From Liolophura sinensis (Eukaryota > Mollusca > Polyplacophora > Chitonida > Chitonidae), in assembly GCF_032854445.1 (NCBI RefSeq), contig NC_088306.1:18757764-18821763 (forward strand): a stretch of 64,000 bases of DNA. Direction: 5' to 3'. The notes under the pieces are model-generated. The model worked only from the letters and a program-made list of their open reading frames with translations. It was not told the DNA's origin and made no database searches. The position numbers and the translations under genes were made by a program. Below are positions 1 to 64,000 of the stretch, piece by piece. Within the stretch, counting starts at the first letter, position 1; each line of letters opens with the position of its first letter.

Positions 1-234
1 GCCGTTCTCAAGAATATTTCACTTATATGCGACGGCGGCCAGCAATGTGGTGGGTGGAAACCGGTTAGAACCGGGGAACCACGATAATCCGCAAGATGCT
101 GGCAGACCTTCTCACGTTATGGTCGGAGAGGAGGCCAGCATGAGCTGGACTTGAACACACAGAGACCGCATTGGTGAGAGGCTTCTGCGTCATGCTCAAC
201 CACCTCGGCCATGTGGCCCCCGCTGTTGCGATGT
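1..234 (-). mobile_element. SINE-A copy, cut by window start
   Basis: tRNA-derived SINE on the minus strand. The 3' end (GTAAAAC/AAAT tail) lies before the window. The visible part runs from the body (rc of TTCACTTATA) to a decayed tRNA-like head near 170-234. It is nearly identical to the copy at 34563-34771, because both lie in a larger duplicated segment. Confidence 0.85.
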
Positions 235-312
235 AACGTATGTACATATGTATGTATGTATATTACGTACGTATGTATGTATGTATGTTACATACGTATG
301 TATGTATGCTTG
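235..312. repeat. ATGT tetranucleotide microsatellite
   Basis: Imperfect run of ATGT/ACGT tetranucleotides, matching the one at 34772-34846 inside the duplicated segment. Confidence 0.9.
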
Positions 313-327
313 GGGTTTCACGTCGTA

Positions 328-725
328 TCAGAAGCCCATTACCTAGAAGTATGTAACTTTCTTATAGCTAGTCCCCACGGCACTTTACACTTTTATTCGA
401 TCTCTAACACATCATGTGGCGCATCGGCGCAGTCATGTATTTTTCTTTCTCTCTGTTGCGCAGCAAACGTTTGAGAAACAACTCATGTATAATGGTTTCG
501 GTTGTGATGAAATAGACGTTAAAAAAAAAAGACCGGTTAACGGTGTGACCAGTTCTTGTAGCAACGTTTACAATTAGATTTCCCATGATTCTGTTTCATA
601 ATTTCCACTCAAGAGGTTGGCCTATTTCTCCATCATGTGGCGCGAGCTCTACACATGACGCTACATGTGTACTGTGCCGTGGAGACTAGCTATAGGGAGT
701 TGTTTACTTCTAGGTAATGGACTTC
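328..725. mobile_element. MITE-1, copy 1 (TIR element)
   Basis: Non-coding element with long inverted ends. The left end contains CATTACCTAGAAGTATGTAA and ATAGCTAGTCCCCACGGCAC; the right end carries their reverse complements (GTGCCGTGGAGACTAGCTAT ... CTTCTAGGTAATGG). TIRs are about 50 bp and there is no transposase, so it is non-autonomous. Other copies are at 22312-22853 and 34860-35263. Confidence 0.8.
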
Positions 726-1094
726 AAGGTGTGTCCTGCATCCTAGGACGTGTTTGTTTTTCTGCTATCGGTATTCCTATTTTTACCGTATGCTATCTAT
801 ATTTAAACATCTGCAAATTTAAGTGATTTGTTACTTTAATTGGATTAGACGAAATTAAAATACAGATCTGAAAATATAATCTAATTTAGGCCTACCTCTA
901 TCATGCGTATCATAAGTTTTAATTGCTTTTACTATAGTAGTTTTCTCAAAGATAATGAGTGCAGGATAATTAAGCGAAGAAAATTATATATACTAGCCAT
1001 ATTGCTGATACCTTAAATATGACCCAGAAATTGAAAGGACCGTACAAGCCATCCAAATCTGATTTGTCTTTTGAAGTCACTATATACTCACTAT

Positions 1095-1294
1095 NNNNNN
1101 NNNNNNNNNNNNNNNNNNNNNNNNNNNNNNNNNNNNNNNNNNNNNNNNNNNNNNNNNNNNNNNNNNNNNNNNNNNNNNNNNNNNNNNNNNNNNNNNNNNN
1201 NNNNNNNNNNNNNNNNNNNNNNNNNNNNNNNNNNNNNNNNNNNNNNNNNNNNNNNNNNNNNNNNNNNNNNNNNNNNNNNNNNNNNNNNNNNNNN
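1095..1294. other. Assembly gap (200 N)
   Basis: Exactly 200 N, a placeholder length. It lies at the end of the segment duplicated at 34.6 kb, which fits an assembler breaking in a repeat. No reading frame across it is meaningful. Confidence 0.99.
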
Positions 1295-1892
1295 ATGGAT
1301 AGACATTTGAAGAGGTGTCATTTTTTCATAAACTTGTAAGTTTAATTGTTTAGTGTGGGAACTGTGGAAAGGCTTTAATGTTTGTGTAATTTCACTTATA
1401 TTTATAGATTCACTATTGTTTATGTTCAGTGTGTTTTTTATTGTTCAAAATTTAAACACGTCTTCCAGTGTCTAGTATATTGCAGAATGTCATAGATATC
1501 TGAACTTCATTCATGCTTCCGTCATCACCTTATATCAATATACATTTTTGGAAATACTTTATTTTTTCATTCAAATTCCAAAATTAACTGCCTTGAAAGG
1601 AAGGGAGCTGGCACTTCTCAGATTTCTCCACCCTATGAAACTCTTACTAGTACTACCTATCCAAAATGCTTTCACCAAATAAAGATTTCTGGGAGTGAGG
1701 CATAACTCATAGAGCGAGTTTTGTGACTCCTAATCACATGGCACTCAGGGTATCGCTGTGAGTTCAGTCCCGGTCATGGACAAGCGATTTCTACATTCTC
1801 ATCTTATAGTTCATATTTGTAGAACAGTTGTGATAATAAATGATCGTTGACACTTGTGTGGCTATATATGGCTTTACCCTCCTGTTCGCTTA
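1295..1892. other. No gene or repeat recognised
   Basis: AT-rich unique-looking sequence with no long reading frame and no recognised repeat. Confidence 0.6.
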
Positions 1893-2235
1893 GACCACTT
1901 GAATGGCCTAATGGTTAGAGCGCCCGCCTCAAAGTCGGGAGACCCAGGATAAAACCCGGGTTGGGTCATACCAAAGACTTTATAAGTGGTACTTGTTGCT
2001 GCCTCGCTTTGTGCTCAGCACTGAGAGGTTAATGCAAGGAAATGGTGCCAGAATAATGTGACTGGTTGGGGTGTCATGTCTGGTGTCTTCGGCATGATAC
2101 TTCAGTGATGGCAGCACTTTGGCGGCATGGAGCCTTGCCACAATAAGACACAGTATATGTACAAACACCTAATGACTCCTCCTCGTCATATGGCTAAAAA
2201 ATTGTTAAGTATGACGATAAACCCCAAGCATTCAT
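1893..2235 (+). mobile_element. SINE-B copy with tRNA-like head
   Basis: The head resembles a tRNA, with an A-box-like GGCCTAATGGTTAGAGCGCC, a seven-base loop CTCAAAG (CAA in the anticodon position) and a B-box-like end. It is followed by a body containing GGTGTCTTCGGCATGATACT and a 3' end AAATTGTTAAGTATGACG leading into ACCCCAAGCATTCATTCA. It shares body and head with 15545-15850. Its 3' tail is the same as the isolated tails at 6736, 23876, 37405, 46106 and 56516. Confidence 0.8.
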
Positions 2236-2404
2236 TCAGTCATTCTTTCCTTCCTCTCCACTCGAGACCAATTTTCTTTCTTCCCCAATATGACATGTTT
2301 ACCTATATGTAACACATTTGGATGTTTGCCAGTAATTTGCCAAAGATTTATGGTTTAACCCAGGCACTCCAGTTTCCTCCACCTATAAAAATTGCATGCT
2401 AAGC

Positions 2405-2600
2405 CATCATATTAGTGTCCAGCTCATGCTGGCTTCCTCTTCTTTTGTAAATGGGTAGGCGTAGCAGCAAACCTGCAGATGGTTGTGGGTTTCTTTTGCA
2501 CAGGTTTCCTCCCATCGTAATGTTGGTCACTTTCGTATAAGTAAAATATTCTTGAGTACAGAGTAAAGCAGTATTCAAATAAAATAAATAAATAAATATA
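2405..2600 (+). mobile_element. SINE-A, diverged 5'-truncated copy
   Basis: Retains the body (CCAGCTCATGCTGGCTTCCT, CAGCAAACCTGCAGATGG, AAATATTCTTGAGTAC) and ends in AAATAAATAAAT. The tRNA-like head is absent. Confidence 0.75.
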
Positions 2601-2734
2601 AGGAAAACATTCTGGAGATTTGCACGATTAAAGGACAATGATTTTCCTAGCATTTTGAAGGACTGGAATTTCAGTTTTAAATATTAACTCTATATTGTGT
2701 TGGCTGAGTGGAAGATCATCCACCTCATGGGCAG

Positions 2735-2785
2735 GATATTCTTGACTACTGCATAAAACACTAATCAAATAAATAAATAAATCAT
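2735..2785 (+). mobile_element. SINE-A 3'-end fragment
   Basis: Only the last 50 bp of the family remains: ATATTCTTGACTACTGCATA followed by AAACACTAATCAAATAAAT. Confidence 0.65.
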
Positions 2786-3224
2786 GGTCAGGAGGTCAGA
2801 GGTTTAATCCCAAGTCTGCTTATACCCAAGACGATTACAATCAACAATCTTTGTATTACAAATCTCGCTGTCTGACTGCAGCTTAACTTCATTAGACTGG
2901 GATAATGGGTTCATAATATATGTCGAAAATTCAAACACAGCTAAAGTTAAAATGTTTTGCTCTGGTAATTTCAAAATTTGCACACTGATGCTTTACTGCA
3001 AAACATTGTACCAACCATAGTTTGAATTCTTTCCTGTTCTGAGTTTGGCTTTTAAAGCACTTGCGATTATAACTTAAGCCTTACTTTCCTTGATAAATAC
3101 GAGCACAGTTCTTACTTTGCCATGTGGTTGTATACTGCAAGCCAATGCTGCAAATTACATTGTATGAACAGGGCTGCGTTTTAACATTGGTTACCCTTGA
3201 TCACGATCATGTCCTTTTTATAAC

Positions 3225-3470
3225 ATGTCAGTGTTGCTACTCGAGCAACTGGAAATAAGGTCTCTCACCAATGCGACCACTGTGAGTTCAAGTCCAGCTT
3301 ATGCTGGCTTCCTCTCCGGCCGTAAGTGGGAAGGTCTGACAGCAACCTGCAGATGGTCGTGGGTTTCCCCCGGGCTGTGCCCGGTTTCCACCCACCATAA
3401 TGCTGGCCGTCGTCGTATAAGTGAAAAAATCTTGAGTACGGCGTAAAACACCAATCAAATAAATAAATAG
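3225..3470 (+). mobile_element. SINE-A copy
   Basis: Nearly full length. The degraded head is followed by TCTCACCAATGCGACCAC, GAGTTCAAGTCCAGCTTATG (B-box region), the conserved body and an AATCAAATAAATAAAT tail. Confidence 0.85.
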
Positions 3471-4576
3471 AATGAAACCGCAGAGTTTCCCCTAAAGTTT
3501 GGTGTGTCTAAATTAACTTACACAAGCACATAAAGGCCTTAAAATGATACTTTTTGTACCAACATTCAAGTTATTCTGATCAGAAATTAAACTAACTTTA
3601 CGTAAAACTCCTAAGTGGCTCTGCAAGGTTGATGAATCAGTTAGAATCTAGCAGAATGTTCCACTTCAGAAAAGTTAAACATCAGGTGAAAAATAGTAGT
3701 GAAATTATTTTTTATACATTCACCTTTGGATACTGAGAATTATTAAACGCGCATGATTGCCTTGCATGTCTCACGTTTACACCTACATGTAGTTTTTAAG
3801 TGTTTGAGTATAAAATGCCCTTTGAAGTCCCCAGTGCATGCAAAATGACCAGTTTGGCAAAGGTTGTCGGTGTGTTCTGGCGACTTAGTGTACTCCAATT
3901 TGACACCCTCTTTGAAATTTCTGACAAACCGTGTAATCATTCACCCGTAAACCCCGCCATGGTCCTCTTAGTGAAAAACCGCAGTTTCATTTATTAATTG
4001 TTTTAATACTGTTCCTGTAATACGAAATACTGCATCTCAGTGTGAAGTTTGTTCAGAATATAGGACGGACGGGTATAAGCCAGTCTATCTGATAACATGC
4101 AAATCTCGCTCTAAAGCGTGATTGCACCTTACATCCATGAATGCCATGCCCAAACCTTTGAGTTCAGCGTTAATCAGCAGTGAAATAAATAATGATGGTA
4201 TATAAAAAGAAAAAAGGTTGACATTGTGATATGTTGCAGATTCTTTCGCAATGGCTGTCACACGTGTCATGCCTGTAGCCCTGGTGGAAAATGGAGCAAA
4301 TTTCCGTAGAAAGTAATTCAGGCCTAACCTCTGTAGTCTGTTCTTCATTGCAGCCTTCAACGTAGCGTTTTATGGGAATGCTAGCTAAGGAGTGCGCGTG
4401 TATCGTAAGATAACAGTTATCTATCCAGCTTGGACCCGAGGCTCCGTTATGGAGGAAAGTGAGGTATCCCATTCAAGCTGGTGCCCTCGCTGCTCAAGGT
4501 CTTCTCACAGACCACCAAATAACTGTCCCCATCAGGTCGCGCTAGGTTTTCAGATTGCCGATTATGCCAGATCATG
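3471..4576. other. No gene recognised upstream of the ankyrin exon
   Basis: Only short overlapping reading frames on both strands. Earlier exons of the ankyrin gene must lie upstream of 4788, but I could not identify one here. Confidence 0.5.
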
Positions 4577-4700
4577 ATCAGTCGGAATAAAACTGAGGTA
4601 AATTGAGATGAGGCGGGATTTCACAGGTAATACATGTGGTCATTTGCCAAACACCACTCTCGTCACTGCCCTGGTGGTATTATTCGCTGTGTTAAGAGTC
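4577..4700 (+). repeat. REP-B partial copy
   Basis: Shares GAGGTAAATTGA, GGATTTCACAGGT and the block around TGGTCATTTGCCAA with copies at 6505, 18057 and 28951 (plus) and 41095, 62200 and 62525 (minus). It lies in the intron just upstream of the ankyrin exon. Confidence 0.65.
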
Positions 4701-4787
4701 TTCTACATTTTATCCACTATGAACCGATGAACTGTGCCTTGTTTAATTTGTTGACCAATTTTTACGCTTTCCCATTGACGGCTCCAG

Positions 4788-5685
4788 GGACTGTGTGGAC
4801 CTACTGATTAAGGCCAGGGTTCACCTCGAGTGTCGGGATATCTGGCAACGGACCCCGCTACTGAAGGCCGTTGTGAATCACCATTATACCATCGCCTCCA
4901 TGTTAATGGCCGCGGGGGCAAGTGTCAACGCCGCGGACGATGATAAGAAGGTTCCGCTACACGTAGCCGCGAGCTACGGGAATTCTCGCGGCGTCAACGA
5001 ACTCCTGGAGTGTGGTGCGGATATCGACTTCCAGGATCTGAACGGCAGAACTGCTCTGTACTTTGCGGTATTTTCGGGTCACAATCACATCGTTACCAAG
5101 TTGATAAAACACGGTTGCAATGTGAACCTACGCCGACGAGAAGGGACAAATGCATTGTATTTGGCCGCCAAGAAACAGAACTTGAACTGTGTCCGGCAGT
5201 TGTTAGAGGCCGGTGCTGATACAGTTCACGTAGTCCCTAGGAATTATCAGAATAGGGACGAATTGGTGAGGATAGCTATTCGCCAGCTAGGCTCTCAGGG
5301 AAAAACTCCACCGGACGCCTTTGAAATTCTGAACTTGACGATAACTGCCCACGGCCTTGTACCTGGACAGCAGCTAATGTCATCGGCGCTCACGCAGTAC
5401 AAGAAGCAGCCGAACGGAGACATGCGATTGGTTATTCACCGCCTGATTTTGGCAGAGGGTGTGGTTAAAGTGCCGGACTCTGGGAATAACTCGCCGACCA
5501 TTGGCTACCAAGAACTGCAAGAGGCGGTGTCAAAGTGGCAAATGGAGCACGGGATTGGTAATCCGAAAGCTCCGTCCACTCTGAAGGACGTTTGCCGGAG
5601 GATTATCAGAAGCTCGATCATGCATTCCTGTTCGGCAGGCATGTCCTCTGCGCGTGTGATCGCTTACACCTTCCAAGGGCATTAA
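4788..5685 (+). CDS. Ankyrin-repeat protein with SOCS-box-like tail (last exon, partial)
   Basis: About 298 residues of one open exon ending in TAA at 5683-5685. No ATG opens it; a pyrimidine-rich tract and a CAG at 4785-4787 look like a splice acceptor, so this is taken as the final exon of a gene whose 5' exons are not identified. Counting from 4795, at least four ankyrin repeats are visible, with cores RTPLLKAV (about residue 20), VPLHVAASYG (52), RTALYFAVFSG (85) and NALYLAAKKQN (118), each followed by a GA/GC-D/N loop. The tail has PSTLKDVCRRIIRSSI (about 260-275), which fits the P-x-x-L-x-x-L/V-C-R-x-x-I-R core of SOCS boxes in ASB proteins. ASB proteins recruit substrates to elongin B/C-cullin-5 ubiquitin ligases. 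The usual cullin-box LPLP is not visible, so the ligase role is inference. Ankyrin identity is firm. Confidence 0.85.
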
Positions 5686-5760
5686 AAGAAATCATTTTAT
5701 TGCAAAGACTATAATTTTACCTGTATAAATAAGTGTTTAGTGGAAAAGAATATGTTGATC

Positions 5761-5762
<2 letters not shown>

Positions 5763-5818
<56 letters not shown>
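5763..5818. repeat. (AT)n microsatellite
   Basis: Uninterrupted TA dinucleotide run of about 56 bp, 75 bp beyond the ankyrin gene stop, probably in its 3' UTR. Confidence 0.95.
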
Positions 5819-5820
<2 letters not shown>

Positions 5821-6139
5821 TCCTCTTTTGTGTTGAAGATTGTTATTTTTATATATTCAAAATTCTATGTGACTTTTACATTTACATAAATATGAATAGA
5901 CTGTCTGTTTGTGAATCATGAAGTAGTAATGTACACATTGGTGAAATTTTGTGGATGTGTACCTTTATATGTAATCATTGATCTGTTAACAATGAAAGTA
6001 TTCTTGCCGCCGTCGTACATCGTTCAATATGGGGAATATGTGTTTTCGGTTATGTCTATTGTACTGCGTGTAACATAATATAGGCAATACTGGATGCTCG
6101 TTGCTATGTGGGAAAACAAAGTGGTTAGCAATTCATCGC
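5819..6139. other. 3' flank of the ankyrin gene, nothing recognised
   Basis: AT-rich; presumably 3' UTR followed by intergenic DNA. No canonical AATAAA was seen close to the stop. Confidence 0.5.
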
Positions 6140-6326
6140 GGCGCACAGACCTAGTGACCTAGTTCAAATCACGGCCGTAGGTGGGACGGTTTGCAGCAAC
6201 CAGTGAATGGTCTGGGTTTGGCCTTTGTTCGGTAGCCTCCCACCATAATGCTGGCCGCCGCCGTATAAGTGAAATATTCTTGAGTACGGTGTAAAATATC
6301 AATCAATCAAATGAATAAATAAATAT
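6140..6326 (+). mobile_element. SINE-A, diverged copy
   Basis: Shortened head and body, then a conserved 3' part (CCACCATAATGCTGGCCGCC, AAATATTCTTGAGTACGG) and an AATCAATCAAATGAATAAAT tail. Confidence 0.8.
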
Positions 6327-6504
6327 GAGAAAACTCTACAGAAGAATTTTCTAAAAAATTAAGTAAAATTAATATATAGTGATGTTAATTGCAATATATC
6401 AGAGGTCATTAACGGGAATTAGAAGACAACATTTTCGACAAGCTGACAACAAAATGCTATGTTTGACTTCTAAGCACCAAAACGAAATTCTTCACTGTAT
6501 ATTG

Positions 6505-6722
6505 CTTTTACCTAATTTTGCTTCAACCATGGTTCTATACGGGGGCGTGTAGTTTGCTACTATTTAAGCATTTACACGAACAGTTAAAATAAAACTCGGG
6601 ATGAGGTAAATTGATAGGAGGTGTTTCAACGGTTACGTGCGACAAGTTTGTCAACTATCATACTGTCGTCGCTACTCTGGTTTTTATTCTCTTTGCTGTA
6701 CGTCTTTGATTATATCATATTT
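6505..6722 (+). repeat. REP-B copy
   Basis: Best-preserved blocks are TTTACACGAACAGTTAAAAT, GATGAGGTAAATTGATAGG and CTTTGCTGTACGTCTTTGAT. The full-length family is about 240 bp and non-coding. No clear terminal repeats were found, so its class is unknown. Confidence 0.7.
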
Positions 6723-6735
6723 TGTTGGTTTTGAT

Positions 6736-6925
6736 GAAGTGAGTGAGTGAGTGCTTGGGGTTTAACGTCGTACTCAACAATTTTTCAGTCATAAGACGAT
6801 GAAGGAATCTTTAGGGTGCATGTACGTGTAACGTGCCTCCTTGCAGCAGGACGGATTTCCACCGCTCTTTTATTTAGTGCTGCTTCACTGAGACGACTTA
6901 CCGAAGGCAAGTAAGCGGCCCCGCC
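6736..6925 (-). mobile_element. SINE-B-type 3' tail segment
   Basis: Starts GTGAGTGAGTGAGTGCTTGG, then GGTTTAACGTCGTACTCAAC and a block with CGACGATGAAGGAATC-like sequence. This is the reverse complement of the 3' end of SINE-B (TTGTTAAGTATGACG). It directly abuts a SINE-A copy. Confidence 0.7.
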
Positions 6926-6929
6926 CGGC

Positions 6930-7099
6930 TCAAGTTGGCTTCCTCTCCGGCTGTACGTGGAAAGGTCTTACAGAAACCTGCGAATGATCGTGGTTTTCCC
7001 CTGGGCTGTGCCCGATTTCCTCCCACCAGCCTGCTGGCCGCTTTCGTATGAATAAAATATTCTTGAGAATGGCGTAAAACACCAAGCAAATAAAGAAAT
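6930..7099 (+). mobile_element. SINE-A, 5'-truncated copy
   Basis: Begins in the body at AAGTTGGCTTCCTCTCCGGC and runs to CACCAAGCAAATAAAGAAAT. Confidence 0.85.
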
Positions 7100-7997
7100 A
7101 TGTACCAAAGCTTGGTAGCTCACTTATGGCTCTCTGGTTTCCTCGACCCATAAAACTAACAATCACCATGTGAGGGGAAAAAACATTTTGGGTGTGGTTG
7201 AAAAGGGTATTCTAAGCTTAAGTCATCATATGGAATCCAAGATTCGTTCTAGGTTTTAAATTCTACGAAAGATAGGGATGACAACTTGGCTTTGGCATAT
7301 TCACTGTAAAACAGCTCACCATAAGATAAATTTTACAGATTTAGTAAACTATTGTGAACCATATAAGGGTAACTCCGCCTATAATCGCAGCCACACCTGC
7401 CAACTCTCTTTTTAACGATTAAAGAATAAAGGAATATATGAATGGTTCGGTAGTACGCAATATCCTGTGTAGGAAATAAACAAGGAAGGGAAATAAGCGT
7501 ACTGAATAAGGTCATATTTAGCAAATCAGTATATGGGGTATAGTAAACCGCTCCGGTAATAATAAACCCCATGGGTGTGGGAGAGAGAGAGAGAGACGTG
7601 GGGGAGGGGCTGGGTGGGGGGATAATCAGTTAAACATTTGGTCATTATACGTGGGACAGAAATTAGTGTCCGAATGTCGAATAAATTGAGTATGGTTGCA
7701 ATGTGGCAATGTGACTTGTGAAAAAAGTATGGGTATTCTAAATATGTCATGATGATCTAAATTTTTATTGGAATTAATTAAGGTGAAGTACGATTTCTCC
7801 ATATATGATGCAACTACGAAGCAATAACGTCTCACTGTTTTACCTTATTGGAGGTGTGAACAGGTCTGTTTATAGCTCTATTTAGTGAACTTTAATCCGA
7901 CCCCCAGCCGTGACGATGTAAACACCATGTGAATGTACATGGGACAGCATGAGTGAATCCACTTATAAGAATCATAATGAAAATAGAGCACTCTAAT
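7100..7997. other. No gene; GA/G-rich tract at 7575-7622
   Basis: Contains a purine tract (GA repeats, then G-runs of 4-6) around 7575-7622. The G-runs could form a G-quadruplex. Nothing else recognised. Confidence 0.55.
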
Positions 7998-8070
7998 GGG
8001 GGGCTAGCTCACATGGTAGAGCGCTCGCTTTGCATGCGAGAGTTACAGGGATCGATGCCCGGCATTTCCA
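7998..8070 (+). tRNA. tRNA-Ala(UGC)-like gene, probably decayed
   Basis: A 73-base sequence that folds as a tRNA. It has a D arm GCTC...GAGC, anticodon arm CTCGC-TTTGCAT-GCGAG with anticodon TGC, a short variable loop, and T arm CAGGG-ATCGATG-CCCGG. Body and anticodon match eukaryotic tRNA-Ala(UGC), to my recall. The acceptor stem (GGGGGGC against CATTTCC) relies on G-T pairs and has mismatches at positions 6-66/67, and the T stem has one A-G mismatch. A T-rich stretch follows. It may be a pseudogene or a SINE-captured copy. Confidence 0.65.
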
Positions 8071-8465
8071 GTCTTTTGTTTTTTTTTATTTAAAAAAAAA
8101 AAGAGCCAAACAATACAATCGCCAAGAGGTAGCCAAAGATTTCTGCTTCCTAAGCTGAGCGTCCAAACAGACATTCGTTAACCATTCATAACTATCATCA
8201 ACCATAATTTACATTCAGAATTAATAATCGCAGACCACTTTTCCATCAAAAAACTAAAATCAGAAGGTTACAAATTTAGTCCTGTTACAACGCTGGAACA
8301 AGATAGTAACAATATCCATCATTTAAGATGTTTCAGGTTTTACAAAGGCACGTTGGAATAAGCTGATCTAGGTAATAATTGTTTGTTTTCTGAGCCTCTG
8401 TCACATTTTCTGTTGATCAAAAAAATTCCTCTGAATAACTTATATTTATGGACATTTTCTTATTT
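8071..8465. other. Nothing recognised
   Basis: AT-rich; no open frame of note. T-run then A-run at about 8078-8102 could form a simple hairpin. Confidence 0.55.
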
Positions 8466-8467
8466 AG

Positions 8468-8688
8468 CGGTTGGGGGTCTCCGTGACCGAGGTGGTAAGC
8501 GTTCTAGCGCGGCGCAATGAGCCAAGAGCCTCTCACCAACGCGGTCGCTGTGAGTTCTAGTCCAGCTCATGCTGGCTTGCTCTTGGTTTGCCTCTGCCAG
8601 GTTTCCTTCCACCATAATGCTTTCCGCCGTCGTACAGGTGAATATTCTTGAGTGTGCGGCGTAAAACACCAATCAAATCAATCAATAT
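8468..8688 (+). mobile_element. SINE-A copy with full tRNA-like head
   Basis: The head GGGGGTCTCCGTGACCGAGG through GTGAGTTCTAGTCCAGCTC is complete. The body has a deletion of about 40 bp around the CTGACAGCAACC block. The tail is AATCAAATCAATCAAT. Confidence 0.85.
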
Positions 8689-8949
8689 TAAGGGGTTTGA
8701 GTGTGGTGTTGTCATGCCGCAGTGTGCGTGTTCAAAGATGTTGCTTTTATGCTACCATCAATCGAGAATCGGTGAGATTTTCACTGATGAGTATTGCGAT
8801 GTTTGATACTTTTCATGTTTCTAGATATGCTTGTCTATTGCTACTGGATGGGTCATGTCAACATTCAATATTCAAACATCGTTGACAGTGATAACGTATA
8901 TGTTAATTTGTTTTCTGTTTGCGGGTCTGTTATTCTCGATCATTTGCCC

Positions 8950-8979
8950 TGACGTCATGGGTGTTATAGTCTGACGTCA
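8950..8979 (+). promoter_or_regulatory. Two CRE octamers (TGACGTCA), unproven
   Basis: Perfect TGACGTCA palindromes at 8950-8957 and 8972-8979, 22 bp apart, in a stretch with no gene. CREB/ATF proteins bind this octamer. There is no nearby transcription start to support function. Confidence 0.3.
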
Positions 8980-9048
8980 TCAGTTGTAAATCCACTGATT
9001 TGTGCATTCAGAACGCCTCGGGAGTTTCCGATCAGCCGTCAATGAGAA

Positions 9049-9329
9049 TTTATTTATTATTTATTTCTTTGATTGATGTTTTACGCCATACTCAAGAATA
9101 TTTCACTTATACGACGGCGGCCAGCATTATGGTGGGTGGAAACAGGGCACAGCCCGGGGGAAACCCACGACCATCCGCAGGTTGCTGTCAGACCTTCCCA
9201 CTTACGGCCGGAGAGGAAGCCAGCATGAGCTGGACTTGAACTCACAGCGACCGCATTGGTGAGAGGCTCCTGGGTCATTACGCTACGCTAGCGCGCTATT
9301 CGACTAAGCCACGTAGCCCCCCCTCCCCC
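9049..9329 (-). mobile_element. SINE-A, full length with 13-bp target-site duplication
   Basis: Minus-strand copy, from the (AAAT) tail at 9049 to the tRNA-like head at about 9320 and a C-run. It is flanked by the 13-bp direct repeat CCGTCAATGAGAA (9036-9048 and 9330-9342), the signature of LINE-driven insertion. The head reads, on its own strand, GTGGCTTAGTCGAATAGCGC, an A-box-like tRNA start, with a B-box-like GAGTTCAAGTCC. Confidence 0.95.
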
Positions 9330-9342
9330 CCGTCAATGAGAA

Positions 9343-11171
9343 ACCCGTTCGTACTACGTCTTTATTTTTATAGAATTTATTTAGGTTTTGTGCATAACAA
9401 GAAAGAAAATTTGTAACGTACGTATTTTAAATAGAGATTTAGCTATAAATAATAGATGTTCATATATGATTTCAATCGTAATCATAAGTAATGCCAATGC
9501 GAGTACAATGTTATTGCTATTATTGTTTTTTTGTAGCTCTTCAAACATAAAGGGGGCATATATGTTAGACAAAAATGCATTTTTTCTTGAAAATAAAAGG
9601 ATATTTTGAAGATAAGACAAAACCTAGATTACATTTAATGGGATTTTAAACACAAGTAAGACTACAAACGGTGTATTGTAGTCTTAATTGTGTATATATA
9701 ATGTGTATACCGATTAATTAAATGCATGAAGTAGTCCTATGACAAGACACTTGTAATGAGTGAAATATATTTATAATATGTTATATATTTACAATAACAT
9801 ATAATGAATAAAGTACAAGGAAGGCTAGAAGATTAATATATAGGCCTACACTGCCCTAATTAAACCCGCTAAAAACGTTTGGCTTTTTCCACAAGACAAC
9901 AATATCCCACACATTAAGTTCATACTGTAACGTGATTTGTGTTACTCTAAATGGGTAGAGTAGGTAAATTCCCTGGGCACGAAATGACGCATAACCGACG
10001 CCTTACCCTTATTAATTCCTCTTAGGTTATATTGCATAGCTATATAGCTCCACATTCTTAAGTGTTAAAAGTCTTTCAAAACGTGGTAACTCCTCAAATC
10101 TCTGTAGGCCTATCAGTGTTAAATGTAGAGCTATATACATGCACATTTACCGGTATATGCTGTTTATTAATCAAATCTTTCTTATTTATTTTTTTTTATT
10201 TTTATTCAAAGCCTTTACTCAGTTTGTTTCTTTTTCACCAATACAACAGCATCCAATTTTATGACTGAAATAGCATATACCGATACCCAGCAAACCTCCT
10301 GACAAAGCCGCAACACTAATGAACCGAGAGCGGGATTCGAACACTCGATCAACTGTACTGGTCGTAGTTACACATGCGGTGTAAAACCAATGCTTATTGC
10401 GCCTGTCAGCAACACGCAGTGCTCAAAAGGTATTTGGAGAAACGACAGACATCCAAAAGACACCGTGCAGAGACAATTCTTTTTTTGTTAAATAAGCAAA
10501 CCGTTTTTATACACGCACTCCAATATATATTTTCAACTTCCATATGTCTAAAGAACAAATACAAATTTGATTCCATATGACATGAATGGAAAAACACACA
10601 ATGTATATGTTGCGCCTACGAGCCTCCCTTCCCAAACATAGAATACTTTAATAACTATGTTTTTTTTTCTTAAAAAAAAAAAAAAACAAACTTCTGACGG
10701 GTTACATTTTTGTCCATTAAGCGGAAGAAATCCATTCCGGATTACTTCTTAATTTGGTGTCAGGAACGGATTAACTTATTATTAAAAACGCATTTTCAAG
10801 ATTGGATTTATGTGTTACATTGACGTAATGCAATTCGTCATCACTCACGGAATGAATTTAAGGGAAGTTTTTTTTTTAGGGTTTTTTATCCTCACAGCAA
10901 CGCAGAATTTTCACTGGTCTAATTATTACAGTGACGGAAATTAAATGTATATCGTGAACATATTCCCTGACGATTTTGTGCCCATAAAAGAACACATGCA
11001 ATTTGATTTGTGAATGAAACGAAAGCACAAGAAAAAATATTAGTCGCATTTAGAGAACATACACATTTCAATAGTAAAGCCACTGTCATTTGTAACTTGT
11101 AATTTTTTTACATCTTGTTTACGACTACATATACATGAGCACATTCATAGCCCCAAGCATGTAGTTTCACT
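9343..11171. other. No gene; small tRNA-like relic at 10317-10390
   Basis: AT-rich. On the minus strand 10317-10390 contains GTTCGAATCCCGCTC (tRNA T-arm/B-box-like) without a convincing full cloverleaf. Several homopolymer runs lie at about 10660-10690. No reading frame stands out. Confidence 0.5.
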
Positions 11172-11521
11172 GTAGATCAGCGTGCCGTGACCTCCAATAG
11201 ATGACTGTTGATTAGCCTGTTATATGACCTCGAGCAGTCTATCGCGGATCAGCGCGCCATTCCCTCCAGCAAACGGGTGTGTATAGATTAGCGTGCCATT
11301 GCCTCCAGCAAACCGGTGTGTATAGATTAGCGTGCCATGACCTCCAGCAAACGGGTGTGTATAGATTAGCGTGCCATTACCTCCAGCAAACCGGTGTGTA
11401 TAGATTAGCGTGCCATGACCTACAGCAAACGGGTGTGTATAGATTAGCGTGCCATGACCTCCAGCAAACGGGTGTGTATAGATTAGCGTTCCATGACCTC
11501 CAGCAAACGGGTGTGTATAGA
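11172..11521 (-). repeat. 39-bp minisatellite derived from the TLR C-terminus
   Basis: About seven clear 39-bp units (11240-11521) plus degenerate ones to 11172, read on the TLR strand. Each unit contains TTGCTGGAGGTCATGGCACG followed by an in-frame stop and TCTATACACACC. The last codons of the TLR (LLEVMAR-stop) are themselves one unit, so the array is a 3' extension of coding sequence. The matching array is at 28573-28932. Confidence 0.95.
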
Positions 11522-13966
11522 TCAGCGTGCCATGACTTCCAGCAAACGGTTCCAGAAGATCCGTTCGTCACCCGGGTCATTGGCCGGCCACAGCAGGAAT
11601 GTAATGTGATTCCAAAGGTTCAGCAGCGACCGTGGCATTTCCGACACGGGAATCTCTTCCATCAAGATCACAATAATGGCGTTTTCATAACCATCTCTCA
11701 CCATGCGCATGCCCGTCATTTGAATTTCAAATTCACACCAATCGCTTTTCAGGAACGACTTGTTGATGACTAGGATAACTTTGCGACTGTTGTTCACGGC
11801 GTCCACTATGTTTTGCTGAATACTGACACCCACCGGGAAGTCTCGATCATGGAGACAGATCGTGTAGTTGTTTTCATCTTCCAGAAATTGTCGCAGAACA
11901 ATGCAAGCCCATCGGTAACTGAAGTAATTATACGCTACGAAGGCATCGTATCGGTATTGTTCATTTGTCACTTCTTCAACGACAGAGCCTCTCCTGCATT
12001 TTGTCAGAACCCAATATTTGATATTCCACCTGTAACGGTAGGCAAATATTCCTAGAACAATTACCACGGCCATCAGACTCGAGCCAACTGTGGAAAAGGT
12101 CAACCAAAAGTTGCTGACACAAGATACTTCCATGTTCTTAAGCTTTGATGTGAGGCTACCAATATCCACGAACGTTCCATTTCCTAGACTGCACGTTAAT
12201 GTCAAACGTGCTTCAACATTGGCAGAGCCGTCTAAAAGCCATCGCACAAAACTGACGGTGTTACAAGTGCAGAGGAGGGGGTTACGGTTCAGTGAAACTC
12301 TGACAGCATCTTTTGAGTGGGATGAATTGTCAGCGGTCAACCAGTCCATTTGTGCGCGTGACAAAGATGAAATCACATTGGATGACAAGTCCAAGAATGT
12401 CAACGAGACCAAATCATAGATGGACTCTGGTATATGGATCAGCTTATTGTTTGACAGGATCAAGGTTTCTAAACTTTGCAGCGGACTGAAGATGAATCTG
12501 CTTAGTGTTGTAAAATCGTTACTCGAGAGATCGAGGGTTTTCAGATGTTTCAAACTTTTGAAGATGACAGCATCCAAATCATAGCGAAAGCCAGTGTTCA
12601 GTCTACAATTTCTGGCCACCAAAACCTGAAGTGAGGTAAAATAGCTGAAGAATCTTGGAGATAACACAGCACAGTTCCATTTGGATATGTTCAGCACTTT
12701 CAAGTTCTCCAGACCAGTTACGACAAAGGAACAACCTTTGAATCCGTCATATGACACATCAAGAACTTCCACATTTTTTCCATTAGTAAAGTTTACATCC
12801 TTATCAATTGTAATGAAACCGGCTAGAAAACTAGCGTTCAAAACTACCAAAGATGGCGGCACCACCAGATTATATTGGAAAACAGAGCTCTTCGTCCACA
12901 CAAGATCGCTGACCTCTCTCACAGTAAACGCATAACGTCTTCCTGGACTGATATTTAAATACTTTAACCTTGTGAAGCGTATCGCGCCAATTGCTGCTAA
13001 GTAGCTAGTAGCGACGGGCAGATAATTGTTTCCAAAGTTAAATGTTTCTAGACACTCGGGGTACTGGAATCGGCTGAAGACATCTATTCCCAGATGGATT
13101 ATGGCATTTTTGCTCAAGTCCAGGTGACGAACACAAATAGTCGCCAAGTGAGCCGTGTTGTTTGCAGTGAGAGCCAAGGTTTCGGGGTCCCTGCTGAACC
13201 CTTTGTCAGAATTTGTATTTGTGATTGTCAGATATGTCATATGGCGATGGCGCAGGTCCACGAGAGCTGATAAGGCGTTGGGTAGCGATTTTGTTCTCAG
13301 ATTTAGACTTGTCACATGCGGAAAATGCTTCAAAGTCCCTTCCTCTAAACTCTGGCATCTCAACACCAATGACTCAATTGATAAGTTGGCAAACGCAGCA
13401 AATGTGTCTGGTCTGAGGCTGCTTCCAAATTCCCAACAGTAAACGGACAGACTTTTAAGCTGAGACATGCTCATGACGCCCGGTCCAAATGAAACATTGT
13501 GCAACGGCTCGTCAACAGTCAACTTCTTCAATGATATCAGGCTGCTGAATATCTCGTCTGGAAACTGATACGCACGGGATGAATAGCCTGGGCTATTTTC
13601 GTCCATATTTAGGATCTCTAGCTTTTGTGTAGGATGAAATACTGTGGGTGGATAGGATTCATACACCAGCACAAATCGGTTGTTGCTTAGATCCAGGAAG
13701 CGTAGTTGTGATAATCCCTCGAACGCTGATGGTTCTAACCTCACAAGTTTGTTGTGATTTAAACTCAGTGATATAAGCCTGCTGAGAATTCGAAAGGATC
13801 CATTGGTTATGGTCTCCAGAAGATTCCAACTCAAATCCAGGCTTTCTGTTGTTGATGAGATATTTGTAGGTACGGTCCGCAGTCCTTTGTTGTGGAGATC
13901 AACATGGTTGTCCCCATACACCGCGCTAAGAAGAACGGTTCCCAACAGAAATGCGTACACTTCCAT
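11522..13966 (-). CDS. Toll-like receptor, intact, intronless
   Basis: 814 residues in one open frame, ATG at 13964-13966 and TGA at 11522-11524. In order: a signal peptide (about 1-18, MEVYAFLLGTVLLSAVYG); leucine-rich repeats with many LxxLxLxxN units (about 25-560); a C-terminal LRR cap with the CTC cysteine pattern (about 562-619); a transmembrane helix (about 620-643); and a TIR domain (about 671-814). TIR box 1 is YDAFVAY, box 2 LHDRDFPVG and box 3 FW near the end. Family knowledge: such receptors sense microbial ligands and signal by TIR-TIR contact with adaptors such as MyD88. A single C-terminal cysteine cluster suggests the vertebrate-like TLR class. The stop codon lies within the first unit of a 39-bp minisatellite. 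A broken paralogue is at 26237-28572. Confidence 0.97.
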   Translation of the reverse strand: MEVYAFLLGTVLLSAVYGDNHVDLHNKGLRTVPTNISSTTESLDLSWNLLETITNGSFRILSRLISLSLNHNKLVRLEPSAFEGLSQLRFLDLSNNRFVLVYESYPPTVFHPTQKLEILNMDENSPGYSSRAYQFPDEIFSSLISLKKLTVDEPLHNVSFGPGVMSMSQLKSLSVYCWEFGSSLRPDTFAAFANLSIESLVLRCQSLEEGTLKHFPHVTSLNLRTKSLPNALSALVDLRHRHMTYLTITNTNSDKGFSRDPETLALTANNTAHLATICVRHLDLSKNAIIHLGIDVFSRFQYPECLETFNFGNNYLPVATSYLAAIGAIRFTRLKYLNISPGRRYAFTVREVSDLVWTKSSVFQYNLVVPPSLVVLNASFLAGFITIDKDVNFTNGKNVEVLDVSYDGFKGCSFVVTGLENLKVLNISKWNCAVLSPRFFSYFTSLQVLVARNCRLNTGFRYDLDAVIFKSLKHLKTLDLSSNDFTTLSRFIFSPLQSLETLILSNNKLIHIPESIYDLVSLTFLDLSSNVISSLSRAQMDWLTADNSSHSKDAVRVSLNRNPLLCTCNTVSFVRWLLDGSANVEARLTLTCSLGNGTFVDIGSLTSKLKNMEVSCVSNFWLTFSTVGSSLMAVVIVLGIFAYRYRWNIKYWVLTKCRRGSVVEEVTNEQYRYDAFVAYNYFSYRWACIVLRQFLEDENNYTICLHDRDFPVGVSIQQNIVDAVNNSRKVILVINKSFLKSDWCEFEIQMTGMRMVRDGYENAIIVILMEEIPVSEMPRSLLNLWNHITFLLWPANDPGDERIFWNRLLEVMAR

Positions 13967-14255
13967 AGTTGTTTTGGGTGCTAAGGGAAAAGTTGGCAGT
14001 GTTTCTACAAGGAGATGGAGTCGTTTAGCCGTTAGACGCCTGGGTAGATCTGCAGATTGTCTACTTCATGTACTATATGGTCTCTACAAATAACACTGGT
14101 TGTAAATTTGAAATGTTTGTACAAGCGTTACACATCCTTCAACTAGGCAGTAACTCGTCAGTGACACACGGACATACAGCTGTATTTTGTCATATACACG
14201 ATCAAGTGTGCTTCCTTGATACCTCATAATGAGATAGTACTAGAATGACCCGCTA
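13967..14255 (-). other. 5' flank / probable 5' UTR of the intact TLR
   Basis: 289 bp between the start codon and a TATA-like motif. It has no counterpart upstream of the broken TLR copy, so the duplication did not carry the promoter. Confidence 0.4.
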
Positions 14256-14263
14256 TATTTATA
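14256..14263 (-). promoter_or_regulatory. TATA-like box for the TLR
   Basis: Reads TATAAATA on the TLR strand, about 290 bp upstream of the ATG. Position and sequence suit a core promoter with a UTR of about 260 nt, but nothing else confirms it. Confidence 0.35.
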
Positions 14264-14266
14264 TCT

Positions 14267-14340
14267 GACAGAGGAATGACGTGTGTGATTTTATGTGGTT
14301 ATATGTTAAAGGTGGTGACAAATCAGCATTTCGAGAAATT
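14267..14340 (+). repeat. Flank shared with 28951-29035, same orientation
   Basis: GACAGAGGAATGAC, then TGTGATTTTATG and TTAAAGGTGGTGACAAATCA, match the sequence just beyond the second TLR array. The shared blocks are in direct orientation although the two TLR copies are inverted. Confidence 0.8.
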
Positions 14341-14345
14341 TTAGA

Positions 14346-14463
14346 TTGATTTATTTATTTATTTATTTGATTAATATTTTACGCCGTACTCAAGAATAAT
14401 TCACTTATACGACGGCGGCCAGCATTAGGGTAAGTGGAAAACGGGCACAGCCCAGAGGGACAC
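14346..14463 (-). mobile_element. SINE-A, truncated copy
   Basis: A 3' half only: ATTTATTTATTTATTTGATT, TTTTACGCCGTACTCAAGAA and GACGGCGGCCAGCATTAGGG, ending within the body. Confidence 0.9.
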
Positions 14464-14789
14464 GCGTCGAAACAGGCATTCATATGTCAGCCGTCAAAAA
14501 AGATGAAGGTTTAACAAACGCGACATGGATTCTGCATTCGGAGTGTCTTTTCTTTTGTTTTAACTCAGGTTAAGCTACGGGACTTCTAAACTAAGCAGAT
14601 CTCGGCATCCAGCGGATGACGAGATTTAATCGCATGACCTCTTCGTCTGATACAAGAACAACTTTTAAATGAGAAGGCCGAAGAAAAATGATGTAAGCTT
14701 TAGTGGCAAGACTACTGTAAACTGCATCTGAAAATAACTGCATCCTAAAATAACTTGACTTATTTTGATATAGTTCATTTTACAGTCTT
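14464..14789. other. Nothing recognised
   Basis: No convincing reading frame or repeat. Confidence 0.5.
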
Positions 14790-15118
14790 CAAATGGCTGC
14801 CGTAAACCAATAAGAACGCCCCAGGTCAAGAATCGTAAGGCCAATTCCCAAAACCACATATAACACAAATCAGCAAAGAAGTAAGAAAATATATAAAGTA
14901 TGAAATAAGACCGGAATCATGCAAAGAGAAGCGAAGAACAGTTTTTAATGATGTTTGAAAGACGCAAGACATGTTTTTGACGAATGAGTGAAATCAGTGT
15001 TAAAATCGTGTACCATTATAAAAAATGTATCATAGATGAGCTTTGATTGCGACTGTTCATACATTCAACATGGTTATCGAATTCAACACGATTAATATAC
15101 AGCCCCTACCCTCTATGG
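14790..15118 (+). repeat. REP-C copy
   Basis: Shares AATTCCCAAAACCACATATA, AAGTATGAAATAAGACCGGA, GAATCATGCAAAGAGAAGCG and GCTTTGATTGCGACTGTTCA with 16481-16795 and/or 29880-30120; a minus-strand piece is at 56090-56210. Non-coding dispersed repeat of about 330 bp, class unknown. Confidence 0.7.
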
Positions 15119-15544
15119 ACTTAAATGAAGTCAAATGATTTTTATGTTTTATGTTATGTTATACGACACACAGCACACAAATAAGGGGAGAACTTGACAC
15201 AAAGAAAGCTGGAATCTGAACAATCAAAGCTGGATTTGAACAGCGGAGCTGCATTTAAACTGTATTGGCCAAAAAAGCCTATGAAAAACTATTAGCTCAT
15301 AATTGTCCGGATCGGTACATATTTAATTTGTGGCATACCGGAAGTGTATTTAAGTAACTTTTAAATCTCTGTGTGTGTTCCATTGCATCAATGCTATGGA
15401 TTATTTAACATTTTGTGTACATTCGGAATTTGGAAATACAGATAAGTGTAGTCACGAGTGGTCATTACCTCAAGTAGGCTTATTACGACTTATAACGACC
15501 AGTTGTATCACAGCGATTGCCCATTATCATATATAATAGGGGCA
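15119..15544. other. Nothing recognised
   Basis: AT-rich; includes a short TTATGTT repetition at about 15140. No gene. Confidence 0.5.
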
Positions 15545-15850
15545 TGAAGTCTAATTTTTCTGTCTCTGTATGACGTCGAGGAGTCATTCGGTGTGGGTTC
15601 ATACACTGTCTTCTTGTAGCAGGACGAGTCCATGACGCCAAAGTGCTGCTCACTGAAGTATCATGCCGAAGACACCAGATATGACACCCCACCCAGTCAC
15701 ATTATACTGACACCGGGCCAACCCATCATGTTTCCTTGCTTTAAGATCTCAGTGCTGCTAGTCAGCAGCAACAGCCATTTTCAAAGTCTTTGGTATGATC
15801 CGGCCCGGGTCTCCCGACTCAGAGGCGGACGCTCTAACCTCATAACTACT
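15545..15850 (-). mobile_element. SINE-B copy
   Basis: Minus-strand copy. Core AGTATCATGCCGAAGACACC and head (rc of CTCCCGACTCAGAGGCGGAC) match 1893-2235. The tRNA-like head lies at 15780-15850. Confidence 0.8.
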
Positions 15851-16480
15851 GTCATTCATTCTACCGATAATAATACACCGTGATAAAATATGAAATAAAC
15901 TTAAAAATATGTTTTATCACCGTGAGTCAAAATATTAGCCTAGGACACATATGACTGCAACCATGAACAGGATGAATATCGCAAAACAGATGCAAGCTAT
16001 TGACAATACCAGTAGGACATATAAACAGAGAGAAATTATTGAAATACTGTTTTTACAGTAACCGTATTTTTACATTTTCCATCGTTAATTGTTTTGGTTT
16101 TTTTGTGGGAGGGGGGGGGGGGGGGGTGGGTGGTACAATGGTAAATGGTAAAATTGCGTAAAATTGTCAGTTTACCTGTGTGAAAGAAGAATATATTTGC
16201 ATGTTTACGGCAGTATAGCAGTTACTGATTCTTATACATTTCAATGCTGAGAGATACGGAAGTAAAGAACAAAAGAGCGTAGTACGCCACGCTTTCTCTA
16301 TGTGATTCCTCATTTACGCACTCTTATACACTGGTGCTTATAATCACGGAAACAGCCGATCTCATGTTTTAATTTATAGACCTTTGTGCCGCAATGCATT
16401 CTGATAATTTAAGAAATAATGGATTGGTTTATGCATATATGCTGGGAAGCGGACTAGCCCGCTGCATAAGGACTAGACAA
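15851..16480. other. No gene; G16 tract at 16111-16126
   Basis: AT-rich, with a run of 16 G after TTTTTTGTGGGA. No recognised repeat or reading frame. Confidence 0.6.
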
Positions 16481-16795
16481 AAAATCCCTTGTTTCTGTTT
16501 TAATACATACAAAATATAGCACATTTTTTAAGTTGTAGCATTTTTCATTAATTCCTTTCCACCAAGGTTTCATTTCAAAAGAGAAGCGGTCATCAGTTTT
16601 CAGTGATGTTGAACAAACGCCGGGAATGTCCCAGGAGAATGAATGAAATGAGTTTCCAAATCGTGTGTCCATGCTTGTGAATTGTCGATAATTAAAATAT
16701 GTATCTCAGTTGCGCTTTGATTGCAACTGTTCATATATCAAGTATGGCGATCTAAGTCAACACGATATCTATACAACCCCTAGTCATGGGGTAAC
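16481..16795 (+). repeat. REP-C copy
   Basis: Contains AAGAGAAGCGGTCATCAGTT, GAATGAATGAAATGAGTTTC and GCTTTGATTGCAACTGTTCA, aligning with 14790-15118. A 72-codon minus-strand frame inside it is not conserved in the other copies and is not called. Confidence 0.65.
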
Positions 16796-17061
16796 CGGAA
16801 TTAGACACATTTATGAAGCTCAGTGCCAAGGGGTTCATTTTTACTTACAGCAGAGTTATACTCATTGTAAAACGTAAGAAGCCTAGGGAGTGGGTGTTTG
16901 ATGAAATAACCTAGGCACACTAGTTTTTGCACTAATGACCTTGATTTAAATAGTCACATAACACACAGGATCTAACAAATGCTACAATGTGAGACATATT
17001 ACATGTTTTGATACATTGCTGTTCAGGTAATAACCCAGTCAAAGGACTCATTTCCATGTTC

Positions 17062-18056
17062 CTCACAGTCAAGCTTTTAACAACAATTGCCGGACTCACT
17101 TCCATACGTCTCACACCCCAGGTCCCAACGACTGTAATTGTCGGATTCACTTCCATATTTCTCACGGCCCAGGTTTCAACATCTGTAATTGCCAGATTCA
17201 CTTCCATATTTCTCACAGCCGAGGTTTCAACATCTGTAATTGCCAGATTCACTTCCATATTTCTGACAGCCCAGGTTTCAACATCTGATACAGTAATTGA
17301 CAGACTCGCTTCCATATTTCTCACAGCCCAGGTTTCAACATCTGTAATTGCTGGATTAACTTCCGTATTTCTGACAGCCCAGGTTTCAACATCCGTAATT
17401 GCCGGGTTCATTTCCATATTTCTGACAGCCCAGGTTTCAACATCTGACACAGTAATTGACAGACTCACTTTCATATTTCTCACAGCCCAGGTTTCAACAA
17501 CTGTAATTGCTGGATTCACTTCCATATTTCTGACAGCCCAGGCTTCAACATCCGTAATTGCCGGATTCATTTCCATATTTCTGACAGCCCAGGTTTCAAC
17601 ATCTGATACAGTAATTGACAGACTCACTTCCATATTTCTCACAGCCCAGGTTCCAACAACTGCGATTGCCGGATTCACTTCCATATTTCTCACAGCCCAG
17701 GTTTCAACATCCGTAATTGCCGGGTTCATTTCCATATTTCTGACAGCCCAGGTTTCAACATCTGATACAGTAATTGACAGACTCGCTTCCATATTTCTCA
17801 CAGCCCAGGTTTCAACATCTGTAATTGCTGGATTAACTTCCGTATTTCTGACAGCCCAGGTTTCAACATCCGTAATTGCCGGATTCACTTCCATATTTCT
17901 GACAGCCCAGGTTTCAACATCTGATACTGTAATTGACAGACTCACTTCCATATTTCTCACAGCCCAGGTTCCAACAACTGCGATTGCCGGATTCACTTCC
18001 ATACTTCTCCCAACCCAGGTTCCAACAACTGCTATCGGCGGAGTCCCTTTGCACTA
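17062..18056. repeat. 51/57-bp minisatellite with 159-bp higher-order unit
   Basis: About 19 units built on TTCCATATTTCTGACAGCCC and AGGTTTCAACATCTGTAATT. Two unit lengths occur, 51 bp and 57 bp (the longer carries an extra GATACA-type insertion). They run mostly as 51-51-57, giving a 159-bp higher-order period. All are multiples of three, so long frames stay open on both strands: + (17-residue period, IFLTAQVST core) and - (VETWAVRN core). No signal peptide or known domain in either, so I call it a satellite, not a gene. Confidence 0.9.
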
Positions 18057-18297
18057 TAAATTGCAGTTAACATTGCTGCATTTTATTACCAAATTGTGCT
18101 TAAACCACGGTGCTAAGGTGCGTGTAATTTGCGACTTTTTATGCATGTACATGAACAGTTAGAATAAAACCCGAAAGGAGGTAAATTGAAAAGATGCGGT
18201 ATTTCACCAGTTAGGCTACGTGTGACCATTTGCCGGTTATCACACCGTCGCCGCGTCTCTGATTTTTCCCTCTATGCTTTACGTCTTAATTATATTC
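18057..18297 (+). repeat. REP-B copy inserted in the minisatellite
   Basis: Matches 6505-6722 and 28951-29290. Array sequence resumes on the far side (TTCACTTCCATACTTCTTAC at about 18295), so the element interrupted the array. Confidence 0.75.
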
Positions 18298-18375
18298 ACT
18301 TCCATACTTCTTACAGCTCAGGTTCCATTAACTGCACATAGCCGAGTTGACTTCCATATTTCTCATAACTGCAAT
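18298..18375. repeat. Detached units of the 51/57-bp minisatellite
   Basis: One and a half diverged units (CACTTCCATACTTCTTACAG, GACTTCCATATTTCTCA) separated from the main array by REP-B. Confidence 0.8.
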
Positions 18376-18412
18376 TTTTGACCACACGTTCATATTATTC
18401 CTCAACGTCAAT

Positions 18413-18665
18413 TTATTTGCTTATTTGAATCGTGTTTTACACCGCAGTCAAGAATATTTCACTTATACGCCAGCGGCCAGCATTATGGTGGAGGAAACGG
18501 AGAAAGGGCCCAGGGGAAACCCACGACCTTCCGTAGGTTGGTGTGAGGCCTACCCACTTAAGACCAGATAGGAAGCCAGCATGAGCTGGACGAACTCACA
18601 GCGACCGTATTGGTAAGAGACTCCTGTGTCATTACGCTGGGCTAGCGCGCTAACCAACTGAGCTT
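18413..18665 (-). mobile_element. SINE-A copy
   Basis: Full length on the minus strand, ending in the tRNA-like head (rc: GCTCAGTTGGTTAGCGCGCT). The body is moderately diverged. Confidence 0.85.
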
Positions 18666-19495
18666 CATACATTTAACATGGGCCAGCATGAACTCAGGGT
18701 TTGACATTGATGAGAATCTTCTGGATCTTTGCGTCACGCTATTCACCAGGCCACGGAGCCCTCCGCCACCCAGCCAAGATTTAAAGGAGCAGAAAGAAAA
18801 TGATGCAAATATTTGATGATGGAGCGTGAAAAGTTATTTGCAAATGTAGTGATTATTATTATGTAGTTTCGTTTTTTTTTCTGTCAGGGAAAAAGGGTAT
18901 TTGAAACTATATTTGTATGGTGTGTATTTGGGACCAACTCTTGGTATATTCATTTAGATGATGGGTGTTTTACGCCGTCCTCAAAAACATTTCACTCAAT
19001 AGACCAAATTTTAGGACAAATCAGCAATTTCTGCTATATGAAATCGACATTGTGTACGACATAAAATTTTTATACTGCCGGGTAAAAGCTTCTTTGTCGT
19101 CGTTGGACGGTTATAAATTGTTGTAATCTATGCACCAATGAAAATCTCTCCACATTTGTTCAATAATCAAGCTTGTAGTACGACGTCTCTTGTCTGTTAT
19201 TTACGGACCTCCTCCAACCCCTCCTGCGACTTCTATGTGAATCATACTGCACTACCAGGCAGAATGGGGCTTGCGATTTACCCCCACTTTATGGCAGCTG
19301 TGACATGCCATTAGTACATAATTCTCAGATAATTTTATAATCACGTTATTTCTACCAAAACTCAGCTCGGTATAAGTCACTTGCATAAATTTTATTTGTA
19401 ATTTCATATAAACTGTTTATTCAATGTCGGATTTAATATAATTTTAAAGATTATATCCTTTCATTAAATTGTCACACTTGTGGCCTTGTGGTTGG
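18666..19495. other. No gene; SINE-A scrap at 18956-18999
   Basis: A 44-bp scrap (GTGTTTTACGCCGTCCTCAA) is the only recognised element. The rest is AT-rich. Confidence 0.55.
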
Positions 19496-19500
19496 GGGTT

Positions 19501-19583
19501 CGCATCATTGGCGCTTGCTACTTGTGTCCGCATTATTGGCGCTTGCTACTTGTATTCGCATTATTGGCGCTTGCTACTTGTGA
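19501..19583. repeat. 28-bp tandem repeat, 3 units
   Basis: Three near-identical 28-bp units with core ATTGGCGCTTGCTACTTGT. Confidence 0.9.
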
Positions 19584-19683
19584 CATGTTTGGGACCTCAT
19601 TGACATAATTCTGAATATGCAGTTTTCCCAAGTGATGATACATGTACGTTAATACTTGAGCGACGTACGAGACAACATTTTTC

Positions 19684-19800
19684 ACCTTGGCGGAACCAGT
19701 TCTCACCTGGTGGGACCAGTTCTCACCTCAGTTCTCACCTGGGAGGAACCAGTTCTCACCTGGGTGAAAGCAGTTCCCATTTGGGTGGAAATCTGTGTGC
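19684..19800. repeat. About 20-bp imperfect tandem repeat
   Basis: Five or six units around ACCAGTTCTCACCTGG with variable spacing. A 70-codon frame across it is a by-product. Confidence 0.8.
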
Positions 19801-20227
19801 TTGGAGAATGCCTAACCCCAACATTCCCCAAGAACCCGCTGCACCCAGAGCAGCGCCTTTGCAACTGAGCCATCGAGGGCTCGTTGTCTTTGATTTTCTA
19901 TAGAGTCAAGGTTTTCCTAGATCTGTAAAAAAATTGTTTTATTAGAGTGTCTGTCTTTGATAAATTATCATCAGTGTTGTTCTTAATTGATGATGATTAT
20001 TAATGATTATTGGTGCTTCGTTGCCTTATGAATTAATGCAGTAGAATACGTATTTAGAAAGCATCTCTCCAACAGTATTATTATTTTCGGTTTGTCTCGT
20101 TCTGCTTGTTACCTTGATTAACTACAATGAATCCGTAGGAGGTATTGTTTGAGCAATAATATTTATACCGTGTATAATTGATTGGTTGACTCGTATTTCA
20201 CGCCGCGTTTAAAAATATTTTACTTAA

Positions 20228-20493
20228 TTAATTTATTTATTTGATTGGTGTTTTACGCCGTACTCAAGAATATTTCACTTATACGACGGCGGCCAGCATT
20301 ATGGTGGGAGGAAACCGGGCAGAGCCCGGGGGAAACCCATGACCATCTGCAGGTTGCTGGAAGACCTTCCCACTTACGACTGGAGAGGAAGCCAGCATGA
20401 GCTGGACTTGAACTCACAGCGACCGCATTGGTGAGAGGCTTCTGGGTCATTACGCTGCGCTAGCGCGCTAACCGACTGAGCCACGGAGGCCCC
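20228..20493 (-). mobile_element. SINE-A, full length, nested in an older SINE-A scrap
   Basis: Well-preserved copy: AATTTATTTATTTGATTGGT at one end and the tRNA-like head (rc GGCCTCCGTGGCTCAGTCGG) at the other. The flanks are an older SINE-A 3' end (20172-20227). Imperfect 13-bp duplications bracket the insertion (ATATTTTACTTAA before, GTATTTCACTTAA after). Confidence 0.92.
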
Positions 20494-20544
20494 GTATTTC
20501 ACTTAAGGCTGTCAGGTTTATCTGTGGAGGAAGCTGGAGTGACC

Positions 20545-21540
20545 AGTAAAGCACAGAGTGTGGAACTTTTCTAAGCTATGGATTGCAACCTACGCAGTAG
20601 AAATTTTTCCGGCTTCAAGCGGCATCCTACCCAATAGAATTCTTCCGTTTACAAGGGAAATCCTACCTAGTAGAACTTTTTTTGCTACAGTTAGCAACCT
20701 ACCAAGTAGAACATTTCTGGCCACAAGGAACAATCGACCTAGTAGAACGTTTCCGGTTACATATGTTGACTTCCTGGTAGAACTTTCTGAGCTACAACTG
20801 GCAACTTACCTAATAGAACTTTTCGGCTACAAGTGTCGATCTACCTAATAGACATTTTTCTGCTACATGGTCAACCTATCTAGCAGAACTTTTCCGACTA
20901 GAAGTGTAACATGCCTTGTAGAACTTTGCGAACTAGAATTGTTAAGCTACCTAGTAGATCCTTTCCGGCTATAGATGGCAATCCACCTAGTAGATCTTTT
21001 CCGGCTACAAGTGCAGCCTTGCTCATAGAACTTCCAGAGTTACAACCGGCAACCTGTATGTAGTAAAACTTTTCCAACTACGAGTGACAAGCTAGCTTGT
21101 AAAACTTTTCCAGGTACGAACCTCAAGCTAGCGTGTAGAACATAGATACGAGTGGCGGGGTAGCATGTAGAATTTAGGTACGAGTACCAAGCTAGCTTCT
21201 AGAACTATTCTACCTACCAGTTCCAAGCTATATTCTAGCACTTTTCCTGCCACGAGTGCCAAACTAACACGTAGAACATAGATACAAGTACCAATCAAGC
21301 ATGTAGAACTTAGGTACGAGTGGCAAGCTGGCGCGTAGAATTTTTCCGGTGACGAGTGGCTAGCTAGCTTGTAGAACTTTTTCAGCCACGTGTGGCAAGG
21401 TAGCAATTCGAACTTTTCCAGCTACGAGTTGCTGGGTAATGTGTAGAACTTTTTCAGCCATAAGTGGCAAGCGGAAATCTAACGTATAGAACATCCCCTG
21501 CTATGGCGGCATGCCAAGCTAGAAAATAAGATTTTTCTGG
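20545..21540. repeat. About 35-bp minisatellite, diverged
   Basis: About 28 imperfect units built on CTAGTAGAACTTTTCCGGCT and ACAAGTGGCAA. Divergence between neighbours is high, so the array is old. Confidence 0.9.
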
Positions 21541-21856
21541 CCACTATATCTTAAAAGTATTAAAATATCATAAAATCTTTCATTGGTAACAAATGACAAA
21601 CTACAATGAAGCACATTACTGATTATAAGAATAGGAAGCAAGCATGCAGTAGTTTACTGATTCAGGGTGTCAAGCTACAGTGCGGAGTGTATTTATGATG
21701 GTAAGTTATGGAGAGTTTTGGTTTTAAATTATCCATAAGCGGAGAGTTACAAGTGTCTTTCCGACAAGATGTCATCGTCTGTCATCATCATCACCTATCA
21801 TTTGTACAATATTGGAAACCACTATCACTTTCCTTTGTGAATTATAACGAATCTCG
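21541..21856. other. Nothing recognised
   Basis: No gene or repeat seen. Confidence 0.5.
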
Positions 21857-22172
21857 GGAGCTTCCGTGGCCAAAATGGTTAGCTTGCCAGCGCGGTGCAA
21901 TGGCTTAGGATTCTCTCATCAGTACGTCGCTGTGAATTCAACTACAGCCCATGCTGGCTTCCTCTCCGGCCGTACGTAGGAAGGTCGTTCAGCAACCTGC
22001 GGATGGTCGTGGGTTTCTCCCGGGCTCTGTCCGGTTTCCTCCCATCGTATGAGTGGAATATTCTTTCCTCCCATCGTATGAGTGGAATATTCTTGACTTA
22101 AACGACTCCGCGTCGTTTAAGTGAAATATTCTAGAGTATTTGATGTAAAACTCCAATCAAATAAATATGTAA
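21857..22172 (+). mobile_element. SINE-A copy with an internal tandem duplication
   Basis: Full length, with the 3' body block TTCCTCCCATCGTATGAGTG repeated twice in tandem at about 22046-22095. The tail is AATCAAATAAATATGTAAAT. Confidence 0.9.
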
Positions 22173-22311
22173 ATATTTGTAAGTGACCAAGTATACTTCT
22201 TATAAGTGTCTAGTCTATCTACGCCAGGCCGTTCTAACCTACCGGCGGTAGACTTACGGCTATACAGTCCTCTGCCCAAGGAGAGTAATAAATATCAAGG
22301 TACTATGTAGT

Positions 22312-22853
22312 ACCAGAAGTTTATTACCCGGAAGTATGCAACTTCCCTATAGCTAGTTTCCACGGCATATTACACATGTTACATCATCTGTAGAAGCTCG
22401 TGCCACCTGGTGGAGAAATATCTCTTGAGTGGAAATTGTGAACTGAATCACGGTAAATCTAATGTAAACATCTCCTATAAGAAATGGTCACACCGTGAAA
22501 CCGGAACTCCGTATTCAAAAATTACTATTTCGCTAACCATTGTTGCTATGCAGTTAAGAACCTATTGACTATTTTTATATTTCCAAGCAACTCTAAAACA
22601 ATTACTATCAAAAACATTGTTGTCCTTTTACAAAAGTCTCCGTCGTAATTTTTTATAGTCTATTTCTACACAACAGCGTTTGGAACATTTTTCCACCACG
22701 CATCAGCAGTTTATGAAACGTTTGCTGCGCAATAGAAAGAGAAAAAATTACACGGCTGCGCAGATACGTCATACTATGTGTACAGATCAAAGAAATGTGT
22801 CGTGGAGAATAGCTATAGGGAAGCTGCATACTTCTAGGTAATGGACTTCTGGT
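22312..22853. mobile_element. MITE-1, copy 3, interior inverted
   Basis: The left end ACCAGAAGTTTATTACCCGG and the right end CTTCTAGGTAATGGACTTCT plus GGT are inverted repeats (about 55 bp). AGT directly flanks both sides (22309-22311 and 22854-22856), a possible 3-bp target-site duplication. Inside, the blocks (for example TGCTGCGCAATAGAAAGAGA) are in the opposite order and orientation to copies at 328 and 34860. Confidence 0.85.
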
Positions 22854-22856
22854 AGT

Positions 22857-23875
22857 CCTTAATTGGACCACGAGTGCCCCGTAGAACTTTACCGTTCCTC
22901 TATGGAAGCAGTTCTTATCCCCTCCTGTCGCGCCAAAATCGCGCGCGAAGGGTACTGTCTTCGCGGCGCGGGGCAAGATGTCCTCACCCGGCTTCCATAT
23001 TCCTCCATTATTTCAATCCACTTTGATACGTAAAAGGCATACATGATATACCCTGCATGAAAATCACACTTGAATGTTTACACAAACGTGCTCTTTAACA
23101 GATTGTTATTTTCACATGATTGTGTAATTAATATTTACATTCGACTGACATCTTGTCAGTGTTTTGTGCAGACAAAACTGTCCACATGTAAAAAAAATAA
23201 GGAAGTTTTACACAGCAAATATCGAAGGACTGTTGAAACGGGTAGCCACTGCTGTACCTATCATTAAAGGCGGTATTTTCGGCTTCACGTTCAAACAATA
23301 TTTACATTTGTTTAACTTCCTTACAACACGTCCTACTTGTTTGGTACATATTGACTTAACGGAACACATGAAACATTCACTTTAGTTTTCTTAATATGCA
23401 GTTTAGGATGTGTGATAAGGCCCCAGCGGTGAGTCGGAAAATTAGATACTCTACGCTTTTAGAATTCACTCAAAAATTTAATCTGTTAATTTGAACAGAC
23501 TGTCTGCTGTACGAGTGATGCTATAATGTATTCTGGCATTTCAACAGATTTTTGTGTTAAAAACAACAAACATACATATTCTATTAATTCAACATAAAGG
23601 CCCTACTAGACTAACAGGATATTTTGTGGTCGGACACCAGACTTCCTGTTAAAATTAATACATTAATTTTCCTAGTAAACGTTCAGCGATTACTGTACAT
23701 GTTTTACATATATTGTGTAAATGTTTACCTTTTTCAGTAAACATTCCACTTTTGTAAGATGAACTAATTAAGGTGTTTTTACATGAAATAGTAATGTTTT
23801 GAAATATTAAACATGTACATGTTCCCACCCCCCACCAAATTGCTGAACGTTTACATTTGGCAATGTAAGAGGCTT
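22857..23875. other. Nothing recognised
   Basis: Short frames on both strands only. A GC-rich CpG-bearing patch (CGCGCGAAGG, TTCGCGGCGCGG) at about 22935-22975 could be a small CpG island. Confidence 0.5.
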
Positions 23876-23960
23876 GTGAGTGAGTGAGTGAGTGATTGGG
23901 GTTTAACATTGTCCTTAACAATTTTAAGTCATATGACGACGAAGGAATCTAAGAGGCTTG
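23876..23960 (-). mobile_element. SINE-B-type 3' tail
   Basis: GTGAGTGAGTGAGTGATTGG, GGTTTAACATTGTCCTTAAC, then ATATGACGACGAAGGAATCT. Same segment as at 6736. Confidence 0.75.
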
Positions 23961-24089
23961 TGTTTTTTAAATTATGTATATTAAATCACTACTTTCCTAA
24001 AGCAATTAGGCCTATAAGCCTGCTGCAGCATGTATGAATAACTGCTACAAATCTAAGCTGCATCATTTTGAGTAAATGCTTCAGTGTAA

Positions 24090-24259
24090 GGTGCTGGCTT
24101 CCTCTCCGGCCGTAAGTGGGAAGGTCTGCCAGCAACCTGCGAATGATCGTGGGTTTTCCCCGGGCTCTGCCCGGTTTCCACCCACCATAATGTTGACCGC
24201 CGTCGTATAAGTGAAATATTCTTGAGTACGGCGTAAAACACCAATCAAATAAATAAATT
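24090..24259 (+). mobile_element. SINE-A, 5'-truncated copy
   Basis: Starts at GTGCTGGCTTCCTCTCCGGC, close to the consensus, and ends in AATCAAATAAATAAAT. Confidence 0.92.
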
Positions 24260-24690
24260 CAGTATAAGGTTTACTCATCATTAGTAAAAGTTTACCAATG
24301 TAAGTATTAACCTATAAGCATCACACAAGTAAACGTATACGTTTATGTGAAGTGAAGCTTCACTGAATCGGATGTAGCCTAGCAGCACCCTTTTCAGACA
24401 AAGATTGCTGGAAAATGTGAAAGGTGATAGCTCTCAAAGCAACTTTGTTGGGGCCGGGACAGCCTGAATTGTGACTGCTAAGCTGGCTCCGCGTTACCAA
24501 TAAGTTCATCGCTGACGTCAATTTCGAGAATTTCCGACCATTAGTGGAAATAATCATAAAAAGAGTGGTTACATATAAAATATGTCTTATTTTTTTTTTG
24601 TTTGATATAACTTTCTTCAATTCCCATAAAAAATCTTCGTATTAGAGATTCTTTTACGTATCTTTCAAGTAAAACGTGTATCATGTCGAT
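24260..24690. other. Nothing recognised
   Basis: An 86-codon minus-strand frame (24360-24620) has no recognisable feature and is not called. Confidence 0.5.
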
Positions 24691-24782
24691 CGGCGCTATC
24701 GCTACGCTAAGGAAAGTCAAACGGCGTTATCGCCACGCTAAGGAAGTCGAACGGCACTGTCACCACGCTAAGGAAAGTCGAA
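24691..24782. repeat. 30/31-bp tandem repeat, 3 units
   Basis: Units with CGCTACGCTAAGGAAAGTC and variants, repeating every 30 or 31 bp. Confidence 0.9.
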
Positions 24783-25192
24783 CACTAGAACTGGGAAGTT
24801 AAAAAGAAACCAACACTTTTCGTTTTTATACATATCCATAGTTAACTATATCAAGGGCTTCTATTTGGCCTATTCACTAATTTCGCGCAAGTTTAAAAAA
24901 AAAACACTTATACATACAGCATCGCACACGGATTGTCTAAAATGTCAGACCCATAATATTCAAAGAAACACATAAAGTTTGGTCACGTGATATTCATCGT
25001 TCATTCTTGAGCACTCAAAAGACTGAAATGCTATGTATAATATTAATAGTTTTACATCCAACATTTTGCCAGTGGTTTCAGGATGAGGAAAAGCGTTCAA
25101 AAGCTATGAATGATCATTTTTAAATTGTTAGACATTTAGTGCATTGTCCATTTTGGAGCTCTCAAAAAATGTTATATATGGCATTAATATTT

Positions 25193-25376
25193 ATTTATTT
25201 TTTTTTTTTATTTGCTTGGTGTTTTACGCCGTACTCAAGAATATTTCACCGATACAACGGTGGCCAGTATTATGGTGGGAACAAACCGAGAAGAGCCCAA
25301 GGGAAACCCACGATCTTCCGCTAGCTACTGGAAGACTTGAACTCATAGCGACCGCATTAGTGAGGGACTCCTCGGT
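25193..25376 (-). mobile_element. SINE-A, head-truncated copy with internal deletion
   Basis: ATTTGCTTGGTGTTTTACGC, the body with GAACAAACCGAGAAGAGCCC, then GCGACCGCATTAGTGAGGGA. The block around the CCTTCCCACTTACGG region is deleted. Confidence 0.88.
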
Positions 25377-26047
25377 CGATGCGATGGAAGTATTCATAAT
25401 GTCATATTTTAGCATTTTTTCAAATTATTAGAGATTTAACACTTTTCAAAAATGTTTTGTAAAATCTAATACCATCAATTATAAAATAAAGTCAAAATCA
25501 ACGATTTTAATTGCTGAATTCGGCTTTGTTAGTGCTGTGTAAAATTATGTAATCTGACAACCCTGCAAACAACCGTATGGGTAGTGGAACATTTTAACGT
25601 GTTAACATTTACATGTTACAGTACCTTACATGTGGTATTATTTTAACACTTTGGAAATCTTGACAATTTATCTCTTGAGTTTTAGAGAGCAGTTACGCAC
25701 AAGATCCTGGTGGACTATTTTCAGCGGGCACGCACGTTCTGTTTGCTTTGGTCCAGGGATAAAGGAGAACATTCGCACCTGTCACGAATTTATATTTCAA
25801 TAAGCAAAACTTGTTAACTGTTAATAATTTATAGTTCCGGGTGCAATCTGTATAAACTACCGGAACATTACCTTCTCTTTTAGTTTTACAGAGTTTCCAG
25901 ATAGTTAGTACCATGCTAAACTTATAAGGTACGATACCACGGACAAAATTGTCAGTCCAGAGGCTTAACAACAGGAAGAGGCTCTTCTGCAATGTACTGA
26001 ATTGTGGTTTAGTTTCTAAAGTAACCGAAAAACTACCAGAATACTTC
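25377..26047. other. Nothing recognised
   Basis: A 118-codon minus-strand frame (25693-26049) shows no signal peptide or domain. It is left uncalled. Confidence 0.5.
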
Positions 26048-26228
26048 AAAAAGAATCAAATCAACCTGACTAGTTAAAAAAACAGGTGGACAACTCTTAA
26101 ATGAGACAGAAGAATTGCTGACTAAAAACTTCAACAAGAATCAAATCTATCAATTAAGTCAACCTGGTTGGTCAAAAACGGACGGACAACTCTTAAATAA
26201 GACAAAAACATTGCTGACTAAACTTTAA
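26048..26228. repeat. About 90-bp tandem duplication before the broken TLR
   Basis: Two copies sharing AAGAATCAAATC, GGACAACTCTTAAAT and ATTGCTGACTAAA. TLR homology starts only at about 26237, so this is foreign to the TLR 5' end. Confidence 0.8.
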
Positions 26229-26236
26229 TGGCGAAC

Positions 26237-28572
26237 CATGTTGATCTCCACAACAAAGGACTGAGGGTCGTAGCTACAAATATTCCATCAACAACAGAAA
26301 ACCTGGATTTGAGTTGGAATCTTCTGGAGACGATGAATCAATGGAATTCTAACTTGTGAGGTTAGAACCACCAGCGTTCGGAGGGTTATCACAACTACGC
26401 TTCCTGGATCTAAGCAACAACCGATTTGTGCTGGCGTATGAATCCTATCCACCCACAGTATTTCATCCTACACAAAAGCTAGAGATCCTAAATATGGATC
26501 AAAATAGTCCAGGCTATTCATCCCGTGCGTATCAGTTTCCAGACGAGATATTCAGCAGCTTGATATCACTGAAGGAGTTGACTGTTGACGAGCCGTTGCA
26601 CAATGTTTCATTTGGACCGGGCGTCATGAGCATGTCTCAGCTTAAAAGTCTGTCCGTTTACTGTTGGGAATTTGGAAGCAGCCTCAGACCAGACACATTT
26701 GCTGCGTTTGCCAACTTATCAATTGAGTCATTGGTGTTGAGATGCCAGAGTTTAGAGGAAGGGACTTTGAAGCATTTTCCGCATGTGACAAGTCTAAATC
26801 TGAGAACAAAATCACTACCCAACGCCTTATCAGCTCTCGTGGACCTGCGCCATCGCCATATGACATATCTGACAATCACAAATACAAATTCTGACAAAGG
26901 GTTCAGCAGGGACCCCGAAACCTTGGCTCTCACTGCAAACAACACGGCTCACTTGGCGACTATTTGTGTTCGTCACCTGGACTTGAGCAAAAATGCCATA
27001 ATCCATGTGGGAATAGATGTCTTAAGCCGATTCCAGTACCCCGAGTGTCTAGAAACATTTAACTTTGGAAACAATTATCTGCCCGTCGCTACTAGCTTCT
27101 TAGCAGCAATTGGCATGATACACTTCACAAGGTTAAAGTATTTAAATATCAGTCCAGGAAGAGATTATGCGTTTACTGTGACAGAGGACAGCGATCTTGT
27201 GTTGACGGAGACCTCTGTTTTTCAATTAAATCTGGTGGTGCCGCCATCTTTGGTAGTTTTGAACGCTAGTTTTCTAGCCGGTTCGGTTACAGGTGCGCAG
27301 GATGTAAACTTTACTAATGGAAAAAAGTTCTTGATGTGTCATACGACGGTCAATACGTCAGTGGTTGTTCCTTTGTCGTATCCGGTCTGGAGAACTGTGC
27401 TGAACATATACAAATGGAACCGTGCTGTGTTATCTCCAAGATTCTTCAGCTATTTTACCTCACTTCAGGTTTTGGTGGCCAGAAATTGTAGACTGGACAT
27501 TGGCTTTCGCTATGATTTGGATGCTGTCATCTTCAAAAGTTTGAAACATCTGAAAACCCTCGATCTCTCGAGTAACGATTTTACAACACTAAGCAGATTC
27601 ATCTTCAGTCCGCTGCAAAGTTTAGAAACCTTGATCCTGTCAAACAATAAGCTGATCCATATACCAGAGTCCATCTATGATTTGGTCTCGTTGACATTCT
27701 TGGACTTGTCATCCAATGTGATTTCATCTTTGTCACGCGCACAAATGGACTGGTTGACCGCTGACAATTCATCCCACTCAAAAGATGCTGTCAGAGTTTC
27801 ACTGAACCGTAACCCCCTCCTCTGCACTTGTAACACCGTCAGTTTTGTGCGATGGCTTCTAGACGGCTCAGCCAATGTTGAAGCACGTTTGACATTAACG
27901 TGCAGTCTAGGAAATGGAACGTTCGTGGATATTGGTAGCCTCACATCAAAGCTTAAGAACATGGAAGTATCTTGTGTCAGCAACTTTTGGTTGACATTTT
28001 CCACAGTTGGCTCGAGTCTGATGGCCGTGGTAATTGTTCTAGGAATATTTGCCTACCGTTACAGGTGGAATATCAAATATTGGGTTCTGACAAAATGCAG
28101 GAGAGGTTCTGTCGTTGAAGAAGTGACAAATGAACAATACCGATACGATGCCTTCGTAGCGTATAATTACTTCAGTTACCGATGGGCTTGCATTGTTCTG
28201 CGACAATTTCTGGAAGATGAAAACAACTACACGATCTGTCTCCATGATCGAGACTTCCCGGTGGGTGTCAGTATTCAGCAAAACATAGTGGACGCCGTGA
28301 ACAACAGTCGCAAAGTTATCCTAGTCATCAACAAGTCGTTCCTGAAAAGCGATTGGTGTCAATTTGAAATTCAAATGACGGGCATGCGCATGGTGAGAGA
28401 TGGTTATGAAAACGCCATTATTGTGATCATGATGGAAGAGATTCCCGTGTCGGAAATGCCACGGTCGCTGCTGAACCTTTGGAATCACATTACATTCCTG
28501 CTGTGGCCGGGCAATGACCTGGGTGACGAACGGATCTTCTGGAACCGTTTGCTGGAGGTCATGGCACGCTGA
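26237..28572 (+). pseudogene. Toll-like receptor, broken paralogue of 11522-13966
   Basis: Homology to the intact TLR starts at the first residues of the mature protein (NHVDLHNKGL); the signal peptide and promoter are absent. In the first LRR about 44 bp are missing (about 9 plus 35), which shifts the frame into a TGA at 26357-26359. From 26360 a frame stays open to the stop at 28570-28572 (about 737 residues) but has no ATG in a suitable place. Around 27320-27410 several small indels shift the frame and then restore it, scrambling about 30 residues. The LRR cap, membrane helix and all three TIR boxes (YDAFVAY, LHDRDFPVG, FW) are intact and almost identical to the intact copy. A pseudogene is the best call; an unseen upstream exon cannot be excluded. 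Confidence 0.88.
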
Positions 28573-28932
28573 TCTATACACACCAGTTTGCAGGAGGTCA
28601 TGGGACGCTGATCTGCGGTTGTATGCTGAAGGTAATGACACGTCGATCTATACACACCGGTTTGCTGGATGTTATGGCACACTACTCTATACACACCGGT
28701 TTGCTGGGGGTCATCGCACGCTAATCTATACACAGCCGTTTGCTGGAGGTCATAGCACTCTAATCTATACAAACCCCTTTTGCTGGAGGTCATGGCACGT
28801 TTATCTATACACACTCGTTTGCTGGAGGTCATGGCACTCTAATCTATACACACCCGTTTGCTGGAGGTCATGGCACGTTGGTCTATATACACCCGTTTTC
28901 TGGAGGTCATGGCACGCTAATCTATACACGTG
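28573..28932 (+). repeat. 39-bp minisatellite after the broken TLR
   Basis: About nine 39-bp units, each with TTTGCTGGAGGTCATGGCAC and CTAATCTATACACACC. It is the counterpart of 11172-11521 in mirrored orientation, again starting within the last TLR codons. Several units are diverged. Confidence 0.95.
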
Positions 28933-28950
28933 CCTTCTTTATTTAAACCT

Positions 28951-29290
28951 GACAGAGGAATGACACCCCACCAGTGTGATTTTATTGTGATTGTATGTTA
29001 AAGGTGGTGACAAATCAGAATTTTGAGTAATTCTAGACCAGTGACGTCTAATAAATTGCAATTGTCATCACTGCATTTTTATTCTTTAACGTGACCTCAT
29101 TCTGCTTAGGCCATGGTCCTGGTGGGGTGTAAATTTTTACTATTTAAACATTTACATGAACAGTTAAAGTAAAGCCCTCACCGATATAAATTGACAAGGG
29201 GCTGTATTTCACCGATTACGCGTGACCATTTGTTAGCTGTCACACTGCTCTAGTTTCACTCTCTATGTTGTACGTCTTTAATTACTTTAT
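28951..29290 (+). repeat. Shared TLR flank followed by REP-B
   Basis: 28951-29035 repeats 14267-14340 (GACAGAGGAATGAC, TTAAAGGTGGTGACAAATCA). From about 29050 it is a REP-B copy (TTTACATGAACAGTTAAAGT, CTATGTTGTACGTCTTTAAT). Confidence 0.75.
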
Positions 29291-29589
29291 TCCTCTCATT
29301 CAGCTACACGTAGGAAAATACTAAGAACAATGCGATTATATTCAGTCTGTGCTGCCGATGCAAAATTAAGCCTAGTAAATTTATTTTATACTACATATGG
29401 TGGATATATGTATAGAGAGAGAATTATATGTATTACAAAACCCCAAACTATAAGAGAAAACTTTTTTTTTTTAAACTTTGAAACTATTTAACAGGTTGAT
29501 ATCATGGACTGAGAATGAAGTAAAATTTCATGTTAAAATAAATTTTTAAACAAAGTTATTGTTCATTGGCTGTAACGACTAATGTTAAT

Positions 29590-29830
29590 GTTGTTATGTC
29601 GCCTAGTGGTTAGCGTGCTAGCGCAGCACAGTGACTCAACAGCCTCTCACCATGGCGATGGCTGTGAGTTCAAGTCTAGGTCATGCTGGCTTCCTCTCTT
29701 GTCGTACATGGAAAGGTCTGCCAGGAACCTGCCAATGGTCTTAGGTCTCCCCTGGGTTTCCTCTCACCATAATGCTGGTCGCCGTCTTATATGTGAAATA
29801 TCCTTGGGTGCCGCGTAAAACACCAATGAA
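29590..29830 (+). mobile_element. SINE-A copy
   Basis: A full head (GCCTAGTGGTTAGCGTGCTA) through to CGTAAAACACCAATGAAATG. Diverged in the body. Confidence 0.85.
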
Positions 29831-29879
29831 ATGTATAGATAATGTACATCGCACAGCGTACAGATGGTGGAATCTATGC

Positions 29880-30120
29880 GTATTTCAGCCGCCAACCAAT
29901 GTAAATTGTACTTTCCATGGCAATCGTAGCAAGCCTAATCCCAAAACAAGGTTTAACACAAACTACCAAGGAACTAAGAAAGTATGTAAAGTACGAAATT
30001 AAGACGGAATCATAAAATGAGAAGCAGTCCAGTTTTTAGTGATGTTGAAAAGACGCTAGAAATTTTCAAGGCAAATGAATGAAATTAGAATTTAAATCCT
30101 GAATTTTGTACAATTGCACA
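29880..30120 (+). repeat. REP-C copy
   Basis: Shares AATCCCAAAACAAGGTTTAA, CTAAGAAAGTATGTAAAGTA and TTTTAGTGATGTTGAAAAGA with 14790-15118 and 16481-16795. Confidence 0.65.
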
Positions 30121-30384
30121 ACGGTACTTTCAGCAGAATTACTGTACTTCTTGTGGTATCTTCGATAAAACAGTAAATACAAATTTGGAACAGCTTCTAA
30201 TAATGCGATCTCTATATGGGGATTTATGCACATTTGGAATCCGGTACTTGCTTCAAAGTATAGGTAGTTATAGAATACAGTGATGTTGCAGCAATTGTAG
30301 TGATAACTCCTCTACAAGAACCTGACAGTAATAATTATATATCTGAATACATGATACACAAAGCCTAAAACTGTGTAAGAGTTC

Positions 30385-30525
30385 ATGGGAAGGTCCTTCA
30401 GCAACCTGCGGATGGTCGTGAGTTTCCCCCGGGATCTGCGCTGTCTCCTCCCACAATAATGCTGGCCGTCGTGGTATAAGTGAAGTATAGTGTGGCGTAA
30501 AACACCAATGAGATAAATAAATAAA
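30385..30525 (+). mobile_element. SINE-A, 5'-truncated copy
   Basis: Starts at ATGGGAAGGTCCTTCAGCAA and lacks about 10 bp of the TATTCTTGAGTA block. Tail AATGAGATAAATAAATAAA. Confidence 0.88.
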
Positions 30526-30714
30526 ACTGTAAGATATACATGAACACGAAAATATTTTTTTTGCATAAAGATTGAAATAATTTGTTTTGTACATAATATT
30601 ATAGTTTCCTCTAACCAAAATACTTTTAAGAAACAGACCCTTGATACCAGAGAGTTTGAAGTGACCGTGGCAGGGTTTGGTAATCAAGAGTTACTCATGT
30701 ACAGATGACACTGT

Positions 30715-30925
30715 TCAAAACACTATTTATAAGTGTAGTCGGTTTGACACTAAGGCACTGATTTGCCGTGCGTTACATATAGGTACGGATGACTATATTC
30801 TCAAACGCCATTTATGAGTGCAGTCAGTTTGACACTTTCAAGGTGATGTAGAGCTATTGACCTCCCTTGCGTTACTGAGACGTACAAATAAAACACCATT
30901 TATGCCTGTACTGAGTTTGACACTC
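30715..30925. repeat. About 90-bp tandem repeat, 2-3 units
   Basis: Repeating elements are CCATTTATGAGTGCAGTCAG, TTTGACACT and TGCGTTAC, spaced about 85-95 bp. Confidence 0.75.
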
Positions 30926-30930
30926 GCGAC

Positions 30931-31384
30931 AGTGTATGGACCTACAGATCTGCGATCTGTTTCATTCTTCTCAGTTTAGCTTTCAGAGATAATGTGAAAG
31001 CTAAGCTGTGGACGGGGTCAACCCGATCTCAGAGCTAATTTAGCTGTATTGTTTAATAAACAAAGCCTCTCTTTCATGGGGCATCATTCGGTGTCATAAA
31101 TTAGCGCCGTTGTCCACAGTTAGGGTACTCATAATCAGAGTAAGTGAGCAGGTAAACTCAGAAATTCAATAAACGTATTTATTTATTCTTTTTTAATTTG
31201 AGGTATGTTTTCGCCGCAAAGATGAATAATTCACTGACAGTAATCGTACTTAAAGGTGGAGAGGAAACCGAACATTGTCCATGGTAAGCTACCGCGTCTC
31301 CCCAGGTGGCCTACATCCCAGACATACATCGTACAATAGTACTATAATAATAGTACTATAGTAAGATATAAGAATCCATTATAT
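30931..31384. other. Nothing recognised
   Basis: A short internal inverted repeat (TAGCTTTCAGAG / GTGAAAGCTAAG) at about 30976-31010. No gene. Confidence 0.5.
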
Positions 31385-31410
31385 TTATTTATTTATTTTA
31401 TTGGTGTTAA

Positions 31411-31477
31411 GACCCATCCAGAGTCAACTGAAGTTGAGTCAAAAAGTTGAGCCGGGTTGAGTAGTCTGGATGGGCTC
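31411..31477. repeat. Short palindromic element
   Basis: ACCCATCCAGA at the left and TCTGGATGGGCT at the right are inverted, enclosing repeated TTGAGTC/GTTGAG motifs. It could be a tiny TIR element, or one end of a larger one running to about 31575. Confidence 0.5.
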
Positions 31478-31794
31478 TTCAACTCCGTTCAACAATACTC
31501 AACACCATACAATTTTGTTGAATCGGAAATGTGCATGTGCATTTTTTGTCAACAATTTGAGTCAAGTTGAGTGAACGTAGAGCGGGCGTGTAGAAATAAC
31601 GTGGCCGTCTTAAGACACGTGACCAGGGCAAATATGGCGGCACCAAAGGCGAAAGAGAGAACCTGGTATCCCGATGACAGGAGTATGGCCATGGCAATAA
31701 GCGCAATAAGTCTGGTAAACAAACACAGCTCATCACGGTTCAACACATGATGACAATGTTGGCAATGTTAGCCTATCAGATTTGTAGTGTGGAC
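31478..31794. other. No confident gene; short ATGGCGGC-initiated frame at 31633
   Basis: On the plus strand an AAATATGGCGGCACC context opens a 38-codon frame (MAAPKAKERTWYPDDRSMAM...) with a possible splice donor at about 31714. It might be a first exon, but no following exon was found. Confidence 0.25.
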
Positions 31795-31942
31795 GAGACG
31801 TTAGTCGTACTTAACAGTTTTTCAGTCAAACGACACGGAGTCAACATTAGGGATGTGTACATATACTGTGTCTTCTTGTAGGCCAGGCCGATGTCGCCAA
31901 AGTGCTGCTGCCACTGAAGTATTATGCCGAAGACACCATTTG
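31795..31942 (-). mobile_element. SINE-B fragment
   Basis: Contains CGTACTTAACAGTTTTTCAG, CGCCAAAGTGCTGCTGCCAC and GAAGTATTATGCCGAAGACA. The tRNA-like head is lost. Confidence 0.75.
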
Positions 31943-33372
31943 ATGAAGATCATAGTTATGGGAATTTTTGTGACATGCTCTTTTTTTAATGCGTGTGATC
32001 GTTTTTTTAACACCTATGATCGGAGTTAACCACTGACTTTCATCGGTAACCTCCACTACAAGGTCATGTGTATGGATAAACGCTGACTCGCTGCAGCCAT
32101 TAGGGCCTTCACTGACCAACGAGAGCGCGTTTTCGAGTTCAGCTCTCTCATCTCTTATGTCAGAAGTTTTTTCAGGTACCTGGCGATTGGCCTGTTGGTT
32201 ACGCCGGGGACTCGGCCATGTTTGCTCCTCCCGTAAACCTACCCAACGTCGTATAAATCAAACATTCTTGACGACAGCGTTAAACATCAAATAAACAAAG
32301 GAATATATCGCCTATATCGGCTGCCTGTAGAACAATGCCATATTCAATTATAGTCATAGACAGAGATTTCTTCAGGATTAATGTAATTTGAACATATGAA
32401 ATTATTCAGCATTAAATTCTTATCAAGCAATAGTGCTGACACTGTACAGGCCATACATTAAGTTGTGTGGTGAAATATTAAAAATTTAAAAAAGAAAAAA
32501 ATGCTCCTTACATCTCACGTGACAGTCATGTGATGTATTATCAAAGAAGATGATACTGTCGCTGTGCGGAATCCTTGTCAAATGAACTGGGGAAAATATC
32601 TGATCGATAGAAGGAATTTGATTGGCCATCGATTACTGACGTCATTCGTCTTTGTGTGGCGTAAAAGGGCAGAAACACCATTTCATACACGGCTTCTGCG
32701 ATGGATGCATGATTCCGAAAGTTGAGGGGTGGCAACGATACTCTGCAGGGTAAGTCTGAGAGAAAACATTTGTATTTACATCTCTGTGTGATAAGACAAT
32801 ATCTGTTAAGGCAAAGGGTTGATATCGACTACTGTGCCATTAAATACACATCGAGCGAGGCTAGCCGACGGTGGTTTCGCACATGATGTACGGCCATTGT
32901 GGCTTCACTGCTTCGGCCTCCCTTGTGATACAGCGACCGGCCAGGCTGACGTATCCTCCACTCGTACACGCATAAACTACCATGCTGATCGATGCAGAAC
33001 AAAGGCTGCACACTGAATGCGGTGTACATGTGTCCGTCAATGTGTCTGCCTGTATAAACTACCAGCTGGCAATCATTAACGCGTTTTAGGCGAGATCTGT
33101 TGCCAGGATGGAGATAAAAAAAGTGCTGGATGCGATGGGGAAATGTGGCACGGGTGAAGTGGGAGAGAGATATTCTTGCAGCAGAGCAGGATATATATTG
33201 GTTGTTCTATGCCCGTTACAATAATTGACTGATCACAACAACGCACTAAATAAATCCTCACGGCCGAAAATGATACACTGCATTAAACTTAAAAAAATAA
33301 ATGAAGAAATGAATAAGATAAATAAATACTAAGTAAAGAATCCAGCTCATTAATCAACAACTATTTTTTCAC

Positions 33373-33375
<3 letters not shown>
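31943..33375. other. No gene; SINE-A relic at 32219-32299
   Basis: The relic retains CGTCGTATAA, AAACATTCTTGACGAC and CATCAAATAAACAAA. No other recognised feature. Short frames on both strands are uncalled. Confidence 0.5.
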
Positions 33376-33455
<80 letters not shown>

Positions 33456-33460
33456 GTATA
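33376..33460. repeat. (AT)n microsatellite
   Basis: TA dinucleotide run of about 75 bp followed by ATGTATATGTATATAT. Confidence 0.95.
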
Positions 33461-33605
33461 TATTGCTGTAGGTTTATAAATTTATTTAATGCCAGCATGG
33501 GACACATGTCATGTCAAAGGTACGGCTATATGATAAGACTGCTATAATAGACAAGAAGGTTATATCTCAGTGGTTTTTCGAGGTCATTTTAACTTTTTAT
33601 CTTCG

Positions 33606-33751
33606 ACTGTACGTGGGAAGGTCTTGCAGCACCCTGCGAATGGTGGTGGGTTTCCCCCGGGGTATGTCCAGTTTCCTCTCACCATAATGTTGGCCGCCGT
33701 CGTATAAGTGAAATATTCTTGAGTACGGCGTAAAACACCAATCAAATAAAT
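33606..33751 (+). mobile_element. SINE-A, 5'-truncated copy
   Basis: GACTGTACGTGGGAAGGTCT to CACCAATCAAATAAAT, close to consensus. Confidence 0.92.
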
Positions 33752-33840
33752 CGTATACAATACGTTAACTGAATGTAATCAACTGTTCAGCCCACTAAAA
33801 CTGCATGTTTTTTGGGAAGGACCCATGCATTCATTGATAT

Positions 33841-34082
33841 TACACTCTAAAAAGCTGATCTGTTAAACCGACAGAATACATTGTGTTTCCCAGTTAAACC
33901 TGGCGGCCGTCATATATGTGTATAGCGTTAAACACCTATCGATCCAACAGAATACCTTTGTTGGTGTATGGGAGTTTGTTACTTCCCTTTACACCTGATA
34001 TTATGTTGCAGTGACATTATGTTTTGTATCGAACCACTAAGAAAATATATTATATTACATTTAACAGAATTTTTAGAGTGCA
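33841..34082. mobile_element. MITE-3 (TIR element)
   Basis: The left end TACACTCTAAAAAGCTGATC and the right end TTTTTAGAGTGCA are inverted repeats, with further pairing of CTGTTAAAC and TTTAACAG just inside. 242 bp, no coding capacity. A short SINE-A-like scrap (GGCGGCCGTCATATATG) is at about 33902. Confidence 0.65.
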
Positions 34083-34086
34083 ATGA

Positions 34087-34534
34087 CATGGTTTCCACGA
34101 CCATACTTCTTACAGCACATATGCCTCTCTGTGTACGCTCGCTCTACATCACTGCCACCACTTGACAAGCTTGACCTTTGGATCCTGGGTGACGCACGAA
34201 TATGCTGATTAGGCTTAGACTCACCACTGCATGGTTTCCTCGCAGTGAACCATTTAATCAGTATTCATTAATAAAATTGTTTCAGGTGCTAGGTTGGAAT
34301 CATTTTGTACATACTTTAGATAAAGAGAATACACGTGTATAGGTATAATAAGAAACAATGGCTGACAGAGTTAGTCTGTTTTCTGACATCACTTCCTGCC
34401 TCATCACCACGGCCCCAGTGACCTCAGAGTTGTTAAGTTTTCTTTACAAAATGTGCTATAATGGTGGCAGTGATGTAAAGCGAATATAGAGAGCTGTGCA
34501 TGCGCTGTAAGCAGTATGTTCCACGACCTGCCGA
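34087..34534. mobile_element. MITE-4, copy 1 (TIR element)
   Basis: Inverted ends of about 75 bp. The left end has CATACTTCTTACAGCACATA and TCGCTCTACATCACTGCCAC; the right end has GTGGCAGTGATGTAAAGCGA and TGTAAGCAGTATG. The interior is non-coding. The second copy is at 40533-40938. Confidence 0.8.
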
Positions 34535-34562
34535 TCTGCTATCAAATTAGCACCTGAAGTGT

Positions 34563-34771
34563 ATTTATTTATTTATTTAATTGGTGTTTTACGCCGTTTT
34601 CAAGAATATTTCACTTATATGCGACGGCGGCCAGCAATGTGGTGGGTGGAAACCGGTTAGAACCCGGGGAACCACGATAATCCGCAGGATGCTGGCAGAC
34701 CTTCTCACGAATGGTCGGAGAGGAGGCCAGCATGAGCTGGACTTGAACACACAGAGACCGCATTGGTGAGA
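34563..34771 (-). mobile_element. SINE-A copy within the duplicated segment
   Basis: ATTTATTTATTTATTTAATT start, body as in 1-234, cut after GCATTGGTGAG so the tRNA-like head is missing. Confidence 0.9.
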
Positions 34772-34846
34772 TACGTATGTACATATGTATGTATGTATGT
34801 TACGTATGTATGTATGTATGTTACGTACGTATGTATGTATGCTTGG
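34772..34846. repeat. ATGT tetranucleotide microsatellite
   Basis: Counterpart of 235-312, with a different repeat count. Confidence 0.9.
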
Positions 34847-34859
34847 GGTTTCACGTCGT

Positions 34860-35263
34860 ATCAGAGGCCCATTACCTAGAAGTATGTAACTTTCTTATAG
34901 CTAGTCCCCACGGCACTTTACACTTTTATTCGATCTCTAACACATTATGTGGCGCATCGGCGCAGTCATGTATTTTTCTTTCTCTCTGTTGCGCAGCAAA
35001 CGTTTGAAAAACAACTCATGTATAATGGTTTCGGTTGTGATGAAATAAACGTTAAAAAAAACACACCGGTTTAAAGGTGTGACCAGTTCTGGTAGCAACG
35101 TTTACAATTAGATTCCCCATGATTCTGTTCATAATTTCCACTCAAGAGGTTGGCATATTTCTCCATCACGTGGCGCGAGCTTCTACAGATGACGCTACAT
35201 GTGTACTGTGCCGTGGAGACTAGCTATAGGGAAGTTGTTTACTTCTAGGTAATGGACTTCAAG
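34860..35263. mobile_element. MITE-1, copy 2
   Basis: Same orientation and interior as the copy at 328-725, inside the duplicated segment. Confidence 0.8.
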
Positions 35264-35669
35264 GTGTGTCCTGCATCCTAGACGTGTTTGTTTTTCTGCT
35301 ATCGGTATTCCTATTTTTACTGTATGCTATCTATATTTAAACATCTGCAAATTTAAATGATTTGTTACTTTAATTGGATGATACGAAATTAAAATACAGA
35401 TCTGAAAATATTATCTAATTTAGGCCTACCTCTATCATGCGTATCATAAGTTTTAATTGCTTTTACTATACCAGTTTTCCCCAGATAATGAGTGCAGGAT
35501 AATTTAAGCGGAAGAAAATATATATATTAGTATATTGCTGATACCCTAAATATGACCCAGAAATGAAAGACCGTACAAGCCACACAAATCTGATTTATCT
35601 TTTGAAGTCACTATATACTCACTATATACATTCCAGCAGGTCAGACACTCTAAACATCGAAATGCTATT

Positions 35670-37140
35670 ATGTGGAAAGCTTCATTATTCAAAGAGTCTT
35701 ATTTCTTCATTACGTGGAAAGAGTCTTATTTAGTACAACACTGAGACCTCATTCTGTGCAAAACTTCAGCCTTGATACAAGAGTAAACAAAAGACGCCAT
35801 TACGTTCAAAGCTTCTGTTTTGATACAACACTGAAACGCCATTACTTGCAAGGCGTCTGCCTTAGTTCAACACTGAGTCACCATTACGCGGAAAGCTTCA
35901 TGTAAAAAAAACCACTAAGGTGAAGTATACGTCAGATTTAAGACCATGAAACACTGTTTGCCAGAACTTCAACCCATTAAAGTGCATTTGAACCTTCGGG
36001 TTCTACAGTGACCTTTTCTAGCCATATTTGGACCATTATCGTCACATCCGGTTTTTACCTCTTAACCACATGTTAGATTCCATCATTCTAAATGCATATA
36101 CTGATAAATCTACCAATGCATTCGGCGAATACACTTGAAATGAACTATATGAAGCAAACAATATGAATGTGGCGTCACAGATACTCTCTGGGTCACAACA
36201 GATCACCGTAGAATTTAAAAATCATTTAATTCTGTAGGAAAAATTCTCAAGAATATATCGAACTATTTTCTTGGACAAAGTTTTATGGCCTTTCATCTGA
36301 TACATACTTCATTTTAGTGTTTTCTTTCCTTTGGAGTCATACAGTACAAGATTACGCCATTACTTGCATCAGTTAGATAAAACATAGTTAAAACGCCATC
36401 ACATGCAAAGCTTCAGTCATATAGAACACAATAAGGAAATCGTAAAACTCCTTCCCGTCTGCATCAAGATTGGCCAAAGCTGTGAACTCATGTTCTGTCC
36501 TTTATCACGTCACAATTATAGGTATACATGTGCTCACAAAACATATGAAGTGCACAAGCACTGAAACATCACAGAAGGAAACGATGCGTTCTACTCTCAT
36601 TTGGACTTTCTACGTAGCTCGTCCTCGAGTCTCCCATTAAGACGCCATTACATGCAAAACTTCACTCATAGTACAAGTCTGAGACGCCATTCCCAGCAAA
36701 GTTTAATCTTAGTACAAAAATGAAACGTCATTCCGTACAAAACGTTAGTTACCATTTCAAAGCTCCGACACCTGATGCCACTTTCACAAAACTTCGTGAG
36801 CCATGTTTCTCGTATCTTTGCTCGTAAAAGACGTTATTTAGGTTATAGTGCCATACGGCGACGTCATTTACGAGAAAAGTTACGAAAATTTGATATACGA
36901 CATATTGTGAAAGTGGGCCCAGGTGTATTGTATCGAATTGTGGGATCGATGTCAGGAGCTACAGGGAACGTCACCAGCTGTTTAAGCCTGGCATATCTGC
37001 TCTTAGATATGCATTACAAACATACTAAGGGCCAAGACATCAGCTATTTAAAGATCAAAGGTCATTACCAGACGCCATTAAGTGGAAAGCTTTTGTCTTA
37101 GTACAAGACTGAGACGTCATTACGTGCAAAGCTTGTTTCA
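35670..37140. repeat. About 42-bp minisatellite, broken into four blocks
   Basis: Units built on ACGCCATTACGTGCAAAGCT and TAGTACAACACTGAG occur at 35670-35910, 36355-36440, 36640-36750 and 37068-37140. Between them lie unrelated sequence and MITE-2 (36771-36922). The phase suggests one array that was invaded and decayed. Confidence 0.8.
36771..36922. mobile_element. MITE-2 (TIR element)
   Basis: The left end CCTGATGCCACTTTCACAAA and the right end ATTGTGAAAGTGGGCCCAGG are inverted repeats (about 22 bp, few mismatches). 152 bp. Related elements are at 58236-58373 and, as a half copy, 53766-53900. A 108-codon frame starting inside it is incidental. Confidence 0.75.
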
Positions 37141-37404
37141 GTGAGAGACGCTCTCAGGTAAGACATTAGCTAATTGAAGATCAGGGATCATGCATGATGT
37201 ATGTGTTGATTTATATGATTTGCTGTTTAATGACACACTAATTACTTTTTTCATTTCATACGGTATTGACCAGTTTTATCGGATGAGGAATTCGTGTACC
37301 TGGAGTAAAGCAACTACTTTGGGCAAGTTACTGGCGAACTTTTATACGCGTGACGTACTGTCATGTTGTTAGTTGGATTCGCCCTGCTAACATATGTAGA
37401 CACA

Positions 37405-37480
37405 ACATATGTACACATATCTAATGACTTCACGTCGTCATATGACTGAAAAATTGTTAAGTATGACGTTAACCTCCAGG
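37405..37480 (+). mobile_element. SINE-B-type 3' tail
   Basis: TCTAATGACTTCACGTCGTC, ATATGACTGAAAAATTGTTA and AGTATGACGTTAACCTCCAG. Confidence 0.75.
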
Positions 37481-37669
37481 CATGCGTGTATACATACATA
37501 TATATTTATAGCTGGGAGGCAATTTTCCCACGAACTTTCAGATCATCTAGGACTTTACTGAGTGTCGTCGATTGCTTCTTACCATCCAGGCCCCGAGCAC
37601 AAAGCAAATCTGGGAGCTTTGAAAAGATATCCAGTGACTTATTGTGTGTATTGTTACTTGGGAGATAGG

Positions 37670-37702
37670 ATGTGTGTGTGTGTGTAGGGGGGGGGGGGGG
37701 TG
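37670..37702. repeat. (GT)n followed by poly-G
   Basis: A GTGTGTGTGTGTGT run then about 14 G. Confidence 0.9.
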
Positions 37703-39945
37703 TTGACAAGTTTAATATTATTTGGTAATTTACCGACATGGGCCCATTGCAGCGGGTCCTTCACATTGTGAATGTATTCGCTGTGTTGTCATACCAAAGA
37801 CATACCATTATGCCATACCTCTCATTTGCAGGATTATTAGTGACGAAGAAACAAATTTGTGAATTTTAATACTCAATTTTAAATGTATGCCTGCAAAGAT
37901 TATAGCTAAATATGTGGTTTAATTCTTAATAGATCAAGTATTTAAAACGTGAATTCGCTGTTGAATTTAGCTGTTCTCGTTTATTTACTTATTTACTCAT
38001 TTATGTGATTGTTTATACGTAGCATTTAAACGATTTGTGTGGGGATTTGTGTATCACACGTCGGATAATTCGTCAGTTACTTCCTAAAGGTCGGTGGTTT
38101 ACCCCTGAAGTAAGAGAACAATTCTTGAATGTAAAGTCGTATAGCTTCGGGGGAATTCATAGTTTTGTAGTGATGTCATAGCTGCTTTGAGCCAATTAAA
38201 AGCCCACTCTTTGATCACGTGACTAAAGAAGGTGAAATCAAAGTAAATTTAACCCGGGCCTGATTGGTATTGAAGAAGATTTTAGCATAAAAAATGAAAA
38301 ATGTAGCTTTTAGGTAAGAAATTATTTCTGGAAAAACAATCAGAATTTGTCTAGCCTTCAGATATGATAGTTTCAACGTCATGCAGTGATTCGAACTTTA
38401 TGAATCTGCAAAAATCAGCACTTCACCCATTTAGCTCCATGCTATTTATTACCTCCTGCTCTTTGCCAGAAACCCGGTTGCTCGAAATTATGAATACTTG
38501 ATCGTTATTGTTGTAAAATTGATTCGCATGTACAGATTTTTGCACGGGTGGTGCATGGGTACCTTAACATGGTTAGGGTGAGAACAACTGGTTGGTTGAA
38601 CTTACAAGTAAACAAAATGGCAGCAGAGCTGAAAGTTCATGCCGTTCGGCTCGTGTTCACAGACGTTCAGAAATCAAATGTACAAAAATTTAATGAAATC
38701 GTAAATATAACAGCCTTTTGGCGGTATATCCTAGACAAGTATTACTTACGACATATATTTTTGCGAACGTTGCCCCAGACAAAACAAACTTAAAGTCCTA
38801 AGAGACGTCAGGCCGAAATATTTAAATGATATGAAAGAGACGCTGTGGAATATAGCTAGCACCACGGTTCAAAAAAATTTACGCTGAAGAACGCTATTTA
38901 AACCTTATAAGTGAAGAATCCTAAAAACAAAATCTTCGACAGTTTCCGTAAAATTTTCCTGATGTGACGTAGTAATATTCCTTATGTGACGATGGGTCAG
39001 GCTGATATGACGTCGCGTAAGGCAGTTACGCTGGAATGAAAGTGCATTTGAAAGTACGAAGTCATTTGTGCTATAATGGGTGACGTCAAGTGTTCTTGCA
39101 TGACGTCACACCAGGCAAAGTTGGAAACGGCGGAAAACCTTTGTTTCCGTGTTATTCTCCCGAACTAACAACAACGGCTTTAATACAATGCGTTTTTTCT
39201 ACAATTTAAGAAAGCAGTTCCGACTATTTCGATCCTTATGATTTAACTTTTTCTTTGACGACATACATATTTTAACACTAAAGTAGCTCTTAATTCCAAT
39301 CTTAATCGCAATTTCGTATGCGTTCACATTCGGCCAATTTGCCTTCGACAAGACTTTGTTTGTGACATGGGAAGGATAAATGCGTTCTTTTCATTGAGAT
39401 ATTTTATAGCATGAAAGCAATTACTCGTAATTACAAATCCCCCCTCATCTTCACCACTCCATGAGTTTCCTGTGTACGCGAAAGCCGACAATTCGTCAGC
39501 TCTGTTTGCGCATGCGCGAACCGCTTCGGTTATTTCGTTTGCCTCAGGAGACTTGAACAAAATTGGAATCCCTTTTTGACTGTTAAAACTATGAGTTTTA
39601 ATATTGTGTACGAAAAAAATTTAGACACTTTAATTCGCTCAATTTTTTTTTCAATTAAATTAAAAAAAGTTTAATTAACCACCAACGATATTAAAATATT
39701 GCTTTCTACATGTACCGTATTATCTAGTTCGATCGGAAAAAAGCTAATTAGTATAGGAAACTATGTGAGAATAGTTCAAAGGAGTTTTGTGAACAGCTGT
39801 GCTTTGACAAACTTTCGTGTTTTTCTAATCCAAAAATCTGATCTTTCATGAAGCCTTATTTGTATTGGACATATGCACCCCTCTGTCATAACTTTATTAG
39901 GTTGGACGATATATAAAATGTTATTCTTTGTTGAAGACCAGTCTA
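37703..39945. other. No confident gene
   Basis: AT-rich with several CRE-like TGACGTC motifs (about 39010-39110). A frame from ATGGCAGCAGAG (38617) runs 59 codons to the stop at about 38791 without a known domain. It sits in a good start context but is unsupported. A 78-codon minus-strand frame at 39324-39560 has no ATG. Confidence 0.4.
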
Positions 39946-40165
39946 TTCTTTGCTGAAGACAAGTCTCGTCTGTGAACGACTGGGAATTACTGCTAAGTAA
40001 CTTAAGTGTGATGTCATAGGCCCCTTAAAATACAGTCGTGATAATGTTACTGAAATTCTACGAAGTTCCCGAAGCGGACGCTCTACCAACTGTGCTATCG
40101 AAGTCGGTCTCTGAGTTAGAGAGCGGCTCCTACTGCAACCCAACCGCGATCGTCTTGTTCTCATA
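39946..40165 (-). mobile_element. tRNA-like SINE, unnamed family
   Basis: On the minus strand the sequence ATAGCACAGTTGGTAGAGCG is a clear tRNA D-arm/A-box. A following B-box-like part is weak. It differs from the SINE-A and SINE-B heads. No second copy was found in the window. Confidence 0.5.
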
Positions 40166-40532
40166 ATCTGTTGTGTTTTGGGAAAACCGAGCTGGTGACC
40201 GACTCTGGATAAAGCCCAGGACTGTTTGCGAACAGGTCACGGCAAACATTGAACAAGTTCAGGTGTTCACGTTCTCAGCAGTAGGCCTACTTAAGTGTCA
40301 TGTGTTCTTATAACGGCTCATATAAACCTGGCACGTCTCAGTGCGGTGTCTTTCGGCTGGAATCACCATTCTGTTAGTTTATGTATAGAGTTAATTGGTG
40401 CCACTGTAGTTTACAATAGGCTCGAATGCACGACTGGTTATACTACACCAGCGTTCAACTGACGTAGCATACATGAACTATATACCTTGCACAGGTGCAT
40501 TCCCCACCCCCCTAAAACTCAGACATAGAAGA
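40166..40532. other. Nothing recognised
   Basis: No gene or repeat seen. Confidence 0.5.
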
Positions 40533-40938
40533 AGGCATGGTGTCATACTCCTTACAGCGGATGCGCCAATATCTACATTCGCTTTACATCACTGAAACAA
40601 CTAGCAAATTTTTTCTTACAGAAATGTTGAACAACACCGATGTCACTGGGCTCACGGCGATGATACAGGAAGTGATGTTAGGAAAGACAAACAATCCTCG
40701 TGAACTTTTGATCTAATTATAATTTCTACACGTGCAATCTCATTATTTAAAGTATGCACAACAGAATTCTGACCAAAACTTGAAACAAAATTTATCGATG
40801 ATTTCTGATTAAATTGTTCCACGCGAGGACAAGTGGTGAGGCTAAAAAGTCTCCAAAGGTCAAGCTTGTCTCGTGGTGACAGACGTGTAAAGCGAACTTA
40901 GACAGCGGAACACGCGATATAAGGGGTAAGGATGTCAC
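40533..40938. mobile_element. MITE-4, copy 2
   Basis: Ends match 34087-34534: CATACTCCTTACAGCGGATG and CATTCGCTTTACATCACTGA at the left, GTAAAGCGAACTTAGACAGC at the right. Interior blocks (GGAAGTGATGT; CAAAGGTCAAGCTTGTC) run in the opposite orientation to those of copy 1. Confidence 0.75.
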
Positions 40939-41094
40939 ACATTTTACATATATCACCGTGTTTTTAAAAAATAATTCAATATAAGTTATCTCTTAATATA
41001 TCACTGTGTTTTTTAAAAAAAATTCAGTATAAGTTGTCTCATGCTTTATTCCGATTATTAAGCTTAACGTTGGATACAATGTTCTTCGGGGCAT

Positions 41095-41190
41095 CGACGA
41101 CAGTGACATATAGTTGGAAAATGGTCACACGTAACCATCAGGGAAATACAGCCTCTTGTCAATTTACCTCTGACAGTTCGCACTATGGCT
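41095..41190 (-). repeat. REP-B partial copy
   Basis: AAAATGGTCACACGTAACCA, GGGAAATACAGCCTCTTGTC and AATTTACCTC are the reverse complement of the REP-B core. Confidence 0.7.
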
Positions 41191-41424
41191 TAAGCAAAAC
41201 AAATGATATAAGCAAAACTGTGTTATATAATTGCAATATTTTAGACGTCACTCGTCTAGAATTGCTCATAATGGCTCATTGTACTTTATGTATGTCATGG
41301 ACGACTGCAAGATTTTCCTCCGGTCACGTGGTATTCCAGGCTCCATTTTCCACTTAGGGTCGTCTCGATTAAGAAGTGTTTGCTCTGACAGCGGAAACGT
41401 GGCTCGTGCATCTGTACGGAAACT

Positions 41425-41575
41425 TGCTCTGCTCATTCTGGCTTTCTCTCCGGCCACACATGGGAATGTCTGACAGCAATCTGCAGATGGTCGTAAGTTT
41501 CCCAGCACAATGCTAGCCGCCGTCGTATAAGTGAAATATTCTTGAGTACGGCGTAAAACATCAGTCCAATAAATC
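41425..41575 (+). mobile_element. SINE-A, 5'-truncated copy
   Basis: CTGCTCATTCTGGCTTTCTC through GAAATATTCTTGAGTACGGC and AACATCAGTCCAATAAATC. Confidence 0.88.
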
Positions 41576-42600
41576 AGATAAACATATACACTACAGTATA
41601 TACATTATGTACTAAATCCAGATCATTTTCCAAAATCAAGAAAGGTTCCAGAAGTACTCAACCAGTCTTGACAAATGAAGTGTGTACAGACATAATTAGT
41701 CAATGAACACACAATTCAGGCTTTTTCATATCGATATGGCCATCCCTTATACTTGAGCTTGACAGAAAAATACCTGGAAGTACGGACAGAATTAATGCAT
41801 TTTAGGTCGTTCCATGTTGTCAGTCTCTTGTGTTCAATTAGTCTGGGTACTAATGAGGTTCTTCCGTATCTGCAGAGAATTCCCAAAGGCGTGTCACGAC
41901 TGGTTTTCCTCTACTTATTGGTCTACCTGAATCCAGTCTTCACACGCGTCCAGCGCGTGACATGTTACTCCTGGAACATTGTAGTGTGCTTTGCGCTAGC
42001 AGTCGTGCTTGTATGTAGGACAGTCGGGTGGTCTTGTGTTTACCGGGGAATGTATGCTATGAGAAATACCCTGGATCATTTAGTCAGTTGTCACGTTGTC
42101 TAGGTTTGAAAAGGCTGTAAAGGCTCAGGTCAGATCAATCAGGGTGAGTAGTTTATTTGGCATTGGTATGCGGTAATGCGGAGCCTAGAATGCTACTTGG
42201 CACATTTAGTATGTGGTGTACGTCGGTACAAGCATCATGTCGGTACATGGAAACTGTGTGACACATAAAGCTGGGAAGCGCCCTGAGAAAACCGCTATCT
42301 TTCTTCGAATCATTTGTTGGACAAAAATCCCGACGACAAGACATCGAAATTTCAGAGACACCAGGATTAGAACTCACGACCTCTTGGTGAAAGGATGAGG
42401 TCATGTGCAAACCGCTTCCAGCGTAATCAAATTTGCCATGATTTATCCATATCCATTTTGAACGTTTATATCTATTAGTTTATTATGAGTGAGGACTAAA
42501 TAAGAATAGTACATTTCAGACTTAGTCCGTCACCAATGGCGTTTATCACCAAATGCTTTGTGTAAATTAATGAATGAGTGTATAATCTTTAAGAATTAGC
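41576..42600. other. No gene; SINE-like stretch at 42205-42430
   Basis: 42205-42430 ends with AGGATTAGAACTCACGACCT, the reverse complement of a tRNA T-arm/B box, so it is probably another minus-strand SINE. A 116-codon plus-strand frame at 41753-42103 opens with TTG, has no domain I know and is not called. Confidence 0.4.
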
Positions 42601-42866
42601 GTTTTAGTATGACGTCAGCACTATATTAGCGGTTTAGTATGACGTCAGCACTATATTAGCGGTTTAGCATGACGTCGGCACTATATTAGCGGTTTAGTAT
42701 GACGTCAGCACTATATTAGCGGTTTAGCATGACGTCGGCACTATATTAGCGGTTTAGTATGACGCCAGCGCCATATTAGCGGTTTCGTATGACGTCAGCA
42801 CTATTTTAGCGGTTTCGTATGACGTCAGCACTATATTATCTGTTTAGTATGACATCAGCACTATAT
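42601..42866. repeat. 30-bp tandem array, 9 units, carrying CRE octamers
   Basis: Nine units, exactly 30 bp apart, of the form GGTTTAGTATGACGTCAGCA plus CTATATTAGC. Units 1, 2, 4, 7 and 8 contain a perfect TGACGTCA; units 3 and 5 have TGACGTCG, unit 6 TGACGCCA and unit 9 TGACATCA. The array is not protein coding. Confidence 0.97.
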
Positions 42867-43204
42867 ACTATGCTGTATGCCAAAATCTCGGTGATTTACG
42901 CGAGGCACTCCATATTCGTCCATCCATGAAACGGAACGCCATCCTATAAGTGAAAAATGATTGAGAGATTAAACAACAATGAAGTATTAAAAATAAAACA
43001 GTACCCTATGTCTGCAGTGGAGTATAGTATCGGGGAATTATTCGTATTCCACGAGCCGGTCAGCGTTTTATGCAAATGAGATAATGTCATCTCTCGTCAA
43101 CTCATCGTCAGTTTGACGTGGAGCGGAGGGCGCAGTATAATGGACGCGAATTCTTTCTGTTTCTGAAAAAAGGACGATACTAGGAATTCTATACGGTTTA
43201 TTAC
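42867..43204. other. Nothing recognised
   Basis: A SINE-A-like scrap (CATCCTATAAGTGAAAAATG) at about 42940. No gene. Confidence 0.5.
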
Positions 43205-44805
43205 TTGAAGAAGCATTACGTTGTTTGGAGAAGCTTTGGGCTATTTAAAGGAACATTGTGCTATTTGGAAAAACTTTTTGTCTTGTTTAGGAAAGCATTG
43301 TGCCATTTAGAGGAATGTTGTGCCGTTTGCAGGAGCATTGTGCCGTTTGCACAAGCATTATCTTGTTTAGGGTAGCATTGTGCTGTTTAGAGGAACATTG
43401 TGCTGGTTGGAGAAACATTGTGTCGTTCGGAGAAACATTTTGTTGTTTGGAGAAGCATTGTGCCGTTTCGAGAAGAATTGTGCTCTTTAGAGAAATGTTG
43501 TGTTGGCTGGAGAAGTTTGTGTTGTTTAGGGAAGCATTGTGCCGTTTAGAGGAACATCGTGCTGGTTGGAGAAACATTTTGTTGTTTGGAGAAGGATTGT
43601 GCTGTTTAGAGACATATTGTGTCGGTTGGAGAAGCTTTGTGTTGTTAAGGAAAGCATTGTGCAGTTTGGAGAATCATTGTGTTGTTTGGCGAAACACAGT
43701 GTTGTTTTGAGGAGAATTGTGTTGTTTGGGAAAGCATTGTGCCGTTAAGAGAAAAATTGTTCTGGTTGGAGAAGCTTTGTTTTGTTTAGAGAAGCATTGT
43801 GTCGTTTGGAGAAACATTGTACTGTTTGGAGAAGTTTTGTGTTGTTTGGAGAAACATTGTGCTATTTGTAGAAGCAATATGTCGTTTTGAGAAGCATTGT
43901 GTTGTTCGGGGAAGCATTGTCCTGTTTAGAGAAACATTGTGCTGGTAAGAAAAGGTTATGTTGTTTGGGGAAGCATTGTGCCATTTAGAGAAACAGTGTG
44001 TTGTTTGAACAAACATCGTGCTGTTTAGAGAAGAATTGTGCTGTTTGGTGAAGCATTGTGCCGTTTGGAGAACCATTGTGCTGTTTAGAGAAACATCATG
44101 GTGGTTGGAGAAGCTGTGTGTTGTTTAGGGAAGCATTGTGTCGTTTAGAGAAACATTGTGTTGTCTGGAGAAACATCGTGCTGTTTAGAGAAGCATTGTG
44201 CCGTTTGAAGAAACATTTTGTTATTTGGAGAAGCATGGTGCCGTTTGGAGAAGCATTGTTTTGTTTAGGGAAGCATTGTTCTGTTTAGAGAAACATTGTG
44301 CTGGATGGAGAAGCTTTGTGTTGTTAAGGAAAGCATTATGAAGTTTGGAGAATCATTGTGCTGTTTGGAGAAGCTGTGTGTTGTTTAGGGAAGAATTGTA
44401 CTGTTTAGAAAAATATTGTTTTTGGGGAAGCATTGTGTTGTTTGGAGAAACATTTTGTTGTTTGGAGAAGCATTGTGCCATTTGGAAAAGCATTGTGCTG
44501 TGTCAAGAATCCTTGTGCTGTTTAGAAAGGCATTGCATCATTTGGGAAAACATTGTACTTTTCAGGAAAATGTTGTGTAATGTGGAAAAGAATTGTGCCG
44601 TTTGGAGAATTATTGTGCTGTTTAGAGAAACATTGTGGTGGTTGGAGAAGTTTTGTGTTGTTTAGAGAAGCATTCTGCCGTTAAGAGGAATATTCGGAGA
44701 AGTTTTGTGCTGTTTAGGAAAGCATTTGGCTGATTAGAAAACACTGTGTTTCGAGAATCATTGTGCCCTTTGGAGAAACATTTTATTGTTTGGAGAAGGA
44801 TTTAT
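43205..44805. repeat. 20-bp minisatellite, about 80 units
   Basis: 1.6 kb of imperfect 20-bp units of the form TGTTGTTTGGAGAAGCATTG with recurring variants (GCCGTTTGGAGAAG, GCTGTTTAGAGAAACA). Three units equal 60 bp, so translated frames repeat every 20 residues (CCLEKHCAVW-type on plus, NVSPNDTMLLQTAQCFSK-type on minus). These frames end where units slip and lack starts or domains, so they are not called as genes. Confidence 0.95.
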
Positions 44806-45537
44806 GCGACATAAGCAAGTTCTCTTGTTATTGTCCGTTCTTTTCGATGGTGATTGTAGTATGAATGTATCATAGAGACTTACATTGGCGCAGGGGTTAT
44901 GGATTAAGGCTTATGCTTCCGTGAATATTTCTCTGTGCGTTAGGAAAGAAATATTACGTGGACTGTATCGTGACCCACTTTCATGAATGCTTATCTGTAT
45001 TATTCAAAAACTTGGCGGATCTAATTGCTGTTTAACAAACCTTACTTTTCATATCCTACTTATATTTGTACAGACTTTTCAAGATGTACTTGGAATAAAA
45101 TAGAGGTGCGTATCACAGAAGGACTAGTCAATTGCGTGGATAAAGACCATTCAACCCCGCTTTATGTAAAGCCCCAGGTGAACGTAATCTTAGATCGGGT
45201 TTGCGCGCTCATACAGGTGTGTAAATGAATATGGGTATAGCTCAACCCTACATGTGTTTGTTTGCTTCCAGGGGGCGCCTCGATCTAGAGCTGGAACATA
45301 CTGTTATGGTGGTTTACCTAGGACCAGGGGACGGAGACGCTGTCTACAAGTTCTGACATGGGGACGGCTTTCGTTACACCACAGAATCCGTTTCTCACGT
45401 CAGGGTCGGGTGTACCTGTGCCTGAATGAGATGCTGCTCCAGGTCTGCTGAAGCCGGCGCCCTCCTCGCTTCGTCACTTCCCCATCCTCGGATCTGCCCC
45501 TCCTCTCCATCCTACACCGCTAGGCAGTGCATCCAGG
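44806..45537. other. 5' flank of the SLC16-like gene
   Basis: No confident exon. A CAG acceptor-like site at 45269-45271 (TTTGCTTCCAG) could open a 5' UTR exon that continues into the start codon at 45538. Sequence from 45271 on is GC-richer than its surroundings, which fits transcribed leader. Confidence 0.35.
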
Positions 45538-48500
45538 ATGTTCCCCAGGGACAGAGCACGTGACGTGGACCGCGGCTGGGCCTGGCTTGTTATGCCGGCG
45601 GCAATCCTCGCTCAAATCATCATTGCCGTGTTGTTGTATAGCTTAGGCGTCATACAGATCGTCCTGCTAGACACGTTCGATGAGGGACTGGTGAAAACAT
45701 CCTGGGTACTCAGTATCACTTCCTGTCTCCTCAGTCTACCAGGTAACACGGATTAACTTAGCCATACGCTTAATACATATCTTTTTCTTTCTGTTATTGG
45801 AGTGGATTGTACCTCTATAGCTCCATGGAGATAATTAATGATAGTGACTTAATGAACTTCAATAGACTACATCAGGCATTTGGGATTGGCTTAATTTTAG
45901 ATTGATCTTTACAAATATACAAGATAATCGGTTATTCATCTCCAAACAAATTTAATTCTAAAACCGAGAAACATGTGTTGGAAAAATGTTTAAATAATTT
46001 CTGCTTCGAGCACTGACGGGGTTTTTATTTCTGTGGCCGAGTCGTTAGCGAGCTAGCGCAGCACAATGATTCAGGAGCCTCTCACCGCCTTCCACACAAT
46101 AGTGCGTGAGTGAGTGAGTGTTTGGGGTTTAACGTGGTACTTAACAATTTTTCAGTCACGAAGGAGACCTCAGACACACCATAGTGCTTGCCGCCGTCGT
46201 ATAAATGAAATATTATTGTGACGTAAATCATCAATGTAATAAATAGATAAATCCAATTAGTATACTACAACGATAACTACCAGAGATACATCATCTGAAT
46301 AGGTTTTCCTGCATATGGGCCTAACGTTGTTTTTGTTTCAAAGGTGGACTGAGCTATTGTTTTCTTTCAATAAGGGATGCACACTTCTGTATCATTTCTG
46401 AATCCGTCTTGATTGTGTGCACGTGGAAAGGTCTTGCAGCAACCGGCAGATGGTTAGTGGGTTTCAACGGGGCTACTGTCCTGTTTCTTCTCACCACAAT
46501 GCTGGCCGCCGTCGTATAAGTGAAATGTTCTTGAGTACGGCGGTAATTAATTTCATGCTTTCTTAGTTCTTTGGTATTTTATTTTGAGCTTTGTTTTGTG
46601 AATTGGCCTTGCAACTATTGACGTGAAACGTCAACTTTGGTTGACAATATACGATAATGTCTGCTTCGAAGCTTACATAACCTGGCCTTCCAATAAACGT
46701 CCAGACAAAGACAGGAGCAAAAGTCTTTTTTATATGCATTAAAGACAATCCCTGGAATGCCATCTTAGATGGATGGTTGCCGTCGTATAGGTGAAATATT
46801 CTAGAGTACGGTGTAAACACCAATCAAATAAATAAATACCGTTACCGTTGTAGGTCCGTTCATTGGATTCTTGACAAACATGACCAGCTGTAGAACGACC
46901 ATGATGCTCGGCAGCCTCCTCATCTTCATGGGCTGTACATCCAGTGCATTTGTCACAAGACTGGACCACCTGTACGTCACTCTCTCCCTAATGACAGGTG
47001 AGGAAATCAGCAGAAACCAAGGGGAACATTAATCTAAAACATCACTTTCTCCTTAATGACAGGTTAGATAGAAACCAGAAACCAAAGGGAAGATTGATTT
47101 GAAATATCACTTTCTCCTTAATGGCAGGTGATGTAGTCAGCAGAAACCTACGGAACCCTTAATCTAAAACATCACACTGTACTTAATCACAGGTGGTGTA
47201 CTGAACAGAAACCAAGGTGAACATTAATCTAAAACATCACTCTCTCTATAATGTCAGCGTAAACCTGCGAAAGCTTTAATGTAAAACATCACACTGTACT
47301 TAATCACAGATGGGGTACTGAGCAGAAACCAAGCTGAACATTAACCTAAAATATCACTCTCTCCTAAATGACAGGTGAGGTAGTCAGCAGAAACCTACAG
47401 AAGCCTCCTAATCTAAAACATCACACTGTCCTTATTCATAGGTAGGGTACTGAGTAGAAACCAAGGTGAACATTAATCTAAAACATCACTCTCTCCATAA
47501 TGACAGGTGAGGTAGTCAGCAGAAACCCACGGAAGCATTAATTTAAAACATCACATTGTCCTTAATCACAGGTGGGGTACTGAGCAGAAACCAAGGTGAA
47601 CATTAATCTAAAACATCACTCTCTCTATAATGTCAGCGTAAACCTGCGAAAGCTTTAATGTAAAACATCACAGTCTCCTTAATGGCAGGTGGTGTGCTGA
47701 GCAGAAACCAAGGTGAACATTAACCTAAAATATCACTCTCTCCTAAATGACAGGTGAGGTAGTCAGCAGAAACCTGCGAAAGCTTTAATGTAAAACATCA
47801 CACTGTGCTTAATCACAGGTGGGGTACTGAGCAGAAACCAAGGTGAACATTAATCTAAAACATCACTCCCTCTATAATGTCAGCGTAAACCTGCAAAAGC
47901 TTTAATGTAAAACATCACACTGTGCTTAATGGCAGGTGGTGTACTGAGCAGAAACCAAGGTGAACATTAATCTAAAACATCTCTCTCTCTATAATGTCAA
48001 CGTAAACCTGCGAAAGCTTTAATGTAAAACATCACACTGTCTTAATCACAGGTGGGGTACTGAGCAGAAACCAAGGTGAACATTAATCTAAAACATCACT
48101 CTCTCTACAATGTCAGCGTAAACCTGGAAAAGCTTTAATGTAAAACATTACACTGTCCTTAATGGCAGGTGGGGTATTGAGCAGAAACCAAGGTGAAGAT
48201 TAATCTAAAACATCACTCTCTCTATAATGTCAGCGTAAACCTGCGAAAGCTTTAATGTAAAACATCACACTGTCCTTAATCACAGGTGGGGTACTGAGCA
48301 GAAACCAAGGTGAAGATTAATCTAAAACATCACTCTCTCCTTAGTGATAGGTGAGGTAGTCAGCAGAAACCTTGGGGAAGATCAGTCTAAAACATCACTC
48401 TCTCCTTAGTGACAGGTGAAATAGTCAGCAGAAACCAAGGTGAACATTAATCTAAAACATCACACTGTGCTCAATGATAGGTGAGGTAGTCAGCAGAAAC

Positions 48501-51500
48501 CTACAGAAGCCTAATCTAAAACATCACACTGTCCTTAATCACAGGTGGGGTACTGAGCAGAAACTAAGGGGAACATTAATCTAAAATATCACTTTCTCCA
48601 AAATGACAGGTGAGGTAGCCAGCAGAAACCTTGGGGAAGATCAATCTAAAACATCACTCTCTCCTTAGTGACAGGTGAAATAGTCAGCAGAAACCAAGGT
48701 GAACATTAATCTAAAACATCACACTGTGCTCAATGACAGGTGAGGAAGTCAGCAGAAACCTACAGAAGCCTTATCTAAAACATCACACTGTCCTTAATCA
48801 CAGGTGGGGTACTGAGCAGAAACCAAGGGAAACCTTAATCTAAAACTTCACACTGCCCTTAATAACATGTTGTGCACTGAGCAGAAACCAAGCTGAACAT
48901 TGATCTAAAACTTCACACTGACCTTAATCACAGGTGGGGTACTGAGCAGAAACCAAGGTGAACATTAATCTAAAACATCACTCTCTCCTTAATGACAGGT
49001 GAGGTAGTCAGTAGAAATCCACGGGAGCCTTAATCTAAAACATCACACTGTGTTCAATGACAGGTGCGGTAGCCTCCAGAAACCCACGGGCTTGATAGCC
49101 TAGAACATCACCATGTCCTTATTGTCAGCTATGTAGAGAACAATTTTCAAAGACCTTTTAATCTAAAGCCTCACCCCTGTCCTTAATGTTAGCTAAGGTG
49201 AGGGAAAAGCTCACATTCCTCTTGGTCCAAATGATCTCTGAAGGTGACATTTTATTATTATGACGTCACACACTCGATACCAAAAAACGGGGCATGAAAA
49301 CCAGAGCACTCATTACTGAAGTCTCGTTTTCGACAAAAGATTGTAATCAATACCACTTTAAATTTGTACGTCTTCATTGAAAATGGAATTTATCTGTTTT
49401 GCAGGCATGGGTGCGAGCATGGTATATACACCTTGCTTGGTGGTTATAGGGTTTTACTTCGACAAGTATCTGAGCGTGTCCATTGCTTTAGTTGTCACGG
49501 GTGGAGGAATTGGTATGGTAGCTGGGGCTCCGCTAATTGGATTCTTCGAGAATGTTTTCGGCTGGCGTGGGATGTTTATGATGTTGGCTGGGATTAGCGC
49601 CAATCTGATTCTCTCCGCCATGATCTGCCGACCGAATAGCGTGGAGAGGTCCCATTGGGGAAATCGTGCTGATGATTCCGACCCTTCAGGAGCCCTCAAG
49701 GAGAAACCATCTCTGGATGACCCTCCTTCTGCGCCGGGGTCTCGCTGGAAGAAAACGATCAAAACTTCTCTGAAAGTCGTTCTTAGCGTGCCTATGCTTT
49801 TGTTTTGCAGCAGTATTTTTCTGTGGAGTATAACCATATCATTGGTGAACCTGTATTTACCCAGCTACGTGGTGTTCAACGGAGCCACCATGACACAGTC
49901 TGCGCTTCTCTTCACCGTCATGGGCGTCTGTAACATTGTCTCGCGACTTCTCGCGGGATTTACCGTGGCCTTCGTGGACAAGTTTGTTTTATACTCTGCT
50001 TCCTTTGCCGTAATGGCCGTGTTGGTGACAGGGTTTCCCTTCATTCCTCCCACTTTCACAATGTCCATGGCATTTGCGGGTTTAATGGGACTGTGCACAG
50101 GAGGACCTTACGTAGTGTTGACGTCAATGACGAAAGACTTGGCCGGACTGGCGCACCTTGCCACAGCCTTTGGCATCGAAATGATGGTATCGGGAACTGG
50201 CTCCTTGATAGGACCTCCTGTGGCAGGTAAAAATCCCAAGGCTCTATTTGCATTTGTTGTCTTCTTGCATACCGTTATGGTTTTTAAGAATCACTTGGAA
50301 GCAACCTCTGTATGGCAAGGCTTTGTTTCCATTTTGTCCAGTCATACTACTGACTGCGATGTTTTGAGTGAAAAAGTGGCGTGTATGACGTTAAACGAGA
50401 CATATCAAATAATCCAATACGTGGGAAGGTCTGACAGCAGCCTGCGGATGGTCCTGGGTCTGTACCCGGTTTCCACCCACCATAATGCTGGCCTCCGTCG
50501 TATAAGTGAAATATTCTTGAGTACGGCGTAAAACACCAATCAAATAAATATAATAATCCATTATTTCTCTTTAGTCACAATCATTTTTTTTTGGTGTATT
50601 TCAGCTCTCTTGGCTGAGTCTTCTGGGTCTTACCTGTGCAGCTTTGTGTTTGCAGGTAAGTTAAAGACGTATCATAATGACGGCGTGATTCCAGGACATA
50701 AAATGGCCATGTGCATTGAGCAAAATGAGATGGTGTGTTAATCGGTTCTATAACTGCTGCCTTAAAACTAAAGTGTTACCTTTAACACTGTAAAGATCAT
50801 GAGGAGTGATTGCTTTCTTAAACTGCGTTTGAAGTGGCGATTTAAAGAGTTGGAATGTGAATGTGTCGCACTTCGGCTAGTGTTAAAACATTAACACTTT
50901 ATAGATGTGCAGTCACTCCTAATGATCTGTATAGTGTTAAATGTAACACTTTAGTTTTGAGAGTGTAGTGTTTGCGCTGGCATTGACGAAGTCAGTAGGA
51001 CGTGTCTGAATCCACTGGCCGCCATGTTGCCTGGTATTATCTATCAGCAAACTTTTCAGAAATTTAGTTTTCTGTCCGACATGGGCCGAGTCGTCCCCAG
51101 GACCGCCCTGAGGAAATGAACTTGGGGTTGTGTATTTGAATCCATCTCTTTCTACCTGGTTTGGTATTTTAGGTCAGGAGCTTTTCCAGGTACCTGTGAG
51201 TTTCTATATCAGGCACTGCTCGATTTCTTTATCCAATAATGGAATGGTATCAGCGAAATATTCTTTAGTACTCCCACACCAACAAAATCCCAACCAAGTA
51301 GAAAAGTTTCCCCGGACTATAATTTTCGTATATTAAGCGAAAGTATAAGCTGGTTTGCCTGTGTCTGTGAACTGAGACCAACCACCATCGTGTAAATGGA
51401 AAACTATTCAATGTGGTCGGAGACAGCAGAATAGTCTAAATGTGGCTTCAATTAAGTTCATAACGTCCAACAGCTAGACCCGCTTGCGCAAAGAGATTGC

Positions 51501-52307
51501 ACCTACAGTCGATTGTAGACCCTACAGTTGAGTTTACAGTTGATTGTGAAAATAATTTGGGTCGCTTGCCCAAAAGTATTGTGAGGCGATTGTAATTTTT
51601 TGAAGTTACAATCGCGATACCAAATTTGACTCGTACATTGACAATGTCAATGACTTTTGTTGCCTTCTTTTCCAGTTCTACATCATAATGATTCAGCAGC
51701 TAGCAACAACAACAACATGTGAAAAAATGTTCGTAACATCTTTTTATGACAATTTTACATTGCACATCAAGTCGAGTTGAAAAGTACTAACTAACAGTTT
51801 ATCTAAAGCAAATATTTGTACATAAAGTTAATTTTAGGGCGATTGTAAATATTTACAACAGGGTGGATCCGATTGTAATTTCTGATTGTAAGTTACCACT
51901 ATCGTAGCTTACAACCCTTTGGTGCAAGAGGGTGTCTACTGTAAGCTACGATCGAGATCTTTGTACAATGAACTTATGCCTACGATCCCTTTGTGCCAGC
52001 GGCCTTCAGTAGAGAATTAGCAGCTCTAGTAGTTGGATGATAAGGCAGCCTAGAGCAACCATTTGTCTTGTCTGTTGCAGGTATCTCCTGTGCATGTAGC
52101 GCAGTCTTGGGTTTCGTTCTCATCAAGTTCAAGCACCCCACGGACGTCGCGGAGCTAGACATTAACAACCCGGAGTGTGTAAGCCCTCCCCATTCGCGGC
52201 CCAGCAGTGTGCTATACGCGAGCCAGTTGTCTATACCAGGAGTTCCGTCCCCTTACCTCGAAATCAGATCCAGAACTGTCCAACTGCAAGTTCCCAGCGC
52301 TGATTAA
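45538..52307 (+). CDS. Monocarboxylate-transporter-like (SLC16/MFS) protein, five exons
   Basis: Spliced from 45538-45742, 46854-46997, 49405-50226, 50605-50655 and 52081-52307. All introns are GT-AG and phase 1, giving 1449 nt or 482 residues, the usual size for SLC16. The N-terminus has DRGWAW before helix 1, matching the SLC16 motif [DE]G[GS][WF][GA]W except R for G. Exon 2 opens with GPFIGFLTN; exon 3 has GFYFDKYLSVSIALVVTGGG and FGWRGMFM, typical of MCT helices 4-6, then a hydrophilic loop (SVERSHWGN to SRWKK) and helices 7-11. Exons 4-5 give the last helix and a tail ending QVPSAD. About twelve membrane helices are expected. SLC16 proteins move monocarboxylates or related solutes across the plasma membrane; the substrate here is unknown. 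Intron 2 is a tandem array; intron 4 holds two TIR elements. A paralogue is at 60025-63469. Confidence 0.93.
46029..46255 (+). mobile_element. SINE-A copy interrupted by a SINE-B-type tail (intron 1)
   Basis: Head GTGGCCGAGTCGTTAGCGAG and CAGGAGCCTCTCACC, then at 46106-46168 a plus-strand GTGAGTGAGTGAGTGTTTGG / TTAACAATTTTTCAGTCACG block of the SINE-B type. SINE-A then resumes at ACCATAGTGCTTGCCGCCG to an AATAAATAGATAAAT tail. Confidence 0.85.
46421..46545 (+). mobile_element. SINE-A, truncated copy (intron 1)
   Basis: ACGTGGAAAGGTCTTGCAGC to GAAATGTTCTTGAGTACGGC; the tail is missing. Confidence 0.85.
46773..46838 (+). mobile_element. SINE-A 3' end, next to the exon-2 acceptor
   Basis: TGGTTGCCGTCGTATAGGTG to AATCAAATAAATAAAT. 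The tail ends 15 bp before the exon-2 boundary, so the SINE lies in the branch-point/pyrimidine region. Confidence 0.88.
46976..49190 (+). repeat. Tandem array copying the exon-2 splice donor (intron 2)
   Basis: About 2.2 kb of units of about 65 bp, often alternating with about 52-bp units to give a 117-bp higher-order period. The first unit includes the last 22 bases of exon 2 and the true donor (CTAATGACAG then GTGAGG). Later units keep TCACTCTCTCCTTAATGACA followed by GGTGAGG or GGTGGGG and AACATTAATCTAAAACA. More than twenty units retain an AGGTG core resembling a 5' splice site. Confidence 0.95.
50419..50556 (+). mobile_element. SINE-A, 5'-truncated copy (intron 3)
   Basis: TACGTGGGAAGGTCTGACAG to CACCAATCAAATAAATATAA, within the 378-bp intron 3. 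It ends about 48 bp before the exon-4 acceptor. Confidence 0.92.
50764..50958. mobile_element. MITE-6 (TIR element, intron 4)
   Basis: 195 bp with about 47-bp inverted ends: AAAACTAAAGTGTTACCTTT / AACACTGTAAAGATCATGAG at the left and their complements (AATGATCTGTATAGTGTTAA, GTAACACTTTAGTTTT) at the right. Few mismatches, no coding capacity. Confidence 0.85.
51481..52000. mobile_element. MITE-7 (diverged TIR element, intron 4)
   Basis: The left end CGCTTGCGCAAAGAGAT pairs with the right end ATCCCTTTGTGCCAGCG. Inner repeats around GATTGTAATTTTTTGAAGTT and GTAAGTTACCACTATCG also mirror each other. It ends 80 bp before the exon-5 acceptor. Confidence 0.6.
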
Positions 52308-52348
52308 ATACGGAGCACAGCGTGTAGCGGATGTATTTCCTTCCGCAG

Positions 52349-52497
52349 CATTTATTTATTTGATTGGTGTTTTACGCCGTACTCAAGAATATTTCACTTA
52401 TATGACAGCGACCAGCACGATAGTAGGAAGAAACCGGGCAGAGCCTGGTGGAAACCCACGACCATCCGCAGGTTGTTTGCAGACCTTGCCACATACC
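52349..52497 (-). mobile_element. SINE-A, truncated copy
   Basis: Starts 41 bp after the SLC16 stop: ATTTATTTATTTGATTGGTG to CATCCGCAGGTTGTTTGCAG. It may lie in the 3' UTR. Confidence 0.9.
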
Positions 52498-53765
52498 CTT
52501 CGGCAGTAAACATATTTCATACAGTTTAGTTTTTATTCTGAATGTTCCTCATTTCTGTTTTTTTTTTTGCGCTTTGCGATGTAACAAAAACGTTTGCAAT
52601 GTTTCTCGTCTCTAACAGTTCATGTCACAAGCGTATACCTCATCATCGAATACATTCTACCAATAGCCTATCAGCGACATAGGTGTTTTCGTTTTCACAT
52701 CGAATCGAACGTTTATTTTGTATGCATTTTATCTGTTGTGAAAAGTGTACATTCCACATTAAAACACTGACATTACAACGTTACAACGCAAGGGCTAGGC
52801 TCCGTTGATGGCTCCCGACGTTTCAGCGGTGCCATACGGACCTCTACGCCCCTGCGCGTTCATACCCGGCTCTCACACAGGAGGAGAAAACATTCATGGT
52901 CGTGACCAATTTAAATATTCAAACCACAGACCTGGATTGTACCCAAGATTTTTACTTCGTGTCACCGAGTTTGTCCGCCATAACGCATAATAAGTCAAAT
53001 CTTAGTGTATAATATGGGTGTATAATGACAAAGATTTGTAATCCACAGGTTTTTGTATTTTGGTAAATGTGATATCAAGTCTACATACATCAATCTTAAT
53101 CAGTTTAACAGTTCCACTATTACAAATGTTAAACAACTAAACTTGCGAATGCTGTGATGCGCACTGTTAGCCTTAAAAATTTCAAGTGATGCATAACAAA
53201 GACCCAAGCCTAGCCAAAGTCCAAACACTGTTGATTTGTAACAGTGAAAAGTTTTACAGCTTCTGTTTGCTGTAATTTTTTAACCATGAAACTTACGGCA
53301 CTTACTTGTTGTAATTTTGTAATTATCTGTTTGATTTTGTGGCTTGGTTTTTATGGGTTACATTATATATACAACTGAAAACTCGATTTTTATCTAATCA
53401 GAAAGCCACAAGACAAGTGCTGCAGGGAATCATATGGGCGTAGAACTGTAGGAATAGGATTGCCGTGGAAAAGTGAAATATTCTTCAGTACCGCGTAAAC
53501 ATTCTTCAGTCAACCAATCATTTAATAATTCATTCCCAGTATATAAAGTGACTTACTGCTGTAATGATAGTTGGAGGTGATTGTGTGTCAAGAGAATTAT
53601 TTAGACCTATACACCAGATTAAACCAGATCTTGCTCGTTGGTGTTAACTTAATTGTGTCTACAGAAAAGAAGAAAAATTGTATTGCAAACGTAGTGGCGT
53701 TTTTTGTGTTGGTTAATGTCATGATGGCATTCTGACATGTACAAAAACCTGCCTCCGTTTGTAGA
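52498..53765. other. No gene; SINE-A relic at 53460-53525
   Basis: The relic keeps AAGTGAAATATTCTTCAGTA and CGCGTAAACATTC. The rest shows no recognised feature. Confidence 0.5.
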
Positions 53766-53900
53766 CCTGGTGCCACTTTCACAAAACTTCATTAATCAAA
53801 TTTACCGTGACATCTTTTCGTACATGGCGTTGTCAAGGTTATAATACAATAAAGCTACGTGGTTCACGGGTGAAATTTAGGAAAAAATTGACTTACGAAG
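53766..53900. mobile_element. MITE-2 half copy
   Basis: The left end ACCTGGTGCCACTTTCACAA AACTTC matches 36771. Internal similarity extends to about 53900 but no right TIR was found. Confidence 0.55.
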
Positions 53901-53910
53901 TTAGGGGAAA

Positions 53911-53984
53911 GAGGCGCCTTGTCTGAGAAGGAGGCGTCTAGTCTAAGAAAGAGGCGCCTAGTCTTAGAAAGAGGCGCCTCGTGG
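53911..53984. repeat. 20-bp tandem repeat, 3.5 units
   Basis: Units GAGGCGCCTAGTCTTAGAAA, each starting with or close to the palindrome GGCGCC. Confidence 0.92.
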
Positions 53985-54565
53985 AATAGAATTCATATTC
54001 TACCTCCGTGATCTGAGAAACACGCGCTAATGGGAAGAAAACATGGGAACACTGAGAACAAACAATTGCCAAGATGCCTCTTATTTAAGCGTGAAGACAA
54101 AAATCGCTCTTATGCAAATAAACTGTTCATCGTAATTGGTTCCGTAGACTTTTCATTTTCTATACTACTAGTCGTTCAATGGTCTTAATCCATCCAAGGA
54201 ACAAAGGGTGAAACCCCCCAAAATTCATTAAACAAATAAATAATAAATAAATAAATAAAAATATGATACGTGACATAGGTACATACTGATGTTCCGGTGA
54301 ACAAACTAGGAGTTAGGAAGGTGAAGAAAGACGAACTGTTGTTAATCCACGGACCAGTGAAGGTCTATTAATATATACATATGTGTGTCGTAAATGTCTT
54401 TTATTTTCAGTATGAAGGAAATTCCACACGAATCATTGTGGTGTAATGCCACCAAAGTCCTGGTGATATTTAAATTCTTTATTCCATTAGAGAATCAAGA
54501 TTTGATCTCTTACGCTTGGAAATCTAGATTTGATTCCATGCTGTAGCTGGCAAATATGGATTCAA
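53985..54565. other. Nothing recognised
   Basis: A short AAAT-rich run (54228-54262) could be an old SINE tail. No gene. Confidence 0.5.
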
Positions 54566-54877
54566 CTACATGTACTGTAGTCAGTCGTATTGGGAAGTCT
54601 GAGGTCAGTAGTACTGGAAAGTCTAGAGTCCGTCGAACTGGGAAGTCTGGAGTCAGCCGCATTGGAAAGCCTGAAGTCAGTCGTATTTAGAAGTCCGGAG
54701 TCATTCATATTGGAAAGTCTGGGGTGAGTAGTACTGGAGTCAGTCGCACTGGAAAGTCTGGGATTAATTGTATAGGGAAACTCTGAAGTCAGTCATACTG
54801 GAATGTCTAGAGGGAGTCGTACTGGGATGTTTGGAGAGAGTCGTCCTGGATATCTGGAGTCAGTCGTACAAGGATGG
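54566..54877. repeat. 24-bp minisatellite, about 12 units
   Basis: Units of TCAGTCGTACTGGAAAGTCT plus GGAG, moderately diverged, with one shortened unit. Confidence 0.92.
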
Positions 54878-55495
54878 CTGGATTTATTGAAATACTTTGA
54901 ACATGGATTTGATACAGCAGGGAAAATTTTGATCTCATGTATTGGAAAGTCTGACTGTAATACTTTAGAAACTACTATAGTAATTGTAGTGGGTATTTGT
55001 TTCATTGGAAAATCTGTGTTTTATGCAGATTGGAAAATTTATATTCGATTCCTTCGGCTAGTCTGGATGTAGATTAATTACTTGTAATTTTATGTTTCAT
55101 CCAACTGAGAAAATCCGTATGTGATATTGGTTGGAATTTTAAGTTTGAACCCACTCGAAACTTTGTATGTGAACTGAATTGAAATTTTACGTTTCATCAT
55201 ACTTAGAACTTTTAGTTTGATTCCAGCTGGAAATCGTCACTTCCTCTACCTTATTCAGACTGTGTTTTGTGTTGTTTACTCTGGCATGTGATGCTAATAG
55301 AGGTTACTATCGTAATATCGTGGGGCCATCAGGTATAGTTAGTCTGGACATATGTGAGTGGCAAACTTGGGCCACCTCAATTGTCATCAGTTATTCATGC
55401 CCGTGTTACTCAAGTCACAAAACATCAGCCTGAGATATGAGTCATGGATTCATGAAATGTTCCCAGTCTCTGTTGTGTAAATTAAAGGTTTTAAT
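54878..55495. other. Nothing recognised
   Basis: Weak echoes of the 24-bp unit (ATTGGAAAGTCTGA, CATTGGAAAATCTG) continue to about 55030. No gene. Confidence 0.5.
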
Positions 55496-55895
55496 TTGAC
55501 CGTACACGTAAAGTACAAAAGCATGATCCTACACGTGAAGGTCAAAAGCCTGAACATACACGTGAAGGCCAAAAGTCTGGCCATACACTTGAAGGTCAAA
55601 AACCTGAGTATTCACGTGAAGGCCATAAGCCTGACTCTGCACATGTCAGTCAAAAGTCTGACTGTACACATTAAGGTCAAAGCCTGGCCGTACACGTTAA
55701 GGTCAAAAGCCTGACCGTACACGTGAAGGCCAAAAGGCTGACTGCTCACGTTAAGGTCAAAAGTCTGACCATACACTTGAAGGTCAAAAACCTGAGCATT
55801 CACGTGAAGGCCAAAAGGCTGACTGCTCACGTTAAGGTCAAAAGTCTGACCATACACGTGAATCCCGGAAACCTGAACGTACACATGAAAGTCGA
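55496..55895. repeat. 27-bp minisatellite with E-box and AGGTCA motifs
   Basis: About 15 units of GACCGTACACGTGAAGGTCA plus AAAGCCT. CACGTG is intact in six units, and AAGGTCAAAAG recurs throughout. As 27 is a multiple of three, frames stay open on both strands (9-residue period, HVKVKSL on plus); no gene signals accompany them. Confidence 0.92.
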
Positions 55896-56089
55896 AAGCG
55901 TGATTGGCCTAATGGCAGATAACACTGTCGCTCTCTCTTAGCATTACGCACACATAAGATGGAAATCATTTGTATATTATAACATATCTTGCCATATCAA
56001 GCGTACCACCATTGTTTCATTAATACTCCATGTGACAATCCATCGCGATGAATATACAGTTTATACAGCAATAAAGTTTCTTGGCATGA

Positions 56090-56210
56090 CTTTCTGGAGT
56101 CTTTTTGAGAACGTCTCCTCTTTGCATGATTCGGTCCTAATTCCGTACTTTAAATACTTTCTTAGTTCTTGGGTGGTTTGTGTTAAATGTCGTTTTGGGA
56201 AATACCCTAT
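56090..56210 (-). repeat. REP-C fragment
   Basis: The reverse complement of AAGTACGGAATTAGGACCGA and AATCATGCAAAGAGGAGACG aligns with REP-C at 14790 and 29880. Confidence 0.6.
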
Positions 56211-56348
56211 GAATATTGACCAGAGACGTCCTTATTGATCTACTGATATACGCTAGCTTATTCACTTTAAGTATTGGCGGCGTCGTGGTCCTAGGCCCCC
56301 GATCACTTATCACTGAGGTCCCAGGATCTAATCCAGCCATCGCTTGTT

Positions 56349-56497
56349 CATTTATATATTTATTTGTTTTTTATTTATTTATTTATTTGATTGGTGTTTT
56401 ACGTCGCACTCAAGAATATTTCACCTACACAACGGCAGCCAGCATTATATTAGGATGAAACTGGGCTCATGCCGCAACCATCCAAGATGATTTTTCC
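56349..56497 (-). mobile_element. SINE-A, truncated copy
   Basis: ATTTATTTATTTATTTGATT, TTTTACGTCGCACTCAAGAA, ending at CCGCAACCATCCAAGATGAT. A short SINE-B-type tail (GTGAGTGAGTGCTTGGGGTT) follows at 56516-56549. Confidence 0.88.
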
Positions 56498-56549
56498 GAA
56501 CGTTCGTGGGCAAATTAGTGAGTGAGTGCTTGGGGTTTAACGTCGTACC

Positions 56550-57750
56550 GTGGGCAAATAAGGGAAATCCCTATGGACCAGGTGATGTGACGTCACATTA
56601 TTTAAACGTTATCCGAAATGGCCAGCGTATTTTATTCAACTTTAAATTCATTTATGACACATCACAAATTCTGAAAAAAATTTATTTAAACGGCTTTGTC
56701 ATATACTTTATATTTGGTTATTTCAAACTTCCGAAAAGAAGAAAATTTGCAATTAAGATTGTTCCTAATAACACATTTTCCCTCATTTCTCAAATTCAAA
56801 AGAAACATTTGCAACACCTACTTGTGATGGTTTTGTGACATTTGATAATTAATTCTTCAGTCACTGAATAGAAATAAATTCCTTGAGAAGGATGTAAAAC
56901 AGAATATACCTAAATCCTACACGTTTCAAGAAATATTACACTGCATGCGAAAGATAAACTTATCTTGTAACCTGTGAAAATCAACCTACATATCTCGTTG
57001 AAAATGTCACAATTCTCAGCACATGGTTTATCTGTGTTAGGCCTTCGCCTTCCTGAGTAGACTTAATAATAACATTCAAAGAAATCCAACTATGCGATTG
57101 AAGAAACAGGACTTCAAGCTGTGTTTTTCTTTATTTGATGGTAATTTAACGTCATGCTAAACAATTTTTCGACGTTTGACGTGGCGTACAGATTTGAAAG
57201 AGCCGTCGATGCCCGATTTTGACCACAGATATTCGCTGACCTGGCAGAAAACAGTAATACATACCTTGTCCAAACCGTCGTGGTGAGCTCATGCTTGAGT
57301 GGACCACTAAGAGGAAGCGGTCCGTAACACCACAAACTTTCGGGACACACAGAACAGTGGTAGCCTGGAGATTTTTGTCCGTGGTATGCATAATTTTCAT
57401 GGCTATTGCTGGTATTGCAAGCCAAAACAGGTGCATAGATCTGAAGGTCTACACACATATATAGCAGAGAAGTTCTCTGCCCAGCCGACATACACGTCAA
57501 TATCTCCAGCACGAAAACCCCTCACAACTGATTTCTCTTATAAAATGCTACTAACACTCGTTAGGTGATAGGTTCAGAGCTGGTTAGGACGCAACTCAAA
57601 TCACCTCAACTCGTACGAGTTGGTCCCATTCACTGATGGCCGTGCGACTTCAAGACTTGCTAGCACACAAATAACGACTATAGTACTCCAGTACAGTCTC
57701 TTCGTTAGTTCCCATACATGAGCGCTCAAGACCCGACGGAACCGACCAGC
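56550..57750. other. No confident gene; SINE-B-type tail at 57124-57180
   Basis: 57124-57180 contains TTTAACGTCATGCTAAACAA TTTTTCGACG. Overlapping 132- and 94-codon minus-strand frames (57114-57512) show no domain and are uncalled. Confidence 0.45.
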
Positions 57751-57968
57751 GGCCGATTTCTCAAAGACATTTTTGACTTATGTCAAAATTTAAAACCTTG
57801 TCACAATGGTTAGATTTTGCTAATGGAAGTTGAAATTTTGAAACATGTGACCTCAGATAACATTTCTGAGGTGGTCGAAATTTCAATTCCTTGGGCCTCG
57901 AAAAATAAAATTTAAAATCGTATTTCAGGTGTAGACTTAAGTCAGAAATGCCCATGTGGAATCGGCCC
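57751..57968. mobile_element. MITE-5 (TIR element)
   Basis: The left end GGCCGATTTCTCAAAGACAT / TTTTGACTTATGTC and the right end GACTTAAGTCAGAAATGCCC / ATGTGGAATCGGCCC are inverted repeats of about 35 bp. 218 bp, non-coding. Confidence 0.75.
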
Positions 57969-58235
57969 CAAGTGAGTCGAGTAGGGTCTTTAGGTCTCGT
58001 GTAATGTCATGTGAAAGACGCATTCGTTCAATGGATCAAGCAAAAAATATAAATTTGACATCACTAATATCTCTGTGTCACCACAGACCACGGTATTTGA
58101 TATTTTAAAACCTTTTTACTGGTTTACAAAAGTGGCTTAAGAACATAAATCGTTGTGCCGGACAGTGTTTAATGGCTTTAAGTAATACAATCTTTGTACT
58201 TCCATAGCTTGGTGTACAAAATAGGACGTAGTCCC

Positions 58236-58373
58236 GAGCCCAGTTTCACAAAGATGTTGTACATGTACGATAATCGCACATGTGGGACAAATGTGCGAGA
58301 ATAGTGACGTCCAAATGTCATACCACAAATGAACGATATAAAATGTTGCTCGCCGCCTTGTGAAACAGGGCCC
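58236..58373. mobile_element. MITE-2-like element inside a SINE-B scrap
   Basis: The left end GAGCCCAGTTTCACAAAGAT and the right end CCTTGTGAAACAGGGCCC are inverted. Immediately after it, GTGTCTTCGGCATGGCGCTC at about 58398 is a SINE-B core. Confidence 0.75.
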
Positions 58374-58425
58374 TGCATGGTGTCTGTGAAAAGTGTCTTC
58401 GGCATGGCGCTCCAGTGAGGCGCCT

Positions 58426-58928
58426 TGTATACATGCCTGCATTGTGATTGGCTTGCTATGATACACGTATGTCCAAAATAATGCGACGTTTAAACCCCAA
58501 TCTTAAGATGGAGAACGGTGAATGTTCGTAATATTAATTTTTCAGTAGAACATATTCAAACCTGGAATCATGAACAAATTTAACACAGCATCTGTTCGCA
58601 TGCATTAACAAACTGCAAAACTCGACAGGTATCTGTCTAAACATTTTGGTCTATGAGGCAAACTCAACATTACAGGCATTTATACCGTGATACTGACCTT
58701 CTTTGGTTTTTTATTGGCGTCGACTGTCCACCAGGACGCACCTTCCATGTGTTACCAGTCTCAGAAAGTCCCTACATGGAAGTTTACATGTCGAAAAACA
58801 CCTGTTAGATTGGATTTCTGTCAAGAATCTTTAAATTTTCTGCCTTCGAATAATAATAATATATATATATATATCATATATATATATCATATATATAACA
58901 CCTGCACTGAATTTTCCATTTTCGCAGA
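58426..58928. other. Upstream of the sulfotransferase exon; (AT)n at 58860-58897
   Basis: The frame open from 58687 crosses an interrupted AT microsatellite and starts with GTG, so it is unlikely to be coding before 58929. It is treated as intron or flank. Confidence 0.5.
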
Positions 58929-59472
58929 TAGTAATAGTGATATTACTGATATAATATTGACAACTGATTTCCACCTGTTCCGTCAAAAAATCGCAGAAGT
59001 TGATGACAAATTTGCAATGGTGTTGATTTTGGAGAAATTTGACGAGTCGCTGGTGTTACTCAAACGTAAGCTCTGCTGGACGACAAATGATATTTTATAT
59101 ATGGTCCAAAATGAGAACAGAAAAAAACCAGTTGTAAATATTACTGCACAGGACAAAGAGAACCTAAAAAACTGGTCAATGGCGGACTACACTTTGTATG
59201 AACACTTTCTTAGTAAACTTCAACGATCCATTGAAACCGAAGGGGAAGACTTTCAACAGGAACTCTCATTGTTCCGTGCTATTCAACGACAATTCGTGGA
59301 ATTTTGCCGAAGTCCAAACTCTAACCAGACGCTGAGAATCGCGTCTAGTAAATTTTCTGCGAAATTTAAAGTTCCATACAGGGATTGTCAGTGGATGGCA
59401 ACACGTGGACGGCACGTGCTACAGGACATTCGACGTCAACAAAGTCTGACCAATTTTTGTAATTATGAATAA
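58929..59472 (+). CDS. Gal-3-O-sulfotransferase family, C-terminal exon or fragment
   Basis: About 181 residues after an acceptor-like TTTTCGCAG at 58920-58928. The diagnostic stretch is FDESLVLLKRKLCW with NDILYM a few residues later, followed by WSMADYTLYEHFLSKL and a basic helical C-terminus. These fit the C-terminal half of Gal3ST enzymes (PF06990 family), which transfer sulfate from PAPS to position 3 of galactose on glycolipids and glycoproteins in the Golgi. The N-terminal half, with the signal anchor and the 5'-PAPS-binding loop (usual total about 400 residues), is not in the window. Either upstream exons are unrecognised or this is a gene fragment. The stop codon overlaps AATAAA and a run of ten A, which could be a polyadenylation signal or the trace of a retrocopy. 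Confidence 0.82.
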
Positions 59473-59473
59473 A
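59468..59473 (+). promoter_or_regulatory. AATAAA overlapping the sulfotransferase stop
   Basis: The canonical polyadenylation hexamer includes the TAA stop at 59470-59472 and runs into a ten-A tract. If used, the 3' UTR would be very short. Confidence 0.35.
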
Positions 59474-60024
59474 AAAAAAACTCTGAGCATGTATGCTAAA
59501 ATATAAAGGTGGATTTGTAATTCGTTTATCACTTGTATCTGGCATATATATATTTATTATCTACCTATTACCAATATTTCACAAAGATATGACCAAAGTT
59601 GTCGATAATGACAGAAAAACTCGGTGACAAGGAGCGGAGACAATGAGGTTTACTCGAAGTCTCTAGAAACTTTTCCCAAGATACCATAGCTCCAGAGCTG
59701 AAAAACAACACAAGAAAAACTATTTTTGTATTCTATATTTCGGCGTGACTTCAGGGATTAGTGAAGAAACAAAACCTTTCTCTCCTTCAGGAAACAGAAA
59801 CAAACAGTTTTTTGTACATGGCCACATACTTACTTTGAAATATAGAACACCAAAACTTGGTGTTGACTTTAATGTTAGTCAGAAAAAAATATTGTTTACA
59901 CTGCCTATTAAAATGAGAAACGGTCATAATGAAAACGTTGTATGTAATGCAAAGCAATGAGTCCACAGTGAAAGAAAGTATGTATCCGCTATGCACTAAA
60001 TGTTTCTCGTCTTGTGCCCAGTTG
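59474..60024. other. Convergent 3' flanks
   Basis: Probably the 3' UTR of the minus-strand SLC16 paralogue. On that strand an AATAAA lies at 59553-59558, about 467 nt past its stop. Sequence just after the stop resembles that after the other SLC16 stop (GTGCATAGCGGATACAT versus GTGTAGCGGATGTATTT). Confidence 0.45.
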
Positions 60025-63000
60025 TTAATCAGCGCTGGGAACCAGCAGTTCGACAGTTCTCGGTCGGATTTCGAGGTAAGGGGACGGAACTCCTGGTGTA
60101 GACAACTGGCTCGCGTACAGCACACTGCTGGGCCGCGAATGGCGAGGGCTTTTACACTCCGGGTCGTAAATGTCTAACTCCGCGACGTTCCTGGGCTGCT
60201 TGAACTTGATGAGAACGAAACCCAGGACTGCGCTACATGCACAGGAGATACCTGCAACAGACGTTACAACTGGTGGTTACAGACTTCTGCATCATCTAAC
60301 TACTAGAATGGTTAATACTCTACTGTAGGCATCTGTTGGGCATTACGAACTTGGTTGAACGAAAACAAGGCTGCATTCAGGCAAACCTATCATGTCTTAT
60401 CCAATCAAATCGCCCCCAAGCCGTTCAGAGATTTGAATAACATGATGTCTGAACAATGACGTGCTCAGGGAAAAATTAATACACGTATGAGTGCCCGATG
60501 ATTAAACGTCAATCTACATATTTAACTCTTCGTGCATTTCCATAAATATTGCCATCTCCACCGAAAGTGTGTACCGGTACTTAATTAATTGGTAAAAAAA
60601 GTCAAACCCGCTAGACGTATGGGTTAGTAATCGTTATATAGCGTTGTAAGGGAAAGACCACTTAGATACGATCTGATTTCATTTCTTCTTTGAGTTGTCT
60701 GGTGTTCAATGTTTCATTTATCTTGTGGGAATATTATTGTTGGAACCCACCGCACTTCGCTAGGTACAGGACAAAGGCTCCGACTGTAAGCCGCACCCAA
60801 AACAGAGGACGCTGGATGCGATACGTGTATAAACCAAGACGGTTATCATCTCATTTGATTTGTGGTACATGCGGTACAAAATACAGTTTGTTTTGCAGAA
60901 TCTTCCTGTTTCTTTGGGCTTTGGTTTTTGTCGTTGTACCCAAGAATATTCCACTTATACGATCGTGCGTTGAATTATTGGTGGAGGAAACCGATGCAGC
61001 TACCTGACGACCTCCTGAAGTACAACACCAGCCGATTTCGGCATGTCTGAGTTTGTGCCCTTATTTTTTATACTGACACCTGCATAATACCAGCGATACT
61101 CGTATTTACCCAATAGAACTGCAACATTTCAGCCTGCTAGCGAGGTTATGTATATCTTTTACTTCTACATAATGGAAGAATGGGGTCATTCATTTTGGCT
61201 TCGCTTTCATTGTAATTTTTTTTTTTCAAAAGAGGTCTTAAGGGTAACAAGTCGTGTTGACATCTCTCATTTCTCAGTCCTTACATATCTGGATCGCGAA
61301 CATAATTAATAAACCACCTCAAATATGTGACGTGTGGGGTCAATGATACTTTACACGTCGCATGTGGTTATAAATGAACACGGCCGAAGTAGTGATCTGA
61401 GTGACGTTTGACCTGTCACGTCACGTTGCACGTGAAGGTTGTCGTGGTCTACGTAATAGAGTGTGGACATCAGGGAGCAAAAGTGAACATGGCCTTTGTA
61501 ACATTTCCACACGGTGTTATTCTTACCCGAAGCACACATAATTCATTGTGAAGGCAAACTATGGGCATGTTATAGGCATGTTAACATTGAAGAAACAAGC
61601 TGTTTAGAGCATCAAATTACGAAATAAAAGGGCTAGACACCTGGTACCTGCAGGCCTAAATATTCCTCCTATAGTTTGCAAATCCGTCGGGTGTTTGTGT
61701 ATTACTAACATTAGTATAATACAACAAGATATAGTCAAAAAGGTACCCGCTGTAAACCAATCAGTAGGCGAGGGTCCGCCAGTCATGACATAGAACGTAA
61801 TTGGGCAAGGACTTGTCGTGTGTGGAGAGCGGTGCCGTGGACGACTCAGTAGGCGAGGTTCCATTCCATTCATGACGGAAAGCCATACTGATCAAGTATG
61901 ATGTTGAAAGCGGTGCCGTGGACGACACAGTATGCCAGAATCCCCCCCCCCCCATCTACCCCCCAAGTCATGACAGTCATTGATTATTATGATGTGCAGA
62001 GGGGAACGGACAAAAGCCCCGGTGGACAAAAAGCCTCACAGAGCTTTTGTCCTGGATTCTGTACAAAGCGGTGCCGTGGTCGATACAGTACACGAGGGTT
62101 CCTTCAATCATGACAAGGAGCCAAGCAGGCTACCTGAATAATTTCAACTTGGCGGCCAAGAGTTTCAGCTCTTGCTTTTGCCAGATTATAGATTAGTAAA
62201 GAGGCTCACACGTAACCTGTGAAATACCGCCTCTTGTCAGTTTACCTCAGTTACCATTTTATTCTAACTATTCATTTAAAAAGTTGCAAATTATACAGCC
62301 CCTCGCACCATGGCTAAAGCTGAACTAGGTAAAGAAAGATACAGCGATGGTACATCACTGGTCGAGAATTACTCAAAATGCTATGTCGTCATTATATTTA
62401 ACATACAATCACATTAAAACGATGCAAAGGGGACAGGCCTCGGGGATGCTTAGCCCACCAGCAGGATTCTGGTGCGTGCAGGAATACAATACAACTAAGA
62501 CGTACAGCATAGAGAGAAAAAATAGAGCAGCGACGACAGTGTGATAGCTGGCAAATGCTCACACGTAACCAGTGAAATTTACCTTGTGAATTTACCTCAA
62601 TTACAGTTTTATTATATCTGTGAATGTAAATGCATATGTCTCTTAATAAACGTCGCCCATTTTGTTTTCAGTAAACAAACCGTCATTTAAGCCCGGCGCA
62701 CACGAGAGCTATGTGCTTAGCAAAAACTTCATTCGTCGCACTTTCCTTAAGCAACTAACTCTGGTCTGCGGTCAACTTTTCCGTAAGTTTTTGCCTTTTG
62801 TGGAGGTGTGCCAATATCTAACGTGTTTGATAATTTCTTTTATTTGTGCATTATGTCTTGCCGTGTGTGACGAAAGAAAGCTATTTCCTTTCAAGCGTTT
62901 CCATGTCACATGATCTGCAATATGGCGGTCCACAACGACATGATAATAGCAGACGACCAAAGCCGACATCTGTGTGTTATGAATATAGAAATGCAAACAT

Positions 63001-63469
63001 TACGAGTTTGACCAAGTTTACCGGCGATTTCTTCCTGTGGCGATATCATCTTATCCCGATCTTTGAAATCTATGGAGCGAACATCATAAAAGCATGGACA
63101 GCATGGCCACAATTCAACCAAATTAGGCTATCTTCCAGCGTCTGTTATCATGTCGCTGTGGACCGCCATCTTGCACATCATGTGACCTGAAAAAGCTTGC
63201 GCATTGCCCACTATCTGAAAGAAGATAGCTTTCGTTCGTCGCACACGACAAAACATTGTGCATGAATGTCTTTGATATTTGGCGCAGCTCCACAAAAGAC
63301 AAAAACTTACAGAAAAGTTCACTGCAGACGAGAGTAAAGTGTTCGAGGCAAGTGCCGCGAATAAATTTTTGCTAAGCAAATAGTTCCCGGGCTTAAACGT
63401 CATGCGTGCTTAACTTACCTGCAAACACAAAGCTGTATAGGTAAGACCCTGAAGACTCCGTCAAGAGAG
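60025..63469 (-). CDS. Second SLC16/MCT-like paralogue, last two exons
   Basis: Minus-strand exons at 63419-63469 (51 nt) and 60025-60251 (227 nt, stop at 60025-60027). They are exactly the lengths of exons 4 and 5 of the plus-strand SLC16 gene, with the same phase-1 GT-AG boundaries (CTTAC at 63414-63418 is the donor complement; CTGCAACAG at 60252 is the acceptor complement). The last exon encodes 75 residues, 64 identical to the other gene (shared GISCACSAVLGFVLIKFK, ending VPSAD). Exon 4 differs at two sites (A to T, C to Y). Exons 1-3 lie beyond the right edge of the window. No frameshift or stop is seen, so it looks functional. Its 3.2-kb intron 4 holds REP-B copies, a minisatellite and a foldback element. 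The two paralogues converge, with the sulfotransferase exon between them. Confidence 0.92.
60925..61000 (-). mobile_element. SINE-A relic
   Basis: GTACCCAAGAATATTCCACT TATACGATCG, then GGTGGAGGAAACCGATGCAG. In intron 4 of the minus-strand SLC16 gene. Confidence 0.7.
61762..62116. repeat. About 100-bp imperfect tandem repeat (intron 4, minus-strand SLC16)
   Basis: Three to four units sharing AGCGGTGCCGTGGACGAC, CAGTAGGCGAGG and TTCATGAC. Unit three carries a run of C and an extra segment with an internal inverted repeat (GGACAAAAGCC / GAGCTTTTGTCC). Confidence 0.75.
62200..62640 (-). repeat. Two REP-B partial copies
   Basis: 62200-62330 and 62525-62640 both carry CTCACACGTAACC, AATTTACCTC and CAGTTTACCTC-type blocks, the reverse complement of REP-B. 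The segment between them is unassigned. Confidence 0.65.
62686..63397. mobile_element. Foldback element, 712 bp, 5-bp TSD
   Basis: Two arms of about 270 bp are inverted repeats of each other. The outer ends are perfect (TTTAAGCCCGG ... CCGGGCTTAAA), and homology continues through GCTTAGCAAAAACTTCATTC, GTAAGTTTTTGCCTTTTGTG and ATGGCGGTCCACAACGACAT. A central loop of about 170 bp is unique. CGTCA flanks both sides (62681-62685, 63398-63402). No transposase. It sits in intron 4 of the minus-strand SLC16 gene, 16 bp from the exon-4 donor site. Confidence 0.93.
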
Positions 63470-64000
63470 CTGCGAGACAAAAATTAATGTTTGGGAATAA
63501 AAATAAATAAATATTAATTAGTTTATTTATTTGATCATTAGTTATCGTCGAATTAAAAAACTTCCGATACTTTGACGATTAGTTTTAATGGTGGAATAAA
63601 TACAAATAAAGTTTTACGATAAAGATTAAGTTTTAAATCTCATGCATAGTGTAAATATTTAATGAAATACGGTACTAAGTGTTGTGAACGCGCGTTTACA
63701 TTTGTGTTGAGTATAGATAATTAATGTTACATGGCACAATTAACTGTGGTTTAACGCTATCGTATGATGTTCAACATATGTTCTAACAGATAAGGGTAAT
63801 TCATTGATTTGATCGGTGAATATTTCACTTATACGCCGGTGGCCAGCATTATGGTGGGAAGAAATCGGACAGAGCCCAAGGGAAAGGATGAGGGTAATTG
63901 TTCAATACATTCTATGCTTAGCATGTAGACGACAACAAGAAAGAGGTTACTGTGAAGTATTTCTTTAAAACCATTAGGCGTGAAGACGGAAATGCCGTTT
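63470..64000. other. Intron 3 of the minus-strand SLC16 gene; SINE-A relic
   Basis: AT-rich intronic sequence. 63803-63890 is a minus-strand SINE-A piece (AATATTTCACTTATACGCCG, GGCCAGCATTATGGTGGG). Exon 3 was not reached before the window end. Confidence 0.6.

Follow-up and report, generated by a model that had tools for sequence, protein, structure and literature searches.

A tandem array begun at the donor of intron 2 in a Liolophura sinensis SLC16-like gene is probably a tolerated minisatellite

Intron 2 of an SLC16-like gene of the mollusc Liolophura sinensis is filled by a tandem array whose first unit contains the intron's own 5' splice site. Judged from sequence, the array is probably a neutral minisatellite that was seeded across this donor and has been tolerated through the recognition of exon 2 and through the removability of whole-unit splicing errors. 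The gene lies in a 64,000-nucleotide stretch of contig NC_088306.1, and this whole stretch is called the window here.

An intact gene with an old intron

The four coding exons of the gene, all on the plus strand, are the coding part of exon 1 (45538..45742, donor CAG|GTAACA), exon 2 (46854..46997, 144 nt), exon 3 (49405..50226, acceptor TTTTGCAG) and exon 4 with the stop codon (52081..52307). They splice cleanly to a 465-aa protein with an intact reading frame. Exon 2 ends in ...CTCTCCCTAATGACAG, and the true 5' splice site, GTGAGG after CAG, follows at 46998..47003. Intron 2, of phase 1, runs from its first base at 46998 to its last at 49404 (2407 nt). The protein matches Pfam MFS_1 (3.9e-28) and chains from solved structures of MCT2 and MCT1 (3.1e-24 at best); with this MCT-related MFS fold sequence and its intact frame it belongs to the SLC16 or monocarboxylate transporter family.

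The last codons of exon 2, LYVTLSLMTG|MG, align with LYLTMGFITGLG of MCT2, and the exon half of the first array unit, which is the final 21 nt of exon 2, is therefore old coding sequence. The intron is old as well. By eye, AG|G stands at the same codon in 7 of 9 distant family members, with one member lacking the intron and one unclear; the count covers the nine plus-strand members and leaves out nine minus-strand ones. Because its position is common to distant members, intron 2 predates the array, and we rejected the idea that the array created the intron. The end of intron 2 and the start of exon 3 are, by eye, unlike the array unit.

The dN/dS ratio is 0.186 against the neighbouring paralogue and 0.106 against the C12 copy, which is purifying selection. 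Such coding selection (0.11-0.19) would imply that the true exon 2/exon 3 junction is in use. Synonymous changes relative to the paralogue are few in exon 2, at 2 of 33 sites, compared with about 90 at the 248 sites of exons 1 and 3 together (p 2.5e-4, Fisher test), a pattern that fits splicing constraint or gene conversion.

An array in phase with the splice junction

The array occupies 46977..49235 on the plus strand, starting within exon 2, and can be cut into 36 units of about 65 nt; its end at 49235 was fixed by unit length. Unit 1 joins 21 nt from the end of exon 2 to 44 nt of intron 2. Thirty units measure 63-67 nt and six measure 52 nt, the latter having lost the donor through a 13-nt deletion, and the final two (u35-u36) are degenerate. 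Identity between units peaks at even lags. As in minisatellites of the IFI6 type, the units include an exon end and a donor, and the first of them is the real junction. The phase with the exon-2/intron-2 junction, claimed in a sequence-only reading of this DNA, is real, and the array derives from that junction.

Elsewhere in the window there is no real match to the unit, the one hit being 12 nt long (E 0.37). A search that skips very common words found the unit at five related loci only, with five candidates scored, and we rejected on this ground a dispersed satellite that touches the exon by accident.

Strong decoy donors that would truncate the protein

After the true donor, AG|GT is kept in 25 later units. 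Exact CAG|GTGAGG or CAG|GTGGGG cores number 6 and 8, 14 in all, fewer than the "more than twenty" of the sequence-only reading. Splice sites were scored by pairing with the U1 5' end and by rounded position frequencies, with the weakest real sites of the gene as the bar. By U1 pairing, 24 of the 25 AGGT decoys are at least as strong as the weakest real donor. By the matrix, GT sites reaching that donor occur at 10.2 per kb in the array versus 1.24 per kb elsewhere in the window, both strands counted, and the antisense strand of the array holds two in all. The earlier reading had allowed for unit donors scoring below genomic background; the 25 decoys instead fall within the top 0.03-4.8% of GT sites in the window (matrix). 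Its suggestion that U1 prefers the first site finds no support in the sequence, as six decoys share the 9-mer and the U1 energy of the true donor.

Reading on from the true donor meets TAA after 11 codons, as had been stated, and the extension from each of the 25 decoy donors stops after 127 aa, so that simple use of these decoys would truncate the protein. In-frame addition of amino acids of the IFI6 kind was found for none of the 25, and not one of 300 unit-to-unit pseudoexons keeps the frame and also lacks a stop.

Units that carry acceptors as well as donors

The description of the array as a competing-donor field overlooked an acceptor and a branch-point-like site that are present in most units. 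In these units AG|GT is accompanied by a pyrimidine tract and, about 30 nt upstream, by TTAAT or a close variant; the AG acceptor is kept in 33 of the 35 units after unit 1. Donor, acceptor and branch-point rules are together passed by 18/25 decoys versus 4/447 background AGGT sites. One and the same AGGT fits both donor and acceptor scores in 19 of the 25 decoys, as in arrays of the UBC type. One mark of ratchet points, a 3' splice motif directly adjoining a 5' one at AG|GT, is found in the units; the other, an intron of great length in which AG|GT is conserved, is not (2407 nt, core no more conserved than the unit). Since the units carry an acceptor as well as a donor, each would be a GT...AG mini-intron, and taking it out would re-create CAG|GT.

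Donor cores evolve like the rest of the unit

Conservation of the donor core does not exceed that of the remaining unit: of 57 nine-column windows, 21 were lower and 22 lower or equal. Relative to the L009 copy the core has changed at 3/234 sites versus 28/1897 other array sites, and relative to the C145 copy at 1/162 versus 15/1365, which are similar rates in both cases. Selection for regulation is therefore not supported in the SLC16-like gene, and none on its donor cores was found. As its splice cores show no extra conservation, the array appears to be a neutral minisatellite as far as tested.

Copies and a paralogue with a short array

Of three near-identical copies of the gene, two carry arrays of 36 and 38 units; in the third, which sits on an 89-kb contig, a gap interrupts the array. 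The length differences between copies are +130 bp and +117 bp, in each case a single unit pair. These whole-unit-pair differences lie at different places, and the copies also differ by substitutions.

A tail-to-tail paralogue (dS 0.43) has its last exon at 60028..60258 on the minus strand, while exons 1-3 and a short array lie just outside the window (L011). This array holds about 4-5 units, of which four are recognisable, the fourth being cut to 44 nt and the fifth reading AA|GT. Its phase is that of the array in the SLC16-like gene, and the flanks are partly alignable. Here conservation looks higher at positions -8..+6 than elsewhere (p 0.03-0.04 by column permutation; p 0.08 for -3..+6) in a test on 3-4 units with analyst-chosen windows, which may be a weak hint against pure neutrality.

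Origin of the array and alternative explanations

We propose that a 65-bp segment over the exon-2 donor (21 nt of exon, 44 nt of intron) was tandemly duplicated in a pre-existing phase-1 intron, and that the first duplication took place before the split of the SLC16-like gene and its neighbour. Array size would since have changed by unit pairs, as expected from unequal exchange or slippage, leaving about 36 units in this gene and about 4-5 recognisable ones in the paralogue; growth here and shrinkage there would fit indistinguishably. Two things would keep the gene functional: exon 2, flanked by its own acceptor and the first donor, is recognised as an exon, and whole-unit errors can be removed. 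With dual-specific CAG|GT copies, any whole-unit stretch would begin with GT and end with AG. Splicing of the true donor to a unit acceptor would restore the donor; if a wrong choice left whole units in the transcript, this insert would itself be a potential intron, still removable. Counting against unit removal, a length of 65 nt may be close to the smallest intron size here, or even under it. Regenerated splice sites are described as suppressed by the exon junction complex (PMC8605326), which would therefore limit the clean-up of leftover units.

Frequent decoy use might instead direct some of the transcripts into nonsense-mediated decay, with array length tuning expression in a regulated or noisy manner. 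The strength of the decoys, the early stop in every extension, the lack of usable pseudoexons and the variation of array length between copies would all suit such competition among donors. We nevertheless hold it to be unlikely in view of cores no more conserved than the unit, purifying selection on the coding exons and decoy extensions that are mostly themselves predicted to be removable by splicing. The branch-point-like motifs, pyrimidine tracts and AG|GT of most units, and the 18 of 25 that pass all three rules, would also serve an intron that is normally removed stepwise, unit to unit, restoring CAG|GT each time. This is quite improbable: the known recursive sites of flies described in PMC6110457 are found in introns of great length, where almost all segments exceed 1 kb, whereas segments here would be 52-65 nt within a 2.4-kb intron, the donor is deleted in 6 of 36 units, and selection on the cores was not found. 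Three near-identical copies in one assembly, one of them on the 89-kb contig and with a gap in its array, could point to an assembly artefact, but the substitutions, the unit-pair differences at different places and the short form of the same array in a diverged paralogue make this extremely improbable.

Relation to known systems

Turri et al. reportedly described in 1995 a minisatellite of human IFI6 (6-16) that provides multiple splice donor sites. Two downstream units serve as donors there and give rise to three mRNA species (PMC4526556). The array described here resembles that of IFI6 in that repeat units bear splice donors, here as read from sequence. The IFI6 units are short, 12 bp, and add amino acids in frame, whereas the 65-nt units here invariably introduce a stop, and acceptor and branch-point sequences are present in most of them. 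In the UBC tandem array one AGGT acts as donor or acceptor, so that whole units can be taken out in any number, and the authors propose that the harm of repeat expansion might be eased by splicing out the insert (PMC10809524). The likeness is a tandem repeat with dual-specific AGGT, here by predicted sites. The UBC units are described as coding, in frame and 228 nt long (PMC10809524), whereas the present array sits in an intron that existed before it, and none of the retained units tested yields a good protein.

Recursive splicing as described in PMC8605326 and PMC6110457 shares the acceptor and donor juxtaposed around AG|GT and the restoration of the donor. It differs from the present case, with its short intron, 52-65-nt spacing, many duplicated copies and no selection detected in the SLC16-like gene. 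Tandem repeats at an exon-intron boundary that alter gene structure are described in PMC2812944. Intron gain by tandem duplication, where a duplicated AGGT segment yields GT...AG (PMC4974935), is similar too; unlike in that account, the intron here is older than the array, and none was newly made from exon alone.

Arrays at other donors

The choice of the spliceosome among identical 5' splice sites is usually studied with built constructs. The copies with 36 and 38 units, the gap-cut third and the paralogue with about 4-5 form a natural series for this question, with coding selection seen in the gene pairs tested. Six other conserved genes (SMAD, GH31, FAH, OGDH, ABCC and homeobox) extend the series: unrelated arrays begin at their own donors, and six exons with a known-protein-family match end at the first donor of such an array. 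The SLC16-like array, which had been called unusual, is thus of a recurrent kind in this genome, and its uniqueness was rejected. The GH31 array (39-nt units, open across the 71 codons examined) is a closer analogue of IFI6 than the SLC16-like one.

The same kind of event has probably been repeated at donors of other genes in this minisatellite-rich genome. With 14 arrays per 64-kb window, about 900-2600 donor-straddling arrays would arise by chance, if this density is typical and 100,000-200,000 donors are assumed. That donors are preferred seeds beyond chance, for example through transcription-linked breakage, seems doubtful. Array families with the donor motif outnumber those with the reversed motif 45 to 9 in the same stretches (16 v 4; 29 v 5), and single GTAAGT sites exceed the reversed motif only 2.0-fold; however, families were counted by eye, the chance density is enough, and some arrays lie away from exons. 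We also considered that splice-transparent minisatellites form an entire class in this genome. They would arise across 5' splice sites, and would persist and grow in essential genes as CAG|GT symmetry makes whole-unit errors removable introns. Splicing from unit to unit, or recursive splicing, would clean the transcripts, and introns would lengthen by copying their own donor. This wider reading is possible, if on the unlikely side. The SLC16-like array itself would illustrate one plain route by which an intron lengthens without destruction of its gene.

The view that all CAGGTRAG arrays are donor-seeded was rejected, as a sense exon at the first donor was seen by eye in 0 of 10 such arrays of C1 0.5-2.94 Mb (in L075 and L079 the array itself was not captured). 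Two of the ten, L076 and L077, have by eye exon-like sequence on the opposite strand, and L080 sits in an array that reads, by eye, like leucine-rich repeats on the opposite strand.

A tandem array that straddles the intron 2 donor

The four plus-strand exons of the SLC16-like gene (the plus gene) join without interruption into a 465-aa protein resembling monocarboxylate transporters (Pfam MFS_1, 3.9e-28; MCT2, 3.1e-24). The plus-strand tandem array at 46977-49235 covers the end of exon 2 and most of the 2407-nt intron 2 (46998-49404). As the sequence-only reading had proposed, it sits on the exon-2/intron-2 junction, with a first unit made of the final 21 nt of exon 2 and 44 nt of intron. We cut the array into 36 units, the last two degenerate; 6 of the 36 are 52-nt units that lack 13 nt around the donor. 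Units two apart are ~85% identical and neighbours ~73%, and the alternation of unit types creates a 130-nt higher order.

AG|GT is kept in 25 later units, the decoys. We scored the unit donors, as suggested earlier, with the window's 7887 remaining GT sites as comparison set. The weakest real donor of the gene is equalled or exceeded in U1 pairing energy by 24 of the 25 and in matrix score by 19, while unit u31 (AT|GT), outside the 25, falls below both. The nonamer of the true donor, CAG|GTGAGG, recurs identically in six decoys and CAG|GTGGGG is present in eight. Site sequence thus gives the first donor no edge over the best decoys and does not support the idea that U1 prefers it. Decoy use was expected to truncate the protein, and joining to exon 3 indeed yields a stop after 127 aa for all 25.

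Most units also carry a putative acceptor

That reading overlooked that the end of exon 2, CTCTCTCCCTAATGACAG, reads like an acceptor. Of 35 later units, 33 retain its AG, each with a score no lower than that of the gene's weakest real acceptor, a weak site that is itself within the top 19% for AG sites in the window; the top 5% includes 22 of the 33 (splice scores were computed with approximate position frequencies). About 30 nt upstream, most units have a branch-point-like sequence, TTAAT or close to it. The branch-point rule holds for 21/25 decoys vs 708/6900 background AG sites, and donor, acceptor and branch-point rules hold together for 18/25 decoys vs 4/447 other AGGT sites of the window. 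Judged by its sequence, a single unit could serve as an intron of 65 nt, and runs of whole units begin with GT and end with AG. Products retaining whole units could in principle undergo a second round of splicing. None of the 300 possible unit-to-unit exons is both in frame and stop-free, so this kind of clean-up, or else consistent choice of the first donor, has to succeed sufficiently often. Dual-specific sites (AGGT usable as donor and acceptor) and UBC, described in PMC10809524, offer the best frame for tolerance of such repeats.

Origin and copies of the array

Unit 1 has an exon half that can be aligned with MCT coding sequence. Intron 2 predates the array: of nine readable distant members of the family, seven have AG|G at the same codon (by eye; one has no intron there, one is ambiguous). 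In the tail-to-tail minus-strand paralogue (L011; dS 0.427), intron 2 is 604 nt long; four units can still be recognised, of which the fourth is shortened, and a fifth unit, with AA|GT, gives way to decayed sequence. The array therefore arose before the duplication that separated the two genes, and afterwards either grew in the plus gene or shrank in the paralogue. A short interspersed repeat with many BLAST matches throughout the window (including 46423-46542, 46779-46838, 50418-50572 and 52350-52496) has one copy directly upstream of exon 2 in both paralogues, so that this copy probably predates their split.

A second plus copy (L009) lies 124 kb away on the same contig, with exons 99-100% alike and 38 units (+130 bp). 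In another (L010), on an 89-kb contig, N interrupts the array; 27 units precede the gap and an extra 117 bp sits at a different place. The gene pair is found twice on contig C12, 120-124 kb apart (plus gene at C12:18680919 and 18804663, + strand; paralogue at C12:18702918 and 18823013, - strand), reflecting either a segmental duplication or a retained haplotype. Part of the plus gene is also present on contig C145.

Selection and a neutral reading

The exons behind the array are evidently translated, since dN/dS is 0.186 between plus gene and paralogue (exons 1-3) and 0.106 between plus gene and L009 (6 synonymous, 2 replacement changes). Among units, we found no extra conservation of the 9-nt donor core: 21 of 57 nine-column windows were lower (22 lower or equal in a second count), and for the four AGGT columns 9 of 62 windows were as low or lower. 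Relative to the plus gene, changes affect 3/234 core sites vs 28/1897 in the rest of the array for L009, and 1/162 vs 15/1365 for C145. In the paralogue the core seems slightly better conserved (p 0.03-0.08, based on 3-4 units). Exon 2 (46854-46997) differs from L011 by 2 synonymous changes in 33 sites vs ~90 in 248 for exons 1 and 3 (Fisher p 2.5e-4); this scarcity could be due to a splicing constraint aiding the first donor or to gene conversion.

The observation thus stands as regards array, decoys and truncation, with unit acceptors added, and its main interpretation as a field of competing donors is replaced. The sequence is best read as a neutral minisatellite straddling a donor, with mostly dual-specific units; the genome has several of this kind. 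The window holds 14 arrays with a period of at least 20 and at least 3 copies in 64 kb; were this density typical, ~900-2600 donor-straddling arrays would be expected by chance genome-wide, assuming 100,000-200,000 donors, and neutral seeding therefore suffices to explain them.

Donor arrays elsewhere in the genome

An array that spreads a donor had been called unusual. In this 609-Mb genome it is a recurrent kind: three CAGGTAAGT at 40-70 nt spacing gave 405 matches vs 101 for the reversed motif, three CAGGTGAGT 598 vs 62 and three CAGGTRAG 3386 vs 626. Single CAGGTAAGT sites are themselves 2.0-fold commoner than the reversed motif (9807 vs 4849), and among the first 100 places ~58 are clustered over 3.8 Mb vs ~41 over 8.8 Mb for the reversed motif. 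Over identical stretches of the matches listed, we counted by eye 16 CAGGTAAGT array families vs 4 reversed (C1 to C3:24.1 Mb) and 29 CAGGTGAGT families vs 5 reversed (C1 to C2:26.2 Mb), the 5 excluding a homeobox array that has both motifs. The excess is suggestive only.

Upstream flanks were collected for each of the 16 listed GTAAGT families, and 13 were read (all but L055, L069 and L070); we also read those of the first 6 of 29 GTGAGT families and of one array chosen by eye beside these. In 3/16 GTAAGT families (SMAD MH2, 8.9e-11; GH31, 3.5e-13; FAH, 4.5e-14, Pfam slightly below its cut-off), 2/6 GTGAGT families (OGDH, 1.8e-19; ABCC, 1.6e-15, without Pfam match) and the picked homeobox gene (2.6e-23), the first donor coincides exactly with the end of a known-family exon. 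Ten arrays at C1 0.5-2.94 Mb, read by eye only, gave none. Among the 16, L059, L060 and L064 show an open frame and an acceptor without a family match, and L059 and L064 also gave none among solved structures. The array extends upstream past the donor read in L058 and L062 and occupies nearly all sequence read in L081 and L085; L083 has earlier copies, and L082 an exon-like stretch with a donor ~130 nt ahead of the array. By eye, the exon part of the unit ranges from 5 nt (SMAD) to ~51 nt (homeobox); the break points therefore differ from array to array. In the homeobox gene (L087, C1:92960250-92961180; array on to ~C1:92962136), units copy ~51 nt of the homeodomain end plus the donor.

The GH31 array (L057, C1:26352300-26353650) has 39-nt units and is open across the 71 codons covered, and its decoy donors would add 13-residue repeats. 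Added residues are likewise reported for human IFI6, the closest precedent; IFI6 is treated in PMC4526556. Tandem repeats at exon-intron boundaries are treated in PMC2812944. In the literature searched, which includes few subscription journals, we found no description of arrays across donors as a class of their own.

Elsewhere in the window, an array of ~74 copies of a 20-bp unit with strong strand skew (43205-44682) ends ~0.9 kb upstream of the start codon of the plus gene, and positions 1095-1294 are a run of 200 N.
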